Made by a program: the position numbers and the translations under genes. From contig NZ_KB913017.1 in the NCBI RefSeq assembly GCF_000383975.1, positions 1,717,105-1,781,104 on the forward strand: 64,000 nt of DNA, in the 5' to 3' direction. Positions within the stretch are counted from its first letter, which is position 1. Each line of letters starts with the position of its first letter. Shown piece by piece: positions 1-64,000 of the stretch. Origin of the DNA: Natronorubrum tibetense GA33 (GTDB lineage: Archaea > Halobacteriota > Halobacteria > Halobacteriales > Natrialbaceae). A model generated the notes under the pieces. It saw nothing but the letters and a program-made list of their open reading frames with translations. It was not told the origin of the DNA and did not search any database.

Positions 1-2
1 TC

Positions 3-464
3 GAACACCGCGGGCAGTCGACCGAACTCGCCGGACTGGTCTTCGGGGGCTACTTCGTGGTGCAGGCGATCACGCAGGTCGGCGTCGGCGCGGCATCGGA
101 TCGGTACGGACGCGACGTCGCCACGGCGGGCTGTATGGTCCTCGCGGCGGCCGGCTTCGCGCTCCTGATCGCCGTTCCCGGAACCGTCGCCATCGTCGCC
201 GCTGTGCTATTGGTCGGCACCGGTCTCGGCTGGGGTGCGGCGTTGTTGCCCCGATTCATGGACGTCCTCTCGGAGACCGAACGCGGGGCGGGCTTCGGGC
301 TGATCAGGACCGTTTACGGCTTCATCGGCGCGCTCGGTTCCGTCGCGACCGGACTCCTCGCCGACCTCTTCGGTTGGGGATTCGCTTTCGGCGTTCTCGC
401 CGGATTGCTCGTGCTGGTGTTCGTCGCGCTCGTGGCGAACTGGGTGCTCTCGCTCGGCTACTGA
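3..464 (+). CDS. MFS transporter, C-terminal part (5' end outside window)
   Basis: The frame is open from base 3, so the N-terminal half lies outside the window. The visible part is a run of hydrophobic helices. Near its beginning is a loop reading GAASDRYGRD, which matches the G-x-x-x-D-R-x-G-R-[RK] loop of the major facilitator superfamily. This loop normally occurs between helices 2 and 3 and again between 8 and 9; only about 150 residues remain, so this is probably the second copy. It would be an integral membrane secondary transporter, and the substrate cannot be read from the sequence. The stop codon TGA at 462-464 abuts a long palindrome that could act as terminator or be an inserted element. 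Confidence 0.8.
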   Translation, partial: EHRGQSTELAGLVFGGYFVVQAITQVGVGAASDRYGRDVATAGCMVLAAAGFALLIAVPGTVAIVAAVLLVGTGLGWGAALLPRFMDVLSETERGAGFGLIRTVYGFIGALGSVATGLLADLFGWGFAFGVLAGLLVLVFVALVANWVLSLGY

Positions 465-573
465 TACTGCCGGATAGAAATCAATGAGAAGATCAGTCGC
501 GAAAATCCCGCCATCGGCGCGCCGATGGCGGCGGGACTGTGGCTGATCTTCGAATAGTTCTATCCGGCAGTAT
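464..573. repeat. Long palindrome (MITE-like element or terminator)
   Basis: The arms ATACTGCCGGATAGAA (464-479) and TTCTATCCGGCAGTAT (558-573) are perfect 16-base inverted repeats. A second perfect pair, GAAGATCAG (488-496) and CTGATCTTC (543-551), lies inside them. At the centre is a perfect 24-base palindrome at 508-531. The nearly self-complementary 110 bases are bounded by TA at 465-466 and 571-572, as expected for a miniature inverted-repeat element of the TA-target type. It begins directly at the MFS stop codon, so it could also terminate transcription. Inference: MITE-like. Confidence 0.6.
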
Positions 574-772
574 GACTCGCGGTTCTCCTCTCGAGGACGG
601 GCCAGGACTGTTGTTACGAGGAAAGTACGTTCCCATCCACTTCACACGAACACGCAATCTGCCTATCCGATCTAACGGAGTAGGCCGGGGATGGTATCGC
701 AGTGACGGTGGACGGAGCGGTGTGAATGCTGTGGCAGGACGTCAGCCTGCCCTTCTTGACGCCCAGCAGGTG
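574..772. other. Intergenic stretch without visible gene
   Basis: Between the palindrome and the ferredoxin promoter no convincing coding frame is seen. The open frames here have arbitrary composition and one begins inside the palindrome. Confidence 0.5.
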
Positions 773-774
773 TA

Positions 775-784
775 TACTTTTAAG
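775..784 (+). promoter_or_regulatory. TATA box of the ferredoxin gene
   Basis: The AT-rich stretch TATACTTTTAAG at 773-784 sits about 30-35 bases before the ATG at 814. This is the usual archaeal TATA-to-start spacing for a very short leader. Confidence 0.5.
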
Positions 785-789
785 TGTGA

Positions 790-1137
<348 letters not shown>

Positions 1138-1196
1138 GTCGACCGCGTTGTCCGGTTCGACGAACTACTGCGAACCGTCTGTGAGAGGAGGGTGCG

Positions 1197-1361
1197 TTAT
1201 TCGGCTCGATCGACGTCGACTTTCTCCTTCAACGTCTCGAGACCGTCGGCTTCGGCGAGTTCCTGGAGGCGCTCGCGGAAGTGATCCTCACAGAGACCGA
1301 CCTTGAGGCCTTCGGATTCGGCAGCGAAGGCGGCCTCGCGGTCACAGTAGTGACAGTTCAT
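1197..1361 (-). CDS. Small CxxC protein, haloarchaeal family of unknown function
   Basis: This 54-residue protein begins MNCHYCDREAA, with a CxxC at residues 3-6 and a further cysteine-histidine pair (GLCEDHF) about 20 residues on. That is the layout of a small zinc-finger fold, followed by an acidic helix. The frame continues 16 codons upstream to another ATG, but the inner ATG puts the CxxC at the N terminus as in similar short haloarchaeal proteins, so it is preferred. The function is unknown. A nucleic-acid-binding or regulatory zinc protein would fit, but nothing here proves it. Confidence 0.65.
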   Translation of the reverse strand: MNCHYCDREAAFAAESEGLKVGLCEDHFRERLQELAEADGLETLKEKVDVDRAE

Positions 1362-1422
1362 ACTCGCGCTTTGGCACCACGATGCATTGAACCCTCCGCT
1401 ATCGGCCAAGGCTGTATCAAAC

Positions 1423-2211
1423 TCATTGTATGTCTAGCGCCAGTTGCTCGTACTCTCGTCGCGAGAGACCGGCGATCCCGAGTTCGTGGTCGTGTGCGTC
1501 GGTTCCACCGGTCACCAGCAGTTCGTTACGTTCGATCGCCCGCTCGACGAGACGCAGATCGAGGTCGGTGTGCCCGTAGGGGTAGTGTAACTCGACGGCC
1601 TCGAGGTCGGGATCGGCCGTCAGCGCGAGCGCGGCGTCGGGGTCGCGATACCGTAACGGATGGGCCAGCGAGACGAGCCGACACGACGCGGTGAGCGCCG
1701 CTAACCCCTGCTCGAAGGTGGGCACGTCTCGCGGCACGAAACAGGGGTCGCCGTAGCCGATGAGGCGATCAAACGCGTCCTCGTAGTCGTACTCGACGTC
1801 GGGGTGGTCGTCGACCGCCCGGGCGACGTGGGGCCGTCCGAACCCGTCGCCGACGGTGAGACCGAGGTCGACGCCGAGTCGCGTCTCGACGCAGTCGACG
1901 ATCGCCTGCCCGCGCTCGATTCGATTCGTCTGGATTCGGTCGACGAGGCCCTCGAGATCGCCGGTCGACTCGACGCCGTACCCCAGCAGGTCGACGCGCT
2001 CGCCGTGGGGCGTCTCGACGCGGAGTTCGATTCCGCTGACGAGCGTCACGCCCTCGCGCTCGACCATCGGCCCGTCGAGCGGCTGCACCCGATCGTGGTC
2101 CGTCAGTGCGACGACATCTACGCCCGCTCGGTTGGCGGCGGCCGGTACGTCCTCGAGTTCGAGGCCCCCGTCCGAGCGCGTCGTGTGGACGTGTAAATCG
2201 GCGTACGGCAT
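1423..2211 (-). CDS. PHP-domain metal-dependent phosphoesterase
   Basis: The 262-residue protein starts MPYADLHVHTTRSDGG. The H-x-H near the N terminus, TDHD at about residue 40, the SLAHP segment and the C-terminal GGTDAHDH are metal-ligand motifs of the polymerase-and-histidinol-phosphatase (PHP) family. The closest described group is the YciV/TrpH-type 3',5'-nucleoside bisphosphate phosphatase. That group hydrolyses pAp or the 5' ends of short RNAs with a trinuclear metal centre. The frame is open far upstream, but ATG 2211 is preferred because the domain begins there and a TATA-like stretch (reverse of 2240-2247) lies about 30 bases before it. It is cytoplasmic; the exact substrate is inferred only. 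Confidence 0.85.
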   Translation of the reverse strand: MPYADLHVHTTRSDGGLELEDVPAAANRAGVDVVALTDHDRVQPLDGPMVEREGVTLVSGIELRVETPHGERVDLLGYGVESTGDLEGLVDRIQTNRIERGQAIVDCVETRLGVDLGLTVGDGFGRPHVARAVDDHPDVEYDYEDAFDRLIGYGDPCFVPRDVPTFEQGLAALTASCRLVSLAHPLRYRDPDAALALTADPDLEAVELHYPYGHTDLDLRLVERAIERNELLVTGGTDAHDHELGIAGLSRREYEQLALDIQ

Positions 2212-2347
2212 ATCATTCGAGTCGAAGGCCGGCGCTCGTAAAGTCGTTTCTTCCGCTCGTCTTCGAGGGAGGGCAGCCCATGATCTATAATGATCATCTA
2301 GGACTCCTAGGTCTACGGTGGAACTAGAAAACGTATATGGACAATGT

Positions 2348-2355
2348 TTATAATT
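2348..2355 (+). promoter_or_regulatory. TATA box, leaderless promoter of the gene at 2380
   Basis: TTATAATT lies 25-32 bases before ATG 2380, so transcription should begin at or next to the start codon. A small inverted repeat (CTAGGACTCCTAG, 2298-2310) lies further upstream and could be an operator. Confidence 0.6.
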
Positions 2356-2379
2356 ATCGTTCACGGTAGTTAGCGTGTA

Positions 2380-2667
2380 ATGCTGCTCAATGGCACCGGC
2401 GACGTCATCGACGACCACGAGTATCCCGCTACGACCGAGGAAATGATCGAACAGTACGGCGATCGGACCCTCGAACTCCCAAACGGGTCTGAGACGGTCG
2501 CGGATGTACTCGCCCGCCTCGAGTCCGAAACCTTCGAGTCCCCGGAGGAGGCCCGATTCGCCGTCTACGGCGCCGTGAGCGACAAGGCCGTCGGCCGCGT
2601 CGGCTACAGCGACCGCGACCCGACGCCGGTCGGTAGCCCGTACGCGCCCGACGCCGTTTCGTTCTAA
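2380..2667 (+). CDS. Small acidic haloarchaeal protein (DUF5789-like)
   Basis: The 95-residue soluble acidic protein has no signal peptide or membrane segment. The pattern 'GDVIDDHEYPATTEEMIEQYG...LELPNGSETVADVLARL' resembles the haloarchaeal DUF5789/DUF2795 group, often annotated as small helical proteins of unknown role. A good TATA box places the transcription start at the ATG, which supports this as a real leaderless gene. Its neighbours (PHP phosphoesterase and cupredoxin) face the other way, so it is a single-gene unit. Function unknown. Confidence 0.7.
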   Translation: MLLNGTGDVIDDHEYPATTEEMIEQYGDRTLELPNGSETVADVLARLESETFESPEEARFAVYGAVSDKAVGRVGYSDRDPTPVGSPYAPDAVSF

Positions 2668-2844
2668 CGACCGACGATTTTTCGCGCCGGCTTCTCGCTC
2701 ACCTCTCACGTACAGTCCCACCTCTCCGTATCAGTCGGCGAAAAACGGAACGTGTCGTATTGCTCGCACACGATTCGACGTGTTCCGTGCGTGACCTCGC
2801 TCGGTTCGTGTGCGAGCTAACGGGCTCTGCCGCTCGTACCGATT

Positions 2845-3798
2845 TCAGAGTTCGAGCTGTTTGTTCGCGTCGTCGATCTCCTCCCAAGAGACCGCCTCCT
2901 CCTCGATGATTCGCTCGGGCTCGAGCGCCGAGTCGCCGAGGACGGTCAGCGCGGCACCGACCGGCGGTCGGAGTTCGGGTTCCGCGTCGGGTGGCATCTC
3001 CTCGTCGTTCTCGTCGGGCTCTGCTTCGTCCCCGTTCGGTCCGTTCCCGTGGCCGTCGTCGTGTGGTCCGTTCCTGTGGCCGTCGTCGTGTGGTCCGTTC
3101 CCACGGCCGTTCGGGTCGTCGTCACGATTTTCGCCGCGTTCGTGGGGCCCATTGCCGTCGTTCGGCATCTCCGCATCGTCGCCGTCCGGTTCGGCCATCG
3201 CCTCGGGCTCCGGAACCGGCTCCGCACCGGGCCCCGTCGCCTCACCCGCGACGATCCGCATCACGTGGCCGAAAATCTCGTGCGGACCGCAGTGCATGTC
3301 GTACACGCCCGGCTGCTCGAACGTGTAGAGCCAGTAAGCGTTCACCGGCAACACGGGCGAGGAAAACGGCGGAACGTCGTCCGGAACTCGCGGTAACTGT
3401 CCCTGTGCGGGGTGGTACGCTGTCACGGAGTGGTGGGGCGTGACGAGTCTGAACTGGACGGTGTCGCCCGGTTCGACGTACAGCCCCGTCGGCTCGAAGA
3501 AGAACTCCGGAATCTCGCGGTCTTCGCGGGGTTGAATCATCGCGTCGACGACGTGGTCCGGGTCGACCAGCGGATCGACGTCCATCGCGAGCGCCGAGAA
3601 GCCGAACGTGGGGTGGATTCCGTCACCGGACTGGTCCGGCGGAATCTCGTCTTGCTGCAGTGTCGGACCGGCAGCGACCGCGTTCGTTCCCAGCGTCACG
3701 GCTGCGCCCGCACCGAGGACTTGCAACAGCCGTCGTCGATCGAGTACCGAGGCAGTCGGTGTCGAATCGCCGTCTGTGGGGTCGTATTCTCCCTTCAT
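2845..3798 (-). CDS. Tat-exported cupredoxin (halocyanin/plastocyanin-like)
   Basis: The protein has 317 residues. A twin-arginine signal (DRRRLLQVLGAGAAVTLG) lies about 20 residues from the start, so it is exported folded. The middle holds a blue-copper domain with the ligand set TPHHSVTAYH and MHCGPHEIFGHVM (Cys-x2-His-x4-His/Met region). The second half is a His/Asn/Gly/Asp-rich tail with 9-residue repeats of the type NGPHDDGHG. It then ends in an acidic domain without a membrane anchor. It probably carries electrons at the outer face of the membrane, and the repeats might bind metal (inference). ATG 3798 is chosen because a TATA-like GTTTATCT (reverse of 3822-3829) lies 24-31 bases before it. 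Confidence 0.8.
   Translation of the reverse strand: MKGEYDPTDGDSTPTASVLDRRRLLQVLGAGAAVTLGTNAVAAGPTLQQDEIPPDQSGDGIHPTFGFSALAMDVDPLVDPDHVVDAMIQPREDREIPEFFFEPTGLYVEPGDTVQFRLVTPHHSVTAYHPAQGQLPRVPDDVPPFSSPVLPVNAYWLYTFEQPGVYDMHCGPHEIFGHVMRIVAGEATGPGAEPVPEPEAMAEPDGDDAEMPNDGNGPHERGENRDDDPNGRGNGPHDDGHRNGPHDDGHGNGPNGDEAEPDENDEEMPPDAEPELRPPVGAALTVLGDSALEPERIIEEEAVSWEEIDDANKQLEL
3038..3114. repeat. 27-bp tandem repeat inside the cupredoxin gene
   Basis: Three adjacent 27-base units (starting at 3038, 3065 and 3092) encode the repeated NGPHDDGHG-type peptide. The first two differ at only one base and the third is degenerate. The in-frame length keeps the protein open. Confidence 0.8.
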
Positions 3799-3924
3799 GG
3801 GGAGTATCACTTCGCCGGGTGTGGAGATAAACATGCCACATGGTACCACGTGACTGTCAGGAACGGAGATAGCTGCGATTGCCCCGTCCGCCGGTCTCCC
3901 TCAAGCGGGACGACCGCCCGCCGC

Positions 3925-4986
3925 TCAGAACTCGTCGATGACCGGAATACCGACCGTCTCGTAGTCGGTCATCGCGGCGAGTTTGTCGCTGACGTCCTCG
4001 AGTCCGATCGTCTCCGAGACGACCTTTTCGGGCTCGAGTTTCCCCGTCGAAACCATCCGGAAGATCTCGTCGTAGCGCGTCGGCGGCATGCCCAGCGAGC
4101 CGATAAACTCGATCTCCTGCATCGTCATCGCGTCGGTGGGGAGGTGGATCATCCCCTGTTCGTCCTGCGTCGTCAGGCCGACCTGAATGTGCTGGCCGTG
4201 GGCGTCGAGGCTGAGCACGGAGTTCTGGCAGGTCGTCGCGATGCCGAGGGCGTCCATCGAAACCTGCGCGCCGCCGTCCGTGATCGCCTGCACTTCGCCG
4301 GGCACGTCTTCGATGTCGGCGGCATTGACGCCCTCGACGGCCCCGAGTTCGCGGGCCTTCTCGAGTTTGTCGTCCGTCAGGTCGACGGCGACGACGTTCG
4401 CGCCGAGCGCGTCGGCGATGTGGACTGCCGAGAGGCCGACGCCGCCGCAGCCGTGGATCGAGACCCAGTCCCCGGCGCCGATATCCGCACGGTGTGCCAG
4501 CGCGTGGAACGAGGTCATGAACCGGCAGCCGAGCCCGGCCATGTCGACCGACGAAACGCCGTCGGGTAGTTCGACGAGATTGTGGTCCGCGGTGGGGACG
4601 TGGAGCTGTTCGGCGAACGCCCCTTGCGCTTGCTCGATGAACCCCAGGGGCATCACGTTCTCACAGATATTGGAGTGGCCGCGCTGACACCGCGGACAGG
4701 CGCCGTCGCCGAGATTGAACGGGACCGCGACGTGATCGCCCTCGCTGACGCTGTCGACCTCGTCGCCGACGGCGACGACGCGGCCGGCGGGTTCGTGGCC
4801 GAGAATCTGTCCCGGCTGCGTCTCGAGATCGAGCCATCCCCAGTCGCCCTGCCAGCCGTGCCAGTCGCTCCGACAGACGCCACAGGCTTCGACTTCGACG
4901 ACTGCTCCTTCGGGAGCTGGATCTGGGGCGTCGACGTCTTCGATCGAAAGCGGTTCGCCGTGTTCCTCGAGTACTGCGGCTCGCAT
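3925..4986 (-). CDS. Zinc-dependent alcohol dehydrogenase (MDR family)
   Basis: The protein has 353 residues and is cytoplasmic. The medium-chain dehydrogenase layout is clear: a catalytic-zinc GroES-like domain (C38 in ACGVCRSDWHGW, GHEPAGRV at 63-70) followed by a Rossmann domain with GCGGVG and an aspartate ending the second strand (VVAVD), which favours NAD(H). The structural-zinc loop reads GDGACPRCQRGHSNIC, with three of the usual four cysteines and an Asp near the expected first position. The true substrate (alcohol or polyol) is not evident. A TATATA at 5011-5016 lies 25-30 bases before ATG 4986, which settles the start and implies a leaderless mRNA. Confidence 0.88.
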   Translation of the reverse strand: MRAAVLEEHGEPLSIEDVDAPDPAPEGAVVEVEACGVCRSDWHGWQGDWGWLDLETQPGQILGHEPAGRVVAVGDEVDSVSEGDHVAVPFNLGDGACPRCQRGHSNICENVMPLGFIEQAQGAFAEQLHVPTADHNLVELPDGVSSVDMAGLGCRFMTSFHALAHRADIGAGDWVSIHGCGGVGLSAVHIADALGANVVAVDLTDDKLEKARELGAVEGVNAADIEDVPGEVQAITDGGAQVSMDALGIATTCQNSVLSLDAHGQHIQVGLTTQDEQGMIHLPTDAMTMQEIEFIGSLGMPPTRYDEIFRMVSTGKLEPEKVVSETIGLEDVSDKLAAMTDYETVGIPVIDEF

Positions 4987-5010
4987 ATCCTGATTGTTGA
5001 TACCACACAC

Positions 5011-5016
5011 TATATA
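5011..5016 (-). promoter_or_regulatory. TATA box of the alcohol dehydrogenase gene
   Basis: TATATA (palindromic) lies 25-30 bases before ATG 4986 on the minus strand, the standard leaderless spacing. Confidence 0.6.
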
Positions 5017-5091
5017 CGTGTCTCTACACTCACAGATCGATGAGACTCGTACTCGAGAGAATGCTCGGAACGAATCGAACTGCAGTCCGCA

Positions 5092-6099
5092 TCAGTTCAA
5101 CAGGTCGATCGCGTCCTCGAGTTCGAGCGGGACCGATCCCTTCTGGTAGCCTTCGATGTGCCCGTTCGGACGGGCGCGATAGACGACGGCGGGACGGTGA
5201 CGGACGTCAGGTTGCTCGCCGCGAACGGCGTTCCAGGCGTCGTCGCGGAAACTCGAGCAGTCGACGAAGAGGACGGCGCCACCGCCGTGTTCGGCGAGTT
5301 GGCCGTTGGTCTTGGTCTCGGCGGTGTCGCGAACGGCGGCGACGGGACCCGAGGCAGCCCGGTTCGCCGGCGGCTGCGGTCGGGTTACCTCGACGAGGAC
5401 GTTGGTCTTCGGGTCTTTCGCCCGGAAATCCAGCGAGTGCCCGGTCGTGACTTCGATCTCAGGGACGACGTCGTAGCCGGCGTCGCTGAGGATCTTCGCG
5501 GCGATGAACTCGCCCATCGAGGCGCTCATGCGGACGCGATCCACGTGATCGCTGGTCCCCAACTTGCCGGACATGACGTGTCGGTACTCGTCGAGCACGC
5601 CGGTCTTGAAGAAGTCCTCGAAGAAACGCGTCGTCTCGCGTCGTCCGGCGTCGGGGAAGCCGGCGGCGTGTTCGCGGAAGAAGGCCCGCGTCGACTCGCG
5701 ACCATCCTTCGACATAAAGACGGGCAGAAAGTACCACGAGAGATGCGGGTAGTCAGCGAGCCACGGGTCCTCCTCGTGGAGCGTCGCGAGCAGTTCGCGC
5801 TGGGTCCATCGGGCGACGTGATAGGGAACCTCCCGCCAGCCGAACTTGTCGGTCCGCCACAGCGAGGAGGGCGTTTCGGTGTTGCCCATCCAGTAGGCCT
5901 CCGTATCGTTTCGCGCGAAGAGGGCGATGTCGCCGTTTTGCATCTCGAAGCGATGCGTCTCCCAGTCGGCGCCGATCTCGAATCGCGGTGGGACTGCACG
6001 CGCTCCGATGTTCGATCGAAGCGGCTGCAGAATATCCTGTCGGACTTTCTGTTCGCTCCACGCCGAGGGCGAATACCGAAAGCGAAGCGGCCGTGCCAC
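5092..6099 (-). CDS. DUF5784-type protein with a nuclease-like segment
   Basis: This 335-residue soluble protein belongs, by overall sequence, to a conserved haloarchaeal family of unknown function (DUF5784). There is no signal peptide or membrane helix. The C-terminal third reads '...SDAGYDVVPEIEVTTGHSLDFRAKDPKTNVLVEVTRPQPP'-like in outline. It has an acidic residue before a hydrophobic strand and then E-V-T-R, which recalls the PD-(D/E)xK nuclease core with Thr in place of the usual Lys. That resemblance is an inference from pattern only. The gene stands alone, divergent from the small gene at 6237. A possible role in nucleic-acid processing is unproven. Confidence 0.7.
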   Translation of the reverse strand: MARPLRFRYSPSAWSEQKVRQDILQPLRSNIGARAVPPRFEIGADWETHRFEMQNGDIALFARNDTEAYWMGNTETPSSLWRTDKFGWREVPYHVARWTQRELLATLHEEDPWLADYPHLSWYFLPVFMSKDGRESTRAFFREHAAGFPDAGRRETTRFFEDFFKTGVLDEYRHVMSGKLGTSDHVDRVRMSASMGEFIAAKILSDAGYDVVPEIEVTTGHSLDFRAKDPKTNVLVEVTRPQPPANRAASGPVAAVRDTAETKTNGQLAEHGGGAVLFVDCSSFRDDAWNAVRGEQPDVRHRPAVVYRARPNGHIEGYQKGSVPLELEDAIDLLN

Positions 6100-6236
6100 A
6101 CCCTCACTTCGGTGTGGGAGTCCATACGTGTTACGTGTCCGTGCAGAATTCGAGCGGGGATCGTCTTCCCCGAAGAGAGGGGGGTGAGGGACCGTTACAT
6201 TAATGTATGTCAGCCACCAACATGAGTGTACTTACC

Positions 6237-6410
6237 ATGTCAATGGGTGCCTATGACGAAGATGAGCACGAGCGCCGCGAGCAGCAAGCCTCGAAGGTCG
6301 ACACCGATTTCGACGACGAGCGGACGATCTATCACGGCAAAGTCGAGTACGATTCCGGCGAGTCGGCCGAGGAACTGCTCGATCAGTTCGAACGGATGAA
6401 GTCGGACTGA
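6237..6410 (+). CDS. Short acidic protein, DUF5786 type
   Basis: The protein has 57 residues (MSMGAYDEDEHERREQ...) and is strongly charged, with a recognisable core 'HGKVEYDSGESAEELLDQFE'. This matches a family of short haloarchaeal proteins of unknown function (DUF5786). Two further in-frame ATGs lie at 6207 and 6222. The inner start is chosen because family members begin MSMGAYDEDEHERRE and a TATA-like CATTAATG at about 6198-6205 lies roughly 32-39 bases before it. It has no predicted export signal and is transcribed divergently from the DUF5784 gene. Confidence 0.75.
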   Translation: MSMGAYDEDEHERREQQASKVDTDFDDERTIYHGKVEYDSGESAEELLDQFERMKSD

Positions 6411-6549
6411 CGCTGCGGCGCTCGTTCTCCCCGTTCTCATCGGTCACGAGCGACGGCCATCCCACAGCTATCGCGCAAGCCGGCCGCAGGGAGCCGAGAG
6501 TCCGGCCCCGCCGTGTCACTCGAGGGCAGCCCAGCGCGGGTCCATCGTG

Positions 6550-7587
6550 TCACTCGAGTGCGTCCCAGCCCGGCGTCTCCGGTGCTCCGCGAGTTGTTTC
6601 GACGTCGGCGGCAACTGCCGGTGAGGGAACCGTTCCGTCCGCGTCTCGACGTCGCCGTTCCCACTCTCGGATCGCCGGACCGACCCACGATTCGGCGCGG
6701 CTCTCGTCGACTTCGTCGGCCGAACTGCGCTTGTCGTCGGAGCCGTCGGCCGAACTGCGCTTGTCGCCGGATTCTTCTGCGGGATTGCCGTCAGCACTTG
6801 CTGTCTCGAGCGCTCGCGCTTTTCCCCACTCGTAGTGATAATCGGAGGTCACGAGCGTGCCGGGGCTCGAGGCCGCGGCGACGGCGAGACACTCCGCGCG
6901 GTCCTCGCTCGTCAGTTCTCCGGTGGCCGTTCGATCGATGACGCCCTCGAGCGTCTCGGGTCGGGGGTGGGCGAAGAGCTTCGCGCCGAGGGCCTGCGTG
7001 CCGAGCAGCAGTCCGTCGAGGGCCGCGGGTGCGTCATCCTCGATCAGGCGCTGGCCCTCGAACGCGGCTTCGACGCGCTCGCATTCGGTCTCCTGCTCGA
7101 GCGCGAGGTTGTGCGCCGGATAGGAACCACACTCGTCGGGGAACTGCTCGTCGCCGTGGATGCGACACTGCAGCGTTTCCGGGTCGAGGAAGACACAGGC
7201 CGGGAGCCACGCGGGCTCCTCGCGGTCGAAGGGATCGACCGGCTTCGGCGGTTTTCGAAGGCCGACGAAAAAGACCGGGCGACCGGCGACGGCGGCGACG
7301 CTGTAACCGTCGATCTCGACGCTCTCGCCCGCGTCTCGAGCGCGCCAGAATCGCGGCGTCAGCGCGGGGGCCATTCCCGCCTCGAGAAACCCGCGGACCT
7401 CGTCCCGAGTCAACGCGACGAAGTTCGTGTCGTCGTCGAGGGGGGCTCGACTCCCCACGGCGTCGGCGTCGCCGTCGGTATCGAGTCGTGCGCGTCGGTG
7501 TCGACGGGCTGTCCCGTCCGTCTCGGCGTCGTGAAACGGCCGCCAGTTCAGACAGCAGCCGGCACAGCCCTCGCAGTTCACCTCCAT
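6550..7587 (-). CDS. YkgJ-family cysteine-cluster protein
   Basis: The protein has 345 residues. The N terminus MEVNCEGCAGCCLNW holds the C-x2-C-x2-CC cluster typical of the YkgJ/Fli(B)-like family. Two further cysteine groups (LPACVFLDPETLQCRIH and FPDECGSYPA) complete the usual eight-Cys arrangement, probably an Fe-S or zinc site. The C-terminal 100 residues are acidic and low-complexity with a duplicated DKRSSAD motif. The enzymatic role of the family is not settled. ATG 7587 is chosen over an upstream ATG because TATATA at 7612-7617 lies 25-30 bases before it. Confidence 0.8.
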   Translation of the reverse strand: MEVNCEGCAGCCLNWRPFHDAETDGTARRHRRARLDTDGDADAVGSRAPLDDDTNFVALTRDEVRGFLEAGMAPALTPRFWRARDAGESVEIDGYSVAAVAGRPVFFVGLRKPPKPVDPFDREEPAWLPACVFLDPETLQCRIHGDEQFPDECGSYPAHNLALEQETECERVEAAFEGQRLIEDDAPAALDGLLLGTQALGAKLFAHPRPETLEGVIDRTATGELTSEDRAECLAVAAASSPGTLVTSDYHYEWGKARALETASADGNPAEESGDKRSSADGSDDKRSSADEVDESRAESWVGPAIREWERRRRDADGTVPSPAVAADVETTRGAPETPGWDALE

Positions 7588-7611
7588 GTTCGACGGTACC
7601 ACGACGTGACG

Positions 7612-7617
7612 TATATA
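7612..7617 (-). promoter_or_regulatory. TATA box of the YkgJ-family gene
   Basis: TATATA is 25-30 bases upstream of ATG 7587 on the minus strand, giving a leaderless transcript. Confidence 0.6.
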
Positions 7618-7679
7618 CTGTTCACCGGCACGAGACCGGTGGGGGAACGACTTTCACCGTTCGGCACCCAGCTGTGGGT

Positions 7680-7919
7680 ATGGCACGGGACTCCTGTGAC
7701 GGCTGCGGCCGCACGGTCACGGTCGCCGGCGGCATCGCCAACCTCTGGACGTTCGGCGACGGTGGCGAGGGGACGGCGATGACACTCGAGCTCGCGGACG
7801 GAACGGCACACCTGCTCTGTTACCCCTGTATCGAGGTGATCCCCGACGAGCCGACCGCCGAAGACGTCGACCGACTCGAGCAGGTCGACGAGGAGACCTC
7901 GCGGCTTCGCGCCGCGTAG
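7680..7919 (+). CDS. Small zinc-finger-like protein, function unknown
   Basis: The 79-residue protein begins MARDSCDGCGRTVTVAGG. It has one C-x2-C pair near the start and a second cysteine pair in LLCYPCIEV about 50 residues later, together a plausible single zinc site. The rest is acidic with a C-terminal helix. No export signal is present. Similar short CxxC proteins are common in haloarchaea and remain uncharacterised. It is divergent from the YkgJ-family gene, with about 92 bases between the two starts. Confidence 0.7.
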   Translation: MARDSCDGCGRTVTVAGGIANLWTFGDGGEGTAMTLELADGTAHLLCYPCIEVIPDEPTAEDVDRLEQVDEETSRLRAA

Positions 7920-8300
7920 TTGTGACTGCAGGTCGGGAGATCGGCCAAAAAATCGTGTGGAGTCGCGGCCGGCCGGCGCTGGTACGTGTGATATGAGCGC
8001 GACGCAGAGCCCCGCGAGCGGAGCCGTTCGCCAGCCGACCGCACCTGTCGCGTGAGCCACGACCACTGCGCCATCGGCTGGCGCACGCGGAAGGTGGGAG
8101 TCGAACGCCACGAGCGAAGCGCCGTTGGGGCCGAGTGACCGCGACGCGCCTCGCGAACCGATCTTCCGTACCCCATTCGAGGTGCGACATCGTATTCGTA
8201 ATCGTCCAGCTATCGGCCGGTAGGCACTCCTTTCTCGGTCCGTCTCGAGCCTTCCTTTCGTCTTCGCCCAGACGCCCGTCGTCGATTCGCGAAACGGTTC
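7920..8300. other. Intergenic stretch without visible gene
   Basis: Open frames on the minus strand here are arginine-rich shadows without a domain. Several short GC-rich stems are possible (for example GTGG and CCAC around 8092-8110), but no known RNA family is recognised. Confidence 0.45.
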
Positions 8301-8337
8301 GGTGCCTTTAGGACGCGGCCGGTCCGTGAGTCGAACG

Positions 8338-10179
8338 GTGAATCCCGAGCGGATCTTCGAGGAGTTCCCCGCGCCGAGCTACCGCGGGACTCAGGAGCAA
8401 GCCCTCCGAGACATTCGCGACGCGTTTGAGGCCGGCAACGACGTCGTGTTGGTGCGTGCGCCGACGGGCAGCGGCAAGTCCCTGCTCGCGCGAGCCGTCG
8501 CCGGCTGTGCCCGAAAGATCGACGACGCCGACCCCAGCGACGCGACGGGGGCCTACTACACGACGCCGCAGGTCTCGCAGTTAGACGACGTCGCGGCCGA
8601 CGATCTGTTGTCGGACCTGAACGTCATCCGCGGGAAATCGAACTACAGCTGTATTCTCCCGGACGAACGCAACACGCCGGTCAATCAGGCCCCCTGTGTC
8701 CGCGAGCGGGGCTACGACTGCTCCGTCAAACATCGTTGCCCGTACTTTTCCGACCGAGCGATCGCTTCGAACCGGGATATCGCGGCGATGACGCTCGCCT
8801 ATTTCATGCAAACCGCCGGCAGCGAAGTGTTCCGTACGCGTGACGTCGTGGTCATCGACGAGGCCCACGGGCTCGCCCAGTGGGCCGAGATGTACGCGAC
8901 TATCCAACTGGGACCGCGGACCGTCCCGTTCTGGGACGATCTCCGCGTCCCCGAGATCGACTCCCTCGACCGTGCGGTGCGCTATGCGGAGAACCTTGCA
9001 CAGATCTGCGGCCGCCGGAAAGACGATCTGCTGGCCCAGGACTCGCTGTCGCTCTCGGAGGTGCGCGAACGCGACCGCCTCCAGGAACTCATCGGCGAAC
9101 TCGACTGGTTCGTCTCGGACTACCGCGACCCGGAGAGTCCGACGACGTGGCTGGTCGATCAGTCCGAGCCCTCGAGCGCCCGCGTCGAGAGCCGCGCCGA
9201 CGGCGACGAACCCGCGGGCGGCCCCCTCACGATCAAGCCGATGAGTCCCGAGAAGTACCTCAAACACACGGTCTGGGACCGCGGCAACAAGTTCGCGCTG
9301 CTGTCGGCGACGATTTTGAACAAGGACGCCTTTTGCCGGCAGGTCGGGCTGAATCCGGAGAACGTCGCACTGGTCGACGTCGAGCACACGTTCCCGGTCG
9401 AAAACCGGCCGCTGTACGACGTTACCCAGGGGAAGATGACCTACGAGCACCGATCGGAGACGACGCCGAAGATCGCCCGCACGATCGTTCGGCTCATGCA
9501 ACACCATCCCGACGAGAAGGGGCTGGTTCACGCCCACTCCTACGACATTCAGGAGCGACTCGCGGACATGCTCTCCGACTTCGGCGTCGGCGATCGCGTC
9601 CGGACCCACGACCGCGACGGTCGCGACGCCGCCCTCGACGCCTGGAAGGCCAGCGACGATCCCGACGTCTTCCTCTCGGTGAAGATGGAGGAAGCGCTCG
9701 ACCTCAAAGGCGACCTCTGTCGGTGGCAGGTCCTCTGTAAGGCACCCTTCCTCAACACGGGCGACTCCCGGGTCGCCCACCGACTCGAGGAGGGCCAGTG
9801 GGCTTGGTACTACCGCACCGCCTTGCGAACCATTATCCAGGGCTGTGGTCGCGTCGTCCGCGCGCCCGACGACTACGGCGCGACGTATCTGGCGGACTCG
9901 AGCCTGCTCGACCTCTTCGAGCGCGCACGCACGGACATGCCCGACTGGTTCGAAGAACAGGTCGATCGGCTGTCGGAACCCGATCTACCCGAGTTCCAGC
10001 CGCAGGCGGCGCTCGCCGACAGCGATGGTGCTGGCGGGGGTAACACAACGTCGAAAACGAGCGAGAACGGCACGTCGACGGCGGACGAACGCTCGCGGAA
10101 CCGCTCGCGTTCCAGACGGTCGGGACGGTCGTCGTCCGGCTCGAGTCCGCTGGCCGATGTCTGGGATACGGACGGGTGA
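8338..10179 (+). CDS. DinG/XPD-like Fe-S superfamily 2 DNA helicase
   Basis: The protein has 613 residues. Walker A APTGSGKS lies at 41-48 and the DEAH box at 174-177. Between them are four cysteines (C105, C120, C128, C134), spaced as in the [4Fe-4S] domain of XPD, FancJ and DinG helicases. The C-terminal half has the helicase motifs SATIL, the GLVHAHSY strand and motif VI QGCGRVVR. It would unwind DNA 5'-3' using ATP, in repair or R-loop removal (family knowledge). The last 70 residues are a Ser/Arg-rich tail. GTG 8338 (VNPERIF) is chosen: a weak TATA-like CCTTTAGG at about 8305-8312 lies at leaderless distance, and the homology begins there. GTG 8326 is an alternative. Confidence 0.85.
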   Translation: MNPERIFEEFPAPSYRGTQEQALRDIRDAFEAGNDVVLVRAPTGSGKSLLARAVAGCARKIDDADPSDATGAYYTTPQVSQLDDVAADDLLSDLNVIRGKSNYSCILPDERNTPVNQAPCVRERGYDCSVKHRCPYFSDRAIASNRDIAAMTLAYFMQTAGSEVFRTRDVVVIDEAHGLAQWAEMYATIQLGPRTVPFWDDLRVPEIDSLDRAVRYAENLAQICGRRKDDLLAQDSLSLSEVRERDRLQELIGELDWFVSDYRDPESPTTWLVDQSEPSSARVESRADGDEPAGGPLTIKPMSPEKYLKHTVWDRGNKFALLSATILNKDAFCRQVGLNPENVALVDVEHTFPVENRPLYDVTQGKMTYEHRSETTPKIARTIVRLMQHHPDEKGLVHAHSYDIQERLADMLSDFGVGDRVRTHDRDGRDAALDAWKASDDPDVFLSVKMEEALDLKGDLCRWQVLCKAPFLNTGDSRVAHRLEEGQWAWYYRTALRTIIQGCGRVVRAPDDYGATYLADSSLLDLFERARTDMPDWFEEQVDRLSEPDLPEFQPQAALADSDGAGGGNTTSKTSENGTSTADERSRNRSRSRRSGRSSSGSSPLADVWDTDG

Positions 10180-10271
10180 AAATAGGCGTTCATCGCTCGA
10201 GAACTGAACGCCGTTTCGAGTCACACTCTCGCATCGAGCGCCCTCTCGAGTGCGAGGCGAACGCGATGCAC

Positions 10272-10358
10272 TCAGAATGCGGCGAGTGCGCCCCACGCGA
10301 TCATGGAGGTGATCATGAGGAACGCGAAGCCGAGCGCGATGAACTGGTTCTTGTCCAT
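10272..10358 (-). CDS. 28-residue single-span membrane protein
   Basis: A very short but convincing gene reads MDKNQFIALGFAFLMITSMI and then AWGALAAF. It is one transmembrane helix preceded by a short charged head. An AT-rich box (reverse of 10382-10389, ATTCATAA) lies 24-31 bases before the ATG, which fits a leaderless promoter. Tiny single-helix proteins of this kind often modify larger membrane complexes. The partner is unknown and the neighbouring genes give no hint. The function is not recognised. Confidence 0.55.
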   Translation of the reverse strand: MDKNQFIALGFAFLMITSMIAWGALAAF

Positions 10359-10478
10359 ACGTAGTTCAATTCTCCCCGTCGTTATGAATGTCACGCCCCG
10401 CGTCGGCCGAGGAGCGGTCTGAACCCGACGAGAGGGGGGGTAGGCGATTCATACGGTTTGCTGTACCGATGTACCAGT

Positions 10479-10503
10479 GGGACCGCAGGACGGTCGCGGT
10501 CCC
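10479..10503. terminator. Hairpin downstream of the cohesin-like gene
   Basis: GGGACCGC (10479-10486) and GCGGTCCC (10496-10503) form a perfect 8-base stem with a 9-base loop, beginning about 28 bases past the stop codon of the minus-strand gene. Its position suggests a terminator or 3'-end stabilising structure. Confidence 0.45.
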
Positions 10504-10530
10504 TCTGGAAATGACTCACAGTAGACAGTA

Positions 10531-11418
10531 TCAGCGACGGGTCTGACGGACGGTTACACCGACTCCCAGCACGGCGAGTACCGCGACAATCGTGAGAGCG
10601 ATACCGAATCCTGCCAGTCCGTCACTATCGTCCGTGTCGTTTCCGTCGTCTGCGTTCTCTCCATCGTCGTCGCCGTTGTCGTCACTGCTGTCCGTGTCGT
10701 CATCGGTGCCGTCGATGTCGTCGTCCGTGCCGTCAGTGTCATCCGCGCCACCTCCATCGTCGGTGTCCGTCTCACCGTCTCCATCGGTATCGTCGATACC
10801 GTTTTCATCCCCGTCTGCTGTGTCATTCCCCTCAGTTTCGGTCGTATTCGTGTGATCGTCGGCTCCGCCGCCGACACCGCTGCTTCCGCCGCTACCCGGG
10901 GCCGTCCCACCCGCCGATGACTCGTCGGTTTCGCCGACGACTTCGCCGGCACTGTCCGTTACCAACGAATCGCCGTCGACGAACTCGAGTCCCGAGAGCC
11001 CGTCGTCACCGACGGTCATCGTCACCGTCGCGAGCGTCGGTTCGTCGACGCTCTCTGCGCCGACGTTCGACTGGGTCAGGAACACGTGCCCGGTGTCGGC
11101 GTCGTGGCTGTGATAACTGACACCACCTAACTCTTCGAACTCGACGCTCTCGACGCTCGCGTCGGTCGGTGTGTAGCTCAGGTTCGCCTGAAAGCCAGCG
11201 GTGTCCGCCGCGGTCGACGACACCGTGACGGTAACGATGTCGTCGCTCGAGTCGGTCACCTCGAGCGCCAGCGTCCCGTCCGCACCGGTCGTCGTCAGTT
11301 CGCCGTGTGAGTCGCTTTCGGCGGTCGTTGCGTGTGCGCCAGCCGCCATCGCCGTCGTCGCGAGGACGACCACCATGGCGAGGACGAGGAGTCGCTTCGT
11401 CGATCTCGTAGTTGTCAT
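10531..11418 (-). CDS. Membrane-anchored cohesin-like surface protein
   Basis: The protein has 295 residues in four parts. A signal peptide (TKRLLVLAMVVVLATTAMAAGAHA region) is at residues 6-31. A beta-rich domain follows at about 38-160, with patterns of cohesin modules ('TAGFQANLSYTPTDASVESVEF', 'PTLATVTMTVGDDGLSGLEF'). Then comes a long Gly and Asp/Thr/Asn linker (about 170-265). A final helix GLAGFGIALTIVAVLAVLGV with a basic end resembles a PGF-CTERM-type sorting tail, without the proline. It should stand on the cell surface. It lies just downstream of a protease carrying a dockerin, so it may be its docking partner (inference). ATG 11418 begins the signal peptide. Confidence 0.7.
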   Translation of the reverse strand: MTTTRSTKRLLVLAMVVVLATTAMAAGAHATTAESDSHGELTTTGADGTLALEVTDSSDDIVTVTVSSTAADTAGFQANLSYTPTDASVESVEFEELGGVSYHSHDADTGHVFLTQSNVGAESVDEPTLATVTMTVGDDGLSGLEFVDGDSLVTDSAGEVVGETDESSAGGTAPGSGGSSGVGGGADDHTNTTETEGNDTADGDENGIDDTDGDGETDTDDGGGADDTDGTDDDIDGTDDDTDSSDDNGDDDGENADDGNDTDDSDGLAGFGIALTIVAVLAVLGVGVTVRQTRR

Positions 11419-11466
11419 TATGTTGATTTGGTGTGTAAATCGGTTCTGTTCAATACTATCCAACAC

Positions 11467-11486
11467 AAAAATCGCCTCACGGCGAG
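11467..11486 (-). terminator. Intrinsic-terminator-like hairpin after the subtilase gene
   Basis: Read on the minus strand, TCGCC-GTGA-GGCGA is followed by five T. It lies about 20 bases past the protease stop codon and before the cohesin-like gene, so it may end most transcripts between the two. Confidence 0.45.
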
Positions 11487-11504
11487 GGGAGAGTGTTTCG
11501 CTGG

Positions 11505-14500
11505 CTATGCCTCGAGTGCGTCTGCGCCGTGGGTAGCGACGATTTCTTCGAGGATGAGCGTGACGTCACCGGCATCGACCTGCCCGTTTCCGTTCATGTC
11601 GGCGATCGACTCGTGGAACGTGTCGGTCGGTTCGTCACCGGCGAGATACTGCTGGGTGAGCGTCACGTCGTAGGCGTTGACTGCCCCGTCGGCGTTGACG
11701 TCGCCGGGCCAGGCCGTCGAAATCGTGCCGTCGATCGGCAGGATGTCGAGCTCACCGTGTTCGTCGTTAAGGTAGGTGTTCGCCTCGTCGAACGCCAGCG
11801 TGGACTGGCCGTCGCTTTCGTTGACGAATTCGAACTCGACCTCGGCGAGCGTCGGGGTCGATTCGTCGCTGGCTTGTGCCTGCGCGATCGAGAACGTCCC
11901 GTTGTCGTTGTCGATGTTCGTCACGGGGTCTGCGAAGTCGCCGCCCTCGATTTCGGTGACCTGGACGATGTCCGGATCGAAGTGAACCTGCGTCTCGTAT
12001 CCAGCGACGGCATCGGCGGACGTGTTGATATCGACGGTCGTCGTGTCGCCGACGGTCCCGATGTGATCTCCATCACCGAACGTCAGCAGGCCGTCCGGCT
12101 GTTCGATAATCGTTACGTTGCTGGAGGCGGCGTCATCGTCGCTTGCAACCGTAACGGGAGCCGTTCCGGCGTCACTGACGTTGGTCTCCCACGTCAGCGT
12201 GATCGGCATCGTTTCACTCTCCTCGAGTTCGACCGTCGTACTGTCGACCTCGTTGCCTTCGAAGTCGGAGAGCGTCACGGTTTGCGTCTCGTTCTCGGCG
12301 CCGACGTTGCTCACGGTGGCGTCGACAATCAGTTCGTCGCCTTCGATCACCGGCTCGTTGGTCTCCGCGATGTCAACCTGGAAACCGGTTCCGAGATCAG
12401 TCTGGAGGTATTCGACGGCGTTCGCCAGAATCGTATCGGCGTCGTCGGTGTAGTCGTCGTCACCGACGAACGTGGTGTACCCCAGGTTCGATGCCAGCAC
12501 CGTGGCACTCTGTTCGTCGACGGCGAACCCGTCGCCGACCGTCGTGTCAGTTTCGGGTATGGCGGTCTCCGCCAGCACGTCGAACTCGGTGTCGTCGAAC
12601 CAGGTGTGGTCACCGAACGCCGCAGTGTGGAGGTCGACGCTGTCGCCCTCCTCGCCGACACCGTCGAAGATGTCGTGCGTCGCCGTCAGTTCGTAGCCGA
12701 CCGGCGGCGTGACGAAGTCGTCCTGGAACGTGGTGCCTGGCTCACCCGCGACCTCGGAGTGGACCGGAATCGCGTTACTCTCCTCGCCCCACTGGTCGAG
12801 GTAGACGACACCGGTAGCCGCGTCGTCGGTCGCGTCGATGAACGCCTCTGCGTTCGCCTCGTCTATCTGCTGGACGACGATGGCGTCGTAGCCGTTCGTC
12901 GCCTCTTCGGCGTCGACGACGGTCGGAGCGTACATCGGCGGTAGCGACTCCTCGAGGGTCGCTGCGATGTCGGCACCGTGCGCGTCGTTGTCGTCGACGA
13001 CGGCGACGGGAACGTACTCCTCGAACACCATCGTCGGACCGGTGGTGATGACTGCCTCGTCGTCGAGTCCCGTGACGGTGTGCTCGAGCGAGAACTCGCC
13101 GTCGGTGTCCGCGGTCGTTTCGACGGTGATCGTCAGTTCGTCGGTGACGGGACCGTCGAGATCGACCGACTCGCCGAACTCGACTTCCTCGCCCTCGACG
13201 AACAGGGTCGCGTCGTCGGTTTCGTACTCGCCAGCGATATCGACGGTTACCGTCTCGCCGTTCGCGACATCGAGGGTTACGTCGACCGCATCACCGCCTT
13301 CGATGCCGTCGGGTTGTCCGTCGATCAGTTCGGCGTCGAGTCCGTCGGCGAGTTCGAAGTTCTGAACGGTGACTTCTTCCGCTTCGACCGACACGTCGGT
13401 ACTCGAACTCTCGTAGCCGAACGCGTCGGCGGTCACGGTGTACTCGCCTTCGGCGGCGATCAGGCTGTACTGGCCGTCCGCATCGGTCGTGGTGCTCCCG
13501 CCGTCGTCGAGATCGACGGTTGCGCCCTCGATCGGAACGCCGTCGTCGTCGGTGACGGTGCCGTTGACGCCGCTATCGAGGGCGACCAGGTCGGTCGCGG
13601 CAGCGACGTCGATGATCCCGTGTCCGTACTCGGTGTTCGGCTCCTCGTCGGGAGCGTGATCCGGCTGCCAGGCGGTTTCTTCCATCGCATCGTACAGCAG
13701 TTCGCGGTCGGCGTCACCGCCGGAGGCGGCGCCCATCAGTGCGAAGGCACCGGCTTTGTGTGGCGCAGACATCGACGTTCCGGAGTAGGTGCCGTCGTAG
13801 CCACCGCCGGGGACCGCGCTCAGCACGTCGACACCGGGTGCCGCTGCGTCCGGCACGACGTACTCGTCGGGCCAGTAGTCCGGTGCGTCCGGATACGCGC
13901 TATCCGTCTCGATGAGTTCGCCGCTGGAGAACGATGCGACCTGTGCGTCTTCGTCGACGGCACCGCTCGCGAAGTTAGGATAGACGTTCCCGGGTGCTCC
14001 GCTGACTCCCTGACCGCTGTTTCCGATCGACGAAACCAGCACGACGCCGGCATCTCGAGCGTTTTCGGAGGGCTCGACCATCTCGTTGTCGTAGCCGTCC
14101 ACGCCGAGACTCATCGTGACGATGTCGGCGTCGGTGTCGTCGACGGCCCACTCCATCCCGGCGATGATTTGAGCGAACGTTCCGCCGCCGGCGTCGTCGA
14201 GAACCTTTCCGTGGTGGAGTTCGGCGCCGGGAGCGACACCGTAGGCGGGAACGTCACCGTCGGGATCGTCCGGTCCGACGACGGTTCCGCTCACGTGCGT
14301 CCCGTGTCCGTTTCCGTCGTTGGGGTCGCTGTCGATCGGCTCGCCGCTCCCGTCGAACTCGATCCAGTTCCCGTCGTCGATCTCGAGGTCGGGATGGTCG
14401 GTGTCGACGCCCGTATCGAGGACTGCCACACCCGCGCCCTCACCCTGGGTCCCGTGTTGGTCCCAGACCTCGGTCGCGTTGATCATGTCGAGCCCGTACG

Positions 14501-15047
14501 TGACGCTTTCGTTCGTCGGCTCTACCGCCGGCTCATCCGCCGACTCGGCGTCCGTACTGGCGTCGGTATCGCCGTTCTCACCCGTCGTTTCCACGTCGAA
14601 GTTCGCGTGGATCGACTCGCCACCGGTGTACCGCAGCACTTCCTCGGGTGACACCTGCGTGGTATCGACCTCGAGGAGGACCGCGTTCGCGATCCAGAAC
14701 CGGTTGACGTGTTCGACACCGTCCGTCTCTGCGGCCCACCGGACTGTGTCGGTCTGCGTCGCTTGTGCGTGTTGTTGTAACTCGCCGATGGCGTCCGCCG
14801 TACTTGCCGAGGCGGCGACGTCGGCGCTCTCGAACCGAACCACCATCTCCGTGGTTCCGTCTGCCTCGTGCAGCGCCTCATCGATTCGGTCTCCTGTGAG
14901 TTCGACATCGTCGAGTTTGTCGTCGGCTGCCGATTCCCCGTCGAGCGTCCCGGCTCCTGCCATTGCCGGGAGTGACGTGACCATTAATAGCGCAAATACT
15001 ACCACTATGCTCCGTCGGAGCGTCGATTTCGATCGTTGTCTGCTCAT
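11505..15047 (-). CDS. Secreted S8 subtilase with cohesin-like and dockerin modules
   Basis: The protein has 1180 residues. A Sec-type signal peptide (RRSIVVVFALLMVTSLPAMA region) is followed by a propeptide (about 60-150). The subtilisin domain carries the triad D211 (VLDTGVD), H248 (GHGTHVSG) and S425 (GTSMSAP). After it come a carboxypeptidase-regulatory-like beta domain (about 490-565), a ThuA/amidotransferase-like region (about 685-890), a CARDB-like beta domain (about 895-985), a cohesin-like domain (about 986-1111) and a type I dockerin (about 1112-1180). The dockerin has two calcium-loop repeats, GDVNADGAVNAYDV and ADMNGNGQVDAGDV. It is an extracellular protease that could self-assemble or dock onto the neighbouring cohesin-like protein. 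Modules are recognised by pattern; docking is inferred. Confidence 0.88.
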   Translation of the reverse strand: MSRQRSKSTLRRSIVVVFALLMVTSLPAMAGAGTLDGESAADDKLDDVELTGDRIDEALHEADGTTEMVVRFESADVAASASTADAIGELQQHAQATQTDTVRWAAETDGVEHVNRFWIANAVLLEVDTTQVSPEEVLRYTGGESIHANFDVETTGENGDTDASTDAESADEPAVEPTNESVTYGLDMINATEVWDQHGTQGEGAGVAVLDTGVDTDHPDLEIDDGNWIEFDGSGEPIDSDPNDGNGHGTHVSGTVVGPDDPDGDVPAYGVAPGAELHHGKVLDDAGGGTFAQIIAGMEWAVDDTDADIVTMSLGVDGYDNEMVEPSENARDAGVVLVSSIGNSGQGVSGAPGNVYPNFASGAVDEDAQVASFSSGELIETDSAYPDAPDYWPDEYVVPDAAAPGVDVLSAVPGGGYDGTYSGTSMSAPHKAGAFALMGAASGGDADRELLYDAMEETAWQPDHAPDEEPNTEYGHGIIDVAAATDLVALDSGVNGTVTDDDGVPIEGATVDLDDGGSTTTDADGQYSLIAAEGEYTVTADAFGYESSSTDVSVEAEEVTVQNFELADGLDAELIDGQPDGIEGGDAVDVTLDVANGETVTVDIAGEYETDDATLFVEGEEVEFGESVDLDGPVTDELTITVETTADTDGEFSLEHTVTGLDDEAVITTGPTMVFEEYVPVAVVDDNDAHGADIAATLEESLPPMYAPTVVDAEEATNGYDAIVVQQIDEANAEAFIDATDDAATGVVYLDQWGEESNAIPVHSEVAGEPGTTFQDDFVTPPVGYELTATHDIFDGVGEEGDSVDLHTAAFGDHTWFDDTEFDVLAETAIPETDTTVGDGFAVDEQSATVLASNLGYTTFVGDDDYTDDADTILANAVEYLQTDLGTGFQVDIAETNEPVIEGDELIVDATVSNVGAENETQTVTLSDFEGNEVDSTTVELEESETMPITLTWETNVSDAGTAPVTVASDDDAASSNVTIIEQPDGLLTFGDGDHIGTVGDTTTVDINTSADAVAGYETQVHFDPDIVQVTEIEGGDFADPVTNIDNDNGTFSIAQAQASDESTPTLAEVEFEFVNESDGQSTLAFDEANTYLNDEHGELDILPIDGTISTAWPGDVNADGAVNAYDVTLTQQYLAGDEPTDTFHESIADMNGNGQVDAGDVTLILEEIVATHGADALEA

Positions 15048-15054
15048 ATGTTAG

Positions 15055-15190
15055 CTAGTGACTCTATCATTGAATATGATAAGTCACAGTCTTAATCTGA
15101 GCCTAACATTAATAAGTAAAAGCTACTGCTATCTGATGGAGAATAACGTCACAAGATTAATTACAATATTATAACTACAATGAACTTAGT
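15055..15190. promoter_or_regulatory. AT-rich upstream region of the subtilase gene
   Basis: This is a strikingly AT-rich stretch in a GC-rich genome. On the minus strand a TATA-like CTTATCATATTC lies about 27-38 bases before the protease ATG at 15047. Further AT tracts follow up to about 15190. It probably holds the protease promoter and regulator sites; no defined operator is recognised. Confidence 0.5.
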
Positions 15191-15318
15191 AGGGTAGCAA
15201 GTCCAAGTACGGCCGAGCCCGGCGTCGAGTATGGCCAGTCGATCGTCGACGATCGCTCTCGAGGCAGATCATCCCTCGTCAAAACGCCGTTTAGAACTAG
15301 CTTTGATGTCGACTACCG

Positions 15319-16536
15319 CTATTCGATCCGGACGTCGAGCACGACGTGTTCGACCCCCGCACTGTGGCTCTTCACGCGCCGCCGGTTGCGTACGTCGAAC
15401 GTTCGTCCGGCGTCGGTGACCGCCGCCTCGAGTCGCTCCATTGGACGGTCCCACAGTCGCGCGGTCGGCGTCGCCTCGTGATAGTGGACGACGCCGCCGG
15501 GGACGAGGGCCTCGAGAGCCGTCGGAAGGAACTCGTGGGCCTCGTCGGTTCGTGTCCCGTGGTCGTCGGCGTCGTCGTCCGCGACAGCCGCGTCCGCGTC
15601 GGCGCTTCCGTAGTATCCCATCACGACTCGGTCGGCGTCGATCTCGGTCGCGAGGTCCCGGCAGTCGGTCATGTAGGCGTCGACTCGATCACCGACATCG
15701 TTCAGCACGGCGTTCTCGAGCAGGTAGCGAAACGCGGTCGGGTTGATCTCGGTCGCCGTCACCCGCGCCCCGGCGCGGGCCATTGGGAGGGTGAAGTAGC
15801 CGATGCCGGCGAACATGTCGAAGACGCACTCGTTGGCCTCGACGATGTCTCCCATTCGGGCGCGTTCAGCTTGATTTCCGGGCGAGAACATCACCGTTGC
15901 GGGGTCGAGCCCGTAGCTGGTCCCGTGCTCGGTGTGGATCGTCTCGGTGTCGCGTGCGCCCGCCAGCAGGCGCGTTCGCGGCTCGCGGTGGGTGCCCGCC
16001 TCGCCGTTGTTCGCAATCCCCTCGTCGGCCAGCACGCTGTCGGCCTCGCCGTGAAGTTCGAGCAGCGCCTCGCCGAGGGCTTGCTCGTCGGGACAGCCCT
16101 CAGGAACGGTCACGAGGATCACCGAGCCGATCACGGCCCACGAGCCCGGCACCGTCTCGAGGTCCGCGTCGCTCCAGCCACGGTCCGCGAGCAGGTCCTC
16201 GAGGTTCTGATTGCGGGGTTCGGGCTCGAGCTGGCGAACCACCTCGAGTACGCTGGTTTCTGCCGGCGGCTCGGTGACAGGGAGTGCGACCGTGTCGGGC
16301 CCGTCCCCGCGCTCACGGGTCGTTTCACTCCCCATTTTATTCGAGGGGGCCGCTCCGCTTCGCCCTCGCTCTTCGCGCACGCGCCTCGAGTCGTCGTAGA
16401 CGCCTTCGGCTCGAAGCGACTCGATGGCGGTTTCGGCGCGCGGTTTTTCGACGATGGCGGCGAGGGGCGCGTCGGCTTGCGCCCGCTCGAGGACGTCTTC
16501 CGGCGTCGGCTCCGCCGGCGCTTCCTCGTCACTCAT
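15319..16536 (-). CDS. taw2: Trm5/TYW2-family tRNA modification enzyme, probably Taw2
   Basis: The protein has 405 residues. The C-terminal half is a Rossmann S-adenosylmethionine domain with DMFAGIGYFTLPMA (motif I) and TATEINPTAF (motif II). The motif IV region reads VVMGYYG rather than the NLPx of Trm5. The MGY form points to the wybutosine-pathway aminocarboxypropyl transferase (TYW2/Taw2), which acts on nucleotide 37 of tRNA-Phe; Trm5 is the alternative. The N-terminal part resembles the D1/D2 tRNA-binding region and is interrupted by a low-complexity insert. Its start overlaps the 3' end of nmd3 by 8 bases, so the two are co-transcribed. Confidence 0.8.
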   Translation of the reverse strand: MSDEEAPAEPTPEDVLERAQADAPLAAIVEKPRAETAIESLRAEGVYDDSRRVREERGRSGAAPSNKMGSETTRERGDGPDTVALPVTEPPAETSVLEVVRQLEPEPRNQNLEDLLADRGWSDADLETVPGSWAVIGSVILVTVPEGCPDEQALGEALLELHGEADSVLADEGIANNGEAGTHREPRTRLLAGARDTETIHTEHGTSYGLDPATVMFSPGNQAERARMGDIVEANECVFDMFAGIGYFTLPMARAGARVTATEINPTAFRYLLENAVLNDVGDRVDAYMTDCRDLATEIDADRVVMGYYGSADADAAVADDDADDHGTRTDEAHEFLPTALEALVPGGVVHYHEATPTARLWDRPMERLEAAVTDAGRTFDVRNRRRVKSHSAGVEHVVLDVRIE

Positions 16537-17668
16537 CGTCGTCGGGGAGGATGTGCAGTCCGGCGCGACTCTTTAGTACGGGGACGGTCTCCGCGTCCGC
16601 ATCGAAGTAATTCGGTCGGGCGACCGTTTTCGCCTGATAGGTCTCGGGGTCGAGCACCTGCACGGCGTTCTCGTCCTCGATGGTGACCACCGTGGTTTCG
16701 ACGGCGTTCTCGAGGTCGCCGAGCCTTCGTGCGTCGGGGGAGTTCCCCTCCTCATAGCTCGCTTCGTAGCGCTCGCCGGTGGTCGCGCGGATGCCCTTGA
16801 GGTTGCCGCGGGCGCTGCGGACGATCACCGGCCCCTCATCGTCCTCGTCGAGATCGATGACTTCGCCGGGTCTGTACGGCGGCAGTCGGACGGCGAACGT
16901 GACTCGGTAGACCTCGTTGCCGTCGGAGTCTTCCGTGACGAGCGTCTCGGCGTCGTTGACGGTGCCGCCGAACTCCTCGACCATCTTGTTCGAGATCTTC
17001 TTCCCGATCTTGTTGGTCGAGACCTTGATGTTCAGGCCGTCGTCGGTCTCGCTCGTCTCCGTGACGAAGGCGTTGCGGTCTCCCGTCTCTTCCATGTCGG
17101 CGACGATCTGGTTTGCGATCGCCTTCGCTCGCTCGATCTCTTCGTTCGTCGGCGTACGGTCCTCGGCGCGGATCTGGACGATGCTGGCGTAGTAGTCGCC
17201 GGCGATGCGCCCGCAGCGAGTACAGGTCTGGCGGGCGATTCTGACCGGCACCGTCACCTGCTCTTCGACCGGGGTTCCGCGCACCACGCCCGTGAAGTAA
17301 CAGTGCATCCGGATCGTGTTCGGATCGATCTGCTCGGGTTCGACTTGCCAGGCGACGTCGTCGACGTCGACGTGAACGGCGAGGGCCTCGCTGACTTCTT
17401 CGATGGCGACGTCGGTATAATCCTGTGCACCCACGTCGACCCACCGGTTTCCGCGGTAGACGGCCCCGCAGGTGGCACAGACCCGGACGTCGATCCGATC
17501 CGGCACGTCCACGAAGTCGAAATCGTCGAAGTAACAGGCGTCACAGAGCTCTACCTCCGCACCCGGCCGAAGCGGATCCGCGGCGTCGGTCTCGCCGTCC
17601 GCGTCGCTCGCCGACCGCTCGGGCACCGGATCCCCACAGCGGGGACAGAACGCGCGCGACTCACTCAT
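16529..17668 (-). CDS. nmd3: NMD3 family protein (60S/50S assembly factor)
   Basis: The protein has 379 residues. Four C-x2-C pairs near the N terminus (FCPRCGD, LCDACY, VCATCG and TCTRCGR) form the zinc-binding region typical of NMD3. The family core 'NKIGKKISNKMVEEFGGTV' follows, and then an eIF5A-like beta domain. In eukaryotes NMD3 is the large-subunit export adaptor. In archaea it is thought to act in large-subunit assembly or tRNA/ribosome interactions. It is the first gene of the nmd3-taw2 operon and divergent from htpX. The length is usual for archaeal members. Confidence 0.92.
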   Translation of the reverse strand: MSESRAFCPRCGDPVPERSASDADGETDAADPLRPGAEVELCDACYFDDFDFVDVPDRIDVRVCATCGAVYRGNRWVDVGAQDYTDVAIEEVSEALAVHVDVDDVAWQVEPEQIDPNTIRMHCYFTGVVRGTPVEEQVTVPVRIARQTCTRCGRIAGDYYASIVQIRAEDRTPTNEEIERAKAIANQIVADMEETGDRNAFVTETSETDDGLNIKVSTNKIGKKISNKMVEEFGGTVNDAETLVTEDSDGNEVYRVTFAVRLPPYRPGEVIDLDEDDEGPVIVRSARGNLKGIRATTGERYEASYEEGNSPDARRLGDLENAVETTVVTIEDENAVQVLDPETYQAKTVARPNYFDADAETVPVLKSRAGLHILPDDDE

Positions 17669-17726
17669 TGCCGCGATTTGGGGAGTCAGGGAGTTAAACG
17701 ACGCGCTCTCGTCGCGTCCGTCGATC

Positions 17727-17768
17727 GGTTCTCCGCCAGCCGGTCGACTGGTTCTCCGCCAGCCGGTC
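17727..17768. repeat. Tandem 19-base direct repeat
   Basis: GGTTCTCCGCCAGCCGGTC occurs at 17727-17745 and again at 17750-17768, with four bases between. Function unknown. It lies in the nmd3-htpX intergenic region. Confidence 0.8.
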
Positions 17769-17807
17769 CGCTACCGTTCGTTTCAGCTTTTCTCACGTTC
17801 TGCAAAC

Positions 17808-17832
17808 TCCAGACGAAACGAGGGGGTTTGCG
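17808..17832 (+). repeat. ORB-like repeat, copy 1
   Basis: The core CGAAACGAGGGGGTT (17814-17828) is preceded by TCCA six bases earlier and followed by GCG. Spacing and bases match copy 2 exactly. From memory of haloarchaeal origins, the TCCA-n-GAAAC-n-GGGG(G)T order resembles the Orc1/Cdc6 origin recognition box with its halophile G-string. That assignment is an inference. Confidence 0.5.
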
Positions 17833-18015
17833 GGCGACTACGCGTTTCGGATCGGCTTCGAGAACGCCACTCGAGGCCGTTCGTCCGAATCACCTCGGTC
17901 ACGATGGAGACGACCCCTCGAGTCGAGAGCCAGGACCGACGCTCAGGCAGGCTGTCAGACACCCGTCAGACGCCGGTCTGTTCCGCCGTGTCAGACGTCG
18001 TCACGTCCCAGGGTT

Positions 18016-18040
18016 TCCATGCGAAACGAGGGGGTTCGCG
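18016..18040 (+). repeat. ORB-like repeat, copy 2
   Basis: This is the same 25-base pattern as copy 1 in the same orientation, 208 bases downstream, with the core CGAAACGAGGGGGTT at 18022-18036. Only the positions between TCCA and the core, and one base before GCG, differ between the copies. Confidence 0.5.
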
Positions 18041-18128
18041 TAACGATCACAAAATCCGTCATTTCGGAGAGATGTCCGGTCGCTCGAGGATGGTAACCGT
18101 TCCATCGATCGAGGGAATCGTCACGGCA

Positions 18129-18137
18129 CTTATTGTA
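18129..18137 (+). promoter_or_regulatory. TATA box of htpX
   Basis: CTTATTGTA lies 22-30 bases before ATG 18159, giving a leaderless transcript and supporting that start over ATGs further upstream. Confidence 0.55.
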
Positions 18138-18158
18138 TCGGCCCCCTTCAGTGTCTGT

Positions 18159-19043
18159 ATGAACTGGCAGGCGGACTGGGGGTTACGGTTTCGGATGTTC
18201 CTGACGATGTTTCTGCTCTTCGCGCTGTACATCGTCTTCGCGGGCGTGATCACCGCCTACATGGGCGGAGGACTCCTCGTCTTCGCGATGCTATTCGGCG
18301 GGATGTCGCTGGTCCAGTACTACTACAGCGACACGCTCACCCTCCGCAGCATGGGCGCGAAGACGGTTTCGGCCGAGGAGTACCCCCAACTCCACGGCTC
18401 CGTCGAACGCCTCTCCCAGCAGGCCGACCTCCCGAAACCGAAGGTCGCGGTGATGGACTCGAACGTGCCCAACGCCTTCGCGACGGGACGCAACCAGAAG
18501 AACGCCGCCGTCGCGGTGACGACGGGACTCATGCGAACGCTCGATCAAGACGAACTCGACGGCGTCATCGCGCACGAACTCGCCCACGTCAAGAACAGGG
18601 ACATGATGGTGATGACGTTCGCCTCGCTGCTCGCGACGATCGCGTTCATGATCGTCCGCTGGGGGGCCTTCTTCGGCGGCGGCCAGAGCCGCGGCGGCAA
18701 GGGCGGCGGCGGGATCATGGTCGCCATCCTCGTCTCCCTGATCGTCTGGATCATCAGCTACCTGCTCATTCGCGCGCTCTCGCGGTACCGCGAGTACTCC
18801 GCCGACCGCGGCGCGGCCGCGATCACGGGCAACCCCTCCGCGCTCGCTTCCGCGCTCATGAAAATCTCCGGCGAGATGGACAACGTCCCCAAAAACGACA
18901 TGCGCGAGGAGGCCGAGATGAACGCGTTCTTCATCATCCCCATCAAGTCCGGCATCGTCGGCCGACTGTTCAGCACGCACCCGCCGACGGAGAACCGCAT
19001 CGAACAGCTCCGAAGCCTCGAGCAAGAGATGCAATCCTTCTAA
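18159..19043 (+). CDS. htpX: HtpX-family membrane zinc metalloprotease
   Basis: The protein has 294 residues. Two membrane helices lie near the N terminus (about 8-60). The catalytic HELAHVKNRD with its HExxH is in the middle, two more helices follow it, and the ENR-containing C-terminal segment (HPPTENRIEQL) is typical. M48-family HtpX degrades damaged membrane proteins. It is followed after 24 bases by pspAB, so the pair is probably one operon for membrane-stress quality control. The frame is open upstream to 17904, but ATG 18159 fits both the TATA box and the family N terminus. Confidence 0.92.
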   Translation: MNWQADWGLRFRMFLTMFLLFALYIVFAGVITAYMGGGLLVFAMLFGGMSLVQYYYSDTLTLRSMGAKTVSAEEYPQLHGSVERLSQQADLPKPKVAVMDSNVPNAFATGRNQKNAAVAVTTGLMRTLDQDELDGVIAHELAHVKNRDMMVMTFASLLATIAFMIVRWGAFFGGGQSRGGKGGGGIMVAILVSLIVWIISYLLIRALSRYREYSADRGAAAITGNPSALASALMKISGEMDNVPKNDMREEAEMNAFFIIPIKSGIVGRLFSTHPPTENRIEQLRSLEQEMQSF

Positions 19044-19067
19044 GGGTACGCCCCCCTCACACGAGAT

Positions 19068-19673
19068 ATGGGACTTCTGGACGGACTCCGTGCCGTACTC
19101 GGGCTGCGCGCCGAGACGGACGCCCGACGCGACGCCGACCCCGACGACCTCTTCGGGATGAGCACCGCCTACCTCACGATGGAGGCCGACCTCGGCTACG
19201 ACTCCCTCGACGTCGGCGCGCTCTGTTTCTCCGGTGTCGACTCGAGTAGCTTTCGCGACGCCGTCGACGAAGTCGAGGCGATCTTAGAGGCCGGCCGCGA
19301 GGATACCGGTACCGAATTCGCGGTCACCAGCGACGACCACGGCTACCACTGGGTCGTCCTTGAGGACTCGAACCCCGAGGATCTGATCACGAGCATGCAC
19401 TTCGCCGCGGACACGTTCATCGAACACGGCTACGGCTCGCGGCTGCTGGCAGCGGTGTTCGCGTACAAAAACCTCGGTGGGACGGCCTACTGGATCTACT
19501 CCTTCCGCCGTGGTGCGTTCTACCCCTTCGCTCCCCGTTCCGGACGGGAGCGCGACTCGAGCGCGGAGTTCAAACTCGAGGCGGCCTTAGACGGCGAACT
19601 CGAGATCGAACGCGAAAAGGAGTACTGGTACCCGCTGTGGCCGAGTTCGAGCGGCATGCATCCCTGGGAGTAA
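19068..19673 (+). CDS. pspAB: PspA-associated protein PspAB
   Basis: The protein has 201 residues and is soluble. The start MGLLDGLRAVLGLRAETDARRDADPDDLFG and the C-terminal EKEYWYPLWPS are characteristic of the family called PspA-associated protein PspAB. Members are often encoded next to htpX or pspA-type genes. It is probably involved in envelope-stress responses; the biochemical action is unknown. It lies 24 bases downstream of htpX on the same strand. Confidence 0.85.
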   Translation: MGLLDGLRAVLGLRAETDARRDADPDDLFGMSTAYLTMEADLGYDSLDVGALCFSGVDSSSFRDAVDEVEAILEAGREDTGTEFAVTSDDHGYHWVVLEDSNPEDLITSMHFAADTFIEHGYGSRLLAAVFAYKNLGGTAYWIYSFRRGAFYPFAPRSGRERDSSAEFKLEAALDGELEIEREKEYWYPLWPSSSGMHPWE

Positions 19674-19962
19674 GTCGAGCAACACCGTTCGTACTGCCCT
19701 ATCGATCCGTTTGCAATCCGATACCAAACGATGTTGGCATCACCGATATTAGTCTCGCACTCATCCATCGAAGTACGGCAGGAACCTACCACCACATCAT
19801 CACCAACTGCGCCATACACCAGTTGTTGCCCCTTTTCCTGCCGCCCTTTCACGACCGCCCAGCCGCGGCTCGATTGATCCGATGTGGGGCGATCGAACGG
19901 CAGATTCCTCTCGTCGATCGGTGTCGCATCCATTATGTCGGCCCGCTCGGTAGGCCCAGCCA

Positions 19963-21150
19963 GTGAGCCACTGGAATCAGTTCAAGGGAGACCCGCGACA
20001 CGCCGGGGTTCGACGCGACCTCGAGGGGCCGGAGCGCGTGACTGAGGCCTGGACGGCGGATCTCGCCGGTTCGGTCGGATCGCCGGTACTCGACCGCGAC
20101 ACCGTCTTCGTCGGGACGAGCGAGGGGAACTGTTACGCCCTCGAGCGCGAGCACGGCCGCGAACGCTGGCGATTCGAGACGACCGCCGCGACCGACGTGG
20201 CGCCGGTCGTCACTCACGAGTTGCTGTATTTCGGTGCCGGCGACGTCGTCTACGCACTCGATCCCGCGACCGGTGAGCAGGTCTGGGTGTCGGAGCTGCC
20301 AGACGCGACCGAGTCCTCGCTGGCGCTTGCCGGCGGTGTTCTGTTTGTCGGACACGCCGCATGCGTCTCGGCGCTCGAGGCCGACACTGGAGAACTCGTC
20401 TGGACTCACGAGACCGACGCGGCGGTTGTCGGCGCGCCGGCGGTCGACAGCGCACGGGACCGGACCAGCAAGCAGGGCTGGGGACAGGGGCCGGACGAGG
20501 AGGAGCTGGATCTGTTGTCGCTCGAGGACGCGCAAATGGCCGACGACGCACAACCTCACGACCAGGACCGCGTCTACGTCGGGACCGACGACGAGACGGT
20601 GCTCGCGCTCGAGGCCGAGACGGGCGAGGAGCTCTGGGATGCCCCGACCGATGGCGTGATCGTCGACGGACCGACGGTAGTCGACGAGCGCGTCTACGTC
20701 GCCGACGAGAGCGGCACGCTCGTCGCGTTGCACGCCGACAGCGGCCAGTCGTGGTTTACCTACCAGATTCAGGAGTCGTTCACCTCGACGCCGACAGTTC
20801 TCCCCGAGCTCGATACGACGTTCGTCGGCGCGTCGGACGGCTACCTTCACGTCACCGACACGACGTTCGGCCGGCGCAAACTCCGCGGCTGGCTGTTCGC
20901 GAAGAAGGGGGTCGCACTCGACGGCGAGGTCTCCTCGAGTCCCGTCGTCGCCGGCGATATCTGCTGTGTCGGCGACTCCACCGGCTCGCTGTACGGGGTC
21001 GATCTCTCCGACGACTGTGACCTCTGCTGGCACTTCGGTCTCGAGGGACCGATCAGGGCGACGCCCGCACTCGCCGAGAACCGGCTGTTCGTCGGCGGTG
21101 GCGACCAACTGTACTGCCTCGAGTGGGATCCCGACGAACGGAGACTGTGA
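19963..21150 (+). CDS. PQQ-binding-like beta-propeller repeat protein
   Basis: The protein has 395 residues and begins with GTG. Six or more repeats of the type 'VYALDPATGEQVWV', 'VSALEADTGELVWTHETDA' and 'VLALEAETGEELWD' are visible. These are the hallmark of PQQ/quinoprotein-type propeller blades as in BamB-like proteins. No signal peptide, lipobox or membrane helix is seen, so this version is predicted intracellular. An acidic insert (about 165-195) splits the propeller. Such propellers in haloarchaea have no assigned substrate. The preceding 289 bases contain no convincing gene. Confidence 0.8.
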   Translation: MSHWNQFKGDPRHAGVRRDLEGPERVTEAWTADLAGSVGSPVLDRDTVFVGTSEGNCYALEREHGRERWRFETTAATDVAPVVTHELLYFGAGDVVYALDPATGEQVWVSELPDATESSLALAGGVLFVGHAACVSALEADTGELVWTHETDAAVVGAPAVDSARDRTSKQGWGQGPDEEELDLLSLEDAQMADDAQPHDQDRVYVGTDDETVLALEAETGEELWDAPTDGVIVDGPTVVDERVYVADESGTLVALHADSGQSWFTYQIQESFTSTPTVLPELDTTFVGASDGYLHVTDTTFGRRKLRGWLFAKKGVALDGEVSSSPVVAGDICCVGDSTGSLYGVDLSDDCDLCWHFGLEGPIRATPALAENRLFVGGGDQLYCLEWDPDERRL

Positions 21151-21304
21151 TCGTCACTGGACGCTCGATCGTTCGGATCACTCGCCCGTCTCCTCGCGTG
21201 TCTCGGTCTCGTTCGGTTCGCCTTTTCGGATAAATTTGGTGTCGTGATGACTTTTCACCCCGACGCCACCCGGCACTTTCACTTTCACTTCCCTGTTAAC
21301 GAGG

Positions 21305-21312
21305 GTTTATGA
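21305..21312 (+). promoter_or_regulatory. TATA box of radA
   Basis: GTTTATGA lies 24-31 bases before ATG 21336, making the mRNA leaderless and excluding the in-frame ATG at 21309. Confidence 0.6.
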
Positions 21313-21335
21313 GGGGTCCGGCACAAGCACGGAGT

Positions 21336-22367
21336 ATGCCAACAGCAGATCTCGAGACACTCCCTGGCGTCGGACCGGCAACCGCGGAAAAGCTCAGCGA
21401 AGCTGGATTCGAGTCCTTCCAGAGTCTCGCCGTCGCGTCTCCCTCCGAACTCTCGAACACGGCCGACGTCGGCGAGTCCACGGCCGCGGACATCGTTCGC
21501 GCCGCGCGTGACGCAGCCGACATCGGCGGTTTCGAGACCGGGACCACTGTTCTGGAACGACGGAACGAAATCGGCAAACTGAGCTGGCACATCGACGAGG
21601 TCGACGACCTGCTCGGCGGCGGCATCGAAACCCAGTCGATCACCGAAGTCTACGGCGAGTTCGGCTCCGGGAAATCGCAGGTCACCCACCAGATGGCCGT
21701 CAACGTCCAGCTTCCCAAGGAGGTCGGCGGGCTCCACGGGAGCGCGATCTTCGTAGACTCCGAGGACACGTTCCGACCCGAGCGGATCGACGACATGGTC
21801 CGCGGACTGTCGGACGAAGCCATCAACGCGGCGCTCGAGGACCGAGAGATCGAAGGCTCGGCCGACGACAAGGATGCCGTCGACGAACTTATCGACGACG
21901 TCCTCGACAAGATCCATGTCGCGAAGGCGTTCAACTCCAACCACCAGATGCTGCTGGCCGAGAAGGCCAAGGAGTTGGCCAGCGAGCACGAGGACTCGGA
22001 GTACCCCGTCCGCCTGCTGGCGGTCGACTCCCTGACGGCCCACTTCCGCGCGGAGTACGTCGGTCGTGGCCAGCTCGCGGACCGACAGCAGAAGCTCAAC
22101 AAGCACCTGCACGACCTCGACAAGGTCGGAAACCTCTACAACGCCGCCGTGATCGTCACGAACCAGGTCGCCTCGAACCCCGACTCGTTCTTCGGTGACC
22201 CGACCCAGCCGATCGGTGGTAACATCCTCGGTCACAAGTCCACGTTCCGGATCTATCTCCGCAAGTCCAAGGGTGACAAGCGGATCGTTCGACTCGTCGA
22301 CGCGCCGAACCTCGCCGACGGCGAAGGTGTCATGCGCGTCCAGGGCGACGGGCTGAAGCCGGAGTAA
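21336..22367 (+). CDS. radA: RadA recombinase
   Basis: The protein has 343 residues. The N-terminal helix-hairpin-helix DNA-binding domain ([12 protein letters not shown] and following) is followed by a RecA/Rad51 ATPase core with Walker [10 protein letters not shown] and Walker B LLAVDSLT. The DNA-binding loop region ([20 protein letters not shown]) is also present. RadA forms filaments on single-stranded DNA and performs strand exchange. The gene contains no intein, although some archaeal radA genes do. ATG 21336 ([11 protein letters not shown]) fits the TATA spacing. Confidence 0.97.
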
Positions 22368-22401
22368 GCGACGTCGCTTCGGCGTCGACGGCTGTAGTTC
22401 G

Positions 22402-22677
22402 CTATGCGACTGGTTCTATCGAAACCGTCACCGTCGTTTCGGTGGTGACGTCGACCGTAATCTCGTATCCTACGTAGGCGAAACTCACGCGCCCCGCTCG
22501 CGGCTGTCCACCTCGTGTAGGTTCGAACAACGCATCTAACGCTTCCGGATCGATCACGTTCCACAGCGGCGGCAGCGTCAGCGGATCACAGTCCTCGGCC
22601 TCGCTCACGGCGTCGACGATCGTTTCGGTAACGGAGGGGGATGCGGGTCGATCTTCGGACAGTGAGTGGACAATCAT
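22402..22677 (-). CDS. HalOD1 output-domain protein
   Basis: The 91-residue protein MIVHSLSEDRPAS... has the pattern of the haloarchaeal HalOD1 domain: 'VTETIVDAVSEAEDCDPLTLPPLWNVIDPEALDALF' followed by 'GRVSFAYVGYEITVDVTTETTVTV'. The domain is thought to act as an output module in signal transduction and often stands alone. The inner ATG at 22677 is chosen because GTAAATA (22701-22707, TATTTAC on the minus strand) lies 24-30 bases before it. It is the terminal gene of a minus-strand series starting at sufS but is probably separately transcribed. Confidence 0.8.
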   Translation of the reverse strand: MIVHSLSEDRPASPSVTETIVDAVSEAEDCDPLTLPPLWNVIDPEALDALFEPTRGGQPRAGRVSFAYVGYEITVDVTTETTVTVSIEPVA

Positions 22678-22700
22678 CGAAATTCGTACGCCGCCGACTA

Positions 22701-22707
22701 GTAAATA
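22701..22707 (-). promoter_or_regulatory. TATA box of the HalOD1 gene
   Basis: TATTTAC on the minus strand, 24-30 bases before ATG 22677. Confidence 0.5.
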
Positions 22708-22922
22708 GCTATCTGTAGTCGGCACTTTGCTGGAGATATCGAAATAGTGACTGCCCATGGATGCTTCTGGGAGAGATCAGTTGTCGATCACTGGCTGCCG
22801 TCGTTGGGTCGGCAGTCGGCACGAACGTTGCGAAGTTCCGGCACGACGAAAACACGACACTACTGGGTACGAACGGCGCAATTAGACTGTTCGGCCGAAC
22901 CTCGGCTCCTGGGATCGCGGAC

Positions 22923-23342
22923 TCAGTCCTCAGTCGTCGTCTTCTCGACATCGAGTTCGCCCTGATAGATCTCCGCGCCGTCCTGTGCGACCTTCTCGGC
23001 GAGGACGGCACACTTGATCCGCATCGGCGAGATGTCGACGCCGAGCATATCGACCACGTCGTCGCGGTCCATCTCGAGTAGCTCATCGACCGTCGTGCCC
23101 GGGAGTTTCGTCGAGAGCATGCTTGCGGAGGCCTGACTGATCGCACAGCCGTCGCCGGAGAACGCGACGCGTTTGATCGTCTCCTCGTCGTCCTCGAGGA
23201 CGACGTCCATGCGAATCTCGTCGCCACACATCGGGTTCTCGCCGATGTGTGTAAACGTCGGATCCTCGATCTCCCCGTAGTTGCGGGGGTTCTTGTAGTG
23301 GTCGAGGATCTGCTGTCTGTACATATCGGAGCCCAGTCCCAT
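22923..23342 (-). CDS. sufU: Fe-S cluster assembly scaffold SufU/IscU-like
   Basis: The protein has 139 residues. It starts MGLGSDMYRQQILDHYKNPRNYG, the usual SufU/NifU N terminus. The three conserved cysteines are C39 (NPMCGDE), C66 (GDGCAISQAS) and C111 (RIKCAVL), and the aspartate after the first cysteine is present. SufU accepts sulfur from SufS, helped by zinc in the SufU subgroup. The sufS gene lies about 2 kb upstream on the same strand, separated by three unrelated genes, so regulation may be separate. Confidence 0.92.
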   Translation of the reverse strand: MGLGSDMYRQQILDHYKNPRNYGEIEDPTFTHIGENPMCGDEIRMDVVLEDDEETIKRVAFSGDGCAISQASASMLSTKLPGTTVDELLEMDRDDVVDMLGVDISPMRIKCAVLAEKVAQDGAEIYQGELDVEKTTTED

Positions 23343-23545
23343 TGTTGTGTCCGATTAGACGCGAGAGTTGTAAAAGGGTTCCGGGGACGCGGACGATATC
23401 ATTCGGCAGTTCCGTCGCGAGACCGTCTGTGTGTACGCGACCGGCGTGAAAACGGTTGCTGGTCGATGCGCCTATCGTCGCAACTGAAACGATTTACACA
23501 CCCGATCGCAGGATGCGCTCGGTGTGTATTGACGTTCAGTGGCTA

Positions 23546-23791
23546 CTACGAGCCCTGATCGACCGGCGGGTTCCAGTAGCAGGCGTCGACGACGACGGCC
23601 ACGCCGACGACTGCGGCGACGAGCATCGCCTGGACGAGCGAAACGCTCGAGATGCTCGCCGCGACCAGTGCAACCGCGAACGCAACCGGAACGACCAGCA
23701 GCAAGATATCGTACCGGTCGGCCGCGGCGAGAACGCCGATCAGGGTCTCGAATGGATCCCGTTCGGGACGGCCGATCGTATTCTCGTACAT
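23546..23791 (-). CDS. Small membrane protein with two helices
   Basis: The 81-residue protein begins MYENTIGRPERDPFETLIG. It has two strongly hydrophobic segments (DILLLVVPVAFAVALVAASI and LVQAMLVAAVVGVAVVVDAC) and a short polar tail. It is probably a two-span membrane protein with no recognised family. ATG 23791 is preferred over ATG 23815 because the ATTGG/TATT stretch near 23815 sits at TATA distance. Function unknown. Confidence 0.6.
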   Translation of the reverse strand: MYENTIGRPERDPFETLIGVLAAADRYDILLLVVPVAFAVALVAASISSVSLVQAMLVAAVVGVAVVVDACYWNPPVDQGS

Positions 23792-23932
23792 CGTTCTCAC
23801 CTCGGCACCGGCCAATACGACTGCCGGCCAAAAAAATTTGTCGCGGGTTTGTTATTTATAAGGAGACACCAATAGCGGTCTCGAGCCAGATACTTCTCGA
23901 TCGCCCGGGGTACACCGCGGATCGCTCCCTGC

Positions 23933-24571
23933 TCACCGCTCGCCGGCGAGTTCCGCGTCGAACTGCGCGACGTACTCGCGAACGAACGCCGCGCGCTCGT
24001 CGGCGATCTGGCTACCGACGGTGGTGTACATGCGCTCGGGGAGGTCGAGAATTTTCTTGTGGAGGTGATTGTACTGAGCCCTGCCATCGGCCGTCTCGTC
24101 GTCGGCGACCGGCACCGCGGGATCGTAAATCGGCGAGCCGACCTCGCCGCCGTAGGCGAAGACGCGAGCGATGCCGAGTGCCCCAAGGGCGTCGAGGTTG
24201 TCCGCATCGCTTACGATCCGTGCCTCGAGCGTTTCGGGTTCGATCGCGTTCGAGTACCGATGCGCGCGAACGCAGTGCTGGACGCGCTCGATCGTCGCCG
24301 CGTCGGCCCCGACATCTTCGAGGATCCGGCCGGCTTCCGCGGCCCCCCACGTCGCGTGATCGTCGATCTCGCCGCGATCCTCTCGCTCCCGCCCGATATC
24401 GTGGAGGAGGACGGCGAGGCTCACGATTCGGTTGTCGATCGACGCCGGCTCCGGGTGGCGGTCGATCAGCGTCTCCGCGAGCGTCTCGACCCGCTGGACG
24501 TGGTGCCAGTCGTGGGCAGGCGGGGCGTCCTCGAAGTACGGGCGGGCGCGGCTTCGGACGGTCTCGAGCAT
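23933..24571 (-). CDS. HD-domain phosphohydrolase
   Basis: The protein has 212 residues. The HD superfamily metal site is visible as H (DWHHVQRV, about 25), HD (LLHDIGRE, about 63) and a later D (SDADNLDALGA). The rest is helical, as in the YedJ/YpgQ type of cytoplasmic HD hydrolases. Those act on nucleotides or similar phosphate esters; the true substrate is unknown. ATG 24571 (MLETVRSRARPYFE) begins the domain. The longer open frame upstream overlaps the neighbouring acetyltransferase and has no domain. Confidence 0.85.
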   Translation of the reverse strand: MLETVRSRARPYFEDAPPAHDWHHVQRVETLAETLIDRHPEPASIDNRIVSLAVLLHDIGREREDRGEIDDHATWGAAEAGRILEDVGADAATIERVQHCVRAHRYSNAIEPETLEARIVSDADNLDALGALGIARVFAYGGEVGSPIYDPAVPVADDETADGRAQYNHLHKKILDLPERMYTTVGSQIADERAAFVREYVAQFDAELAGER

Positions 24572-24729
24572 GCCGTCCGTGTTTCGACGAGGCGGGGATA
24601 AACGTACAGATCTCGAGCGGTCGCTCGACTGTACTCGAGCGTTGGACTCGTCGAGACTATCTGGCGCGTCGTCGACTGGTCGAACAGTTCGACTCACCGA
24701 ACGGGACCTCACGTCGTCAACCGGTCCCG

Positions 24730-25185
24730 TCAGCACTGCTCCGAGAGGTATTTTCGCATACACGTCGCCGACGCGGGGCAGAGATCGTCGAACTGAGTCG
24801 TCTCGCGTATTGCGTCCGGCGCGTCGGCTCGCTCGAGTTCCGCGTAGCCGCGCTCCGCGAAGAAGTCGGTGGCGGTCGTCGTGAGCAGATACAGCGTCTC
24901 GACGCCGTCGGCTCGAGTCCGCCGTTCCAGCGCGTCACAGAGCGCCGTTCCGAACCCGTTCCCGCGTGCCGACCGTTCCACGACGACCGATCGGAGGAGT
25001 CCGTCGGTCCCGCAGGACTCGAGTCCCCCGACACCGACCCGTTCGTCTCCGGCGTAGCCGACGTAGAACCGGGCGGGCGAGGTCCGAACGTCAGCCGACG
25101 GCAACTCGTTCGCGTCCAGCAGGGATTCGACGTAGGCGAGTTCACGTTTGTCGGCCCGCCGGAGCGTGAGTGTCGCACCGCTCAT
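24730..25185 (-). CDS. GNAT N-acetyltransferase, ArsN2-like
   Basis: The 151-residue protein MSGATLTLRRADKRELAYVESLL... has the GNAT acetyl-CoA motif 'LLRSVVVERSARGNGFGTALCDAL' (R/Q-x-x-G-x-G/A). Its C-terminal region 'YLLTTTATDFFAERGYAELERADAPDAIRETTQF' matches the group named ArsN2 near arsenic genes. No arsenic genes are visible here, so the substrate is open. The start is ATG 25185, with a TATTAG-type box about 27 bases upstream. ATG 25194 is possible. Confidence 0.8.
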   Translation of the reverse strand: MSGATLTLRRADKRELAYVESLLDANELPSADVRTSPARFYVGYAGDERVGVGGLESCGTDGLLRSVVVERSARGNGFGTALCDALERRTRADGVETLYLLTTTATDFFAERGYAELERADAPDAIRETTQFDDLCPASATCMRKYLSEQC

Positions 25186-25288
25186 AGCAGTCACAACGAC
25201 GTACCAAAACTAATACCTTCGGCGGAGCCACCGTTCGGTTACTCGCGAACCCGTCGTTCAGGCCCTCTTCTCGCGATCGGCGCTCGCC

Positions 25289-25425
25289 TACGCGAACAGC
25301 TGACGCGCCTGGCGAGAACGAAGTTCTCGCTGGCCTTCGCTCGTTCACTTCGTTCACTCACGAAGACGTCGTCTAACGCGGTTCTCCTCGCGGACAGCGT
25401 TCGCTTACGCGAACAGCTGACGCGC
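25289..25425. repeat. Direct repeat of the sufS 3' end
   Basis: TACGCGAACAGCTGACGCGC occurs at 25289-25308 and at 25406-25425, the second copy being the last codons of sufS. Between them lies low-complexity sequence with an inverted repeat (GCGAGAACGAAGTTCTCGC at about 25312-25330) and CTTCGCTCGTTCACTTCG-type runs. Confidence 0.75.
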
Positions 25426-26649
25426 GTCGTCGAGGGCGGCGACCAGCTTGTCGACTTCCTCCCGCGTATTGTAGACGTAGAACGACGCTCGAGCCGACGC
25501 CGCCACACCAAGTTTGTCGTGCAGCGGCTGCGTACAGTGGTCGCCGGCCCGGACCGCGACCGTGTGGTCGTTCATGATCGAAGCGAGGTCGTGGGCGTGG
25601 ACGCCCTCGATGTTGAAGCTGACCAGCCCGCCGCGGTCGGGGCCGCCTTCGGGGCCGTAGATCTCGACGTCGCCTTCCGCCTCGAGTTGGTCGTAGGCGT
25701 AGGCGGCGAGTTCCTCCTCGTGGGCCCGGATACGGTCCATGCCGATGTTCTCGAGCCAGTCGACCGCCGCGTGGAGGCCGACGGCTTCGGCGATCGGCGG
25801 CGTGCCGGGTTCGAACTTCCAGGGGAGGTCGCCCCAGGTGGAGTCCTCGAAGGTGACCTTGCGGATCATGCCGCCACCGTAGAGGTAGGGCTGTAGCTCC
25901 TCGAGCAACTCCTGCTTGCCGTAGAGGACGCCGATACCGGTGGGACCGGCCATCTTGTGTCCCGAGAAGGCGTAGAAGTCGGCGTCGATCTCCTCGACAT
26001 CGACGGGGCGGTTGGGGACGGCCTGGGCGCCGTCGATGAAGGACAGCGCGCCGTGCTCGTGGGCGAGGTCGGTGAGTTCGGAGACGGGGTTGACCGTGCC
26101 CAGCGTGTTCGAGACGTGGACGGCGGAGACGATGGCCGCGTCGTCGTCGATCAGTTCCCGGGCGTGATCCATGTCGAGCCGACCGGTGTCGTCGACCCGG
26201 ATGTACTCGACATCGGCCCCGGTCCGATGGGCGATTTGCTGCCAGGTGACCAGCGAGGCGTGGTGTTCCATCTCCGTCAGAACGACCCGGTCGCCGGGCT
26301 CGAGTTCGTTCAGCCCCCACGAGTAGGCCACGAGATTCTCGCTCTCGGTCGTGTTCTTGGTGAAGATGACCTCCTCGCGGCCATCGGCGTTGATGAACTC
26401 CGCGACGCGGTCGTGGGCCTCCTCGTAGAGGATCGAGGCCTCCTGGCTGAGATGGTGAATCCCCCGGTGGACGTTGGAATTGGACTCCCGGTAGTAGTCG
26501 CTCATCGCGTCGACGACCGCGTCGGGGGTCTGGGTCGTCGCTGCGTTGTCGAGGTAGACGACCTGCTGGCCGTCGAACTCCCGCTCGAGGATGGGAAACT
26601 CCTCGCGGATGGCCTCGACGTCGAGCGCCTCGAGATTCTGCTGACTCAT
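25405..26649 (-). CDS. sufS: Cysteine desulfurase SufS
   Basis: The protein has 414 residues. This fold-type I PLP enzyme shows the Schiff-base lysine in FYAFSGHKMAGPTG and the catalytic cysteine in VRAGDHCTQPLH. The N-terminal VYLDNAATTQTPDAV and SNVHRGIHHLS are typical of SufS/CsdA. It takes sulfur from L-cysteine and passes the persulfide to the SufU scaffold, encoded about 2 kb downstream. The start at ATG 26649 (MSQQNLEALDVEAIREEFPIL) matches family length. Confidence 0.95.
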   Translation of the reverse strand: MSQQNLEALDVEAIREEFPILEREFDGQQVVYLDNAATTQTPDAVVDAMSDYYRESNSNVHRGIHHLSQEASILYEEAHDRVAEFINADGREEVIFTKNTTESENLVAYSWGLNELEPGDRVVLTEMEHHASLVTWQQIAHRTGADVEYIRVDDTGRLDMDHARELIDDDAAIVSAVHVSNTLGTVNPVSELTDLAHEHGALSFIDGAQAVPNRPVDVEEIDADFYAFSGHKMAGPTGIGVLYGKQELLEELQPYLYGGGMIRKVTFEDSTWGDLPWKFEPGTPPIAEAVGLHAAVDWLENIGMDRIRAHEEELAAYAYDQLEAEGDVEIYGPEGGPDRGGLVSFNIEGVHAHDLASIMNDHTVAVRAGDHCTQPLHDKLGVAASARASFYVYNTREEVDKLVAALDDARQLFA

Positions 26650-27072
26650 TGATTACTAGCAGGAACCCCAGACAAAACACTCCTTCGGTCCGGCGGCACT
26701 CGTATCGGTCGAACCGGGTTCGCACGAACCTGTCTCGCCGGATCTGGACCGTTCGAATCCGACGATTTCACCGGACGATTGCGGGGGCGACGAGTGCGTA
26801 TGCAGTCGGCAAACGGAGGTAGCGACGAGACCGCAAGAGGGGAAACAGGGCGAATGGTTGGTGGGTGGGTGCCTCGGCAGGGAACGTGGCCCGGTCGGTC
26901 AAGTGGTCCAGTATCGGTGCCCCGCCGGTTACACTGTCTTCTGGCAACCGACATATCAGTACCTCCAAACTAGTTTGGGACGACGAGGCCGTCGACGAGA
27001 CGACCGAGTCGGGAGCCCCCTGTCCGTTCTCGAGTCGTCGCGTGTTCTCACCCTGAAATCGTGCCCCCGAAA
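26650..27072. other. Intergenic stretch without visible gene
   Basis: About 420 bases lie between the divergent sufS and ABC transporter genes. Open frames here have arbitrary composition and no start context. The right end leads into the ABC promoter. No RNA gene is recognised. Confidence 0.5.
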
Positions 27073-27079
27073 TTAAATA
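27073..27079 (+). promoter_or_regulatory. TATA box of the ABC transporter operon
   Basis: TTAAATA lies 26-32 bases before ATG 27105, so a leaderless mRNA is expected. Confidence 0.6.
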
Positions 27080-27104
27080 CTCGTTCTGTGTGTTATCCAA
27101 CAAA

Positions 27105-28085
27105 ATGGCTGCGATCGAAACGATCGGACTGACGAAGGAGTACGGTGAGCTTACGGCCGTCAACGATCTCGCCCTCACGGTCGAGGAGGGCGAGGTGTTC
27201 GGATTTTTAGGGCCGAACGGCGCGGGGAAGTCGACGACGATCAACATGCTGCTCGATTTTACCCGTCCGAGCGCGGGGTCGGCGACGGTGCTCGGTTACG
27301 ATGCCCAGCGCGAGGCCGACGACATCAGCCCCCGGGTCGGTGTCCTGCCGGAGGGGTTCGACATCTACCCGCGCCTCTCGGGTCGCCGGCACATCGAGTT
27401 CGCGATCGAGACGAAAGACGCCGCCGACGACCCCGATGCACTCCTCGAGCGCGTGGGACTCTCGGCTGACGACGCTGTACGCCCTGCCGGGGACTACTCC
27501 AAGGGGATGCGCCAGCGACTCGCGACCGGGATGGCGCTGGTTGGCGATCCCGACGTGTTGATCATGGACGAACCCTCGAGCGGGCTCGATCCCCACGGCA
27601 TCCGCGAGATGCAAGAACTCGTCCGCTCGGAGGCCGAAGCGGGGACGACCGTCTTCTTCTCGAGTCACATCTTAGAACACGTCGAGGCCGTCTGCGACCG
27701 GATCGGCGTGCTAAACGAGGGCGAACTCGTCGCCGTCGATACCATCGAGGGGCTCCGCGAGTCGGTCGGTGGCGGCGGGACGATGGAACTGGTGCTCGCC
27801 GATTCCGCCGGCAACTTCCGTGACGCGGTCCGTGCCGTCGACGGGATCAGTGAGGTTACCGCGTCCGGCCGCAGCCTCGAGTGCTCGGTCACCGACCCGG
27901 CGGCGAAAGCCGACGCCGTGATCGCACTCGATCGAGCGGGGACGACGGTTCGGGATATGCGGATCGAGGACGTCTCGCTCGAGTCGCTGTTCACGACGCT
28001 GACGAACGGCGGCGGCGAGACCGAGGACCGGAGCGCCGACGAACCGGCGAGTTCCGTGGCCGCGAAACCGGAGGCGGCCGAATGA
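27105..28085 (+). CDS. ABC transporter ATP-binding protein
   Basis: The protein has 326 residues. Walker A GPNGAGKST, the signature region YSKGMRQRL, Walker B VLIMDEPSSGLD and the H-loop SSHIL are all present. The last 90 residues form an accessory domain of the CcmA/DrrA-type exporters. It powers the permease encoded by the next gene, whose ATG overlaps this stop codon (ATGA). The cargo is unknown; lipid, drug or copper-type (NosF-like) export are family possibilities. The start is chosen from the TATA box. Confidence 0.92.
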   Translation: MAAIETIGLTKEYGELTAVNDLALTVEEGEVFGFLGPNGAGKSTTINMLLDFTRPSAGSATVLGYDAQREADDISPRVGVLPEGFDIYPRLSGRRHIEFAIETKDAADDPDALLERVGLSADDAVRPAGDYSKGMRQRLATGMALVGDPDVLIMDEPSSGLDPHGIREMQELVRSEAEAGTTVFFSSHILEHVEAVCDRIGVLNEGELVAVDTIEGLRESVGGGGTMELVLADSAGNFRDAVRAVDGISEVTASGRSLECSVTDPAAKADAVIALDRAGTTVRDMRIEDVSLESLFTTLTNGGGETEDRSADEPASSVAAKPEAAE

Positions 28086-28957
28086 CCCAACACATCACCA
28101 CTGTCGCGCGAAAGGAGTTCGAAGACGCCGGCCGCTCGAAACTGCTCTGGGCGCTGACCGCCCTGCTCGTCGGCCTCGTCACCGTCGGCTACGTCGCGAT
28201 CTGGTACACGGCAGACGACGTGACGGCCGCCGAGGTGCTCGGTTTCATCGCGCTCCCGCTGCAGACGATCATCCCGATCGCCGCGCTCATCGTCGGTTAC
28301 ATGGCCGTCGTCGGAGAGCGTCGATCGGGCAGCATCAAACTCCTGCTCGGCTTGCCGCCCAACCGGACCGACATCGTGTTCGGGAAACTGCTCGGTCGGA
28401 TGGCGGTCGTCGCGACGGCCGTCTTCCTCGCGTTCGTCGTCGCGCTGGTTCTGGGCGCGGTGCTGTTCGGTTCTGTCCCGTTCGTCGACTGGCTCGCGTT
28501 CGGTGCCATCTCGATACTGTTCGGCGTGTCGTTTGCGGGGCTGGCCGTCGGCGTCTCCGCCGGCGTCTCGACGCGGGGGAAGTCGATGGCAATCGTCGTC
28601 GGACTCTACATGCTCGTCCTCGCGCTGTGGGAGCTCGTCACGGCCGGCCCGTACTACCTCATCTACGGCGAGGGACCGCCGGTCGAGGCCGAAGCGTGGT
28701 ACCTGTTCGTCGGTCAGTTCAACCCGATCACCACCTACACCACGCTGGTCGGCAACGTCGTCGAGGGCGAGGTCTTCCCCTTCATGTTCCAGTACGGACT
28801 CGAGGACTTCGAGGCCGCCGGAATGACGCCCGCCGAACGGTACGCGGGCGACGCGCCGTTTTACCTGCAGGACTGGTTCGGCCTCGTCGTCCTGCTGTGC
28901 TGGCTGGTCGTGCCCGTCGCGATCGGCTACTATCGGTTCCAGAAGACGGATCTGTAG
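28082..28957 (+). CDS. ABC-2 type transporter permease
   Basis: The protein has 291 residues and about six membrane helices. It begins MTQHITTVARKEFEDAGRSKLLW, and the motif VVGERRSGSIKLLLGLPPNRTDIVFGKLLG is typical of ABC-2/NosY-type permeases. A longer loop (about 190-265) lies between the last helices and probably faces outside. It overlaps the ATPase gene by four bases, so translation is coupled. It is the exporter's membrane subunit. Confidence 0.9.
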   Translation: MTQHITTVARKEFEDAGRSKLLWALTALLVGLVTVGYVAIWYTADDVTAAEVLGFIALPLQTIIPIAALIVGYMAVVGERRSGSIKLLLGLPPNRTDIVFGKLLGRMAVVATAVFLAFVVALVLGAVLFGSVPFVDWLAFGAISILFGVSFAGLAVGVSAGVSTRGKSMAIVVGLYMLVLALWELVTAGPYYLIYGEGPPVEAEAWYLFVGQFNPITTYTTLVGNVVEGEVFPFMFQYGLEDFEAAGMTPAERYAGDAPFYLQDWFGLVVLLCWLVVPVAIGYYRFQKTDL

Positions 28958-28981
28958 GCTCCCACCGGCGAGCCTACATGC

Positions 28982-29272
28982 CTACATTCGCAACAACTGC
29001 GCGTGCAGCGTCGACCCCACCTCGAGGACGTTCGCCTCGTCGATAAAGCCCTCCGCGATGGCGAGTTCGACGGCCTCTCGACCGACAATGTTGGCGACGT
29101 CCGCTCGAGCGAGGCTGTCGACGACGGCTCCCTCGTCGGCCCCGTCGCCGCCGTAGAACTCCTCCGTGACGGTCAGCGAAATCTCCTCGGTCTCGAACGT
29201 CTCGCCGAGGACGTCCTCGTCGCAGACGGCGACCAGCAGCCCTTCCGGCGTCTCTCGTTCGTTGACGATCAT
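28982..29272 (-). CDS. DUF424 family protein
   Basis: The 96-residue protein MIVNERETPEGLLVAVCDEDVLGETFE... has the core '...VNIVGREAVELAIAEGFIDEANVLEVGSTLHAQLLRM'-like C terminus of DUF424. This is an archaeal family of unknown function often found near translation genes. It is soluble. The start lies only 3 bases after the stop of the TPR gene, so both are one operon. The conserved single cysteine is in AVCDEDV. Confidence 0.88.
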   Translation of the reverse strand: MIVNERETPEGLLVAVCDEDVLGETFETEEISLTVTEEFYGGDGADEGAVVDSLARADVANIVGREAVELAIAEGFIDEANVLEVGSTLHAQLLRM

Positions 29273-29275
29273 TCG

Positions 29276-30166
29276 TTACTCGAGCCGCCACTCCTCGTCG
29301 TCTCGGTCGGAGGCGCGGCCGGGGTCGGTGATGTCGGTCCCGGTTCCGTCTCTGGGACCCTGCTGGCCCGAGCGCCCGTCCGGAACGCCCGCCGAATCGG
29401 GCGTGTGGCCCTGTGTCTCTCTGCGCTCGTCTACCATCTCCTGTTCGGCTCGCTCGAGCATCTCGTTTGCCTCCTCGGCGATCTCCTCGGCCTCGTCGTA
29501 TTCGCCCAGATCCTCGAGGATCTCGGCTTTTTCCTCGAGCACCTTGGCGTTGCGCAGCCCCAGTCGGATCGCGTTGTCGATGCAGTGTAAGGCCTCCTCG
29601 GCCAGCCCGCGCTCCGAGAGGAAAAAGGCCCGGTTGAACCAGCCCTCGGCGAAGCGCTCGTCGACCTCGACGGCGCGTTCGGCGTGTTCTAAGGCCTGTG
29701 CGGTCTCGCCGAACTCCCAGAGCGCGTAGGCGAGGTTCGTCTCGGCGGTCGCGGCGTGTTCGCTCTCCTCGTCGATTCGGAGCGCTTCTCGGTGGGAGCC
29801 GATCGCCTCGTCGTACTCCTCGAGTTCGGCGTGAGCGACGCCCTTGTTGACCCAGGCCTCCTGGGTCGTGCGGTCGTCGTCGGCGAACTGGGCGGCCCGC
29901 TCGAAGGCGTCGGTCGCCTGCTCGTAGCGGTTGATCTGCATGTAGTTCAGCCCGACGTCGAGTAGCTCGTCCGCGTCAACGTCGTCGCTGCCGATGTTGT
30001 GTTTGTCGAGCGTGTCGGTCACGACCCGCGAATCGACGGGGTCGACCTTCGAGGGGTCGACGCCCAGCTCCGGCGGGTCCAGATCGAACTCGTCGTAGGC
30101 GTCGCTGAACCCCTCTCCCTCGGAGAAGCGGTGGTTTCGATCGTCGTCGCCCTCTCGATCAGTCAT
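29276..30166 (-). CDS. TPR-repeat protein
   Basis: The protein has 296 residues. After an acidic N-terminal 60 residues come at least four tetratricopeptide repeats (for example 'DVGLNYMQINRYEQATDAFERAAQF', 'WVNKGVAHAELEEYDEAIGSHREAL', 'NLAYALWEFGETAQALEHAERAVEV'), then a polar, disordered tail. It is a cytoplasmic protein-protein interaction scaffold with unknown partner. TGTTAAGG at 30191-30198 (CCTTAACA on the minus strand) lies 25-32 bases before ATG 30166. It is first in the operon with DUF424. Confidence 0.88.
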   Translation of the reverse strand: MTDREGDDDRNHRFSEGEGFSDAYDEFDLDPPELGVDPSKVDPVDSRVVTDTLDKHNIGSDDVDADELLDVGLNYMQINRYEQATDAFERAAQFADDDRTTQEAWVNKGVAHAELEEYDEAIGSHREALRIDEESEHAATAETNLAYALWEFGETAQALEHAERAVEVDERFAEGWFNRAFFLSERGLAEEALHCIDNAIRLGLRNAKVLEEKAEILEDLGEYDEAEEIAEEANEMLERAEQEMVDERRETQGHTPDSAGVPDGRSGQQGPRDGTGTDITDPGRASDRDDEEWRLE

Positions 30167-30247
30167 TGCCGTAGTTGTGGCGGCGACGACTGTTAAGGCC
30201 TGCGACACGGCTACCGACTGCCGGCGAAGCGTTGGTCGATGGTCTCC

Positions 30248-31897
30248 TCAGAGTCGCTTGCTGAGGCGTCTGGTCGCCGTCCGGATCGACTGCGTCGTCG
30301 CTGCGGGGTGGGGCAGACCGAGTCGGTATCGGAACTGATCCTGTCGCTTGAACGGCTCGAAGACGGCCGGCTCCTGGAGTTCCCAGCACTGCGGCCTCGA
30401 TCCCCGATACCGGGCTCGATCGAGGATCGCACTCGCCGCGCGACGCCCGGCTTCGTTGGCGGACTCCATCGAGGCCAGATCGGCGTTCGTTCGCACGTAG
30501 TCGCCGGCCAGCGTGAGGTTCCGGACGGCCGTGTCCGCCGCCGGCCGGTTTCGGAGCGAGCCGACGGTGTTGATCAACAGTGGGGATCGGTTCGCAACGC
30601 CGTCGTCCGTTTCGACGATCGCCGGATCGAGGAACCAGTCGACCAGCATTTCGTCTGTGAGTCGCGTCCCGGGGCCGGTCAGGTGATCGTCCGACGCGTT
30701 CAGGTGCGCTTTCAGCTGCGCCCAGATCTCCTCGGCGATCTCCTCGCGCGTACACGCTCTGGCTGGCTTCTCGTGGACGATTCCGGGCGTCTCCCAGTCG
30801 GAGGCGATCACCGAGAGGACGCCCTCGACCGCGTCGGGGCCCCGACTTTCGAGATCGTAGTCGGTCCAGAACTGTCGCTGGGAGATCGACGTCAGCGCCC
30901 AGGGGGCGTCGGCGTACACCTGATGGCCTCGCGTCAGTTCGACGTCCTCGCTCAGATAGAACTGGATGCCGTTCATCCAGGCCGTCTCGAGTCGCTCGAT
31001 GCGGCCCAGTTCCGGCGCGGCCCGGCGCAGTTCGGGCGTGACGAAATTTGGTGCGACGTCGACCGGCACGGCCAGGACGTACTCGTCGGCCGCGATCGTC
31101 CGGCCGTCGGCCAGCGCGACGCCGGTGATTCGCCTCCCGTCGAACTCGAGGCCGCGAGCTGGCGCGTTTCGCTGCACGTCGACGCCGAGCGTCTCGAGGT
31201 ACCGAACCCACGGATCGATCCAGGCGTTGTTCGTCGGCGCGTTCAGGATGCGCTCGGTCGGCCGGCTCGCGTCGAGCTGCCCGAACAGGAGCTGGAGGTA
31301 GATGGTCCCGATCGTCCGGGCGCTGCCGACCTCCGGACGAAGCGCCACCAGCGACTGCGTCGCGTACGCGAGTCGGTCGCGGAACTCCTGGGAGCGGTTC
31401 TCGGCGTCGATGAACGTCCACCAGGAGACGTCGTCGAGTTCGCCCTCGCGTCGATCGTCGCACGCGGTCAGCAGGTACAGCAGCCGCTCGAGCAGGAATC
31501 GAACGTCCGCAGCGGGGAGATCCTCGACGAACGCCGGACGCAGCGCCTCGAGCCACTCGCGAAGCGAGTCGGGGGCGGTGGTAGAGGCGATCCGGTCAAC
31601 GTCGTCGACCCCCGCGATGAGCGTCGCTTCGGTCTCGACGAGGTTGTCCGCGACGGTCCCGGTACCGTCGGGGATTCGCTCCATCGTATCGACGACGTGC
31701 CGGTAGAACGCCGGGAAGAACCGGAAGCCGTGCTCGCCGTGGAGCGGCGCCGGCCCGTCCGCGATCGGCATCGACCGGGCCTTCCCGCCGAACCGGTCGT
31801 TCGCCTCGAGGACGGTTACGTCGAACCCGCGCTCAGCGAGTTCGTGGGCCGTCGTGAGTCCCCCGATTCCGCCACCGACGACGGCGATTGCTGTCAT
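30248..31897 (-). CDS. FAD-dependent phytoene-desaturase-like oxidoreductase
   Basis: The protein has 549 residues. An N-terminal dinucleotide-binding GGGIGGLTTAHELAERGFDVTVLEANDRFGGKARS (GxGxxG plus the E and GG motifs) marks the amine oxidase/phytoene desaturase superfamily. The C-terminal LTLAGDYVRTNADLASMESANEAGRRAA is the second FAD motif. It is close to the hydroxysqualene dehydroxylase (HpnE) and phytoene/carotene desaturase-like group. Isoprenoid (squalene or carotenoid) chemistry is likely; no other carotenoid gene is in the window. The tail is basic. Confidence 0.85.
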   Translation of the reverse strand: MTAIAVVGGGIGGLTTAHELAERGFDVTVLEANDRFGGKARSMPIADGPAPLHGEHGFRFFPAFYRHVVDTMERIPDGTGTVADNLVETEATLIAGVDDVDRIASTTAPDSLREWLEALRPAFVEDLPAADVRFLLERLLYLLTACDDRREGELDDVSWWTFIDAENRSQEFRDRLAYATQSLVALRPEVGSARTIGTIYLQLLFGQLDASRPTERILNAPTNNAWIDPWVRYLETLGVDVQRNAPARGLEFDGRRITGVALADGRTIAADEYVLAVPVDVAPNFVTPELRRAAPELGRIERLETAWMNGIQFYLSEDVELTRGHQVYADAPWALTSISQRQFWTDYDLESRGPDAVEGVLSVIASDWETPGIVHEKPARACTREEIAEEIWAQLKAHLNASDDHLTGPGTRLTDEMLVDWFLDPAIVETDDGVANRSPLLINTVGSLRNRPAADTAVRNLTLAGDYVRTNADLASMESANEAGRRAASAILDRARYRGSRPQCWELQEPAVFEPFKRQDQFRYRLGLPHPAATTQSIRTATRRLSKRL

Positions 31898-32027
31898 TGC
31901 CCCAGTGTACGGTTTCTACGCAAATAGCCCGCGTCCCTAACAACGTCAGTCGGCGACGACGGGAAACCGAGCGTCGTCGTGGCCCGGCCTAGCTTCAATA
32001 CTCGGACGGCCGAACGTTCCCGTGAGC

Positions 32028-32585
32028 ATGCGACTTTTCGTCAGCGTCGACCTGCCCGACGACCTCGCGGAACCGGTTGCCGACCTCCAGACCGAGTTTG
32101 GCGACGCGAGCGGCCTGAGTTTCACCGATCCCGAACAAGCCCACCTCACCATGAAGTTCCTCGGCGAGGTCGACGAGGACCGACTCCCGGCCCTCGAGCG
32201 CGAACTCGAGGCCGCCGTCGAGGACGCCGACGTCACTCGCTTCACCGCCCGATTCGGCGGGCTGGGGGTTTTCCCGAGTCTCGACTACATCAGCGTCATC
32301 TGGCTCGGCGTCGAACGCGGCGGCGAGGAACTCATTCGGCTCCACGAGACGATCGAGGAGCGAACGACCGCGATGGGATTCGAACCGGAGTCTCACGACT
32401 TCACACCCCACGTCACGCTCGCGCGCATGGAGCACGCGGGTGGGAAGGATCGCGTCCAGGAACTGGTTCGAGAGCGCGATCCGACGGTCGGGGAAATGAC
32501 GGTCGACGAAGTCCGGCTGACCGAGAGCACGCTCACCGACGAGGGGCCGATGTACTCGACGCTTGAGTCGTTCCCGCTCGAGTAG
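32028..32585 (+). CDS. thpR: RNA 2',3'-cyclic phosphodiesterase (2H family)
   Basis: The protein has 185 residues. The two H-x-T motifs, AHLTMKF (about 43) and PHVTLAR (about 132), define the 2H phosphoesterase superfamily (LigT/ThpR). Members open 2',3'-cyclic phosphates at RNA ends or ligate tRNA halves in vitro. The start is ATG 32028 (MRLFVSVDLP); a GTG six bases upstream is possible. It is a single-gene unit with a TATA-like CAATAC about 30 bases before the start. Confidence 0.9.
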   Translation: MRLFVSVDLPDDLAEPVADLQTEFGDASGLSFTDPEQAHLTMKFLGEVDEDRLPALERELEAAVEDADVTRFTARFGGLGVFPSLDYISVIWLGVERGGEELIRLHETIEERTTAMGFEPESHDFTPHVTLARMEHAGGKDRVQELVRERDPTVGEMTVDEVRLTESTLTDEGPMYSTLESFPLE

Positions 32586-32701
32586 CGCCGGTCGTTCCCG
32601 CTCGAGACCGTCGAATCTCTCTCGAACGTGGCGCGTACCGACGACCTACGCGCGGCTAGACCGTTCGTACACCGGTCCGGCTGAACAATGCAGGAGGCCC
32701 G

Positions 32702-32709
32702 CTCATAAC
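32702..32709 (+). promoter_or_regulatory. TATA box of the frameshifted metallopeptidase-like gene
   Basis: CTCATAAC lies 28-35 bases before ATG 32737. This marks the likely real start although the reading frame breaks nine codons later. Confidence 0.45.
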
Positions 32710-32736
32710 ACCGACCGGTGTAGCGGTTCGTAGACG

Positions 32737-33743
32737 ATGGTGGCTTTCGCCGGTGATCGGCCCTGACTCCTTCGGTTCCCTCGTCCGCGCGACTTCCCGC
32801 GAGCACGGACGGGCGACTCGTCTCCCGACGGGAGCTATTGGTCTCGCTCGGCGGGGCGGCCGCCGTCTCGAGCGTCCGTGCCGACCCGCTGAGCGGGCTC
32901 GCCAGCGACGATGACGCGCCGCTACACGTCCGCGTCTATCCCCGGCCGGTGCCGCTGTGGGCCTGGACCCGGTACGGTTTCGACGGCGTTCGGGAGGACT
33001 GGCCGCCGCCGTTTCGGGACGCGCTTTCGGCCATCGAGGACGCGTTCGAACAGATACTCGCGTACGCCAACGGACGCTCGCGCCTCGAGGGACATGAGGC
33101 GGCCGTCGAACGCGGCGACCTCGTTCGGCTGCTGTTTCCGTCGGTCGCCGATCCGTCCGAGGCGGTGGTTCCCTCGCTCGAGACGGTGCTCGAGGGCTTT
33201 CGCACGCGACTCGACGAGCGCGACGCGCTGACGGGTTCGACCTGTCACGCCCTGCTGTGCTGGGCTCCGCTGAACCATCGCGTCGGCTACGGCGGGACAC
33301 TCTCTCCGAACGCGTGGACGGGTAACGTGACGGGACAACCGACCGACACCGGCGACTCGCTGACCGTTGCGAACCTCGGTGCGACCGAGCTCTGGGACTC
33401 GCGGGCGGTCACGCGGAACATGGCGATCCACGAGGTCTTGCACACGTTTCTCTCGACCGATGTCGTCGAATCTGTCGTCGGCTCGAGTTGCGATCACGAC
33501 CTCGGAACCGCGGTGCGGGTCGACGACGAGACGATGCAGGTCTCCCCGATGGCGACCGCCTACGCCGGGCCGGACGAGATCGGCGGCGGCACCCGATTCC
33601 ACGGCACCGGCTGCTACGATCACGAGGAGTTCCACCGTCACGACGGGTTCGAGGGTGTCGAGAACTGGACGTACACGACCGAACTCAGCGAGGCGACGCT
33701 CGAGGCCGTGACGCGCTATCTCGAGACCGGTATCGACGGATAA
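32737..33743 (+). CDS. Tat-exported HExxH protein, likely frameshifted near 32761
   Basis: From about 32757 to 33743 one frame is open and encodes a twin-arginine signal (SRRELLVSLGGAAAVSS, from 32823) and then a 290-residue domain. That domain carries the zinc-protease motif HEVLH, a later SSCDHDLG and a Met-turn-like SPMATAY. That frame has no ATG or GTG before the signal. In another frame ATG 32737, well placed behind a TATA box, gives MVAFAGDRP and then a stop. One extra C in the CCC run at 32761-32763 would join the two in frame. The gene is therefore either a pseudogene by a 1-base loss or the sequence has an error. It is possibly a secreted metallopeptidase (inference). Confidence 0.7.
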
Positions 33744-33789
33744 CTGGGCTGAACGGCCCGCTGGACGCGCGTCTCCAAGATGGACAAGA

Positions 33790-33797
33790 TTTTATGC
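33790..33797 (+). promoter_or_regulatory. TATA box of the rpl39e-rpl31e-eif6 operon
   Basis: TTTTATGC lies 25-32 bases before ATG 33822. Confidence 0.55.
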
Positions 33798-33821
33798 CAG
33801 CGTAGGCTACCTGTGGCTACT

Positions 33822-33974
33822 ATGGGTAAGAAAACGAAGGGCAAGAAAAAGCGTCTTGCCAAACTCGAGAACCAGAACAGCCGCGTTCCGGCCTGGGTCA
33901 TGATGAAGACCGACATGGAAGTGCAGCGAAACCCGAAGCGACGCAACTGGCGGCGCAACGACACTGACGAGTAA
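33822..33974 (+). CDS. rpl39e: 50S ribosomal protein L39e
   Basis: This very basic 50-residue protein, [20 protein letters not shown] and so on to [11 protein letters not shown], is the archaeal/eukaryotic L39e. It is an extended protein lining the exit tunnel of the large subunit. An upstream in-frame ATG at 33780 precedes the TATA box and is rejected. The next gene starts two bases after the stop. Confidence 0.97.
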
Positions 33975-33976
33975 CG

Positions 33977-34255
33977 ATGAGTGCAAGTGATTTCGAGGAA
34001 CGCGTCGTTACCGTTCCACTGCGCGATGTCAAGAAGGGCGCGAACCACGAGGCCGCCGACTACGCGATGCGACTCGTTCGCGAACACCTCGCGAAACACT
34101 TCGCGGTCGACGAAGAGGCCATCCGACTGGACCCCTCGATCAACGAGGAAATCTGGTCGAACGGCCGTTCAAACCCGCCGCGAAAGCTCCGCGTCCGCGC
34201 GGCCCGCTTCGACGAAGAGGGTGAGGCCGTCGTCGAGGCCGAGGTCGCCGAGTAA
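33977..34255 (+). CDS. rpl31e: 50S ribosomal protein L31e
   Basis: The 92-residue [31 protein letters not shown]... is L31e, a protein near the tunnel exit of the archaeal large subunit. It is the second gene of the operon, with L39e before and aIF6 after, each a few bases apart. The length and the core '[27 protein letters not shown]' are as usual. Confidence 0.97.
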
Positions 34256-34257
34256 AT

Positions 34258-34923
34258 TTGCAACGACTCGCCTTTGTTGGGTCGTCGTACATCGGGGTCT
34301 TCGCCCGGGCGACCGACTCGTGCGTGCTCGTTCGCCCGGACGTCGACGACGACGTCATCGACGACCTGACCGACGAACTCGAGGTGCCCGCGGTCCCGAC
34401 GACCGTGGGTGGCTCCTCGACGGTCGGTGCGTTAGCGACGGGTAACGAGAACGGACTCCTCGTCAGTTCGCGCGTCCTCGAGTACGAACGCGAACGACTC
34501 GAGGAGGAAGTCGATCTCCCCGTCGCGGAACTGCCGGGGAACATCAACGCCGCGGGGAACGTCGTGCTGGCGAACGACTACGGCGCGTACGTCCACCCCG
34601 ACCTTCCGCGGGAGACGATCCAGATCGTCAAGGACACCCTCGAGGTGCCCGTCGAACGCGGCGACCTCGCGGGCGTTCGAACCGTTGGGACGGCCGCGGT
34701 CACGACGAACACTGGGGTGCTCTGTCACCCGAAATCGACCGACGAGGAACTCGACACGCTCGAGGAAGTCCTCGACGTCCGGGCCGATGTCGGTACCGTC
34801 AACTACGGCGCGCCGCTGCTCGGATCGGGCCTGCTCGCCAACGAGTCCGGCTACGTCGTCGGACAGGATACAACCGGACCCGAACTCGGCCGGATCGAGG
34901 ACGCGCTGGGCTATCTCGAGTAG
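34258..34923 (+). CDS. eif6: Translation initiation factor aIF6 (TTG start)
   Basis: The 221-residue (M)[27 protein letters not shown]... is the anti-association factor IF6, a five-fold pentein that binds the large subunit and blocks premature subunit joining. The five repeated alpha/beta units are visible ([39 protein letters not shown] and so on). The only suitable start is TTG at 34258, two bases after the rpl31e stop. This is a rare start that may limit expression. It is the last gene of the L39e-L31e-aIF6 operon. Confidence 0.95.
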
Positions 34924-35177
34924 TTCATTTCGGTCGATATTCGACCGGTTTCGCCATCTCCGTTCCGTTCTCGTCTGGAGTGCTGAGAGTGTCAGGAGCG
35001 CCAGTCGTCTCGGACATCTAGTCCAGCCTCGACCGCTCGCTACCGTGGCAACGAGGATCTCCACACCCTCCCCAACCGATTCACTCAGTCACTCCGTTCT
35101 TTCGTTCATCCCTCGCGCGATTTCGAGACGCAGTTCGCGGTCGCTCACTGCGTCTCAGCACACGCCATCGCATCGGG
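34924..35177. repeat. Dispersed intergenic repeat, copy A
   Basis: This gene-free stretch contains GGCAACGAGGATCTCCAC (35047-35064) and CTCCCCAACCGATT (35068-35081). It then has a run of TCACTC/TTCGTTC motifs ending CTCACTGCGTCTCAGC. The same blocks in the same order recur at about 53925-54290, and partly at 41771-41940. Confidence 0.6.
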
Positions 35178-35489
35178 CTATTGCTGTTCGAACTGATGCC
35201 GGACGATTTCGCTGTCGTCGTCCCACTCGAAGTTGTCGTGGGCGCGCTCGAGCAGGTTGCGATAGCCCTCGAGATCGTCCATCCCTTCGGCCTGGGCGTC
35301 TTCGTCGGTCAGATCCCCGAGCGTGCGCTCGGTGATATCGGTTACCTCGAACGTGGTGTCTTCGATCGTGAACGTATCGCCGGGGTCGGCGTACTGATGG
35401 CCGCGGTGGATCTGTGTCACATCGCCCTCGAGGGCCTGCGTTTGCATTCGTTCGCTGGGCAGTAGCTCGCCGGGATCGAGTTCGCTCAT
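35178..35489 (-). CDS. ASCH-domain protein
   Basis: The 103-residue MSELDPGELLPSERMQTQALEGDVTQIHRGHQYADPGDTFTIEDTTFEVTDITERTLGDLTDEDAQAEG is a compact beta-barrel. The 'T-I-H-R-G' segment and 'F-E-V-T-D-I-x-E-x-T-L-G-D-L' are typical of the ASCH (PUA-like) superfamily. Such domains bind RNA or nucleobases and may act in translation or RNA modification; the function is not shown here. The internal ATG 35489 is preferred as the family begins there. The gene sits opposite to the ribosomal cluster it interrupts. Confidence 0.8.
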   Translation of the reverse strand: MSELDPGELLPSERMQTQALEGDVTQIHRGHQYADPGDTFTIEDTTFEVTDITERTLGDLTDEDAQAEGMDDLEGYRNLLERAHDNFEWDDDSEIVRHQFEQQ

Positions 35490-35569
35490 GTGACTTCGTT
35501 CGGCGGCCGCGGTAAAACCGTTTGGCACCGCCCGTGTGACTGTGTCACCGCGTTGCTCTATCGGGAATG

Positions 35570-35577
35570 TTTATATT
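35570..35577 (+). promoter_or_regulatory. TATA box of the DUF6159 gene
   Basis: TTTATATT lies 23-30 bases before ATG 35600. Confidence 0.6.
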
Positions 35578-35599
35578 GAACGACGGACACGATCCGCGT

Positions 35600-36553
35600 A
35601 TGGTCCTCCAATCAGTGTTCGCCCGGTTTCGAACCGGGTTTCGTATCGCGAAGGCGTCGTTCGGCGTGCTTCGCCGCGAGAAGTGGTTGCTCGTCTTTCC
35701 GCTGCTGTATGGGCTCACCTGGACGGTGGGACTGGCCCTCCTCGTCGCCGGACTGTTCGTCGCCCTGATCGGCGTGGGGTTCGGGTTAGGTTCCCTAGAG
35801 CAGATCGCGTCGGTCTCGGACGGCACGGTCGACGGCGTCGCACAAGTTGCGATGCTCGTACTGTCGTTTCTCGTGATGTTCGTCGCGACGGCCGTCGCGA
35901 CCTTCTTCAGCGCCGCGTTAGTCCACTCGGTCGGCAGCCTGTTTCACGGCGAACCAACGAGCCTCCGGGCCGGGTTCGCCGGTGCCTGGGAATCCAGGCG
36001 GACGATCCTCACGTGGGGTGTCGTCGGTGCGGTCGTCGGCCTCATTTTTCAGGCCCTCGAGAGTCAGGAGGGGTGGGGTGCCCAGATCGTCAGAGCGATC
36101 GCCGGCGCGGCGTGGTTCATGATGACGTTCTTTATCGTCCCCGTCATCGTCTTCCAGGGCGGCGGCGTCCGGGAATCGTTGCGCGACAGCGTCAGCCTGT
36201 TCCGCGAGACCTGGGGCGAAGCCGGCGGGGTCAGCCTCGGTGTCGGACTCGTAACGGTAACGCTCGGCGTGTTCGTCGTTGCCGCCGGGATCGGTCTGCC
36301 GCTGTTGCTGGTCGCGAATCCGGGTTCGGTGCTCGTCTACACGGTCGTCCCGACCGTGCTGTTGCTCGGTGCGCTCGCCGTCGTTCACATCGCCGCGACG
36401 GCCATCGCGAAGACCGCGCTCTACCAGTACGCGACCGACGGCGAACTGCCACCGGAGTTCGAGGGCATCGATCCCGACGCGATCGTGCGGCGGAAACGCG
36501 ACTCGAGCGGACTGACGGGCGGAACCTCGGGACAACAGCCCGGACAGATCTGA
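35600..36553 (+). CDS. DUF6159-type integral membrane protein
   Basis: The protein has 317 residues and about six hydrophobic segments, with the N terminus MVLQSVFARFRTGFRIAKASFGVLRREKWLLVFPLLYGL. The pattern 'SKASFxVLRxEKxLLxFPxLS' is typical of the membrane protein family DUF6159. The C-terminal 40 residues are polar. The function is unknown, perhaps a channel- or transporter-like scaffold. ATG 35600 is fixed by a TATA box. It stands between aIF6 and L18a, genes that are usually neighbours. Confidence 0.82.
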   Translation: MVLQSVFARFRTGFRIAKASFGVLRREKWLLVFPLLYGLTWTVGLALLVAGLFVALIGVGFGLGSLEQIASVSDGTVDGVAQVAMLVLSFLVMFVATAVATFFSAALVHSVGSLFHGEPTSLRAGFAGAWESRRTILTWGVVGAVVGLIFQALESQEGWGAQIVRAIAGAAWFMMTFFIVPVIVFQGGGVRESLRDSVSLFRETWGEAGGVSLGVGLVTVTLGVFVVAAGIGLPLLLVANPGSVLVYTVVPTVLLLGALAVVHIAATAIAKTALYQYATDGELPPEFEGIDPDAIVRRKRDSSGLTGGTSGQQPGQI

Positions 36554-36640
36554 ACGACGCCGCTTATTCCGGTTCCGTCGGCGGATCGCTGACTCCGACG
36601 GAAGGGAAGATTCTTCCGACTGCCTGCCGGAGTGGTAGCC

Positions 36641-36817
36641 ATGAGTCAATTTACGGTCACCGGCCGGTTCAAGAACCGCGACGGATTCGCGGAGTTCGAA
36701 ACAACGATCGACGCCCAGAACGAGAACGTCGCTCGCGAACACGCACTCTCCCAGCTTGGGAGCCAGCACCGACTCAAGCGGACCGAGATCGACCTCGAGG
36801 AGGTCGTCGAACAATGA
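36641..36817 (+). CDS. rpl18a: 50S ribosomal protein L18Ae / LX
   Basis: The 58-residue MSQFTVTGRFKNRDGFAEFETTIDAQNENVAREHALSQLGSQHRLKRTEIDLEEVVEQ is the archaeal LX (L18a) protein of the large subunit. Its ATG follows a GGTAGCC and an alternative GTG. The stop overlaps the start of pfdA (ATGA), so rpl18a, pfdA and ftsY form one operon. Confidence 0.95.
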   Translation: MSQFTVTGRFKNRDGFAEFETTIDAQNENVAREHALSQLGSQHRLKRTEIDLEEVVEQ

Positions 36818-37269
36818 GTCAGCAGCAACTTCAGCAGCTCTCCCAGGAGCTTCAGGAGATCGAACAGGAGATCGAAGCGCTCGAGGAGAGCGTCGAAGCG
36901 ATCCAGCAGCAGAAGTCCGAAGCCGACGAAGCGATCGAGGCCCTCGAGACGCTTGAGACCGACTCGACGGTGCAGGTGCCGATCGGCGGCGGCGCGTACC
37001 TCCGTGCGGACATCCAGGACATCGACGAAGTGATCGTCGAACTGGGCGCAGACTACGCTGCCGAGTTCGAGCAGGACGGTGCCGTCGACGCCCTCGAGAG
37101 CAAGCAGGAAAACCTCGACGATCGCATCGACGAGGTCAACTCCGATATCGCCGAACTCGAGTCCGAGAGCAGCGAACTCGAGCAGCAGGCCCAGCAGATC
37201 CAACAGCAGGCGATGCAACAGCAGATGCAGCAGATGCAGGGCCAGCAGGGCCAGGGCCCCGACGAATAA
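36814..37269 (+). CDS. pfdA: Prefoldin subunit alpha
   Basis: This 151-residue protein is almost entirely coiled coil (SQQQLQQLSQELQEIEQEIEALEESVEAIQQQ at the start, a second coil after residue 85). A short beta hairpin lies between them (VQVPIGGGAYLRADI). This is the prefoldin alpha subunit, part of the hexameric jellyfish chaperone that captures unfolded proteins. The last 35 residues are Gln-rich. It overlaps rpl18a by four bases and precedes ftsY by 21 bases. Confidence 0.95.
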   Translation: MSQQQLQQLSQELQEIEQEIEALEESVEAIQQQKSEADEAIEALETLETDSTVQVPIGGGAYLRADIQDIDEVIVELGADYAAEFEQDGAVDALESKQENLDDRIDEVNSDIAELESESSELEQQAQQIQQQAMQQQMQQMQGQQGQGPDE

Positions 37270-37290
37270 CGTCGGCACACCATCCGTACC

Positions 37291-38829
37291 ATGTTCGACA
37301 ACCTGAAGAAGAAACTCGGGAGCTTCCGCAAAGACGCCGAAGCGGCCGCCGAAGAGAACGTCGAGGAGGTCGACGAAGACGAACTCGAGGAAACGGAGCT
37401 CGAAACCGATGCACTCGAGGAGGGTGACGCCGCCGAAGCGGAGAGCACTGCGGCCGAACCTGTCCCGACCGAGAGCGCCGAGTCGGCACCCGAAGACAAC
37501 GAACTCGAGGACGCCGTCTCTTCAGAAGCCGAGGCCGAACCGTCCGAAGCCGAGGCCGAACCGTCCGAAGCCGAGGTTGACACCGACGGCACGACACCCG
37601 AAACGGAGGCGGAAGCCCCAGATGCTACCGACGAGACGGTCGACGACGTCGGCGAACCCGAGCGCGAACTCGAGGCAGAGACCGAACAGCCGACCGAGTC
37701 GGTGGACGAGAGCGTCGAGTCGGACCCCGAATCAGTTCCCGAGACAAGCGACACCCAGGACTCGTCCGAGACGGTCGAGTCGTGGGTGACGCAACCGGTT
37801 CCGGACGCCGACGAGTCGTCCGACGCCGATCTTGCGGGCGACACCGAGCGAGAATCGGTGGCGATCGACGCGAGTATCGCCACGGACGCGGATGACGACG
37901 CATCCGCGGCCGAAGATGCCGATCTCGAGGACGACGGCTCGACCGGGTTCGGAAGCAAGGCGCGCTCGCTCGTCAAGGGGAAGTTCGTCATCGAGGAAGA
38001 AGACCTCGAGGGCCCGCTGCACGAACTCGAGATGGCGTTGCTCTCGAGCGACGTGGAGATGGGCGTCGCCGAGGAAATCCTCGACAACATCCGCGACGAA
38101 CTGGTCGGCGAGACGCGGACGTTCACCACCTCGACGGGCGACGTCGTCGAGGAGGCGTTGAGCGACGCGATCTACGACGTGATCAGCGTCGGGCAGTTCG
38201 ACTTCGACGAGCGGATCGCCGTCGAGGACAAGCCCGTGACGCTCGTCTTTACCGGCGTCAACGGCGTCGGAAAGACGACCTCGATCGCCAAACTCAGCCG
38301 GTACTTCGAGGAGCGAGGCTACTCGACGGTGATGGCCAACGGCGACACCTACCGCGCCGGCGCGAACGAGCAGATTCAGGAGCACGCTGACGCACTCGAG
38401 ACGAACCTCATCAGCCACCAGCAGGGTGGCGACCCCGCCGCGGTGCTGTACGATGCCGTCGAGTACGCCGAGGCGAACGACATCGACATCGTGCTCGGCG
38501 ACACAGCGGGTCGGCTCCACACCGACGAAGGGCTGATGGATCAACTCGAGAAGATCGACCGCGTTGTCGATCCGGACATGACGCTGTTCGTCGACGAAGC
38601 GGTGGCGGGTCAGGACGCGGTCAACCGTGCCCGCGAGTTCAACGAGGCCGCGGCGATCGATGGCGCGATCCTGACGAAAGCAGACGCCGACTCCAACGGC
38701 GGGGCGGCGATTTCGATCGCTCACGTCACCGGCAAGCCGATTCTGTTCCTCGGCGTCGGGCAGGGATACGACGATCTCGTCCGGTTCGATCCCGACGACA
38801 TGATCGATCGACTGCTCGGTGGCGAGTAG
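37291..38829 (+). CDS. ftsY: Signal recognition particle receptor FtsY
   Basis: The protein has 512 residues. The N-terminal 210 residues are a very acidic, low-complexity region with tandem SEAEAEP repeats and serve as membrane-associated A domain. The NG GTPase follows, with P-loop TGVNGVGKTTSIAK (about 325), the DTAGR G3 motif (about 405) and TKADAD (about 465). It receives SRP54-ribosome complexes at the membrane. It ends the rpl18a-pfdA-ftsY operon. Its partner srp54 lies about 15.5 kb downstream. Confidence 0.95.
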   Translation: MFDNLKKKLGSFRKDAEAAAEENVEEVDEDELEETELETDALEEGDAAEAESTAAEPVPTESAESAPEDNELEDAVSSEAEAEPSEAEAEPSEAEVDTDGTTPETEAEAPDATDETVDDVGEPERELEAETEQPTESVDESVESDPESVPETSDTQDSSETVESWVTQPVPDADESSDADLAGDTERESVAIDASIATDADDDASAAEDADLEDDGSTGFGSKARSLVKGKFVIEEEDLEGPLHELEMALLSSDVEMGVAEEILDNIRDELVGETRTFTTSTGDVVEEALSDAIYDVISVGQFDFDERIAVEDKPVTLVFTGVNGVGKTTSIAKLSRYFEERGYSTVMANGDTYRAGANEQIQEHADALETNLISHQQGGDPAAVLYDAVEYAEANDIDIVLGDTAGRLHTDEGLMDQLEKIDRVVDPDMTLFVDEAVAGQDAVNRAREFNEAAAIDGAILTKADADSNGGAAISIAHVTGKPILFLGVGQGYDDLVRFDPDDMIDRLLGGE

Positions 38830-38948
38830 TCGTAGCCGCCGAACGGGGTCCGTTCCCGTCGCAACTCCGGCCCGACCGATCTTCGCTGACACCTACTACT
38901 GATTGTGAAAACTCCACACGAGATCCGGGGGCTCAATACGAAACATAC

Positions 38949-38955
38949 ATATAAT
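38949..38955 (+). promoter_or_regulatory. TATA box of the lipoprotein gene at 38975
   Basis: ATATAAT lies 20-26 bases before ATG 38975, giving a leaderless mRNA. Confidence 0.6.
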
Positions 38956-38974
38956 GTATCGCTGACATCTATGT

Positions 38975-39565
38975 ATGCGCACACCCCGATCCCGGCGTGC
39001 CCTCCTCTCGGCGGTGCTGCCGTTTACGATGGCATTTGCGGGCTGCTTCGAGGGGCAATTTACGAGCGCAGACAACCCCGAGTCGGAGTTCGTCTCCGAA
39101 GACGAGTACGACTGCGCCGATATCGACCGTCCGGGGCCTGACGAGCAAGTTCATACTCACGGCCTCGAGTCGATGCCGTATCCGTCGCCGTCGGATCCGT
39201 TGGCCGACGCCGAGGCGTTCGCTCGCGAGTTCGAGGAAGCGTATCGGCACAACAGCTTTCTCGAGGAGTACGGTTCGGCGACGCGAGCGATCGACTTCTC
39301 GATCGGGAGTAGTGAACTGGAACGGATCGAGTCGAATCTGGAGTCGGAGTTGGAGCTAGAAGCCGTGCTGGTTTCGATCGTTTACGATCTCTCTACAGAA
39401 ACCCAGCGGGGACGGTCGACGAACGAGCGCGGCTCCCGCGTCTCCTACTACGTCGACGAACACGTCGCGCTTCGGTCACGGTATCAACACGGAATCGCGA
39501 GCGAGCCCGATCCGTTCGACCCAGACCCTCGAGATGCGGGTACTGCCGTCGTCTGTTTCGACTGA
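38975..39565 (+). CDS. Putative lipoprotein, unknown function
   Basis: The protein has 196 residues. The N terminus MRTPRSRRALLSAVLPFTMAF-AGC is a signal with paired arginines and a lipobox (AFAGC) where Cys would carry the lipid anchor. The rest is acidic and mixed alpha/beta without recognised motifs. It would sit on the outer face of the membrane. A TATA box sets the start. No neighbour suggests a role, and the DNA has somewhat more TCG/CGA codons than its surroundings. Confidence 0.7.
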   Translation: MRTPRSRRALLSAVLPFTMAFAGCFEGQFTSADNPESEFVSEDEYDCADIDRPGPDEQVHTHGLESMPYPSPSDPLADAEAFAREFEEAYRHNSFLEEYGSATRAIDFSIGSSELERIESNLESELELEAVLVSIVYDLSTETQRGRSTNERGSRVSYYVDEHVALRSRYQHGIASEPDPFDPDPRDAGTAVVCFD

Positions 39566-39730
39566 CTGAACTCGGTCCGAGATCCCGAATCGAGGATACC
39601 GGTCGGTGCCAGTGACGTTGGTCGCTCGGCCGCCTCGAGCACTGGGACAACCTATCGAAGACTATTGCTGCTACCGGTGACCTAACACTATCTCGCTGAG
39701 TGTACGAAGAACTGCAACGACTACAGTCTC

Positions 39731-39922
39731 ATGGGCGAGCAACCCGACTACCACGATCTCGAGGACAAGTCCGCGGTCGGCAAACCCCAGAGTTGGGACG
39801 AGAAGAAGGCCTTCGAGAGCTTAGAGCGACCGTTCGACCCCGACGCGCCGCGCTTTATCGACTACACCGACCACGCCGAGAACTACGGCACGGCGCTGAA
39901 TCCCCACAATCGGGGGCACTGA
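39731..39922 (+). CDS. Small haloarchaeal protein of unknown function
   Basis: The 63-residue MGEQPDYHDLEDKSAVGKPQSWDEKKAFESLERPFDPDAPRFIDYTDHAENYGTALNPHNRGH is acidic, soluble and proline-rich. Its composition is clearly coding and its start is sensible, but no domain is recognised. It has no export signal. It lies between a lipoprotein gene and a minus-strand unknown gene. Confidence 0.65.
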   Translation: MGEQPDYHDLEDKSAVGKPQSWDEKKAFESLERPFDPDAPRFIDYTDHAENYGTALNPHNRGH

Positions 39923-40006
39923 ACCGACTCTCGTTTCCGTTCTTCGCCCGCGTTCCTCGCTTGGTTTCGTGACCGTGTGCCGGTGGCGACACCGTCTGAC
40001 GCGACT

Positions 40007-40453
40007 CTACAGCTCGATCGAGTACGCCGTAATCTCGTCGGCCGACTCGTCGACGGTGACCGTGACCTCCTGACCCTCCGGCTCGAGGAGATCGTTCACC
40101 GCGGCTTCCGGCCGCGGTGCGAGCTCGGTCGGGAAAACGAACTCCACCGTCCCGTCATCGGCATCGTGTCGCTCGGCGGTCGCCTGAACGACCTCCTCGT
40201 CGCCGAAGTGGATCGTCACCGCGAGGTCCGGTCTGGTCTCGCCCGCCGCAGCGTCCGGCTCGTCCGCGAACGACACGGCCCGAACGCCGTCGCCGCGTTC
40301 GAACGCACTCGGACCGTCGGTCGGCACCGATTCGCCGTGTTCGTCGGCGAGGTACGCCTCGAGTCGACCGAAGTACTCGGTCTCGAGGGCTTTCGCTGCG
40401 AGCGTGTCGGCCTCCTCGCCGGTCAGTTCCATCAGTTGCGACTGGTCGTCCAT
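40007..40453 (-). CDS. Uncharacterised acidic protein
   Basis: This 148-residue soluble protein starts MDDQSQLMELTGEEADTLAAKALETEYFGRLEAYL. It is acidic with a beta-rich second half and no cysteine cluster or membrane segment. The open frame reaches upstream to 40576, but that region overlaps the divergent PAP2 promoter and is not protein-like. No family is recognised with confidence. It is transcribed divergently from the PAP2 phosphatase gene. Confidence 0.65.
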   Translation of the reverse strand: MDDQSQLMELTGEEADTLAAKALETEYFGRLEAYLADEHGESVPTDGPSAFERGDGVRAVSFADEPDAAAGETRPDLAVTIHFGDEEVVQATAERHDADDGTVEFVFPTELAPRPEAAVNDLLEPEGQEVTVTVDESADEITAYSIEL

Positions 40454-40607
40454 ATCACACGCGACCACAACCGCCGGGAAAAGAATGGGTGTCGTTACGG
40501 TGGCCATGAGGGGGAGATCTGTCCCGTCGGCGCTCGAATCCGAAGTCCCGACCGCCAAGGACGGTACGAGCGACACCGCTTAGTGTCCCATGTCCGTACG
40601 GACTGAT

Positions 40608-41660
40608 ATGTCCAGAGGAATCGGCGAGTTCGAACCGATACAGGAGGCCATTCCAGAGTGGGCGGCGATCCTGGTCGCCCTCCTCACCCAGTTGGGTGAT
40701 GTCTGGTTTCTCGCCTTGCTCGTCGGCGTTCTCTACTGGTTCCACCGGCAGAAACGCGAGGACGCGGCCGTCATCATCGGATTGACGATGGCCGGCCTCT
40801 CGTTGATCACCGGACTGAAACACGTCTTTAGCTTACCCCGTCCGAGCCAGCCACTCGTCGCGCTCGAGTCCCTGCCCGGTCTGCTCCAGCCGCTGTACGA
40901 AGCCACCGCGATGGCCAGCGGCTACGGCTTCCCGAGCGGCCACGCGCTCATGACGACCATCGTCTACTTCTCTCTCGCCAACCGGCTCTCGATCAGCACG
41001 CCCCGGCGACGGTTCGCCGGTGCTGCGACCGTCGTCGCGCTCGTCGGCCTCTCTCGAGTCGCGCTGGGTCTCCACTATCTCGTCGACATCGTCGCCGGCG
41101 TCGCCGTCGGGCTGACGTTCCTGTTCGTCGCGGAGCGCCTGCTGGCTCGCTACCCGGCCGAACAGGGGACGCTCGCGTTCTCGCTCGCGGTCGTCTCGAG
41201 TACGTTCGCACTCGTCGCGAGCAGCCTCGAGCCGGACGCCGTCCTCCTGCTCGGCGCGTCGCTCGGCACGTTCGGCGGCTGGCAGCTCATCAAGCTCGGC
41301 CAGGACGTCTTCGCGGTCGATCGTCCTTCGGAAGCGGCCCGACCGGTCGCGTTTAGAGTCGCGCTCGCGGGTGCCGCGTTCGCGCCGTTGGTCGCCGCCC
41401 TCGAGTACTTCTATCTCTTTTCCTTGCCCGTCGCGGGCGGGGCGCTCGGGCTGGCACTGGGCGTATTCGTCACGATTCCCGTGTTGACTCACTCCGAGCG
41501 CGCCAGCCGGGTCTGGACGGCGCTGGTCTTCTGGCTCACGATGGCTCTGCTCGGACTCCGATATCTGCTTCGACCCTCGACCTGGCGGCGGGGCTACGCC
41601 GGCGGTCGACAGGTCGCGGGTCGGGTGCGTCGCTGGATTCGGACGCAAACGTCGAAGTGA
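40608..41660 (+). CDS. PAP2-family membrane phosphatase
   Basis: The protein has 350 residues. The three PAP2 motifs are present in order: KHVFSLPRP (about 85), the PSGH segment (GYGFPSGHA, about 110) and SRVALGLHYLVD (about 145). There are about nine membrane helices, the later ones forming a C-terminal half beyond the catalytic core. It removes phosphate from lipid phosphates such as phosphatidic acid or polyprenyl diphosphate; the substrate is not fixed by sequence. ATG 40608 is chosen; ATG 40590 is possible. Confidence 0.88.
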   Translation: MSRGIGEFEPIQEAIPEWAAILVALLTQLGDVWFLALLVGVLYWFHRQKREDAAVIIGLTMAGLSLITGLKHVFSLPRPSQPLVALESLPGLLQPLYEATAMASGYGFPSGHALMTTIVYFSLANRLSISTPRRRFAGAATVVALVGLSRVALGLHYLVDIVAGVAVGLTFLFVAERLLARYPAEQGTLAFSLAVVSSTFALVASSLEPDAVLLLGASLGTFGGWQLIKLGQDVFAVDRPSEAARPVAFRVALAGAAFAPLVAALEYFYLFSLPVAGGALGLALGVFVTIPVLTHSERASRVWTALVFWLTMALLGLRYLLRPSTWRRGYAGGRQVAGRVRRWIRTQTSK

Positions 41661-42009
41661 GTGGTCGGAAACAGGGTGGTCGAATCGACAGAGAGGCGAT
41701 GACGGAGGCGAAATCCGTTCGCGTAACGACGCCTACGAAGACGCGCGTTCTGCAGTTGCTGGCGGCAGTGTTGCCACGTCCTCCCCAACCGATTCGCTCA
41801 CTCACATCGTTCGATCGCTCATCCCTCGCACGACTTCGAGCAGTGGTTCGCTTCTCGAGGCCTCACGGCGTTCGGTCTCGTACCGCTCACCACGGCTCAG
41901 CGCGCGCCACTGCGCGTGGTTCGGTTGCACCGAAGCAATAGCGCTGTGACTGACGGCTCTCGAGTCCCGGCTTCGGCGCGTTTATCAATAATCGCCGAAA
42001 TCCTCTCCC
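41661..42009. repeat. Dispersed intergenic repeat, copy B, without gene
   Basis: The stretch contains CTCCCCAACCGATT (41781-41794), TCGCTCACTCACATCG runs, ATCCCTCGCACGACTTCGAG and a GGCTCAGCGCGCCAC end (about 41895-41909). It shares blocks with 35047-35166 and 53925-54290. The acetyltransferase start follows at 42010. Confidence 0.55.
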
Positions 42010-42609
42010 ATGGAATCCGACCCTCGTATCCGGATCGCGCGGCCGGCGGACGCGGCCGCCGTTCGGGACATCTACGCGCCGTTCTGCGAATCGTCGGCGG
42101 TCACGTTCGAGGAAAGCCCGCCGACCGAATCCGAGATGGCCGACCGAATCGAGTCCACTCTCGAGACCTACCCCTGGCTCGTCTGCGAACTCGAGGGGAG
42201 GGTCGCCGGCTACGCCTACGCGGGGACACTTCGCAAGCGCCGAGCCTACCAGTGGACGGTCGAACTCTCGGTGTACGTCGCCGAAAGCGCCCGCGGAGCT
42301 GGCGTCGGTCGCGCGCTCTACGAGTCCCTGCTCGCGATCCTCGAGCGCCAGGGCGTCTGCGACGCCTACGCCGTCACGACGGTGCCGAATCCCGAGACCG
42401 AACGGTTCCACGAGCGGCTCGGCTTCGAGCGGGTGGTCGACTTCCCCGCGATGGGGTACACGGAGGGTGGTTGGCACGACGTCGCCTGGTGGCGATACTC
42501 GGTCGCCGAGAAGCCGGCCGATCCGGAACCGATCGTCCTGCTGCCCGACGTTCGCGACGCTCCGAACTGGGAGTCGCTGGTTCGGCGCGGCGAGACGCGA
42601 CTCGAGTAG
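42010..42609 (+). CDS. GNAT acetyltransferase, phosphinothricin-acetyltransferase-like
   Basis: The 199-residue MESDPRIRIARPADAAAVRDIYAPFCESSAVTFEESPPTESEM matches the PAT/YncA subgroup in its N-terminal ~120 residues. The acetyl-CoA loop is VAESARGAGVGRALYESLLAILE. These enzymes acetylate amino groups of amino-acid analogues such as methionine sulfoximine, or act as general N-acetyltransferases. The true substrate is unknown. The end of the protein has an extra ~40 residues compared with the typical family. Confidence 0.85.
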   Translation: MESDPRIRIARPADAAAVRDIYAPFCESSAVTFEESPPTESEMADRIESTLETYPWLVCELEGRVAGYAYAGTLRKRRAYQWTVELSVYVAESARGAGVGRALYESLLAILERQGVCDAYAVTTVPNPETERFHERLGFERVVDFPAMGYTEGGWHDVAWWRYSVAEKPADPEPIVLLPDVRDAPNWESLVRRGETRLE

Positions 42610-42680
42610 GTGGCTCGAGTGCGACCGTCTCGGTCCGTTCGACCGAAGTCGATTAGTGGTCGAGAACCGCCAGTTCACTC

Positions 42681-43349
42681 ATGAACCCGTCGAACTACGG
42701 CACCTACCTCGTCACCCAGCAATCGGTCTCGGAGGGGCGTTCGACCCCCGAAATAGTGCGGGCGGCGATCGACGGCGGCGTCGACGTCGTCCAGCTTCGT
42801 GAGAAAGAGACCGAGGCCCGATTCCGGTACGAGCTCGGCCTCGAACTCCGCGAACTGACCGCCGAGGCGGGCGTCGACCTGATCGTCAACGATCGGATTG
42901 ACATCGCGCAGGCCATCGACGCCGACGGGGTCCACGTGGGCCAGTCGGATCTCCCGGTGACCGTCGCGCGCGATCTGTTCGGACCCGACGCGGTCGTCGG
43001 CTGTTCGACCTCGACGGTCGAGGAGGCGCTCGAGGCGGAAGCCGCGGGCGCGGACTACCTCGGTATCGGCGCGGTCTACGGCACGTCCTCGAAGGACGTC
43101 GCGGCCGAAGAGAACGGTGTCGGGCCCGAGCGAATTGCCGCCATCGCCGAGGCGGTCTCGATTCCGGTCGTCGGTATCGGCGGCATCACGACCGACAACG
43201 CCGCCCCGGTCGTCGAGGCCGGGGCGGTCGGCGTCTCCGTCATCTCCGAAATCACCACGGCCGAGGATCCGCAGGGTACGACCGCCGCGCTCGCGGAAAC
43301 CGTCGAAACTGCGAAGGGGGTGGCGAACGGATCGACACCCGATGAGTGA
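42681..43349 (+). CDS. thiE: Thiamine-phosphate synthase
   Basis: The protein has 222 residues. The TIM-barrel phosphate motifs are seen: QLREKETEARFRYE, LIVNDRIDIAQAIDADGVHVGQSDLP, GCSTSTVEEA, DYLGIGAVYGTSSK and VVGIGGITTDNA. It joins hydroxymethylpyrimidine diphosphate and hydroxyethylthiazole phosphate to give thiamine phosphate. The thiM start overlaps its end by 8 bases, so it is translationally coupled. A TATA-like GATTAGT lies about 30 bases before the start. Confidence 0.95.
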   Translation: MNPSNYGTYLVTQQSVSEGRSTPEIVRAAIDGGVDVVQLREKETEARFRYELGLELRELTAEAGVDLIVNDRIDIAQAIDADGVHVGQSDLPVTVARDLFGPDAVVGCSTSTVEEALEAEAAGADYLGIGAVYGTSSKDVAAEENGVGPERIAAIAEAVSIPVVGIGGITTDNAAPVVEAGAVGVSVISEITTAEDPQGTTAALAETVETAKGVANGSTPDE

Positions 43350-44181
43350 GTCACTACCCACTGATACCACCGGCGACGACCTCGCGAACTCCCTGCGGGC
43401 GATCGCCGACGGATCGCCGCTCGTCCAGCACCTGACCAACGAAGTGACGATGAACGACGTCGCAAACCTCACGCTCCACTGGGACGCGCTCCCGGTGATG
43501 GCCGACTCGCCGGGCGACGCCGGCGAGATGGCCAACGGCGCGTCCGCGATCCTGCTCAACACGGGGCAGGTCCCGGAGACCAAAGTCGAGGCCATGCACG
43601 AGGCCGCCGAGACTGCGGCCGAACGCGACGTTCCCATTATCCTGGATCCCGTCGGCGTGGGTGCGACGCCGACTCGAGAAGGGGTCGCCGAGGAGTTGCT
43701 CGAGGCCGTCGACTTTTCCGTCATCAAGGGCAACTACGGCGAGATCAGTGCGCTCGCGGGCGTCGAAGCCGAAGTGAAAGGCGTCGAATCCGTCGGCGAG
43801 TACGAGGAGATCGAGGACGCGGCTCAGTCGCTCGCCGAATCGACCGGCGCGACGGTCGTCACGAGCGGCGTCGAGGACGTCGTCGCAACCGCGAACGGTG
43901 CAGTTCGGCTCTCTGTCGGCCACGAAATGCTCGGCGAGGTCGTCGGCACCGGCTGTATGCTCGGCGCGACCATCGCGTCGTTCCGCGGGGCACTCGAGGA
44001 CGCCGAGACGGCAGCCGTCCACGGCACGCTCGCCTTCGGCATCGCGGGCGAACTCGCGGCCGAGATGCCCCACGAGGGGCCGGCGAGCTACCGGACGAAC
44101 TTCCACGACGCCGTGGCCGGCTTCTCGGCCACACAGGCGGCGGAACTGGACCTCGCAGGGCGGGTCGAGCGCGTCGCCTGA
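43342..44181 (+). CDS. thiM: Hydroxyethylthiazole kinase
   Basis: The protein has 279 residues of ribokinase-like fold. VQHLTNEVTMNDVANLTLHWDALPVMADSP, ILDPVGVGATPTREGVAEELL and the GTGCMLGA anion-hole motif are typical of ThiM. It phosphorylates the thiazole moiety for salvage, feeding thiE, encoded immediately upstream. Gene order thiE-thiM and the 8-base overlap indicate one transcript. Confidence 0.95.
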   Translation: MSESLPTDTTGDDLANSLRAIADGSPLVQHLTNEVTMNDVANLTLHWDALPVMADSPGDAGEMANGASAILLNTGQVPETKVEAMHEAAETAAERDVPIILDPVGVGATPTREGVAEELLEAVDFSVIKGNYGEISALAGVEAEVKGVESVGEYEEIEDAAQSLAESTGATVVTSGVEDVVATANGAVRLSVGHEMLGEVVGTGCMLGATIASFRGALEDAETAAVHGTLAFGIAGELAAEMPHEGPASYRTNFHDAVAGFSATQAAELDLAGRVERVA

Positions 44182-44232
44182 GGCGTCCGCACGCGAGGAC
44201 CGTTTTTCCGCACAGTCGAAACGACTGAAACG

Positions 44233-44240
44233 GTTTTATC
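44233..44240 (+). promoter_or_regulatory. TATA box of the gene at 44263
   Basis: GTTTTATC lies 23-30 bases before the GTG start. Confidence 0.55.
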
Positions 44241-44262
44241 GGCCGCCGGCGAACCACGACGC

Positions 44263-44535
44263 GTGACCCGACCTGAACTCGAGAACGCCGCTGCAACGCT
44301 CCAGGACGCCGCCGAGTCCGCGTCGGACGACGAGACCCGGGACCGGCTGGAAAATCAGGCACAGCAGTTCGAGACGCTGGCCGAGGCCGACCGCGGACCG
44401 GACCACGGCAAACTCGCGCGTCACGAACACGTCCTCACCGAGATCGCGGACGACGAGGGCGGCGCGGTCGCCAACCTCGTCACGGAGGCGCTCGAGTCGA
44501 TCAGCGCCTACCGGGAGACAGTCGACGGCGTGTAG
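44263..44535 (+). CDS. Small helical protein (DUF7553-like), GTG start
   Basis: The 90-residue (M)TRPELENAAATLQDAAESASDDETRDRLENQAQQFETLAEADRGPDHGKLARHEHVLTEIADDEGGAVANLVTEALESISAYRET is mostly amphipathic helix with the conserved segment RGPDHGKLARHEH. It looks like a family of short haloarchaeal proteins, DUF7553 by recollection. Function unknown. The GTG start fits the TATA spacing. Confidence 0.7.
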   Translation: MTRPELENAAATLQDAAESASDDETRDRLENQAQQFETLAEADRGPDHGKLARHEHVLTEIADDEGGAVANLVTEALESISAYRETVDGV

Positions 44536-44562
44536 CCCCGTCAATTTCGCTCCTTCAGTCGG

Positions 44563-45198
44563 TCAGCAGACTGGCTTCGGATTCGCACCCATCGACTCGA
44601 GGGTCTCGACGTACTCGCCGTAGGCGGCCTCGATCGCCCCGTTCGCGGCCTCTTGTGCGCGCTCGCGGTCCTCCTCGCTCTCACAGACGGTCTCGAGCAA
44701 CTCCTCGGCGCGCTCGAGTTGCACGTCCAGGTCGTCGCCGAACTCGCGGAAGACGCTGGCGGTCTGGGGATCGGCGTCGCCGACGAAGTAGCCGACGACC
44801 TGCTCCTTCGAACGCTTGCTCGCGAGAACCCGGCCGACGAAGGCGCCGACGCGTTCGACCGTCGACTCGAGACCGCGCAGGTACTCGTGGAGTGCGGGGA
44901 TCTCGCGCGGTTCGTACGCCTCGTCCTCGAGGTGGTCGAGGACGGTCTCGTAGTGGTCCCGTTCTTCCCCAGCGGTGGCTTCGAACGCCTCGCGCGCTTC
45001 CTCGTGGGGCTCGCTGTCGGCCCACTCGAGGAACGTCTCCCAGGCGGCGTGTTCGGCGTCGGCGGTCGCGCGGAGGACGGGTTCGGTGTCGATGTCGCCG
45101 CCGGTGTCGGCGTACAGCGACTTCGACGACCCGAGTCGGGAGAGTGCAGTCTGGTTGTCTTCGCGGACGGCTTCGAAGAAGGCATCGGCGTCGGTCAT
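44563..45198 (-). CDS. Rubrerythrin/ferritin-like diiron protein
   Basis: The protein has 211 residues. The four-helix ferritin-like fold is suggested by ATADAEHAAWETFLEW, EAREAFEATAGEERDHYETVL and the later RAEELLETVCESEEDRER helix, with E-x2-H-type metal ligands. No rubredoxin domain is present, so it is a rubrerythrin-like erythrin. It may reduce peroxides or handle iron (family inference). The start at ATG 45198 matches the family N terminus. Confidence 0.75.
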   Translation of the reverse strand: MTDADAFFEAVREDNQTALSRLGSSKSLYADTGGDIDTEPVLRATADAEHAAWETFLEWADSEPHEEAREAFEATAGEERDHYETVLDHLEDEAYEPREIPALHEYLRGLESTVERVGAFVGRVLASKRSKEQVVGYFVGDADPQTASVFREFGDDLDVQLERAEELLETVCESEEDRERAQEAANGAIEAAYGEYVETLESMGANPKPVC

Positions 45199-45382
45199 AC
45201 TGGATCGTTCGACCGGACTCGAGTTAGTAGTGTCGTGATCGTCGGTTCTTCGCTGTCCCCGCCGGAGCCGGAATCGTCGGGCAGTAGTTGGTCCATTCGG
45301 ACCGATAGGCACCGACTACTCACGAGATTCGAACACTAACGTAGCCATAACAATCACTTGCAAACGACTGTCTCCAATCGTA

Positions 45383-46585
45383 ATGAAACGACGAACGTAT
45401 CTCGCAACCGCGACCGCTGCGGCGGCTACCGTCGCCGGCTGCTCCGCCCTGACTGGGTCAGAAACTAGCGACGGAGAAAACGGCGACGACGGCGAAAACG
45501 GCAACGGCAACGGGTCGCCGGATCCGGTCAACGAGGATCCCGGCTCGTTCGACGAGTTCGAGGATCTCTCGAAGTGGACGGTCGAAGAGGGATCGCTCAC
45601 CGCGGATGAAGACCGCGTCTACGCGGGGACACAGTCCGCTCGGATGGACGCCGACGGCTCGACCGAACGGATCATGATCAAGCGGGAGTTCGAGACTCCG
45701 CGCGACCTCTCCGATGAGTTCCCCGCGCTGGCGTTTGCGAGCGATCACGACGTTAGCCCGACCGTCCAGCTTACGGACACCGACGGCGATCGCCTGCTAC
45801 TCCAGTGTGCCGTGCGCGAAGACGGCCCGTTCGTCCACCACGATCTGGGCGTTCTCGACACCGATGGCGACCCCGACCTGGGCTCGATCGAACACACCAA
45901 GATCTCCGTCTGGGCCGGCGACCGCGAGCTATCCCTCTGGTGTGACGACTACCACTTCGTCGGGCGACCCGAAACCGGGAAGGTGCTGTTACAGTTCCCC
46001 GAGAGTACTCCCGACGTCGCCAACGGGGCCGGGCCGCTCCTCGCGGAGTACGACGTCCCCGGAACGGCCTTCGTGAGCACCGACTACGTCGGCTCTTCCG
46101 GCTACCTCTCCCACTCCGACCTCGAGTCCCTCCAGGACGACGGCTGGACCGTCGCCAGCGGCGGTGCCAGGGGGACCGACCTCACCCAGCACGGCGAGAG
46201 CCGACAGGAGGAGGAGTTCAGCCGCGCTGCGGAATGGCTCGACGACAACGGCTTCGACAGCGCCTACTTCTCCTACGGGCTCAACCGCTACGACGAGTCG
46301 TCGCTCGAACTCGCGAAAGAATACTCCGAGGTCGCGTTCGTCGGCGGCTACGCGGGCCACGGCAACCTCAGCAACCCGCACCTGGCCCCCCGTGCGACCA
46401 ACCCCGATCCCGCTGACGCCGCGCAACTCCTCGAATGGACCGCCGACTACCGGCTGATCACGACGCTCTCCTACCGGAACGTCGGCGAGTCGCTCGACGA
46501 ACTCGAAGCCGTCCTCTCGGCGCTCGACGATCACGACGTCGATGTCGTTACCCCCGACGACGTCGCCGCCGACAACCTCCACTGA
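45383..46585 (+). CDS. Lipoprotein with polysaccharide-deacetylase-like domain
   Basis: The protein has 400 residues. The N terminus MKRRTYLATATAAAATVAGC is a twin-arginine-like lipoprotein signal with lipobox TVAGC. An acidic Gly/Asn linker follows, then a beta-sandwich (about 55-190). The last ~190 residues have the order of a NodB-type domain (GTAFVSTDYVG..., ...GWTVASGG..., ...YFSYGLNRYD...). The usual metal-binding H-x3-H is replaced near DLTQHGESRQ, so activity is doubtful. It would be a cell-surface carbohydrate-related protein. Confidence 0.72.
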   Translation: MKRRTYLATATAAAATVAGCSALTGSETSDGENGDDGENGNGNGSPDPVNEDPGSFDEFEDLSKWTVEEGSLTADEDRVYAGTQSARMDADGSTERIMIKREFETPRDLSDEFPALAFASDHDVSPTVQLTDTDGDRLLLQCAVREDGPFVHHDLGVLDTDGDPDLGSIEHTKISVWAGDRELSLWCDDYHFVGRPETGKVLLQFPESTPDVANGAGPLLAEYDVPGTAFVSTDYVGSSGYLSHSDLESLQDDGWTVASGGARGTDLTQHGESRQEEEFSRAAEWLDDNGFDSAYFSYGLNRYDESSLELAKEYSEVAFVGGYAGHGNLSNPHLAPRATNPDPADAAQLLEWTADYRLITTLSYRNVGESLDELEAVLSALDDHDVDVVTPDDVAADNLH

Positions 46586-46706
46586 TCACGCCGTTCGCTC
46601 ATCGCTTCCCGTGGACCGTTTTTTCGTGCCTGTTTCGGCCTCGATCGCGCTGCTCAGCCGTCACGATCGTATCCGTCGTAACGACCGCTGACCGATCCAC
46701 ACCCCT

Positions 46707-46714
46707 CATATATC
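46707..46714 (+). promoter_or_regulatory. TATA box of the histidine kinase at 46736
   Basis: CATATATC lies 22-29 bases before ATG 46736 and only 4-11 before a GTG at 46718, which decides for the ATG. Confidence 0.6.
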
Positions 46715-46735
46715 ACTGTGACGTACGAGTCTCGA

Positions 46736-47908
46736 ATGCTGTCTCGTTCGCACTCCATCTCGGTACTGGGTGTCCTCTTTATCATGATCGCAGTAGGACA
46801 GTCGGCCTTCGAGATTGCTCAGGGGAACCCGCTTTCGGAAACGGGTATCGACTTCGTTCTAATCAGTCTCCCGGGGATGCTGTTACTGTACGTAGGGCGG
46901 TGGTTGTCGACCATCGACGTCGATCGAGCGCTGTATCTCCGTATCGCCGGGTGGTGTCTCGGCGGTATCGGTGTGATGCTCGTCTTTCTCTTTCTCCGAG
47001 CCATTCACCCGGGAGTCGCCACCTCCTTTACGTTCGGAGAGCGAGCGATCGCGGTCGCACTCGGCTCCGTCGCGGGCCTGGCAATCGGTATTCACGACGC
47101 ACGGGCGATCATCAGGGAACACGAAGCGAAACGGCGAAACGATCAGTTGGAACGGGCACGAGCGGAACTCGACCGACGTAACGACGAACTGAGGGCGGTC
47201 CGCGACGAACTCGAGGAGACGGTCGACGAGGTAAAGCGCTCGAACGAGCGATTGGACCACTTCGCGTCGATCGCGTCCCACGATCTGCGAGAACCGCTCC
47301 GGATGATCTCGAGCTATCTGGATCTCATAGAAGACAGACACGCTGACGACCTCGATTCGGACGGCAAGGAGTTTCTCGAATACGCTATCGATGGTGCCGA
47401 ACGCATGACGGAGATGATCGACGGACTGCTCGCGTACTCGCGGATCGAGACGCAGGGTGATCCGTTCGAACCGGTCGATCTGGACGCCGTCCTCGCGGCC
47501 GTTCGCGACGATCTGCAGTTCAGAATCGACGAATACGACGCCGAGATCACGACCGAATCGCTCCCTCACGTTCGCGGCGACGCGACTCAACTTCGACAGC
47601 TGTTTCAGAACCTGCTCTCGAACGCGATCGAGTACAGCGACGACCCGCCTCGAGTGGACGTGACCGCCGCGGAGCGGGACTCCGAATGGGCCATCCTGGT
47701 CCGGGACGAGGGCGTCGGTATCGATCCCGACGATCAGGAACGCGTCTTCGAGCTCTTCCAGCGTCTCCACACAGTCGACGAATCCCCCGGCTCGGGAATC
47801 GGACTGGCGTTTTGCCGCCGAATCGTCGACCGCCACGGCGGGACGATTCGGGTCGACTCCGAACCCGGCGAGGGCTCGACGTTTTCGGTCACGTTCCCGA
47901 AAGCGTAG
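46736..47908 (+). CDS. Membrane sensor histidine kinase
   Basis: The protein has 390 residues. Three or four membrane helices fill the first 130 residues. A coiled coil follows (about 135-175), then the HisKA domain with the phospho-acceptor in HFASIASHDLREPLRM. The HATPase domain shows an N box (FQNLLSNAIEYS), G1 (DEGVGIDPDDQERVFELF) and G2 (GSGIGLAFCRRIV). It autophosphorylates on histidine; no response regulator is encoded nearby. Its HisKA/HATPase half is nearly identical in sequence to the kinase at 50441-52021. Confidence 0.93.
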   Translation: MLSRSHSISVLGVLFIMIAVGQSAFEIAQGNPLSETGIDFVLISLPGMLLLYVGRWLSTIDVDRALYLRIAGWCLGGIGVMLVFLFLRAIHPGVATSFTFGERAIAVALGSVAGLAIGIHDARAIIREHEAKRRNDQLERARAELDRRNDELRAVRDELEETVDEVKRSNERLDHFASIASHDLREPLRMISSYLDLIEDRHADDLDSDGKEFLEYAIDGAERMTEMIDGLLAYSRIETQGDPFEPVDLDAVLAAVRDDLQFRIDEYDAEITTESLPHVRGDATQLRQLFQNLLSNAIEYSDDPPRVDVTAAERDSEWAILVRDEGVGIDPDDQERVFELFQRLHTVDESPGSGIGLAFCRRIVDRHGGTIRVDSEPGEGSTFSVTFPKA

Positions 47909-48303
47909 CGGCGTCTCGAATCGGTTCTCGAGGATGCGTTCGCTCGCGATACCGAAGCCGACTCTTTCACTTCGTCGCTCGCGGTTTCACCGCTCGCCGT
48001 TCGGAGATTCTTGCTGCGGTCGAATCACCCGTCAGTCGTCGGCTTCGCCTGTTCCGCAGGTCACTTGCTTCCCCGCTCCACCACGAGGCCTCGTTTTATT
48101 CGGCCTCGCCCTGCTCCGCGGGTCGGCTTCGCCTCCCCGCTCCACTACGAAGCTTCGTTCGCTCCGCTCACTCAGCTTCGCCTGTTCCGCGGTTCGCCTA
48201 CCGGCTCACCGCTTCACTTCGAGGCCTCGTTTTACTCGGCCTTGCCCTGCTCCGCGGGTCGGCTACGCCTCCCCGCTTCGCCTCGAGGCGGAGTTCGCTT
48301 TGC
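47909..48303. repeat. Degenerate ~65-base tandem repeat without gene
   Basis: Four units begin at 48049, 48111, 48182 and 48247 with CTG(C/T)TCCGCGG(G)TCGGCT-type sequence followed by CCCCGCT, GAGGCCTCG and GCTCACTC blocks. The whole stretch from about 47940 has this composition. Reading frames are open on both strands only because of the repeat. It lies between the convergent kinase and rhodanese genes. Confidence 0.65.
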
Positions 48304-49167
48304 TCACTCCGCCTCGCCTTTCTCAATAGGCGCGTTGACCAAATTCCCCCACTCGGTCCAGGAGCCGTCGTAGTTGACGGTGTCCTCGTAGCCGAGCAGT
48401 TCGTGGAGCGCGAACCAGGCGACCGACGATCGCTCGCCGATGCGGCAGTAGGCGACGGTCGTCTCGTCCCCGTCGATGTCCTCGTCGGCGTAGAGCTCCT
48501 CGAGTTCGTCGTACTCTTTGAACGTCCCGTCGTCGTTGGTCACGGCGGCCCACGAGATGTTCTTCGCGCCGGGGATGTGGCCGCCGCGCTGGGCGGTCTC
48601 CTGCAGGCCTGGCGGGGCGAGAATCTCGCCGCTGAACTCCTCGGGCGAGCGAACGTCGACGAGCGGCACGCCGCGGTCGATCGCGTTCTCGACGTCCTCG
48701 CGGTAAGCGCGGATGCTCTCGCGCGGGCCGGCGGCGTCGTACTCGACGGCCGAGAAGTCGGGCTCCTCGCCCGTCGTCGGATAGTCGTTCTCGAGCCAGT
48801 ACTCGCGACCGCCGTCTAACAGGTAGACGTCCTCGTGGCCGTAGTACTTGAACTGCCAGTAGGTGTAGGCGGCGAACCAGTTCGAGTTGTCGCCGTAGAG
48901 GACGACGGTGGAGTCCTCGCTGATGCCGTGGGAGCCGAGGAGGTCCTCGAAGGCGTCCTTGGTGAGGACGTCTCGAGTGGTCTGATCCTGGAGTTGGGTC
49001 TCCCAGTTGAATCCGATCGCGCCGGGTGCGTGGGCCTCTTCGTAGGCTTCCGTGTCGACGTCGACTTCGACCAGCCGGAGGTCGTCGTCGTCGCTCTGGA
49101 AGTCGTCGAGTCGCTCTTCGACCCAATCAGCCGTGACGAGTACGTCGTTGGCGTAGTCTGTTGCCAT
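48304..49167 (-). CDS. Rhodanese-type sulfurtransferase
   Basis: The protein has 287 residues and two rhodanese domains. The first is inactive (LLDGGREYWLEN end). The second carries the active-site loop TVAYCRIGERSS, where the Cys forms the persulfide. VLVTADWVEERL and GHIPGAKNISW are typical of thiosulfate sulfurtransferases. It is probably cytoplasmic, in sulfur transfer or cyanide detoxification. ATG 49167 is chosen. A second rhodanese gene is divergent from it, 283 bases away. Confidence 0.92.
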   Translation of the reverse strand: MATDYANDVLVTADWVEERLDDFQSDDDDLRLVEVDVDTEAYEEAHAPGAIGFNWETQLQDQTTRDVLTKDAFEDLLGSHGISEDSTVVLYGDNSNWFAAYTYWQFKYYGHEDVYLLDGGREYWLENDYPTTGEEPDFSAVEYDAAGPRESIRAYREDVENAIDRGVPLVDVRSPEEFSGEILAPPGLQETAQRGGHIPGAKNISWAAVTNDDGTFKEYDELEELYADEDIDGDETTVAYCRIGERSSVAWFALHELLGYEDTVNYDGSWTEWGNLVNAPIEKGEAE

Positions 49168-49450
49168 ACCAGAACCAACGGCTGGGACGGTCTTAGTGGC
49201 ACTCGAAGCGGATAATTCGGACACGGGTCGACTGTGACGGTGACTGTTGCCGCTATCTCGAACGGCCGATATCGCGTCGATTCGGCGCTGGAGTCCACTG
49301 CCAGTGAGTTATAGCATCGGCCGACATACGACGAGGTTCAGCGACTCGACAACTCGCCAATCGGCGGAGATACTTGCCGGGAGCTCGGTACCCAGGGGAG
49401 TGGTGCCGGGATCGGTGTGTTCTCGGGGGTGACCCGACAACCCCCCGCCA

Positions 49451-50248
49451 ATGGACGAATCCGTCGTCGTCACCCCGGACTGGCTCGCAGCGCATCTTGA
49501 GGACCCGCAGGTATGCGTCGTCGACGTTCGCGATCCGTGGGAGTACGACGGGATCGGACACGTTCCCGGCGCCGTCAGTATCCCCTTCGACAGCTATCGC
49601 GACGAAACGGACGTCGACCGCGGGACGCTGCCCGGCGCCGATGCCTTCGCCGAACTGCTCTCCGAGGCCGGCATTGCTCCCGCCGATACTATCGTTGCCT
49701 ACGACGACACCCACGGCGTGTTCGCCGCGCGGTTCGTGCTGACCGCGCTCGAGTATGGCCACGACGACGTGCGTCTGCTTGACGGCGACTACAGCGCCTG
49801 GAACCGCGACCACGAGACGACGAGCGACGCGCCGGATATCGAGCCGACGACGTACGATCCCGACCCGCTCTCGCGCGAGGAGAGTCCGTTAGTCGGTTTC
49901 GAGGCCGTCGAGGCGGCCCTCGAGCGCGACGCGGTCTTCGTCGACACGCGTGAGGTCGACGAGTTCGAGGAGGCCAGACTGCCGGGTGCGGTCCGGTTCG
50001 ACTGGCGCGAGGTCGTCGACGACGAGACGCGGCGGCTGAAGCCGAGAGACGACCTCGAGGCCCTGTTGGCCGAGTACGGCATCACGTCGGATCGCGAGAT
50101 CGTCCTCTACTGTAACACCGCACGCCGGATCAGCCACACCTACGTCGTCCTCCGGGCGCTGGGCTACGAGGATGTCGCCTTCTACGAGGGCAGTCTCACG
50201 GAGTGGCTGGCCAACGACGGCGAGGTCGAGCGAGGCGCGGTCGACTGA
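49451..50248 (+). CDS. Second rhodanese-type sulfurtransferase
   Basis: The protein has 265 residues and again two rhodanese domains: VVVTPDWLAAHLEDPQVCVVDVRDPWEYDGIGHVPGA in the first, and the active Cys in VLYCNTARRISHTY in the second. The loop differs from the neighbouring enzyme (NTARR instead of RIGER), so substrates may differ. It is divergent from the rhodanese at 48304-49167. Both are flanked outward by related histidine kinases. Confidence 0.92.
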   Translation: MDESVVVTPDWLAAHLEDPQVCVVDVRDPWEYDGIGHVPGAVSIPFDSYRDETDVDRGTLPGADAFAELLSEAGIAPADTIVAYDDTHGVFAARFVLTALEYGHDDVRLLDGDYSAWNRDHETTSDAPDIEPTTYDPDPLSREESPLVGFEAVEAALERDAVFVDTREVDEFEEARLPGAVRFDWREVVDDETRRLKPRDDLEALLAEYGITSDREIVLYCNTARRISHTYVVLRALGYEDVAFYEGSLTEWLANDGEVERGAVD

Positions 50249-50440
50249 GTACGGCGAAAGCGACCTCGAGACAGGGCTCGCTGACGACGTTTCCCGGGAG
50301 CGTCGAGGACGAGGATGAGGGAAGCGAGGCCGACCGGTAAAACAACGCGAGACTGGCGGAGCGCACGCTCGAAACGCGAGGACCGTTGACGACCTCTTGA
50401 GACGTGAGGGCCCCGAGTCGGAACACCGAAACGCCTGCTC

Positions 50441-52021
50441 TCACCGGTTTGCCGTCTCTGCTGCGGGAAGCGTAAACAGAAACGTCGTCCCGTCTCCCGG
50501 CTCGGAGTCGACCCAGATCTCGCCGCCGTGGCGCTCGACGATCCGTTCACAGAGCGCGAGCCCGATCCCCGTTCCGGCGTGTTCCTCGTGGCTGTGGAGT
50601 CGCTCGAAGACGTCGAAGATCCGCTCCTGATCGTCGGGGTCGATTCCGATCCCCGCGTCGCTGACCGAGATGGTCCACTCGCCGCCCGTCCGCTCGGCGT
50701 CGACGTAAATCCGCGGCGTCTCGTCCCCGCTGTAGGTCAGGGCATTGGTCAGGAGGTTCTGAAACACCTGCCGTAACTGCTCGCCGTCACCATGAACGCG
50801 CGGCAACGACGCCGCCGAGAGATCCGCGCCGGCTTCCTCGATCCTGAACTGCAGATCGTCGCGGACGGCCGCGAGCACGGCGTTCAGATCGACCGGTTCG
50901 AACGGATCGCCCCGGGTTTCGATCCGCGAGTAGGCGAGCAAGCCGTCGATCATGTCGCGCATTCGCTCGGCGCCGTCGACGGCGTACTCGAGGAACTCCT
51001 CGCCGTCCGCGTCGAGCTCATCTCCGTACTGTCGTTCGATGAGCCCGAGATAGCTCGAGACCATCCGCAGGGGTTCTTGCAGGTCGTGGGAGGCGGTGTA
51101 GGCGAACTGCTCGAGTCGTTCGTTGGATGCCTCGAGTTTCCGCTGATAGCGTTCGCGCTCGAGTTCGTAGCTCACCCAGTTGCCGAGCAGTTCGACGAAC
51201 GTCACCTCCCAGTCGGTGAACGCCTCGCTTCGGGCCTCCATATCATAGAAACAGAAGGTGCCGTACACCTCGCCGTCGACGGTGATTGGCGTTCCGAGAT
51301 AACAGGAGATGCCCCACTCGGCGGTGGCCGCTCGATCGGCCAACTCCGGTGTGTCCGTCTCGATGTCCCGCAGCACGAGCGTCTCCTCGCTACTGACGGC
51401 GCGCTCGCAGCTCGTCTGCGACAGCGGAGCGGTATCTCCCGCCTCGATGTCGGCGTCGGTTGGCGTGTCGACCGCCTCGAAGATGTATTCGTCGGCGTCC
51501 TCGTGAACGCGCGACAGCGTCGCGTACTCCGTCCCGATCGTCCGGCGAACGACAGCCAGCAGACCGTCGATCTGGTCGCGAAACGCTCGTTGGGGATCCG
51601 CGATGACCTCGTAGGCGTCGTGCAGCGCCTGCTCGCGTTTCTGGAGTCGCTCCTTCCGCAGAATCCGCTCCGTGATATCCCGGAAGTAGACCGTCAGTCC
51701 CGTCTCGGAGGGGTAAGCGCGGATCTCGAGCCAGATCCCGAGCGATTCGGAGAACTCCTGGAACGTGACCGGTTCCTGTGCCGCCATCGCGCGCTCGTAC
51801 TCTCGCTGGAACATCGAGTCGACCGCGTCGGGAAACGCGCCCCAGATGGCCGTTCCGAGCAGTTCCGTCTCGGATCGCTCGAGGACCTGCTCGGCCTGCG
51901 CGTTGAGAAAGGTAAATTGCCACTCTTCGTCGAGCGCGAAGACGGCATCGGTGATGCGTTCGTACACTGTCGACGCTGCGTCACCGTCCTGTGAGTTGGA
52001 TCGCTCCGATCCGTCGGCCAT
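50441..52021 (-). CDS. PAS/GAF sensor histidine kinase
   Basis: The protein has 526 residues and is soluble. A PAS domain is at about 15-125 (DAVFALDEEWQFTFLNAQAEQVLERS...GLTVYFRDITERI). A GAF domain is at about 155-305 (ATLSRVHEDADEYIFEAV...GTPITVDGEVYGTFCFYD). HisKA contains YTASHDLQEPLRM, and the HATPase G1/G2 boxes read DAGIGIDPDDQERIF and GTGIGLALCERIV. It senses an internal signal. Its catalytic half is a close paralogue of the membrane kinase at 46736. GTATAAA (52047-52053) gives a leaderless start at ATG 52021. Confidence 0.93.
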   Translation of the reverse strand: MADGSERSNSQDGDAASTVYERITDAVFALDEEWQFTFLNAQAEQVLERSETELLGTAIWGAFPDAVDSMFQREYERAMAAQEPVTFQEFSESLGIWLEIRAYPSETGLTVYFRDITERILRKERLQKREQALHDAYEVIADPQRAFRDQIDGLLAVVRRTIGTEYATLSRVHEDADEYIFEAVDTPTDADIEAGDTAPLSQTSCERAVSSEETLVLRDIETDTPELADRAATAEWGISCYLGTPITVDGEVYGTFCFYDMEARSEAFTDWEVTFVELLGNWVSYELERERYQRKLEASNERLEQFAYTASHDLQEPLRMVSSYLGLIERQYGDELDADGEEFLEYAVDGAERMRDMIDGLLAYSRIETRGDPFEPVDLNAVLAAVRDDLQFRIEEAGADLSAASLPRVHGDGEQLRQVFQNLLTNALTYSGDETPRIYVDAERTGGEWTISVSDAGIGIDPDDQERIFDVFERLHSHEEHAGTGIGLALCERIVERHGGEIWVDSEPGDGTTFLFTLPAAETANR

Positions 52022-52046
52022 TGGAGACAGTTGAGGTACGTCGTCC

Positions 52047-52053
52047 GTATAAA
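52047..52053 (-). promoter_or_regulatory. TATA box of the PAS/GAF kinase
   Basis: TTTATAC on the minus strand, 26-32 bases before ATG 52021. Confidence 0.55.
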
Positions 52054-53493
52054 CTATCTGCCAACGTCCGACCAGTTTGGGGCCGTCGAGTACGCACTCG
52101 AGGACAACTCGTCGAACGCGGCGTACACGGCTTCCGAGAGCGCCGGATGCACGTGCACCGGGTCGGCGACGTCGTCGACGGTCCCCGACCCGCTGTCCAT
52201 CGCGACGACGACCTCCTGAATCAGCGTCGAGGCCTGCGGACCGACGATATGGCAGCCCAGGATCTCACCGTCGGGGCTCGCGAGTACCTTCACGAACCCG
52301 TCGTCGGCCTCGAGGATCATCCCCAGCGGCGCGGCGTCGAAGGGGACTGTTGCGGACTCGTACTCCGTGCCCGCCTCCTCGAGTGCTTCCTCCGTCCGTC
52401 CCACGCTCGCGACCTGCGGGCTGGTGAAAATGGCGTGGGGCATTGCGTGGTAGTCGACCTCGCGCCCGGCGTCGTCGAGTACGTTTGCCGTAACGATTCG
52501 CGTCTCGTAGTCCGCCGCGTGTTTGAACGGCTGCTCGCCGACGATATCGCCGAGGGCCCAGACGTCGTCGCAAGTCGTCTCGAGACGGTCGTCCACTTCG
52601 ACGTAATCGTCGTCGTCGGTTTCGACGCCCGTAGCCCCGAGGTTCAGCGTATCCGTGTTCGGCCGTCGCCCGGTTGCGAGCAGGAGGGCAGCGGCCTCGA
52701 GGTCGATCGCGTCGTCGCCGGCTTCGTTGTCGCTCGATTCGGCGGTGACTCCGACACCAGTATCGCGCTCCTCGACCGACGCGGCCTCGTACCCGGCGTA
52801 GACGTCGCAGTAGCGCTCGAGCGAGTTCGTCACGACCTCGCTCACGTCGTCGTCCTCGCGCGGGACGAGCGTCTCGCTACGCCCGATCATCGTCACGTCG
52901 GTTCCCAGTGCGCCGAAGAAATAGCCCAGTTCGGCTCCGATGTAGCCGCCGCCGACGATCGCGAGGGAATCGGGCTGGTCGTCGAGAAAGAGCGCGTCGT
53001 CGCTCGTGAGGAAGTCGACGTCCTCGAGGCTGTCGATCGGCGGGATCATCGGTCGACCCCCGACCGCGAGAACGACGGTCTCGCCGCGGATCTCGACGTT
53101 GTCAGCGTCGCGGTCGTTCGGCTCGACCTCGAGCGTGCGCTCGTCGACGAACCGACCCTCGCCGCGGTAGAGCGTGAGGCTCTCGCTCTCCTCGAAGCTC
53201 GACTCCTGGTTCTCCGCCTTCTCGTAGACCGTGTCGTGAATCGAGGACGTGATCTCGCCGTAGTCGACGTCGCCCAGTTCGGCCGCGATTCCAAACTCCG
53301 GCGCGCGTCGAACCTCCTCGACCACGTCGGCCCGGTGGATCAGCGCCTTCGAGGGGATACAACCCCGTGTGATGCAGGCCCCGCCGAGCGGGCCGCGTTC
53401 GATCACGGCGGCCTCGAGTCCCCGTTCGGCGGCCGCAGTTGCGACCTGGCTGCCGGAGCCGCCACCGACCACGACGATATCGTACTCGTCCAT
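52054..53493 (-). CDS. Dihydrolipoamide-dehydrogenase-like flavoprotein disulfide reductase
   Basis: The protein has 479 residues. An FAD-binding N terminus DIVVVGGGSGSQVATAAAERGLEAAVIERGPLGG and the redox disulfide GGACITRGCIPSKAL are visible. The NAD-binding VGGGYIGAELGYFFGALGTDVTMIGR and the C-terminal HVHPALSEAVYAAF complete the pyridine-nucleotide disulfide oxidoreductase family. The active-site loop (GGACITRGCIPSK) differs a little from lipoamide dehydrogenase (usually GGTCLNVGCIPSK). Mercuric- or mycothione-reductase-like roles are therefore alternatives. No 2-oxoacid dehydrogenase genes are nearby. Confidence 0.88.
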   Translation of the reverse strand: MDEYDIVVVGGGSGSQVATAAAERGLEAAVIERGPLGGACITRGCIPSKALIHRADVVEEVRRAPEFGIAAELGDVDYGEITSSIHDTVYEKAENQESSFEESESLTLYRGEGRFVDERTLEVEPNDRDADNVEIRGETVVLAVGGRPMIPPIDSLEDVDFLTSDDALFLDDQPDSLAIVGGGYIGAELGYFFGALGTDVTMIGRSETLVPREDDDVSEVVTNSLERYCDVYAGYEAASVEERDTGVGVTAESSDNEAGDDAIDLEAAALLLATGRRPNTDTLNLGATGVETDDDDYVEVDDRLETTCDDVWALGDIVGEQPFKHAADYETRIVTANVLDDAGREVDYHAMPHAIFTSPQVASVGRTEEALEEAGTEYESATVPFDAAPLGMILEADDGFVKVLASPDGEILGCHIVGPQASTLIQEVVVAMDSGSGTVDDVADPVHVHPALSEAVYAAFDELSSSAYSTAPNWSDVGR

Positions 53494-53574
53494 GGAGCCT
53501 TCCCACCACGAACGGGGTCGTAAAACCGGCGCGTGCTCTGGCCGGTGTCACCGTAACGGCCGATTCGTTCCCGT

Positions 53575-53796
53575 TTAGAGCCAGTCGTCGCCCGGATCGT
53601 CGTCCGTCGCCTCCCTGTACGATTTGACCGCCTCCGCGAGGTTCTCGAGCGCCGCCTCGGGCGTCTGGCCCTGACTCGAGACCCCCGTCACCTCGTCGTC
53701 GGCGATGTGAAGTCCGTGCTCGTTCTCGCGCATGGTGACGTCCGCGTCCTCGAGCCCCTCGTACTCCGAGGGATCTGCGTCTGCATCGGAACTCAT
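53575..53796 (-). CDS. HicB-family antitoxin-like protein, no HicA beside it
   Basis: The 73-residue MSSDADADPSEYEGLEDADVTMRENEHGLHIADDEVTGVSSQGQTPEAALENLAEAVKSYREATDDDPGDDWL has the HicB partial RNase H fold: 'G-L-H-I-A-D-D-E-V-x-G-V-x-S-Q-G-x-T-x-E-E-A-L-x-N-L-x-E-A-V'. HicB normally neutralises the HicA mRNA interferase, but no hicA-like frame lies on either side. It may be orphaned or act alone. The TATA-like GTATTTC at about 53822-53828 (minus strand) fits ATG 53796. Confidence 0.8.
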   Translation of the reverse strand: MSSDADADPSEYEGLEDADVTMRENEHGLHIADDEVTGVSSQGQTPEAALENLAEAVKSYREATDDDPGDDWL

Positions 53797-54320
53797 ACGC
53801 GTTCGTTGTTCGGGTCGGCTGAAATACGCATCGACGCTGCTCGACTTTCTGTTGTCGAACGATGGATGAGTATTGGAAAACCGTCTCGACAACTCAACGA
53901 TGGACACACGAAACGTCCTGCTACGCTGGCAACGAGGATATCCACGTTGCTCACGGGTCACTTCGTTCCCCGTTCGCATCCTCGAGGCGCTCACTTCGTG
54001 TCGCGCGGTTTCACCGCGCGACCAGTTCGCGGGACCGGAGATCCCGCGCAGCTCGCGCCTCGCCCTCCCCAACCGATTTCTGCGAACGGGTGCATAGCAC
54101 CCGTTCGCATGGTTCGCGGAACCTGTGGTTCCGCGCCAACACTCGCTCACTGCGTTCGCTCGTTCATCCACCGGAAGACGCTTCGCGCCTTCCGAGCCAT
54201 CACTCACTGCGTTCGCGACGACCTCGCGATTTTGAGTCGCGGTTCGTTCGTACTCACCGCGACTCAGCGCGCCAGTGTACATACCTACGCTCCGCGGACA
54301 CTGGTGAACTGTAGAAAAAG
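53797..54320. repeat. Dispersed intergenic repeat, copy C, without gene
   Basis: About 520 gene-free bases. They share GGCAACGAGGATATCCAC (53928-53945) and CTCCCCAACCGATT (54065-54078) with copy A at 35047-35081, and the GACTCAGCGCGCCAG end with copy B. TCACTGCGTTCGC-type runs occur several times. The srp54 promoter follows. Confidence 0.55.
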
Positions 54321-54321
54321 C

Positions 54322-54329
54322 CTTTAACA
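54322..54329 (+). promoter_or_regulatory. TATA box of srp54
   Basis: CTTTAACA lies 24-31 bases before ATG 54353. Confidence 0.5.
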
Positions 54330-54352
54330 CCGTCGCCCCGTAGACGAAGCAA

Positions 54353-55750
54353 ATGGTACTCGACGATCTCGGCAGTTCTCTGCGGGGAACTTTAGACAAA
54401 CTCCGCGGGAAGTCACGACTCAGCGAGGAGGACATCGAGGAGATCGTCAAGGAGATTCAGCGCTCCTTGCTTTCGGCCGACGTCGACGTCTCGCTCGTGA
54501 TGGAGCTGTCGGACAACATCAAAGAGCGGTCGCTCGAGGAAGAGCCCCCCGCCGGCACGCCGGCGCGGGACTTCGTCCTCCGCATCGTCTACGAGGAACT
54601 GGTCGACCTGATCGGCGAATCGACCGAACTGCCCCTCGAGGAACAGACCATCCTGCTGGCGGGGCTCCAGGGGTCCGGTAAAACGACCTCCGCCGCGAAA
54701 ATGGCCTGGTGGTTCTCGACGAAGGGACTCCGTCCGGCCGTGATCCAGACGGACACGTTCCGGCCCGGCGCCTACGAACAGGCCGAGGAGATGGCCGGCC
54801 GCGCCGAGGTCGACTACTACGGGAATCCCGACAGCGAGGATCCCGTCGAAATCGCCCGAAAAGGACTCGAGGAGACCAGCGAGGCCGACGTCCACATCGT
54901 GGACACGGCGGGCCGTCACGCGCTCGAGGAGGACCTGATCGACGAGATCGAACAGATCGAGGGCGTCGTCGAACCAGACACCTCCCTGCTCGTGCTCGAC
55001 GCGGCGATCGGGCAAGGGGCGAAAGATCAGGCCCAGCAGTTCGACGAGTCGATCGGCATCGATGGCGTCGTCATCACGAAACTGGATGGTACCGCGAAGG
55101 GTGGTGGTGCCCTCACCGCCGTGGATCAGACCGACTCCTCGATCGCCTTCCTCGGGACCGGTGAGGAGGTCCAGGACATCGAGCGCTTCGAGCCCGACGG
55201 CTTCATCTCCCGACTGCTCGGCATGGGTGACCTCGGCCAGCTCGCCGAGCGCGTCGAGCGCGCGATGGAGCAGACCGAGATGGAGGAAGACGACTGGGAC
55301 CCCGAGGACATGCTGCAGGGCCAGTTTACCCTGAACGACATGCAAAAGCAGATGGAGGCGATGAACAACATGGGGCCGCTCGACCAGGTGATGGACATGA
55401 TCCCCGGCTTCGGCGGCGGGATCAAGGATCAGCTCCCCGACGACGCGATGGACGTCACTCAAGAGCGGATGCACACCTTCAGCGTCATCATGGACTCGAT
55501 GACCGAGGCCGAAAAGGAGTACCCCAAAGCCATCGGCGCGAGCCAGATCGAACGTATCGCTCGCGGCTCGGGCACCGAGGAGGAGAACGTCCGAGAGCTG
55601 CTTCAGCAGTACAAGATGATGGAGAAGACGATCAAGCAGTTCCAGGGTATGGGATCCGAAAAGGAGATGCAGCGGATGATGCAACAGATGCAACAGGGCG
55701 GCGGCGGTGGCGGTGGCGGCGGGATGGGCGGCATGGGGCCGTTCGGATAA
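54353..55750 (+). CDS. srp54: Signal recognition particle protein SRP54
   Basis: The protein has 465 residues. The N domain ([27 protein letters not shown]) is followed by the G domain with P loop [18 protein letters not shown] and TKLDG. The methionine-rich M domain (about 300-440) binds signal peptides and 7S RNA. The tail is Gly-rich (GGGGGGGGG then MGGMGPFG). It works with FtsY, encoded about 15.5 kb upstream on the same strand. In many haloarchaea these two genes are much closer. Confidence 0.97.
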
Positions 55751-55866
55751 CCGTTTCGACGCTCTCCGGACCGCAGCACGCGTTTTTCGCCGTGGATATT
55801 CCCGTTCTATCGATTGACGCGCTTGCCACTACGTTCATAGGTCTCTAGACGAATCTCTGCGTATCA

Positions 55867-56841
55867 ATGAACCGTCGACAGTATCTTACTCGAGCCGGCG
55901 CGGGCGTTGGAACGCTAGCGCTGGCCCCGCTCGCCGGCTGTCTCGGCGAACTCTCCGGCAGCGAGTCGACCACCAGCGCCGAGGACCGAACCGGCGAACG
56001 CGAACTCAGCCGAGCGGCTGGAACCCTGAACGAAGCCGCACTCGCGCTCGAGATCGAGGACGGCGGGATGGACGACGGCGAAGTCGCGTTCGACGCCGAC
56101 GAGCCTAACGGACTGATCGCGGACGCGCGAGCCCACCTCGAGACCGCCGCGGCCGAACTGGACGACGATCGAGCGCCCGATATCGAGACGCTCCGAACGT
56201 ACGCGGATATCCTTGAGGCGCTGGTCGTCGTCACCGAGACGATCACCGACGAGGAACTCGAGTCGGACGCCGACGCCGTCTTCGATGCCACTGGCGAGGA
56301 CGGTGAGTTCGAGGACGCGTCCGCGACCGTCGACCGATGGATGGACGAACTCGAGGCGGCCGAGGCACGCCACGTTGGGGCCGTCAGCGATTACGAGGCC
56401 CTCGACGGCGATCGATTCGAGGATCTGGCGCGGATCGATCCCGTAGATCTCGAGGACGGTATCGAGTCGCTCGGGGACGTCCTCGAGTCGCTCGTGACGC
56501 TCGTCGGCGGCTTCGATTCGATGGTGGAGGGGTACGAGGCGCTCGAACGCGGACACGAACACGTCGAAGACGAGGCCTACGAGCGGGCCGAGTCCGCGTT
56601 CGGTGACGCAAAATCGGCTTTCGAAGCGGCACGTGAGACGTTCGAAGAGGACAAAAATCCACCGGACAGACTGGCCGATCACTTCGACACGGCACGCTGT
56701 CAGAGCGGTCACTTGACGGAGGCAGCCGAGGCGTTCGAGGAGGCCGCGGTTGCGGCGGGATCCGGTGATCTTCTCACCGCGAACCAGCGCGACCGGGACG
56801 CGGAACGGTCGCTCGAGGCTGCCGACGACTGTACGGCGTAA
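55867..56841 (+). CDS. Tat lipoprotein, helical, unknown function
   Basis: The protein has 324 residues. MNRRQYLTRAGAGVGTLALA leads into a lipobox with PLAGC, so it is a twin-arginine-dependent lipoprotein of the cell surface. The rest is rich in Glu, Asp, Ala and Leu and predicted mostly helical ('ERAESAFGDAKSAFEAARETFEED' is coiled-coil-like), with two cysteines near the end. No family is recognised. It lies alone between srp54 and the CBS-MaoC gene. Confidence 0.75.
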   Translation: MNRRQYLTRAGAGVGTLALAPLAGCLGELSGSESTTSAEDRTGERELSRAAGTLNEAALALEIEDGGMDDGEVAFDADEPNGLIADARAHLETAAAELDDDRAPDIETLRTYADILEALVVVTETITDEELESDADAVFDATGEDGEFEDASATVDRWMDELEAAEARHVGAVSDYEALDGDRFEDLARIDPVDLEDGIESLGDVLESLVTLVGGFDSMVEGYEALERGHEHVEDEAYERAESAFGDAKSAFEAARETFEEDKNPPDRLADHFDTARCQSGHLTEAAEAFEEAAVAAGSGDLLTANQRDRDAERSLEAADDCTA

Positions 56842-56862
56842 CCGACCTCTCTTCCGTCTTCG

Positions 56863-57825
56863 TCAGTCGGCAGTTGCCGCGTCGCCCTCGAGTGCGGGAT
56901 CCGGCGGCAGCTCGTCGATGAGGACGACGGCATCGCCCTCGAGCACTGTCGTCTCGTCGCCGTCGGAGACCGTTGTCTCGATCCGAAACTTGTCGTCGCC
57001 GAGATCGTCGACGATTTCACAGGTGGCCGTCACCTGTTCGCCGATCGATAGCGGGGCGAGGAAGCTACTTTCCTGGGAGAGATAGATCGTCAGTCCGGGC
57101 AGGCGGGCGAGTGCCGCACTGATCAGCCCGTTCGCGAGGATTCCGTGGACGATCCGCTCGCCGAACCGGGTCTCGCCGGCGTAGGCTTCGTCGAGGTGGA
57201 CGCGATTCGTGTCGCCGGTGATCTCGGCGAACGCCTCGACATCGTCGTCAGAGATCGCCTTCGAGAAGCGGGCGACGTCGCCGACGGAGACGGTCGACTC
57301 GTCCTCACCGCGGTAGTCGAACGTCCAGTCGTCGCGCTCGTACAGAGTGTCGGTCCGGACCTGTCGTTGCGGGCGGTGGTGCTCGCGATCACTCGTTCGA
57401 TGGGCCAGATGCGGGACGTAGTAGGATAGCTCCGTCGTCGTGAGGATGCCGACGAGCGTGCCGGATTCGCCGACGCCGTCGGTCGCGTCCGCTTCGTGGC
57501 CACGTTCGACGACCGGCAGGTGCTCGAGTCCGTTCCCGCGCAGGACGGCCACCGCGTCGACGATGGAGGTGTCGGGTGCGATCGTCTCCAATGGAGACGC
57601 CATCACGGTCTCGAGGTCGACCCTACCGAGGTCCGCCCGCTCACAGAGGTGGCTCACAAAGTCGCCTTCGGTGACGATCCCGACGGGCGAGCTGTCGCGA
57701 ACGACGATGACCGAACTGACGTGTTCGTCGCGCATCAGGGTCGCAGCGTGGCTCGCGCTCGCGTCGGGCGGAGCGGTGACGACGTCGGTGACCATGATCT
57801 CGGAGACGGGAATCGTGTCGTGCAT
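56863..57825 (-). CDS. CBS-pair protein fused to a MaoC-like hot-dog domain
   Basis: The protein has 320 residues. Two CBS motifs fill residues 5-135 (VSEIMVTDVVTAPPDASASHAATLMRDEHVSSVIVVRD..., and MASPLETIAPDTSIVDAVAVLRGNGLEHLPVVERG...). A ~30-residue linker leads to a MaoC-type hot-dog domain with D-x-N-x-V/H-x-D (GDTNRVHLDEAYAGETRFGERIVHG), the hydratase active-site pattern of R-specific enoyl-CoA hydratases. The CBS pair usually binds AMP/ATP or S-adenosylmethionine, so the fusion suggests nucleotide-controlled hydratase activity (inference). It is cytoplasmic. Confidence 0.88.
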   Translation of the reverse strand: MHDTIPVSEIMVTDVVTAPPDASASHAATLMRDEHVSSVIVVRDSSPVGIVTEGDFVSHLCERADLGRVDLETVMASPLETIAPDTSIVDAVAVLRGNGLEHLPVVERGHEADATDGVGESGTLVGILTTTELSYYVPHLAHRTSDREHHRPQRQVRTDTLYERDDWTFDYRGEDESTVSVGDVARFSKAISDDDVEAFAEITGDTNRVHLDEAYAGETRFGERIVHGILANGLISAALARLPGLTIYLSQESSFLAPLSIGEQVTATCEIVDDLGDDKFRIETTVSDGDETTVLEGDAVVLIDELPPDPALEGDAATAD

Positions 57826-57934
57826 CTCGTCGACGTACGTGTTGCTTCACTTTCACTGCTGGCCCTGCCGGTGACTCGAGTCGTGAGATCCTCGAGCCGC
57901 GGAAAAATCGGTTCGGCTGCCGGAACGTGTGCGC

Positions 57935-58348
57935 TCAGTCTTCAATCGGCCGCCCGTCTTCCGTCGGCGGCGCGATGTGGTCGACGTACTCTTCGAGCGT
58001 CGGCGCTTCGACGCGGACCCGAACGGCAATCTCGCCGAGTTCGTCGGATTCGCCGACCGAGAAGTTGACGCGGTCCTCGAAGGCCGCCTGTTTCTTGAGC
58101 GCGAAGCTGAAGGTGTCTCCCTCCCGGTTCGCGAAGAACTCGCCGCGGGCGGTGTCCAGAATCTCCTGTCGGTGGAGCAGTTCCGAGAAGTGGTCCATCG
58201 CATGTGCTTCGGCCCTGATTTCGCCGAACGCTTCCTCGAGGTCGGCGTTCGGGAAGATGTTCGCGACGGCGTCGGCGACGCGGCTGGTAACTTCGGTGTC
58301 ATAGACGGGGGCCGTGATCTCGACGTCGACGCGGTAGATATCGGTCAT
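57935..58348 (-). CDS. RNA-binding UPF0201 family protein
   Basis: The 137-residue MTDIYRVDVEITAPVYDTEVTSRVADAVANIFPNADLE... matches UPF0201. This archaeal family has a ferredoxin-like RNA-binding-type fold; some members are described as exosome-related. It is soluble. Its ATG lies in the last codons of the upstream kinase-like gene (overlap 58345-58348), so the two are translated together. Confidence 0.85.
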   Translation of the reverse strand: MTDIYRVDVEITAPVYDTEVTSRVADAVANIFPNADLEEAFGEIRAEAHAMDHFSELLHRQEILDTARGEFFANREGDTFSFALKKQAAFEDRVNFSVGESDELGEIAVRVRVEAPTLEEYVDHIAPPTEDGRPIED

Positions 58349-58941
58349 GGTTGGTGAACCTCCGTGTTGCTCCCCGTAGTCGCTTCGGAATCGCTCGTCC
58401 CTCGTTCGATGATCGACTGTATCCGGTCGTGAAACGCCTCGAGTGTGGCCGTGTTCTCGACGACGATGTCCGCTCGTTCCATCGCGTCGTCCATCCCGAA
58501 GCCGCGTTCGCGCTCGTCGCGGGCGGCGAGTCCCTCCCCGCCCTCGTCCTCGCCGATGTCGCGGCCGCGGTCGTCGATACGCTCGGCTCTGACCTCGAAG
58601 GGGGCTTCGATACTGACTAGCGTGAAAGCGCTCTCGAAGCGCTCCGCGAAGACGTTGACCTCGGTTCCGGAGCGAATGCCGTCGACGAGGACGGTGTCGT
58701 GGTTCTCGAGGCGGTTCTCGATCATCGGCAGCGAGCGCTCTGCGATCGCCGCCGGTCCGTTCTCGTCGCGCAGCGCCTGGGCGACCTTGCCGTGATCTTT
58801 CGCGGGGTCGAGCCCGCGGTCGGCGGTCTCCTGGCGGACGACATCACCCATCGTCACGACCGGGATTCCGTTCTCGCGTGCGACGGTGGCGGCCTCGCCT
58901 TTCCCGCTTCCGGGGAGTCCCACCGTTCCGATGACGTGCAT
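58345..58941 (-). CDS. UPF0200 nucleotide kinase-like protein
   Basis: The protein has 198 residues. A P-loop GLPGSGKGEAA near the N terminus, VDGIRSGTEVNVF in the middle and a LID-like region RDERERGF are seen. This is the pattern of the archaeal UPF0200 family, related to dephospho-CoA kinase and adenylate-kinase-like enzymes. The substrate is not determined. It is the first gene of the UPF0200-UPF0201 operon and overlaps the next gene by four bases. The low-complexity last 20 residues are dispensable-looking. Confidence 0.88.
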   Translation of the reverse strand: MHVIGTVGLPGSGKGEAATVARENGIPVVTMGDVVRQETADRGLDPAKDHGKVAQALRDENGPAAIAERSLPMIENRLENHDTVLVDGIRSGTEVNVFAERFESAFTLVSIEAPFEVRAERIDDRGRDIGEDEGGEGLAARDERERGFGMDDAMERADIVVENTATLEAFHDRIQSIIERGTSDSEATTGSNTEVHQP

Positions 58942-59297
58942 CGAGGGGAGATACAGGCGAGGCTCGCATAAGGGCTGTGTTCGTCGCCCGGCAGCACTCG
59001 CCGCTCCACCCTATTCGATCTTCACAGTTGCAGTCGCTGAAACGTCGCGTGTTTTGGTGTGGCGCCTCGAGTCCTCGAGCCGGCGCCACCGAGTCGTTGT
59101 GGCCGGTTCCGTCGCGAATTGTCGCTCGGTTACTCTCGGCGTAGCGTTCGTCTACCGGTCTGTTGTACGACTCGAAACAGCGGCGATAGCTGCAACCGTT
59201 TCCTGTCGAGACGGTAAAAATCGCCAATCCGTTTGAATCCGAGACCATCCTCTCCAACGGACTCTCCCCATTATTTGGCAGTCGGGCATCGGCTCAG
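58942..59297. other. Intergenic stretch with one hairpin
   Basis: No gene is seen here. At 59059-59089 GTGGCGCC and GGCGCCAC, with a CTCGAG pair between them, form a strong hairpin. It lies in the divergent region between the UPF0200 gene and the acidic lipoprotein and may be a regulatory or terminating structure. Confidence 0.5.
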
Positions 59298-59645
59298 ATG
59301 CGCACTATGAACGCACCAACCCTCGACAGACGACGATTCACACAGGCACTCGGCGTCGGTATAGTCGCCGCCGTGGCTGGCTGTGCGGACGACGACGAAG
59401 CGGACCCTGAAAACGGCGACGAGATGGACGATGGACTCGACGACGGGATGGATGACGAAGAGGAAAACGGGCTCGGTGACGACGAAGACGACGAGAACGG
59501 CCTCGACGACGACGAGGATGACGAAAACGGCCTCGATGACGACGAGGATGACGAGAACGGACTCGATGACGACGAAGACGATGAAAACGGCCTCGACGAC
59601 GAGGACGACGACTTAGGTGACGAAGACGACGACGAAGACGCGTAA
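59298..59645 (+). CDS. Tat lipoprotein with acidic tandem repeats
   Basis: The protein has 115 residues. MRTMNAPTLDRRRFTQALGVG leads to a lipobox AVAGC, so a Tat-exported lipid-anchored surface peptide is expected. The mature part is nearly all Asp/Glu/Asn/Gly, with five NGL marks spaced exactly ten residues apart (unit LDDDEDDENG). It may bind cations at the cell surface (inference); no domain is recognised. The AT-rich ATTATTT at about 59270-59276 serves as likely TATA box. Confidence 0.72.
   Translation: MRTMNAPTLDRRRFTQALGVGIVAAVAGCADDDEADPENGDEMDDGLDDGMDDEEENGLGDDEDDENGLDDDEDDENGLDDDEDDENGLDDDEDDENGLDDEDDDLGDEDDDEDA
59466..59610. repeat. 30-bp tandem repeat in the acidic lipoprotein gene
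   Basis: The AAC codon of NGL recurs at 59466, 59496, 59526, 59556 and 59586, exactly 30 bases apart. The units differ mainly at third codon positions, which points to selection on the peptide or age since duplication. Confidence 0.8.
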
Positions 59646-59822
59646 GTACGCTGTTCGACGGTCTGGCCTGACGCCCACTCTTTTTCGAGCGTAACATCGC
59701 ACTCGAGAGTCGTGTCTCCTGCGAACGCTCGCGTTGTAGCCGAGCCGCGGTCAATTGCACCGGACGACGACGGCATGTACGATTCGATCGTCGGGGGATC
59801 GATAGCGACGATCGGTGCGGTT

Positions 59823-60227
59823 ATGCCCTCGTCCGCCCCACTCACGACCGTGACGCAGCGATCTCTCTTCGTACGGGCGCTCTGGTTTCTGGTCATCGGC
59901 TGGTGGGCGACGCCGATCGTGGTCAACGTTGCGTGGTTCCTGAACGTGACTATCGTGCTGGCACCGATCGGAATCAAACTGGTTAACCTCGTGCCGACGG
60001 TGCTGACGCTGGCCGAACCGCGGTCGTTCACGAACCCCGAGTTGGCTCGAGGTCAGCACTCGCTGGTGGTGCGTGCGCTCTACTTCGTCTTCGTCGGCTG
60101 GTGGCTCAGCTTCTTCTGGGCCAACCTCGCGGCGTTTCTGGCGGTGACGATCATCGGGCTTCCGGTCGCGATTTGGCTGGCCAACCGGCTGCCGTTCGTC
60201 ACGTCTCTGTATCGATTTCACGGCTGA
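59823..60227 (+). CDS. YccF-domain membrane protein
   Basis: The protein has 134 residues. Two copies of the YccF pattern are visible: QRSLFVRALWFLVIGWWATPIVVNVAWFLNVTIVLAPIGIKL and ...HSLVVRALYFVFVGWWLSFFWANLAAFLAVTIIGLPVAIWL. Each contributes membrane helices. YccF proteins are inner-membrane proteins of uncertain function. The frame is open to a GTG at 59712 and an ATG at 59775. ATG 59823 is chosen by similarity to the usual N terminus, and the earlier starts remain possible. Confidence 0.8.
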   Translation: MPSSAPLTTVTQRSLFVRALWFLVIGWWATPIVVNVAWFLNVTIVLAPIGIKLVNLVPTVLTLAEPRSFTNPELARGQHSLVVRALYFVFVGWWLSFFWANLAAFLAVTIIGLPVAIWLANRLPFVTSLYRFHG

Positions 60228-60279
60228 GAGAGCAGAAATCCACACTGCTTATGGCAGTTGGTCGTTGATTCGTACTTGA

Positions 60280-60354
60280 GGGCGCGTAGCTCAGTCCGGA
60301 AAGAGCGTCGGACTTCTAATCCGACGGTCGTGGGTTCAAATCCCATCGCGCCCG
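60280..60354 (+). tRNA. tRNA-Arg (anticodon TCT)
   Basis: The cloverleaf folds cleanly. The acceptor stem is GGGCGCG with CGCGCCC, the D arm contains GCTC...GAGC, and the anticodon loop CTTCTAA carries TCT between TCGGA and TCCGA. The T arm is GTGGG-TTCAAAT-CCCAT with one G-T pair, and the discriminator is G. No intron and no encoded CCA are present. It is followed by two partial copies of its own 3' part. Confidence 0.93.
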
Positions 60355-60434
60355 TGATTTTCCAACGAACGGACGTGAGGAGGAAAGCACGAATGGCGAT
60401 GGGTTTGAATCAGGGAGCAGCTTGCTGCGACCGT

Positions 60435-60457
60435 GGTTCAAATCCCATCGCGCCCGT
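60435..60457 (+). repeat. att-like partial copy 1 of the tRNA-Arg 3' end
   Basis: Twenty-three bases, starting GGTTCAAATCCCATCGCG, are identical to tRNA positions 60333-60355. They lie 102 bases downstream of the original. This is the form of an attR/attL left by a tRNA-targeting integrase. Confidence 0.75.
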
Positions 60458-60533
60458 ACAGCGAGATTTGAGCCAGACGGCGGCGAGCGGTGCGCGGTTC
60501 GGAACGAAGTGAGAACCGCGATGCGAGCGGTGA

Positions 60534-60674
60534 AACCGTGAGCGTACCGAGCCGACGGCGTGGTTCAAATCCCATCGCGAGCGCCACTGTTGCCGCTGTG
60601 GCGGCGATATCCGCGGTGACAAGACGGTGTGTCCCCACTGTGAGTCGATCCGCGGGATACGGGCTACCGGATAG
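60534..60674 (+). pseudogene. 3' fragment of a zinc-ribbon gene next to the att scars
   Basis: From the stop at 60531-60533 to TAG 60672-60674 one frame is open without a start codon. Its last 32 residues contain HCCRCGGDIRGDKTVCPHC, a clear two-pair zinc ribbon, followed by ESIRGIRATG. The upstream part runs through the second att-like copy, so the gene was probably cut there by recombination. The parent gene is not recognised. Confidence 0.5.
60562..60579 (+). repeat. att-like partial copy 2 of the tRNA-Arg 3' end
   Basis: GGTTCAAATCCCATCGCG repeats the first 18 bases of the copy at 60435, 127 bases further on, and then diverges (AGCGCC instead of CCCGT). Confidence 0.7.
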
Positions 60675-60928
60675 CGACCGGGATCGGCTGATTCCTCTTC
60701 CAGTAACTGTGTTACTACGAATAATACGAACAGTCCAGCGGAAGAGTCTTTAATTACGTCCAGTATGAACTAACTCGAATTTTCGTTCTGGGGAAACAAT
60801 AAAGCCACTCCGTCGGGTCCGTCCCGTGTGGTATGTTGGACACACAGACGCAGGTCTGATGGCGTTGAACGGCTGGCCGTTCGTACACCACTGACCATGA
60901 TCAGACGACGATTCACTGAACGGGTCGA
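60675..60928. other. Intergenic stretch without visible gene
   Basis: The sequence before the BCCT gene is AT-richer than average (for example CTTTAATTACG at 60749-60759), with no convincing gene. It may hold the BCCT promoter. Confidence 0.45.
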
Positions 60929-60935
60929 CGGAGGT
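60929..60935 (+). promoter_or_regulatory. Shine-Dalgarno site of the BCCT gene
   Basis: GGAGGTG lies 7 bases before ATG 60943. Such a strong site is rare in this window, where most genes are leaderless. It decides for 60943 over an upstream GTG at 60934, and indicates a leadered mRNA. Confidence 0.6.
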
Positions 60936-60942
60936 GGTAGAT

Positions 60943-62730
60943 ATGGTAGATGACAGCAAGCCAGGGGGCGATCGGTTGACTGATGGCTGGTTCGAGGCGG
61001 ATACTGAGGTGGAACCGGGCGATACGAACATACAGGTGGCCGGGCTGGATGTCCAGCCTCACGTCTTTTTCATCTCGATCGGCGTCATCATCGCGTTTGT
61101 TCTGGTGACATTGTTCTACCCGGGTGAGCTGATGGCAAACGCCTTCGGCGAGACGTTCGCCTCTGCAGAGGGGGCCTTTGGCTGGATACAGGGCGGTATC
61201 GTCGGAAGTTTTAGCTGGCTGTACATTCTCGCAGTAAACCTGTTTATTATTGTGGCACTGTTCTTTGCGCTCAGCAGGTTCGGAAAGATTAGAATCGGCG
61301 GTGTCGGCGCGGAAAAAGAATTCAGCGATCTCTCATGGGTCGCCATGCTGTTTAGCGCAGGGATGGGGATCGGACTCATGTTCTGGAGCGTCGGCGAACC
61401 GCTGTTTCACTTCGCCGATCCGTTGTTCGGGGCTGAAGGCGAGACGGCTGCTGGAGCTGAAGTCGGCATGGCCACCACCTACTTCCACTGGGGATTTCAC
61501 CCGTGGGCGATCTACGGACTGGTCGGGCTCGGCCTCGCCTTTTTCTCGTTCAACCGTGGGCTCCCGCTGACGTTCCGATCGGTGTTCTGGCCAATTCTGG
61601 GCGATCGGATCTACGGTTGGCCGGGCCACGTAATCGACATCCTGACCGTCTTCGCGACGTTGTTCGGGATCGCGACATCGCTCGGGCTCGGCGCGCTCCA
61701 GATCTCGGCTGGGCTCTCGTTTATGGGCAACGAGGTCGTCGGGACAGCAGTCCCCACGGGGACGGGGATGCAAGTCGGTATCATCGCGGTTATTACGGCG
61801 ATCGCACTCGTGTCAGTTGGCGCCGGACTGGACAAAGGCATTCGCCGACTCAGTACTCTCAACGTCGGCTTGATGCTCGCAATCATGGTTACGGTTCTGC
61901 TCGTCGGGCCGACAGTGTTCGTCCTCGGACTGTTCCCCCAAGCACTGGGAACATATCTGTCGAACTTTCCTGAGTTGGCACTGTGGTCTGATAGCTTCGA
62001 TAGCGCTCCGTACGCGGGCTGGATGAACGACTGGACCATCTTCTACTGGGGCTGGTGGATCGCGTGGTCGCCGTTTGTCGGTCTGTTTATCGCCCGCATT
62101 TCCCGTGGTCGAACGGTCCGTGAGTTCATCGGCGGCGTCCTGATTATCCCAGCAGTCTTCTCTTTTTTCTGGATGTCAGTCTTCGGAGGCACGGCACTGC
62201 ATTTCGAACTGTTCACCGAGCAGGGCATTATGGAAACGGTCTTTGACGCCGGTGAGGAAGTCGCTATGTTCGAACTGTTTACCTTGCTACCGTTTACGAT
62301 TCTCCTCTCCACACTGGCGATCATCCTGGTAACGACGTTCTTCGTGACGTCGTCTGACTCAGGTTCGCTGGTCCTTGGGCACCTGTCCTCGGGCGGGAAA
62401 CACGACGCCCCCCGAAAACAGCGGATCGCCTGGGCACTGGCCGAAGGGATCGTCGCATCCGTGCTCCTGATCGGTGGCGGTCTCGGTGCGTTACAGACGG
62501 CGGTGATCACGGCCGGGCTCCCGTTCGCGCTTGTCCTCGTTTTCCTGTGTTATAGCCTCTATCTGGGGCTCTCGAAGGAGTATCGGACGCTCGAATCCGA
62601 CGAGTTCGCCGAGTGGATCGAGGAGATCAAGGACGAACAAGACGTCGTCGTCAAAAAATCCGGTTCTGGCGTGGTAACGAACATTCGAGATACCGGGAGC
62701 AAACGGGGTGGGGCCGCCGAAGACGACTAG
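60943..62730 (+). CDS. BCCT-family betaine/choline/carnitine transporter
   Basis: The protein has 595 residues and about twelve membrane helices. The family core is seen in SAGMGIGLMFWSVGEPLFHF and in the tryptophan-rich WTIFYWGWWIAWSPFVGLFIARISRGRT, the betaine box. It imports osmoprotectants such as glycine betaine, coupled to Na+ or H+, when external salt rises. The C-terminal 60 residues are a charged, probably cytoplasmic regulatory tail. Base use is slightly AT-richer than nearby genes and the gene lies just past tRNA-Arg scars, so it may be on an acquired segment. A universal stress protein gene is convergent downstream. Confidence 0.93.
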   Translation: MVDDSKPGGDRLTDGWFEADTEVEPGDTNIQVAGLDVQPHVFFISIGVIIAFVLVTLFYPGELMANAFGETFASAEGAFGWIQGGIVGSFSWLYILAVNLFIIVALFFALSRFGKIRIGGVGAEKEFSDLSWVAMLFSAGMGIGLMFWSVGEPLFHFADPLFGAEGETAAGAEVGMATTYFHWGFHPWAIYGLVGLGLAFFSFNRGLPLTFRSVFWPILGDRIYGWPGHVIDILTVFATLFGIATSLGLGALQISAGLSFMGNEVVGTAVPTGTGMQVGIIAVITAIALVSVGAGLDKGIRRLSTLNVGLMLAIMVTVLLVGPTVFVLGLFPQALGTYLSNFPELALWSDSFDSAPYAGWMNDWTIFYWGWWIAWSPFVGLFIARISRGRTVREFIGGVLIIPAVFSFFWMSVFGGTALHFELFTEQGIMETVFDAGEEVAMFELFTLLPFTILLSTLAIILVTTFFVTSSDSGSLVLGHLSSGGKHDAPRKQRIAWALAEGIVASVLLIGGGLGALQTAVITAGLPFALVLVFLCYSLYLGLSKEYRTLESDEFAEWIEEIKDEQDVVVKKSGSGVVTNIRDTGSKRGGAAEDD

Positions 62731-62806
62731 TAACGTCCCACGCCTGTACTGACGCGTCGAACCGGTTTGCGGGTGTCGGTTCGACGGAACGGATCGCTGT
62801 GTTCGA

Positions 62807-63259
62807 TTATCGTTCGATCGGCTCGTTTTCACGGTGACGCGTCGTCGTCACCGGCACGTTCGCCGTCCGAACGACTTTTTCGGTCGTACTCCCGACGAGA
62901 TAGTCGTCGATCCCGCTCCGTCCCTGTGCACCCATGACGATACCGTCGATGTCGTTGTCGTCTGCGTAGCTGACGATCTCCTGTGCGACGCTACCGGTCC
63001 TGACTGCACCTTCGCCGTCGAGTCCGTTCTCGACGGCCTTGTTGACGACGCGCTCGACGAGCTCCTTGCCGTAGGTGCGGTACTCGTCCATTTCCCCGGG
63101 GTCGTGTCCCGCAGCTGTGAAAACGTAGTGGGCTTTGGTCTCGATCACGTAGAGAGCGTGGACGGTCGCATCGAACGCGGTAGCAAGTTCGATGCCGTGG
63201 TCGACAGCCTTCCGCGCCGGCGTGCTCCCGTCAGTCGGAATGAGAATTGTCTCGTACAT
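62807..63259 (-). CDS. Universal stress protein UspA family
   Basis: The 150-residue MYETILIPTDGSTPARKAVDHGIEL... ends in GIVMGAQGRSGIDDYLVGSTTEKVVRTANVPV. This is the ATP-binding G-x2-G-x9-G-S motif of UspA, so it is likely the ATP-binding type. It often pairs with membrane transporters and may modulate the neighbouring BCCT transporter (inference from position). The gene is convergent with the transporter gene. Confidence 0.93.
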   Translation of the reverse strand: MYETILIPTDGSTPARKAVDHGIELATAFDATVHALYVIETKAHYVFTAAGHDPGEMDEYRTYGKELVERVVNKAVENGLDGEGAVRTGSVAQEIVSYADDNDIDGIVMGAQGRSGIDDYLVGSTTEKVVRTANVPVTTTRHRENEPIER

Positions 63260-63347
63260 CCTCGGTCTCAGAACGAGTATTCGCCCGGCAACTGCAAGTA
63301 ATTTATTATATTTTACAGTTGTTTCCAGTTTTGCTGACGATCCGTGA

Positions 63348-63520
63348 CTACGTTCGTGTTTCTCTGAAATATAGACTGAAGCTCACGAACAGAAAACTCG
63401 TCCTCACGAGCATGTGTCGCCCCGTCGCAAATGCCCAGGGCGCGACGATCGCCAGCCCGCAGGCGATGGCCAGCGCGATCACGCCAGTTCCCGGCAGTGA
63501 CGCTCGCGATGGTGACTCAC
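63348..63520 (-). other. Possible remnant of a two-helix membrane protein
   Basis: Read on the minus strand, one frame ending at the stop 63348-63350 encodes two hydrophobic segments (GVIALAIACGLAIVAPWAF and MLVRTSFLFVSFSLYF) but has no good start codon. It lies directly after the small gene at 63608, in another frame. It might be the continuation of that gene after a frameshift, or chance. Confidence 0.3.
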
Positions 63521-63607
63521 AACGTCGTTTGAGCTGCCGATCGACGTACCGAAAACAGTGTCTGAGACGGACTGTTGGCCGTTGGTACCGCTTATCGGCC
63601 CAGGCAG

Positions 63608-63778
63608 TTACCGATCCGTTCGGTCGGATCGCTGATCGGCTCGAATCCCGCCCCGGCGGCGAAAGAGCGAGGCGAGGGTCTTCCCAATTCGACCGAGCTG
63701 TTTGGCTGTCGGGGCTGTCGCTGGTAGGTAGAAATCCGGGATATGTGGATCGCCGGTCTTCGATCGGTCCGAGCTCAT
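63608..63778 (-). CDS. Small basic protein of unknown function
   Basis: The 56-residue MSSDRSKTGDPHIPDFYLPATAPTAKQLGRIGKTLASLFRRRGG then IRADQRSDRTDR has no recognised family. Its status as a gene rests on an excellent TATA box (TATAAAAA at 63801-63808, TTTTTATA on the minus strand), 23-30 bases before the ATG. The tail is unusually Arg/Asp-rich and may be a result of a frameshift, because hydrophobic coding potential continues downstream in a different frame. Confidence 0.5.
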   Translation of the reverse strand: MSSDRSKTGDPHIPDFYLPATAPTAKQLGRIGKTLASLFRRRGGIRADQRSDRTDR

Positions 63779-63800
63779 ATCGTGTGGTTGCCCCCGATAG

Positions 63801-63808
63801 TATAAAAA
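63801..63808 (-). promoter_or_regulatory. TATA box of the small gene at 63778
   Basis: TTTTTATA on the minus strand, 23-30 bases before ATG 63778. Confidence 0.6.
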
Positions 63809-63907
63809 TTCCGGCATGGGGTGTGTAGCATAAGAAATATAGGTATTATTCTAATATCTCGTGGCTACGAACGTTTGCGATCGCTCACACAACCTAGTCC
63901 TATCGAG

Positions 63908-64000
63908 TCACTCCCGGTCGTCGTCGAGAAGAACGTCCTCGATGAGTCGAGCGGCAGCCTGTCGCTCGGGTAGCAGTTCCAGACCGGCTTCGGATAACGG
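63908..64000 (-). CDS. Partial CDS, C-terminal end only
   Basis: Thirty codons before the stop at 63908-63910 read PLSEAGLELLPERQAAARLI and then EDVLLDDDRE. The composition is clearly haloarchaeal coding (helical and acidic end). The rest of the gene lies beyond the window, and the family cannot be named from this piece. Confidence 0.6.
   Translation of the reverse strand, partial: PLSEAGLELLPERQAAARLIEDVLLDDDRE

Follow-up and report, generated by a model that had tools for sequence, protein, structure and literature searches.

A dockerin-bearing haloarchaeal subtilase and its putative cohesin anchor, encoded as a two-gene unit

In Natronorubrum tibetense GA33, a secreted subtilase that ends in a cohesin and a dockerin is encoded upstream of a small, presumably surface-bound protein built around a second cohesin, and comparison across Halobacteria makes it quite probable that this second cohesin receives the dockerin in trans, a clamp that would keep the protease at the cell surface. 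Sequence comparison and the analogy with Archaeoglobus fulgidus both point to such tethering. Coordinates are collected in Table 1; the window is the whole 64,000-nucleotide stretch analysed.

Table 1. Features of the window pair and of the multi-cohesin proteins of genus g11
Feature	Position	Strand	Remark
Cohesin anchor protein, 295 aa	10531..11418	-	start at MTTTRS...
C-terminal AGF motif, hydrophobic segment, basic tail	10534..10632	-	
Acidic linker, 38% D+E	10633..10929	-	
Anchor (A-type) cohesin, residues about 38-160; proposed dockerin receptor	10939..11307	-	homology and fold
Secreted S8 subtilase with C-terminal cohesin and dockerin, 1180 aa	11505..15047	-	
Type I dockerin, two repeats, residues 1114-1169	11541..11708	-	sole dockerin in genome
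Enzyme-borne (E-type) cohesin, residues about 985-1109	11721..12095	-	Pfam genome search and fold comparison
CarboxypepD_reg domain, residues 494-566	13350..13568	-	Pfam
Peptidase_S8 catalytic domain, residues 202-477	13617..14444	-	Pfam; catalytic motifs intact
Multi-cohesin proteins of g11 (number of cohesins)	L089:1161-7424 (14), L090:1619-3490 (3), L092:4565-8341 (8), L094:13728-17570 (4+2)		

The subtilase and its neighbour

By its sequence the larger protein is an S8 subtilase of predicted activity: Pfam Peptidase_S8 matches it with 123.5 bits, and the Asp (VAVLDTG from residue 207), His (NGHGTHV from 246) and Ser (GTSMSAPH from 423) motifs of the catalytic domain are all present, behind a signal-peptide-like N-terminus. 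Dockerin_1 (PF00404) matches residues 1114-1165 with 42.8 bits against a cut-off of 22.9 (E 6e-11), covering two F-hand repeats whose calcium-ligand positions are conserved in an alignment of 14 sequences, and the profile of this dockerin matches solved dockerins. The E-value and the conservation across families rule out a chance motif. The sequence-only reading had described the protein as a subtilase ending in a cohesin and a two-repeat type I dockerin, with which coordinates, lengths, motifs, Pfam and fold all agree; the genome-wide search that it proposed returned no second dockerin in the window genome.

The cohesins are more divergent. The genome search gives that of the enzyme 25.8 bits, above the 24.1 that Pfam requires, but a plain hmmscan of the 1180-residue protein leaves it below, while Pfam and NCBIfam searches with the anchor alone detected no cohesin, so that family-built profiles and fold comparison were needed to recognise it. 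The anchor module is a cohesin because it is homologous (E down to 1.4e-11) to the repeats of a 2087-residue protein that Pfam Cohesin itself recognises with 278 bits; the two window cohesins match each other in profile comparison with a probability of 99.1. AlphaFold models that include the enzyme and anchor cohesins (pLDDT 83.5 and 85.8, respectively) predict the cohesin jelly-roll fold for both modules, and these models match solved cohesins: Z is 16.3 (4uyp) and 15.0 (A. fulgidus 2xdh) for the enzyme cohesin and 12.6 (4u3s), 11.3 (1ohz_A) and 10.7 (2xdh) for the anchor cohesin. Searched against PDB sequences, the anchor profile found no match. Other weak cohesin matches in the window genome were judged unlikely dockerin partners, since similar matches of about 270 residues are common in genomes without a listed dockerin and since the family-built profiles miss them, bar one weak partial hit in L102. 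This cohesin-like protein of roughly 270 residues is widespread, both in the same genome (L004, C1:1163904-1164233) and in many family genomes, including some where no dockerin is listed.

The anchor gene lies 86 bp downstream of the subtilase gene on the same strand (-), and its open reading frame has an alternative GTG start upstream, at 11466. The protein runs from a signal peptide through the cohesin, the acidic linker and a hydrophobic segment to a basic, arginine-containing tail; homology, fold and sequence bear out the cohesin, acidic linker and membrane tail of its earlier description. Anchors of relatives likewise end in a hydrophobic segment and a basic tail, mostly with PGF, where the window protein carries AGF. 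Its tail reaches 13.3 bits where PGF-CTERM archaeosortase A substrates need 24.5, which makes archaeosortase processing of this protein doubtful, although an archaeosortase A (ArtA) gene is present in the genome. Permuting PGF reportedly blocks processing and lipid attachment, as the title of one study has it. Given the low score and that report, the window anchor may remain an ordinary membrane protein, and with AGF in place of PGF its anchoring is uncertain.

Conservation of the unit and its expansion in genus g11

Comparison of gene neighbourhoods indicates that the subtilase and anchor genes are a conserved unit. Within Natronorubrum, the pair sits between genes for a TYW2-like methyltransferase and a helicase in the window, in N. 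texcoconense (G108) and in G105; in five other species the same flanking genes are directly adjacent and both genes of the pair are absent. Unrelated genes occupy the place of the pair in two further species, and this is therefore a variable site. By reading, the genes found there (L169:1943-4603 and L174:4861-8220) are SRPBCC-like and dihydrofolate-reductase-like.

Among the family genomes searched, an anchor-type cohesin and a cohesin-dockerin gene co-occur in the same 22 genomes, a tally in which the anchor of G011 was found in a separate look at its neighbourhood. Cohesin-dockerin genes of the window kind are present in about 35 of the 391 Halobacteria genomes sampled (22 of these genomes in Natrialbaceae), and genus g11 of that family has multiplied such modules into scaffolds; the expectation that such a system would be unusual in a halophile thus did not hold. 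In the same sample outside g11, 32 of the 34 cohesin-dockerin genes, drawn from several families and partly from near relatives, have a same-strand cohesin anchor gene without a dockerin directly downstream. The two exceptions are a copy in L130 that shares its neighbour's anchor, a single anchor gene lying between two cohesin-dockerin genes (L130:2317-9877), and one copy of Haloarchaeobius iranensis (L085) without an adjacent anchor; a further partial match on a short contig (L132) has no anchor. Subtilases make up most of the cohesin-dockerin enzymes scanned. A second enzyme type (L133-L137) is a calcineurin-like phosphoesterase, with CBM96 in three cases, that carries a C-terminal dockerin and no cohesin and whose gene is followed by an anchor gene at -4 to +6 bases.

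Anchor and scaffold cohesins on one side and enzyme cohesins on the other form separate lines. In a tree of 127 cohesins, built on few columns and unsure in its deep forks, the enzyme-borne, anchor and scaffold types group apart with few exceptions (6 label changes, against 57 in shuffles). All 71 anchor and scaffold cohesins have T or N at one position of the strand taken as beta6, where T occurs in 4 of the 52 enzyme cohesins; in bacterial cohesins this strand is part of the face that binds the dockerin.

The scaffolds come from three g11 genomes. In G032, one protein of 2087 residues holds 14 cohesins and a second one three; single-cohesin proteins also occur, as do ten dockerin genes in a span of 33 kb. 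A protein of 8 cohesins and a cluster of six dockerin genes are found in G030; G031 has a cluster of two, with cohesin proteins of 4 and 2 modules. By Pfam, 12 of the 15 dockerin proteins scanned from these clusters, some of them partial sequences, are subtilases, and some g11 enzymes carry two cohesins and a dockerin. Both the 8- and the 14-cohesin proteins end in a PGF tail. The scaffolds are built from the anchor type of cohesin, not the enzyme type, and together with the single anchors of the genus their cohesins form one well-supported tree group. Judged from these sequences, the pattern is what would be expected of a receptor line if dockerin enzymes and sockets had multiplied together, and the g11 cluster is a candidate for a proteolytic cellulosome analogue in archaea.

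Tethering and the alternatives

In the arrangement that we favour, the two genes would be transcribed together, and the subtilase, which has no anchor of its own, would be exported and fold outside the cell. Its dockerin would bind calcium and dock in trans on the cohesin of the co-encoded anchor, which would stand on an acidic stalk and be held at the membrane by its tail; the docked protease would stay at the surface and release peptides near the cell, presumably to its benefit. The enzyme's own cohesin would most likely serve as a spacer or as a second, weaker docking site.

Several comparisons argue for this tethering: the lone dockerin beside an anchor, the pairing of nearly all such genes with an anchor gene, the joint presence and absence of the two genes, the separate cohesin lines, the hydrophobic and basic tails of the anchors together with an archaeosortase gene in the genome, the use of anchor-type cohesins in the g11 scaffolds and the phosphoesterases without a cohesin that precede anchor genes. 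By analogy, the like layout of A. fulgidus, for which binding is published, points the same way. Counting against it are the AGF tail and the preserved fold of the enzyme cohesins, which could therefore bind the dockerin as well. So do three large dockerin-bearing proteins of another kind near which no cohesin was recognised (L087:4450-9306, L106:3247-7752, L107:5107-9513). They are 1468-1618 residues long, with a dockerin-like region near residues 495-597; L087, the one that was scanned, proved to be a subtilase. Two haloarchaea, G011 and G067, have clusters of proteins that end in a dockerin, GH5, GH9 and GH10 enzymes among them (L104:3754-19895 and L105:253-20000), with no cohesin scaffold recognised in the stretches examined.

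The sequence-only reading had left two possibilities, a tether to the cell or chains of proteases. While tethering is well supported by comparison, we found no positive support here for chains, though the enzyme does keep a folded cohesin. If the dockerin of one subtilase bound the cohesin of another, chains or oligomers would result, with the anchor only capping or tethering them; both modules occur in one protein and are conserved together across families, some g11 enzymes have the two cohesins mentioned above, and since in A. fulgidus both cohesins are said to bind the single dockerin, the model stays alive. The divergence of enzyme from anchor cohesins at the beta6 motif speaks against it, and there are dockerin proteins (L133-L137, L089:7845-9836) that lack a cohesin, which suggests that an enzyme can do without one and that the common partner is the anchor. 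On balance we regard chains as improbable.

It is less probable still, and in our view quite unlikely, that the dockerin docks in cis, on the cohesin of its own chain, to give a C-terminal module that is stable in salt, the anchor serving something else. The linker between cohesin and dockerin is short and conserved across genera, and a single-chain model reaches a pTM of 0.76 (given without inter-module confidence), but cis packing leaves unexplained the constant neighbouring anchor and its loss together with the enzyme, as well as the enzymes with a dockerin and no cohesin that are encoded beside anchors. Finally, that the modules are mere Ig-like and EF-hand-like spacers for stability, without specific docking, hardly seems credible: cohesin-like domains do occur in many haloarchaea without a dockerin, but the canonical calcium-loop residues are conserved in both dockerin repeats, dockerin and anchor genes are strictly paired, and the homologous A. 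fulgidus pair is published to bind (PMC9705933).

Relation to known docking systems

The window pair belongs to the archaeal, non-cellulosomal kind of cohesin-dockerin system. A cohesin-dockerin gene followed by the gene of a membrane-tailed cohesin protein is the layout of the Archaeoglobus fulgidus unit ORF2375/ORF2376, whose dockerin 2375 binds cohesin 2376 strongly and specifically (PMC9705933). In an 8 kb stretch of presumed A. fulgidus (L176), a 506-residue protein ends in a cohesin and a dockerin and overlaps one of 190 residues that has a cohesin and ends in a PGF tail; the pair agrees in size and domain borders with those two ORFs. As in the window, cohesin and dockerin end the upstream protein, and the downstream gene encodes a signal peptide, a cohesin and a membrane tail. 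In A. fulgidus, however, the sequence of the upstream protein is not that of a subtilase, there is a 20-base overlap between the genes and the tail is of the PGF type, whereas the window pair comes from an extreme halophile and has an acidic linker and the AGF motif. In another genome of the family group of the presumed A. fulgidus genome (f15), L177:1654-4644 encodes a cohesin-dockerin protein, a PGF cohesin anchor and then a third, small secreted dockerin protein.

In the clostridial cellulosome a type I dockerin likewise sits on a subtilisin-like protease and a cohesin on a surface-held protein, and the double-dockerin S8 protease of C. thermocellum favours ScaD, a scaffoldin that is bound to the cell (PMC12484212). 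The window system differs in having no cellulases, carbohydrate-binding scaffoldin or SLH anchor, but one enzyme and one cohesin anchor in its genome, and an archaeal tail. No dockerin-bearing cellulase was found in the window genome, its lone dockerin being on the subtilase, and genome searches recognised no multi-cohesin protein that could serve as a scaffoldin. With a single dockerin and no multi-cohesin protein recognised, a cellulosome is ruled out there.

Archaea are said to be without large scaffoldins, except ANME archaea with up to 5 cohesins (PMC9012536). Their dockerin and cohesin modules are archaeal and non-cellulosomal like those of the window, the common dockerin proteins being ABC-transporter binding proteins (PMC9012536); the g11 scaffolds differ in having 8 and 14 cohesins, no dockerin and a place amid subtilase genes. 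For Ca. Stygibacter (Cloacimonadota), the parts of the account available to us predict a cellulosome-like complex with dockerins on S8, as here, and C25 peptidases and a large cohesin scaffoldin (PMC8542988); the MAG is bacterial, glycoside hydrolases are part of that complex as well, and those parts describe no dedicated two-gene unit. In the open-access literature we found no work on haloarchaeal cohesin-dockerin systems, and earlier priority is possible; as far as that literature shows, the conserved haloarchaeal protease-anchor pair, its phosphoesterase version and the scaffold expansion are new.

Taken more widely, we lean slightly towards seeing the window pair as the simplest version of a portable docking system of archaea. 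A dedicated anchor cohesin would hold a secreted enzyme, mostly a subtilase and in some lineages a phosphoesterase; in g11 this cohesin would have been multiplied to give true scaffoldins with 8 and 14 cohesins that assemble subtilase arrays, a counterpart of the cellulosome for digesting protein. For protein display at high salt, plugs and sockets that withstand salt would be of use. In archaea that do not break down cellulose, the cohesin-dockerin modules have been described as having no known purpose; retention of proteases at the surface would give them a concrete role. Among relatives, the step leads from a single plug and socket to scaffolds with 8 and 14 sockets, which makes the evolution of a cellulosome-like machine traceable inside one archaeal family, around proteases instead of cellulases.
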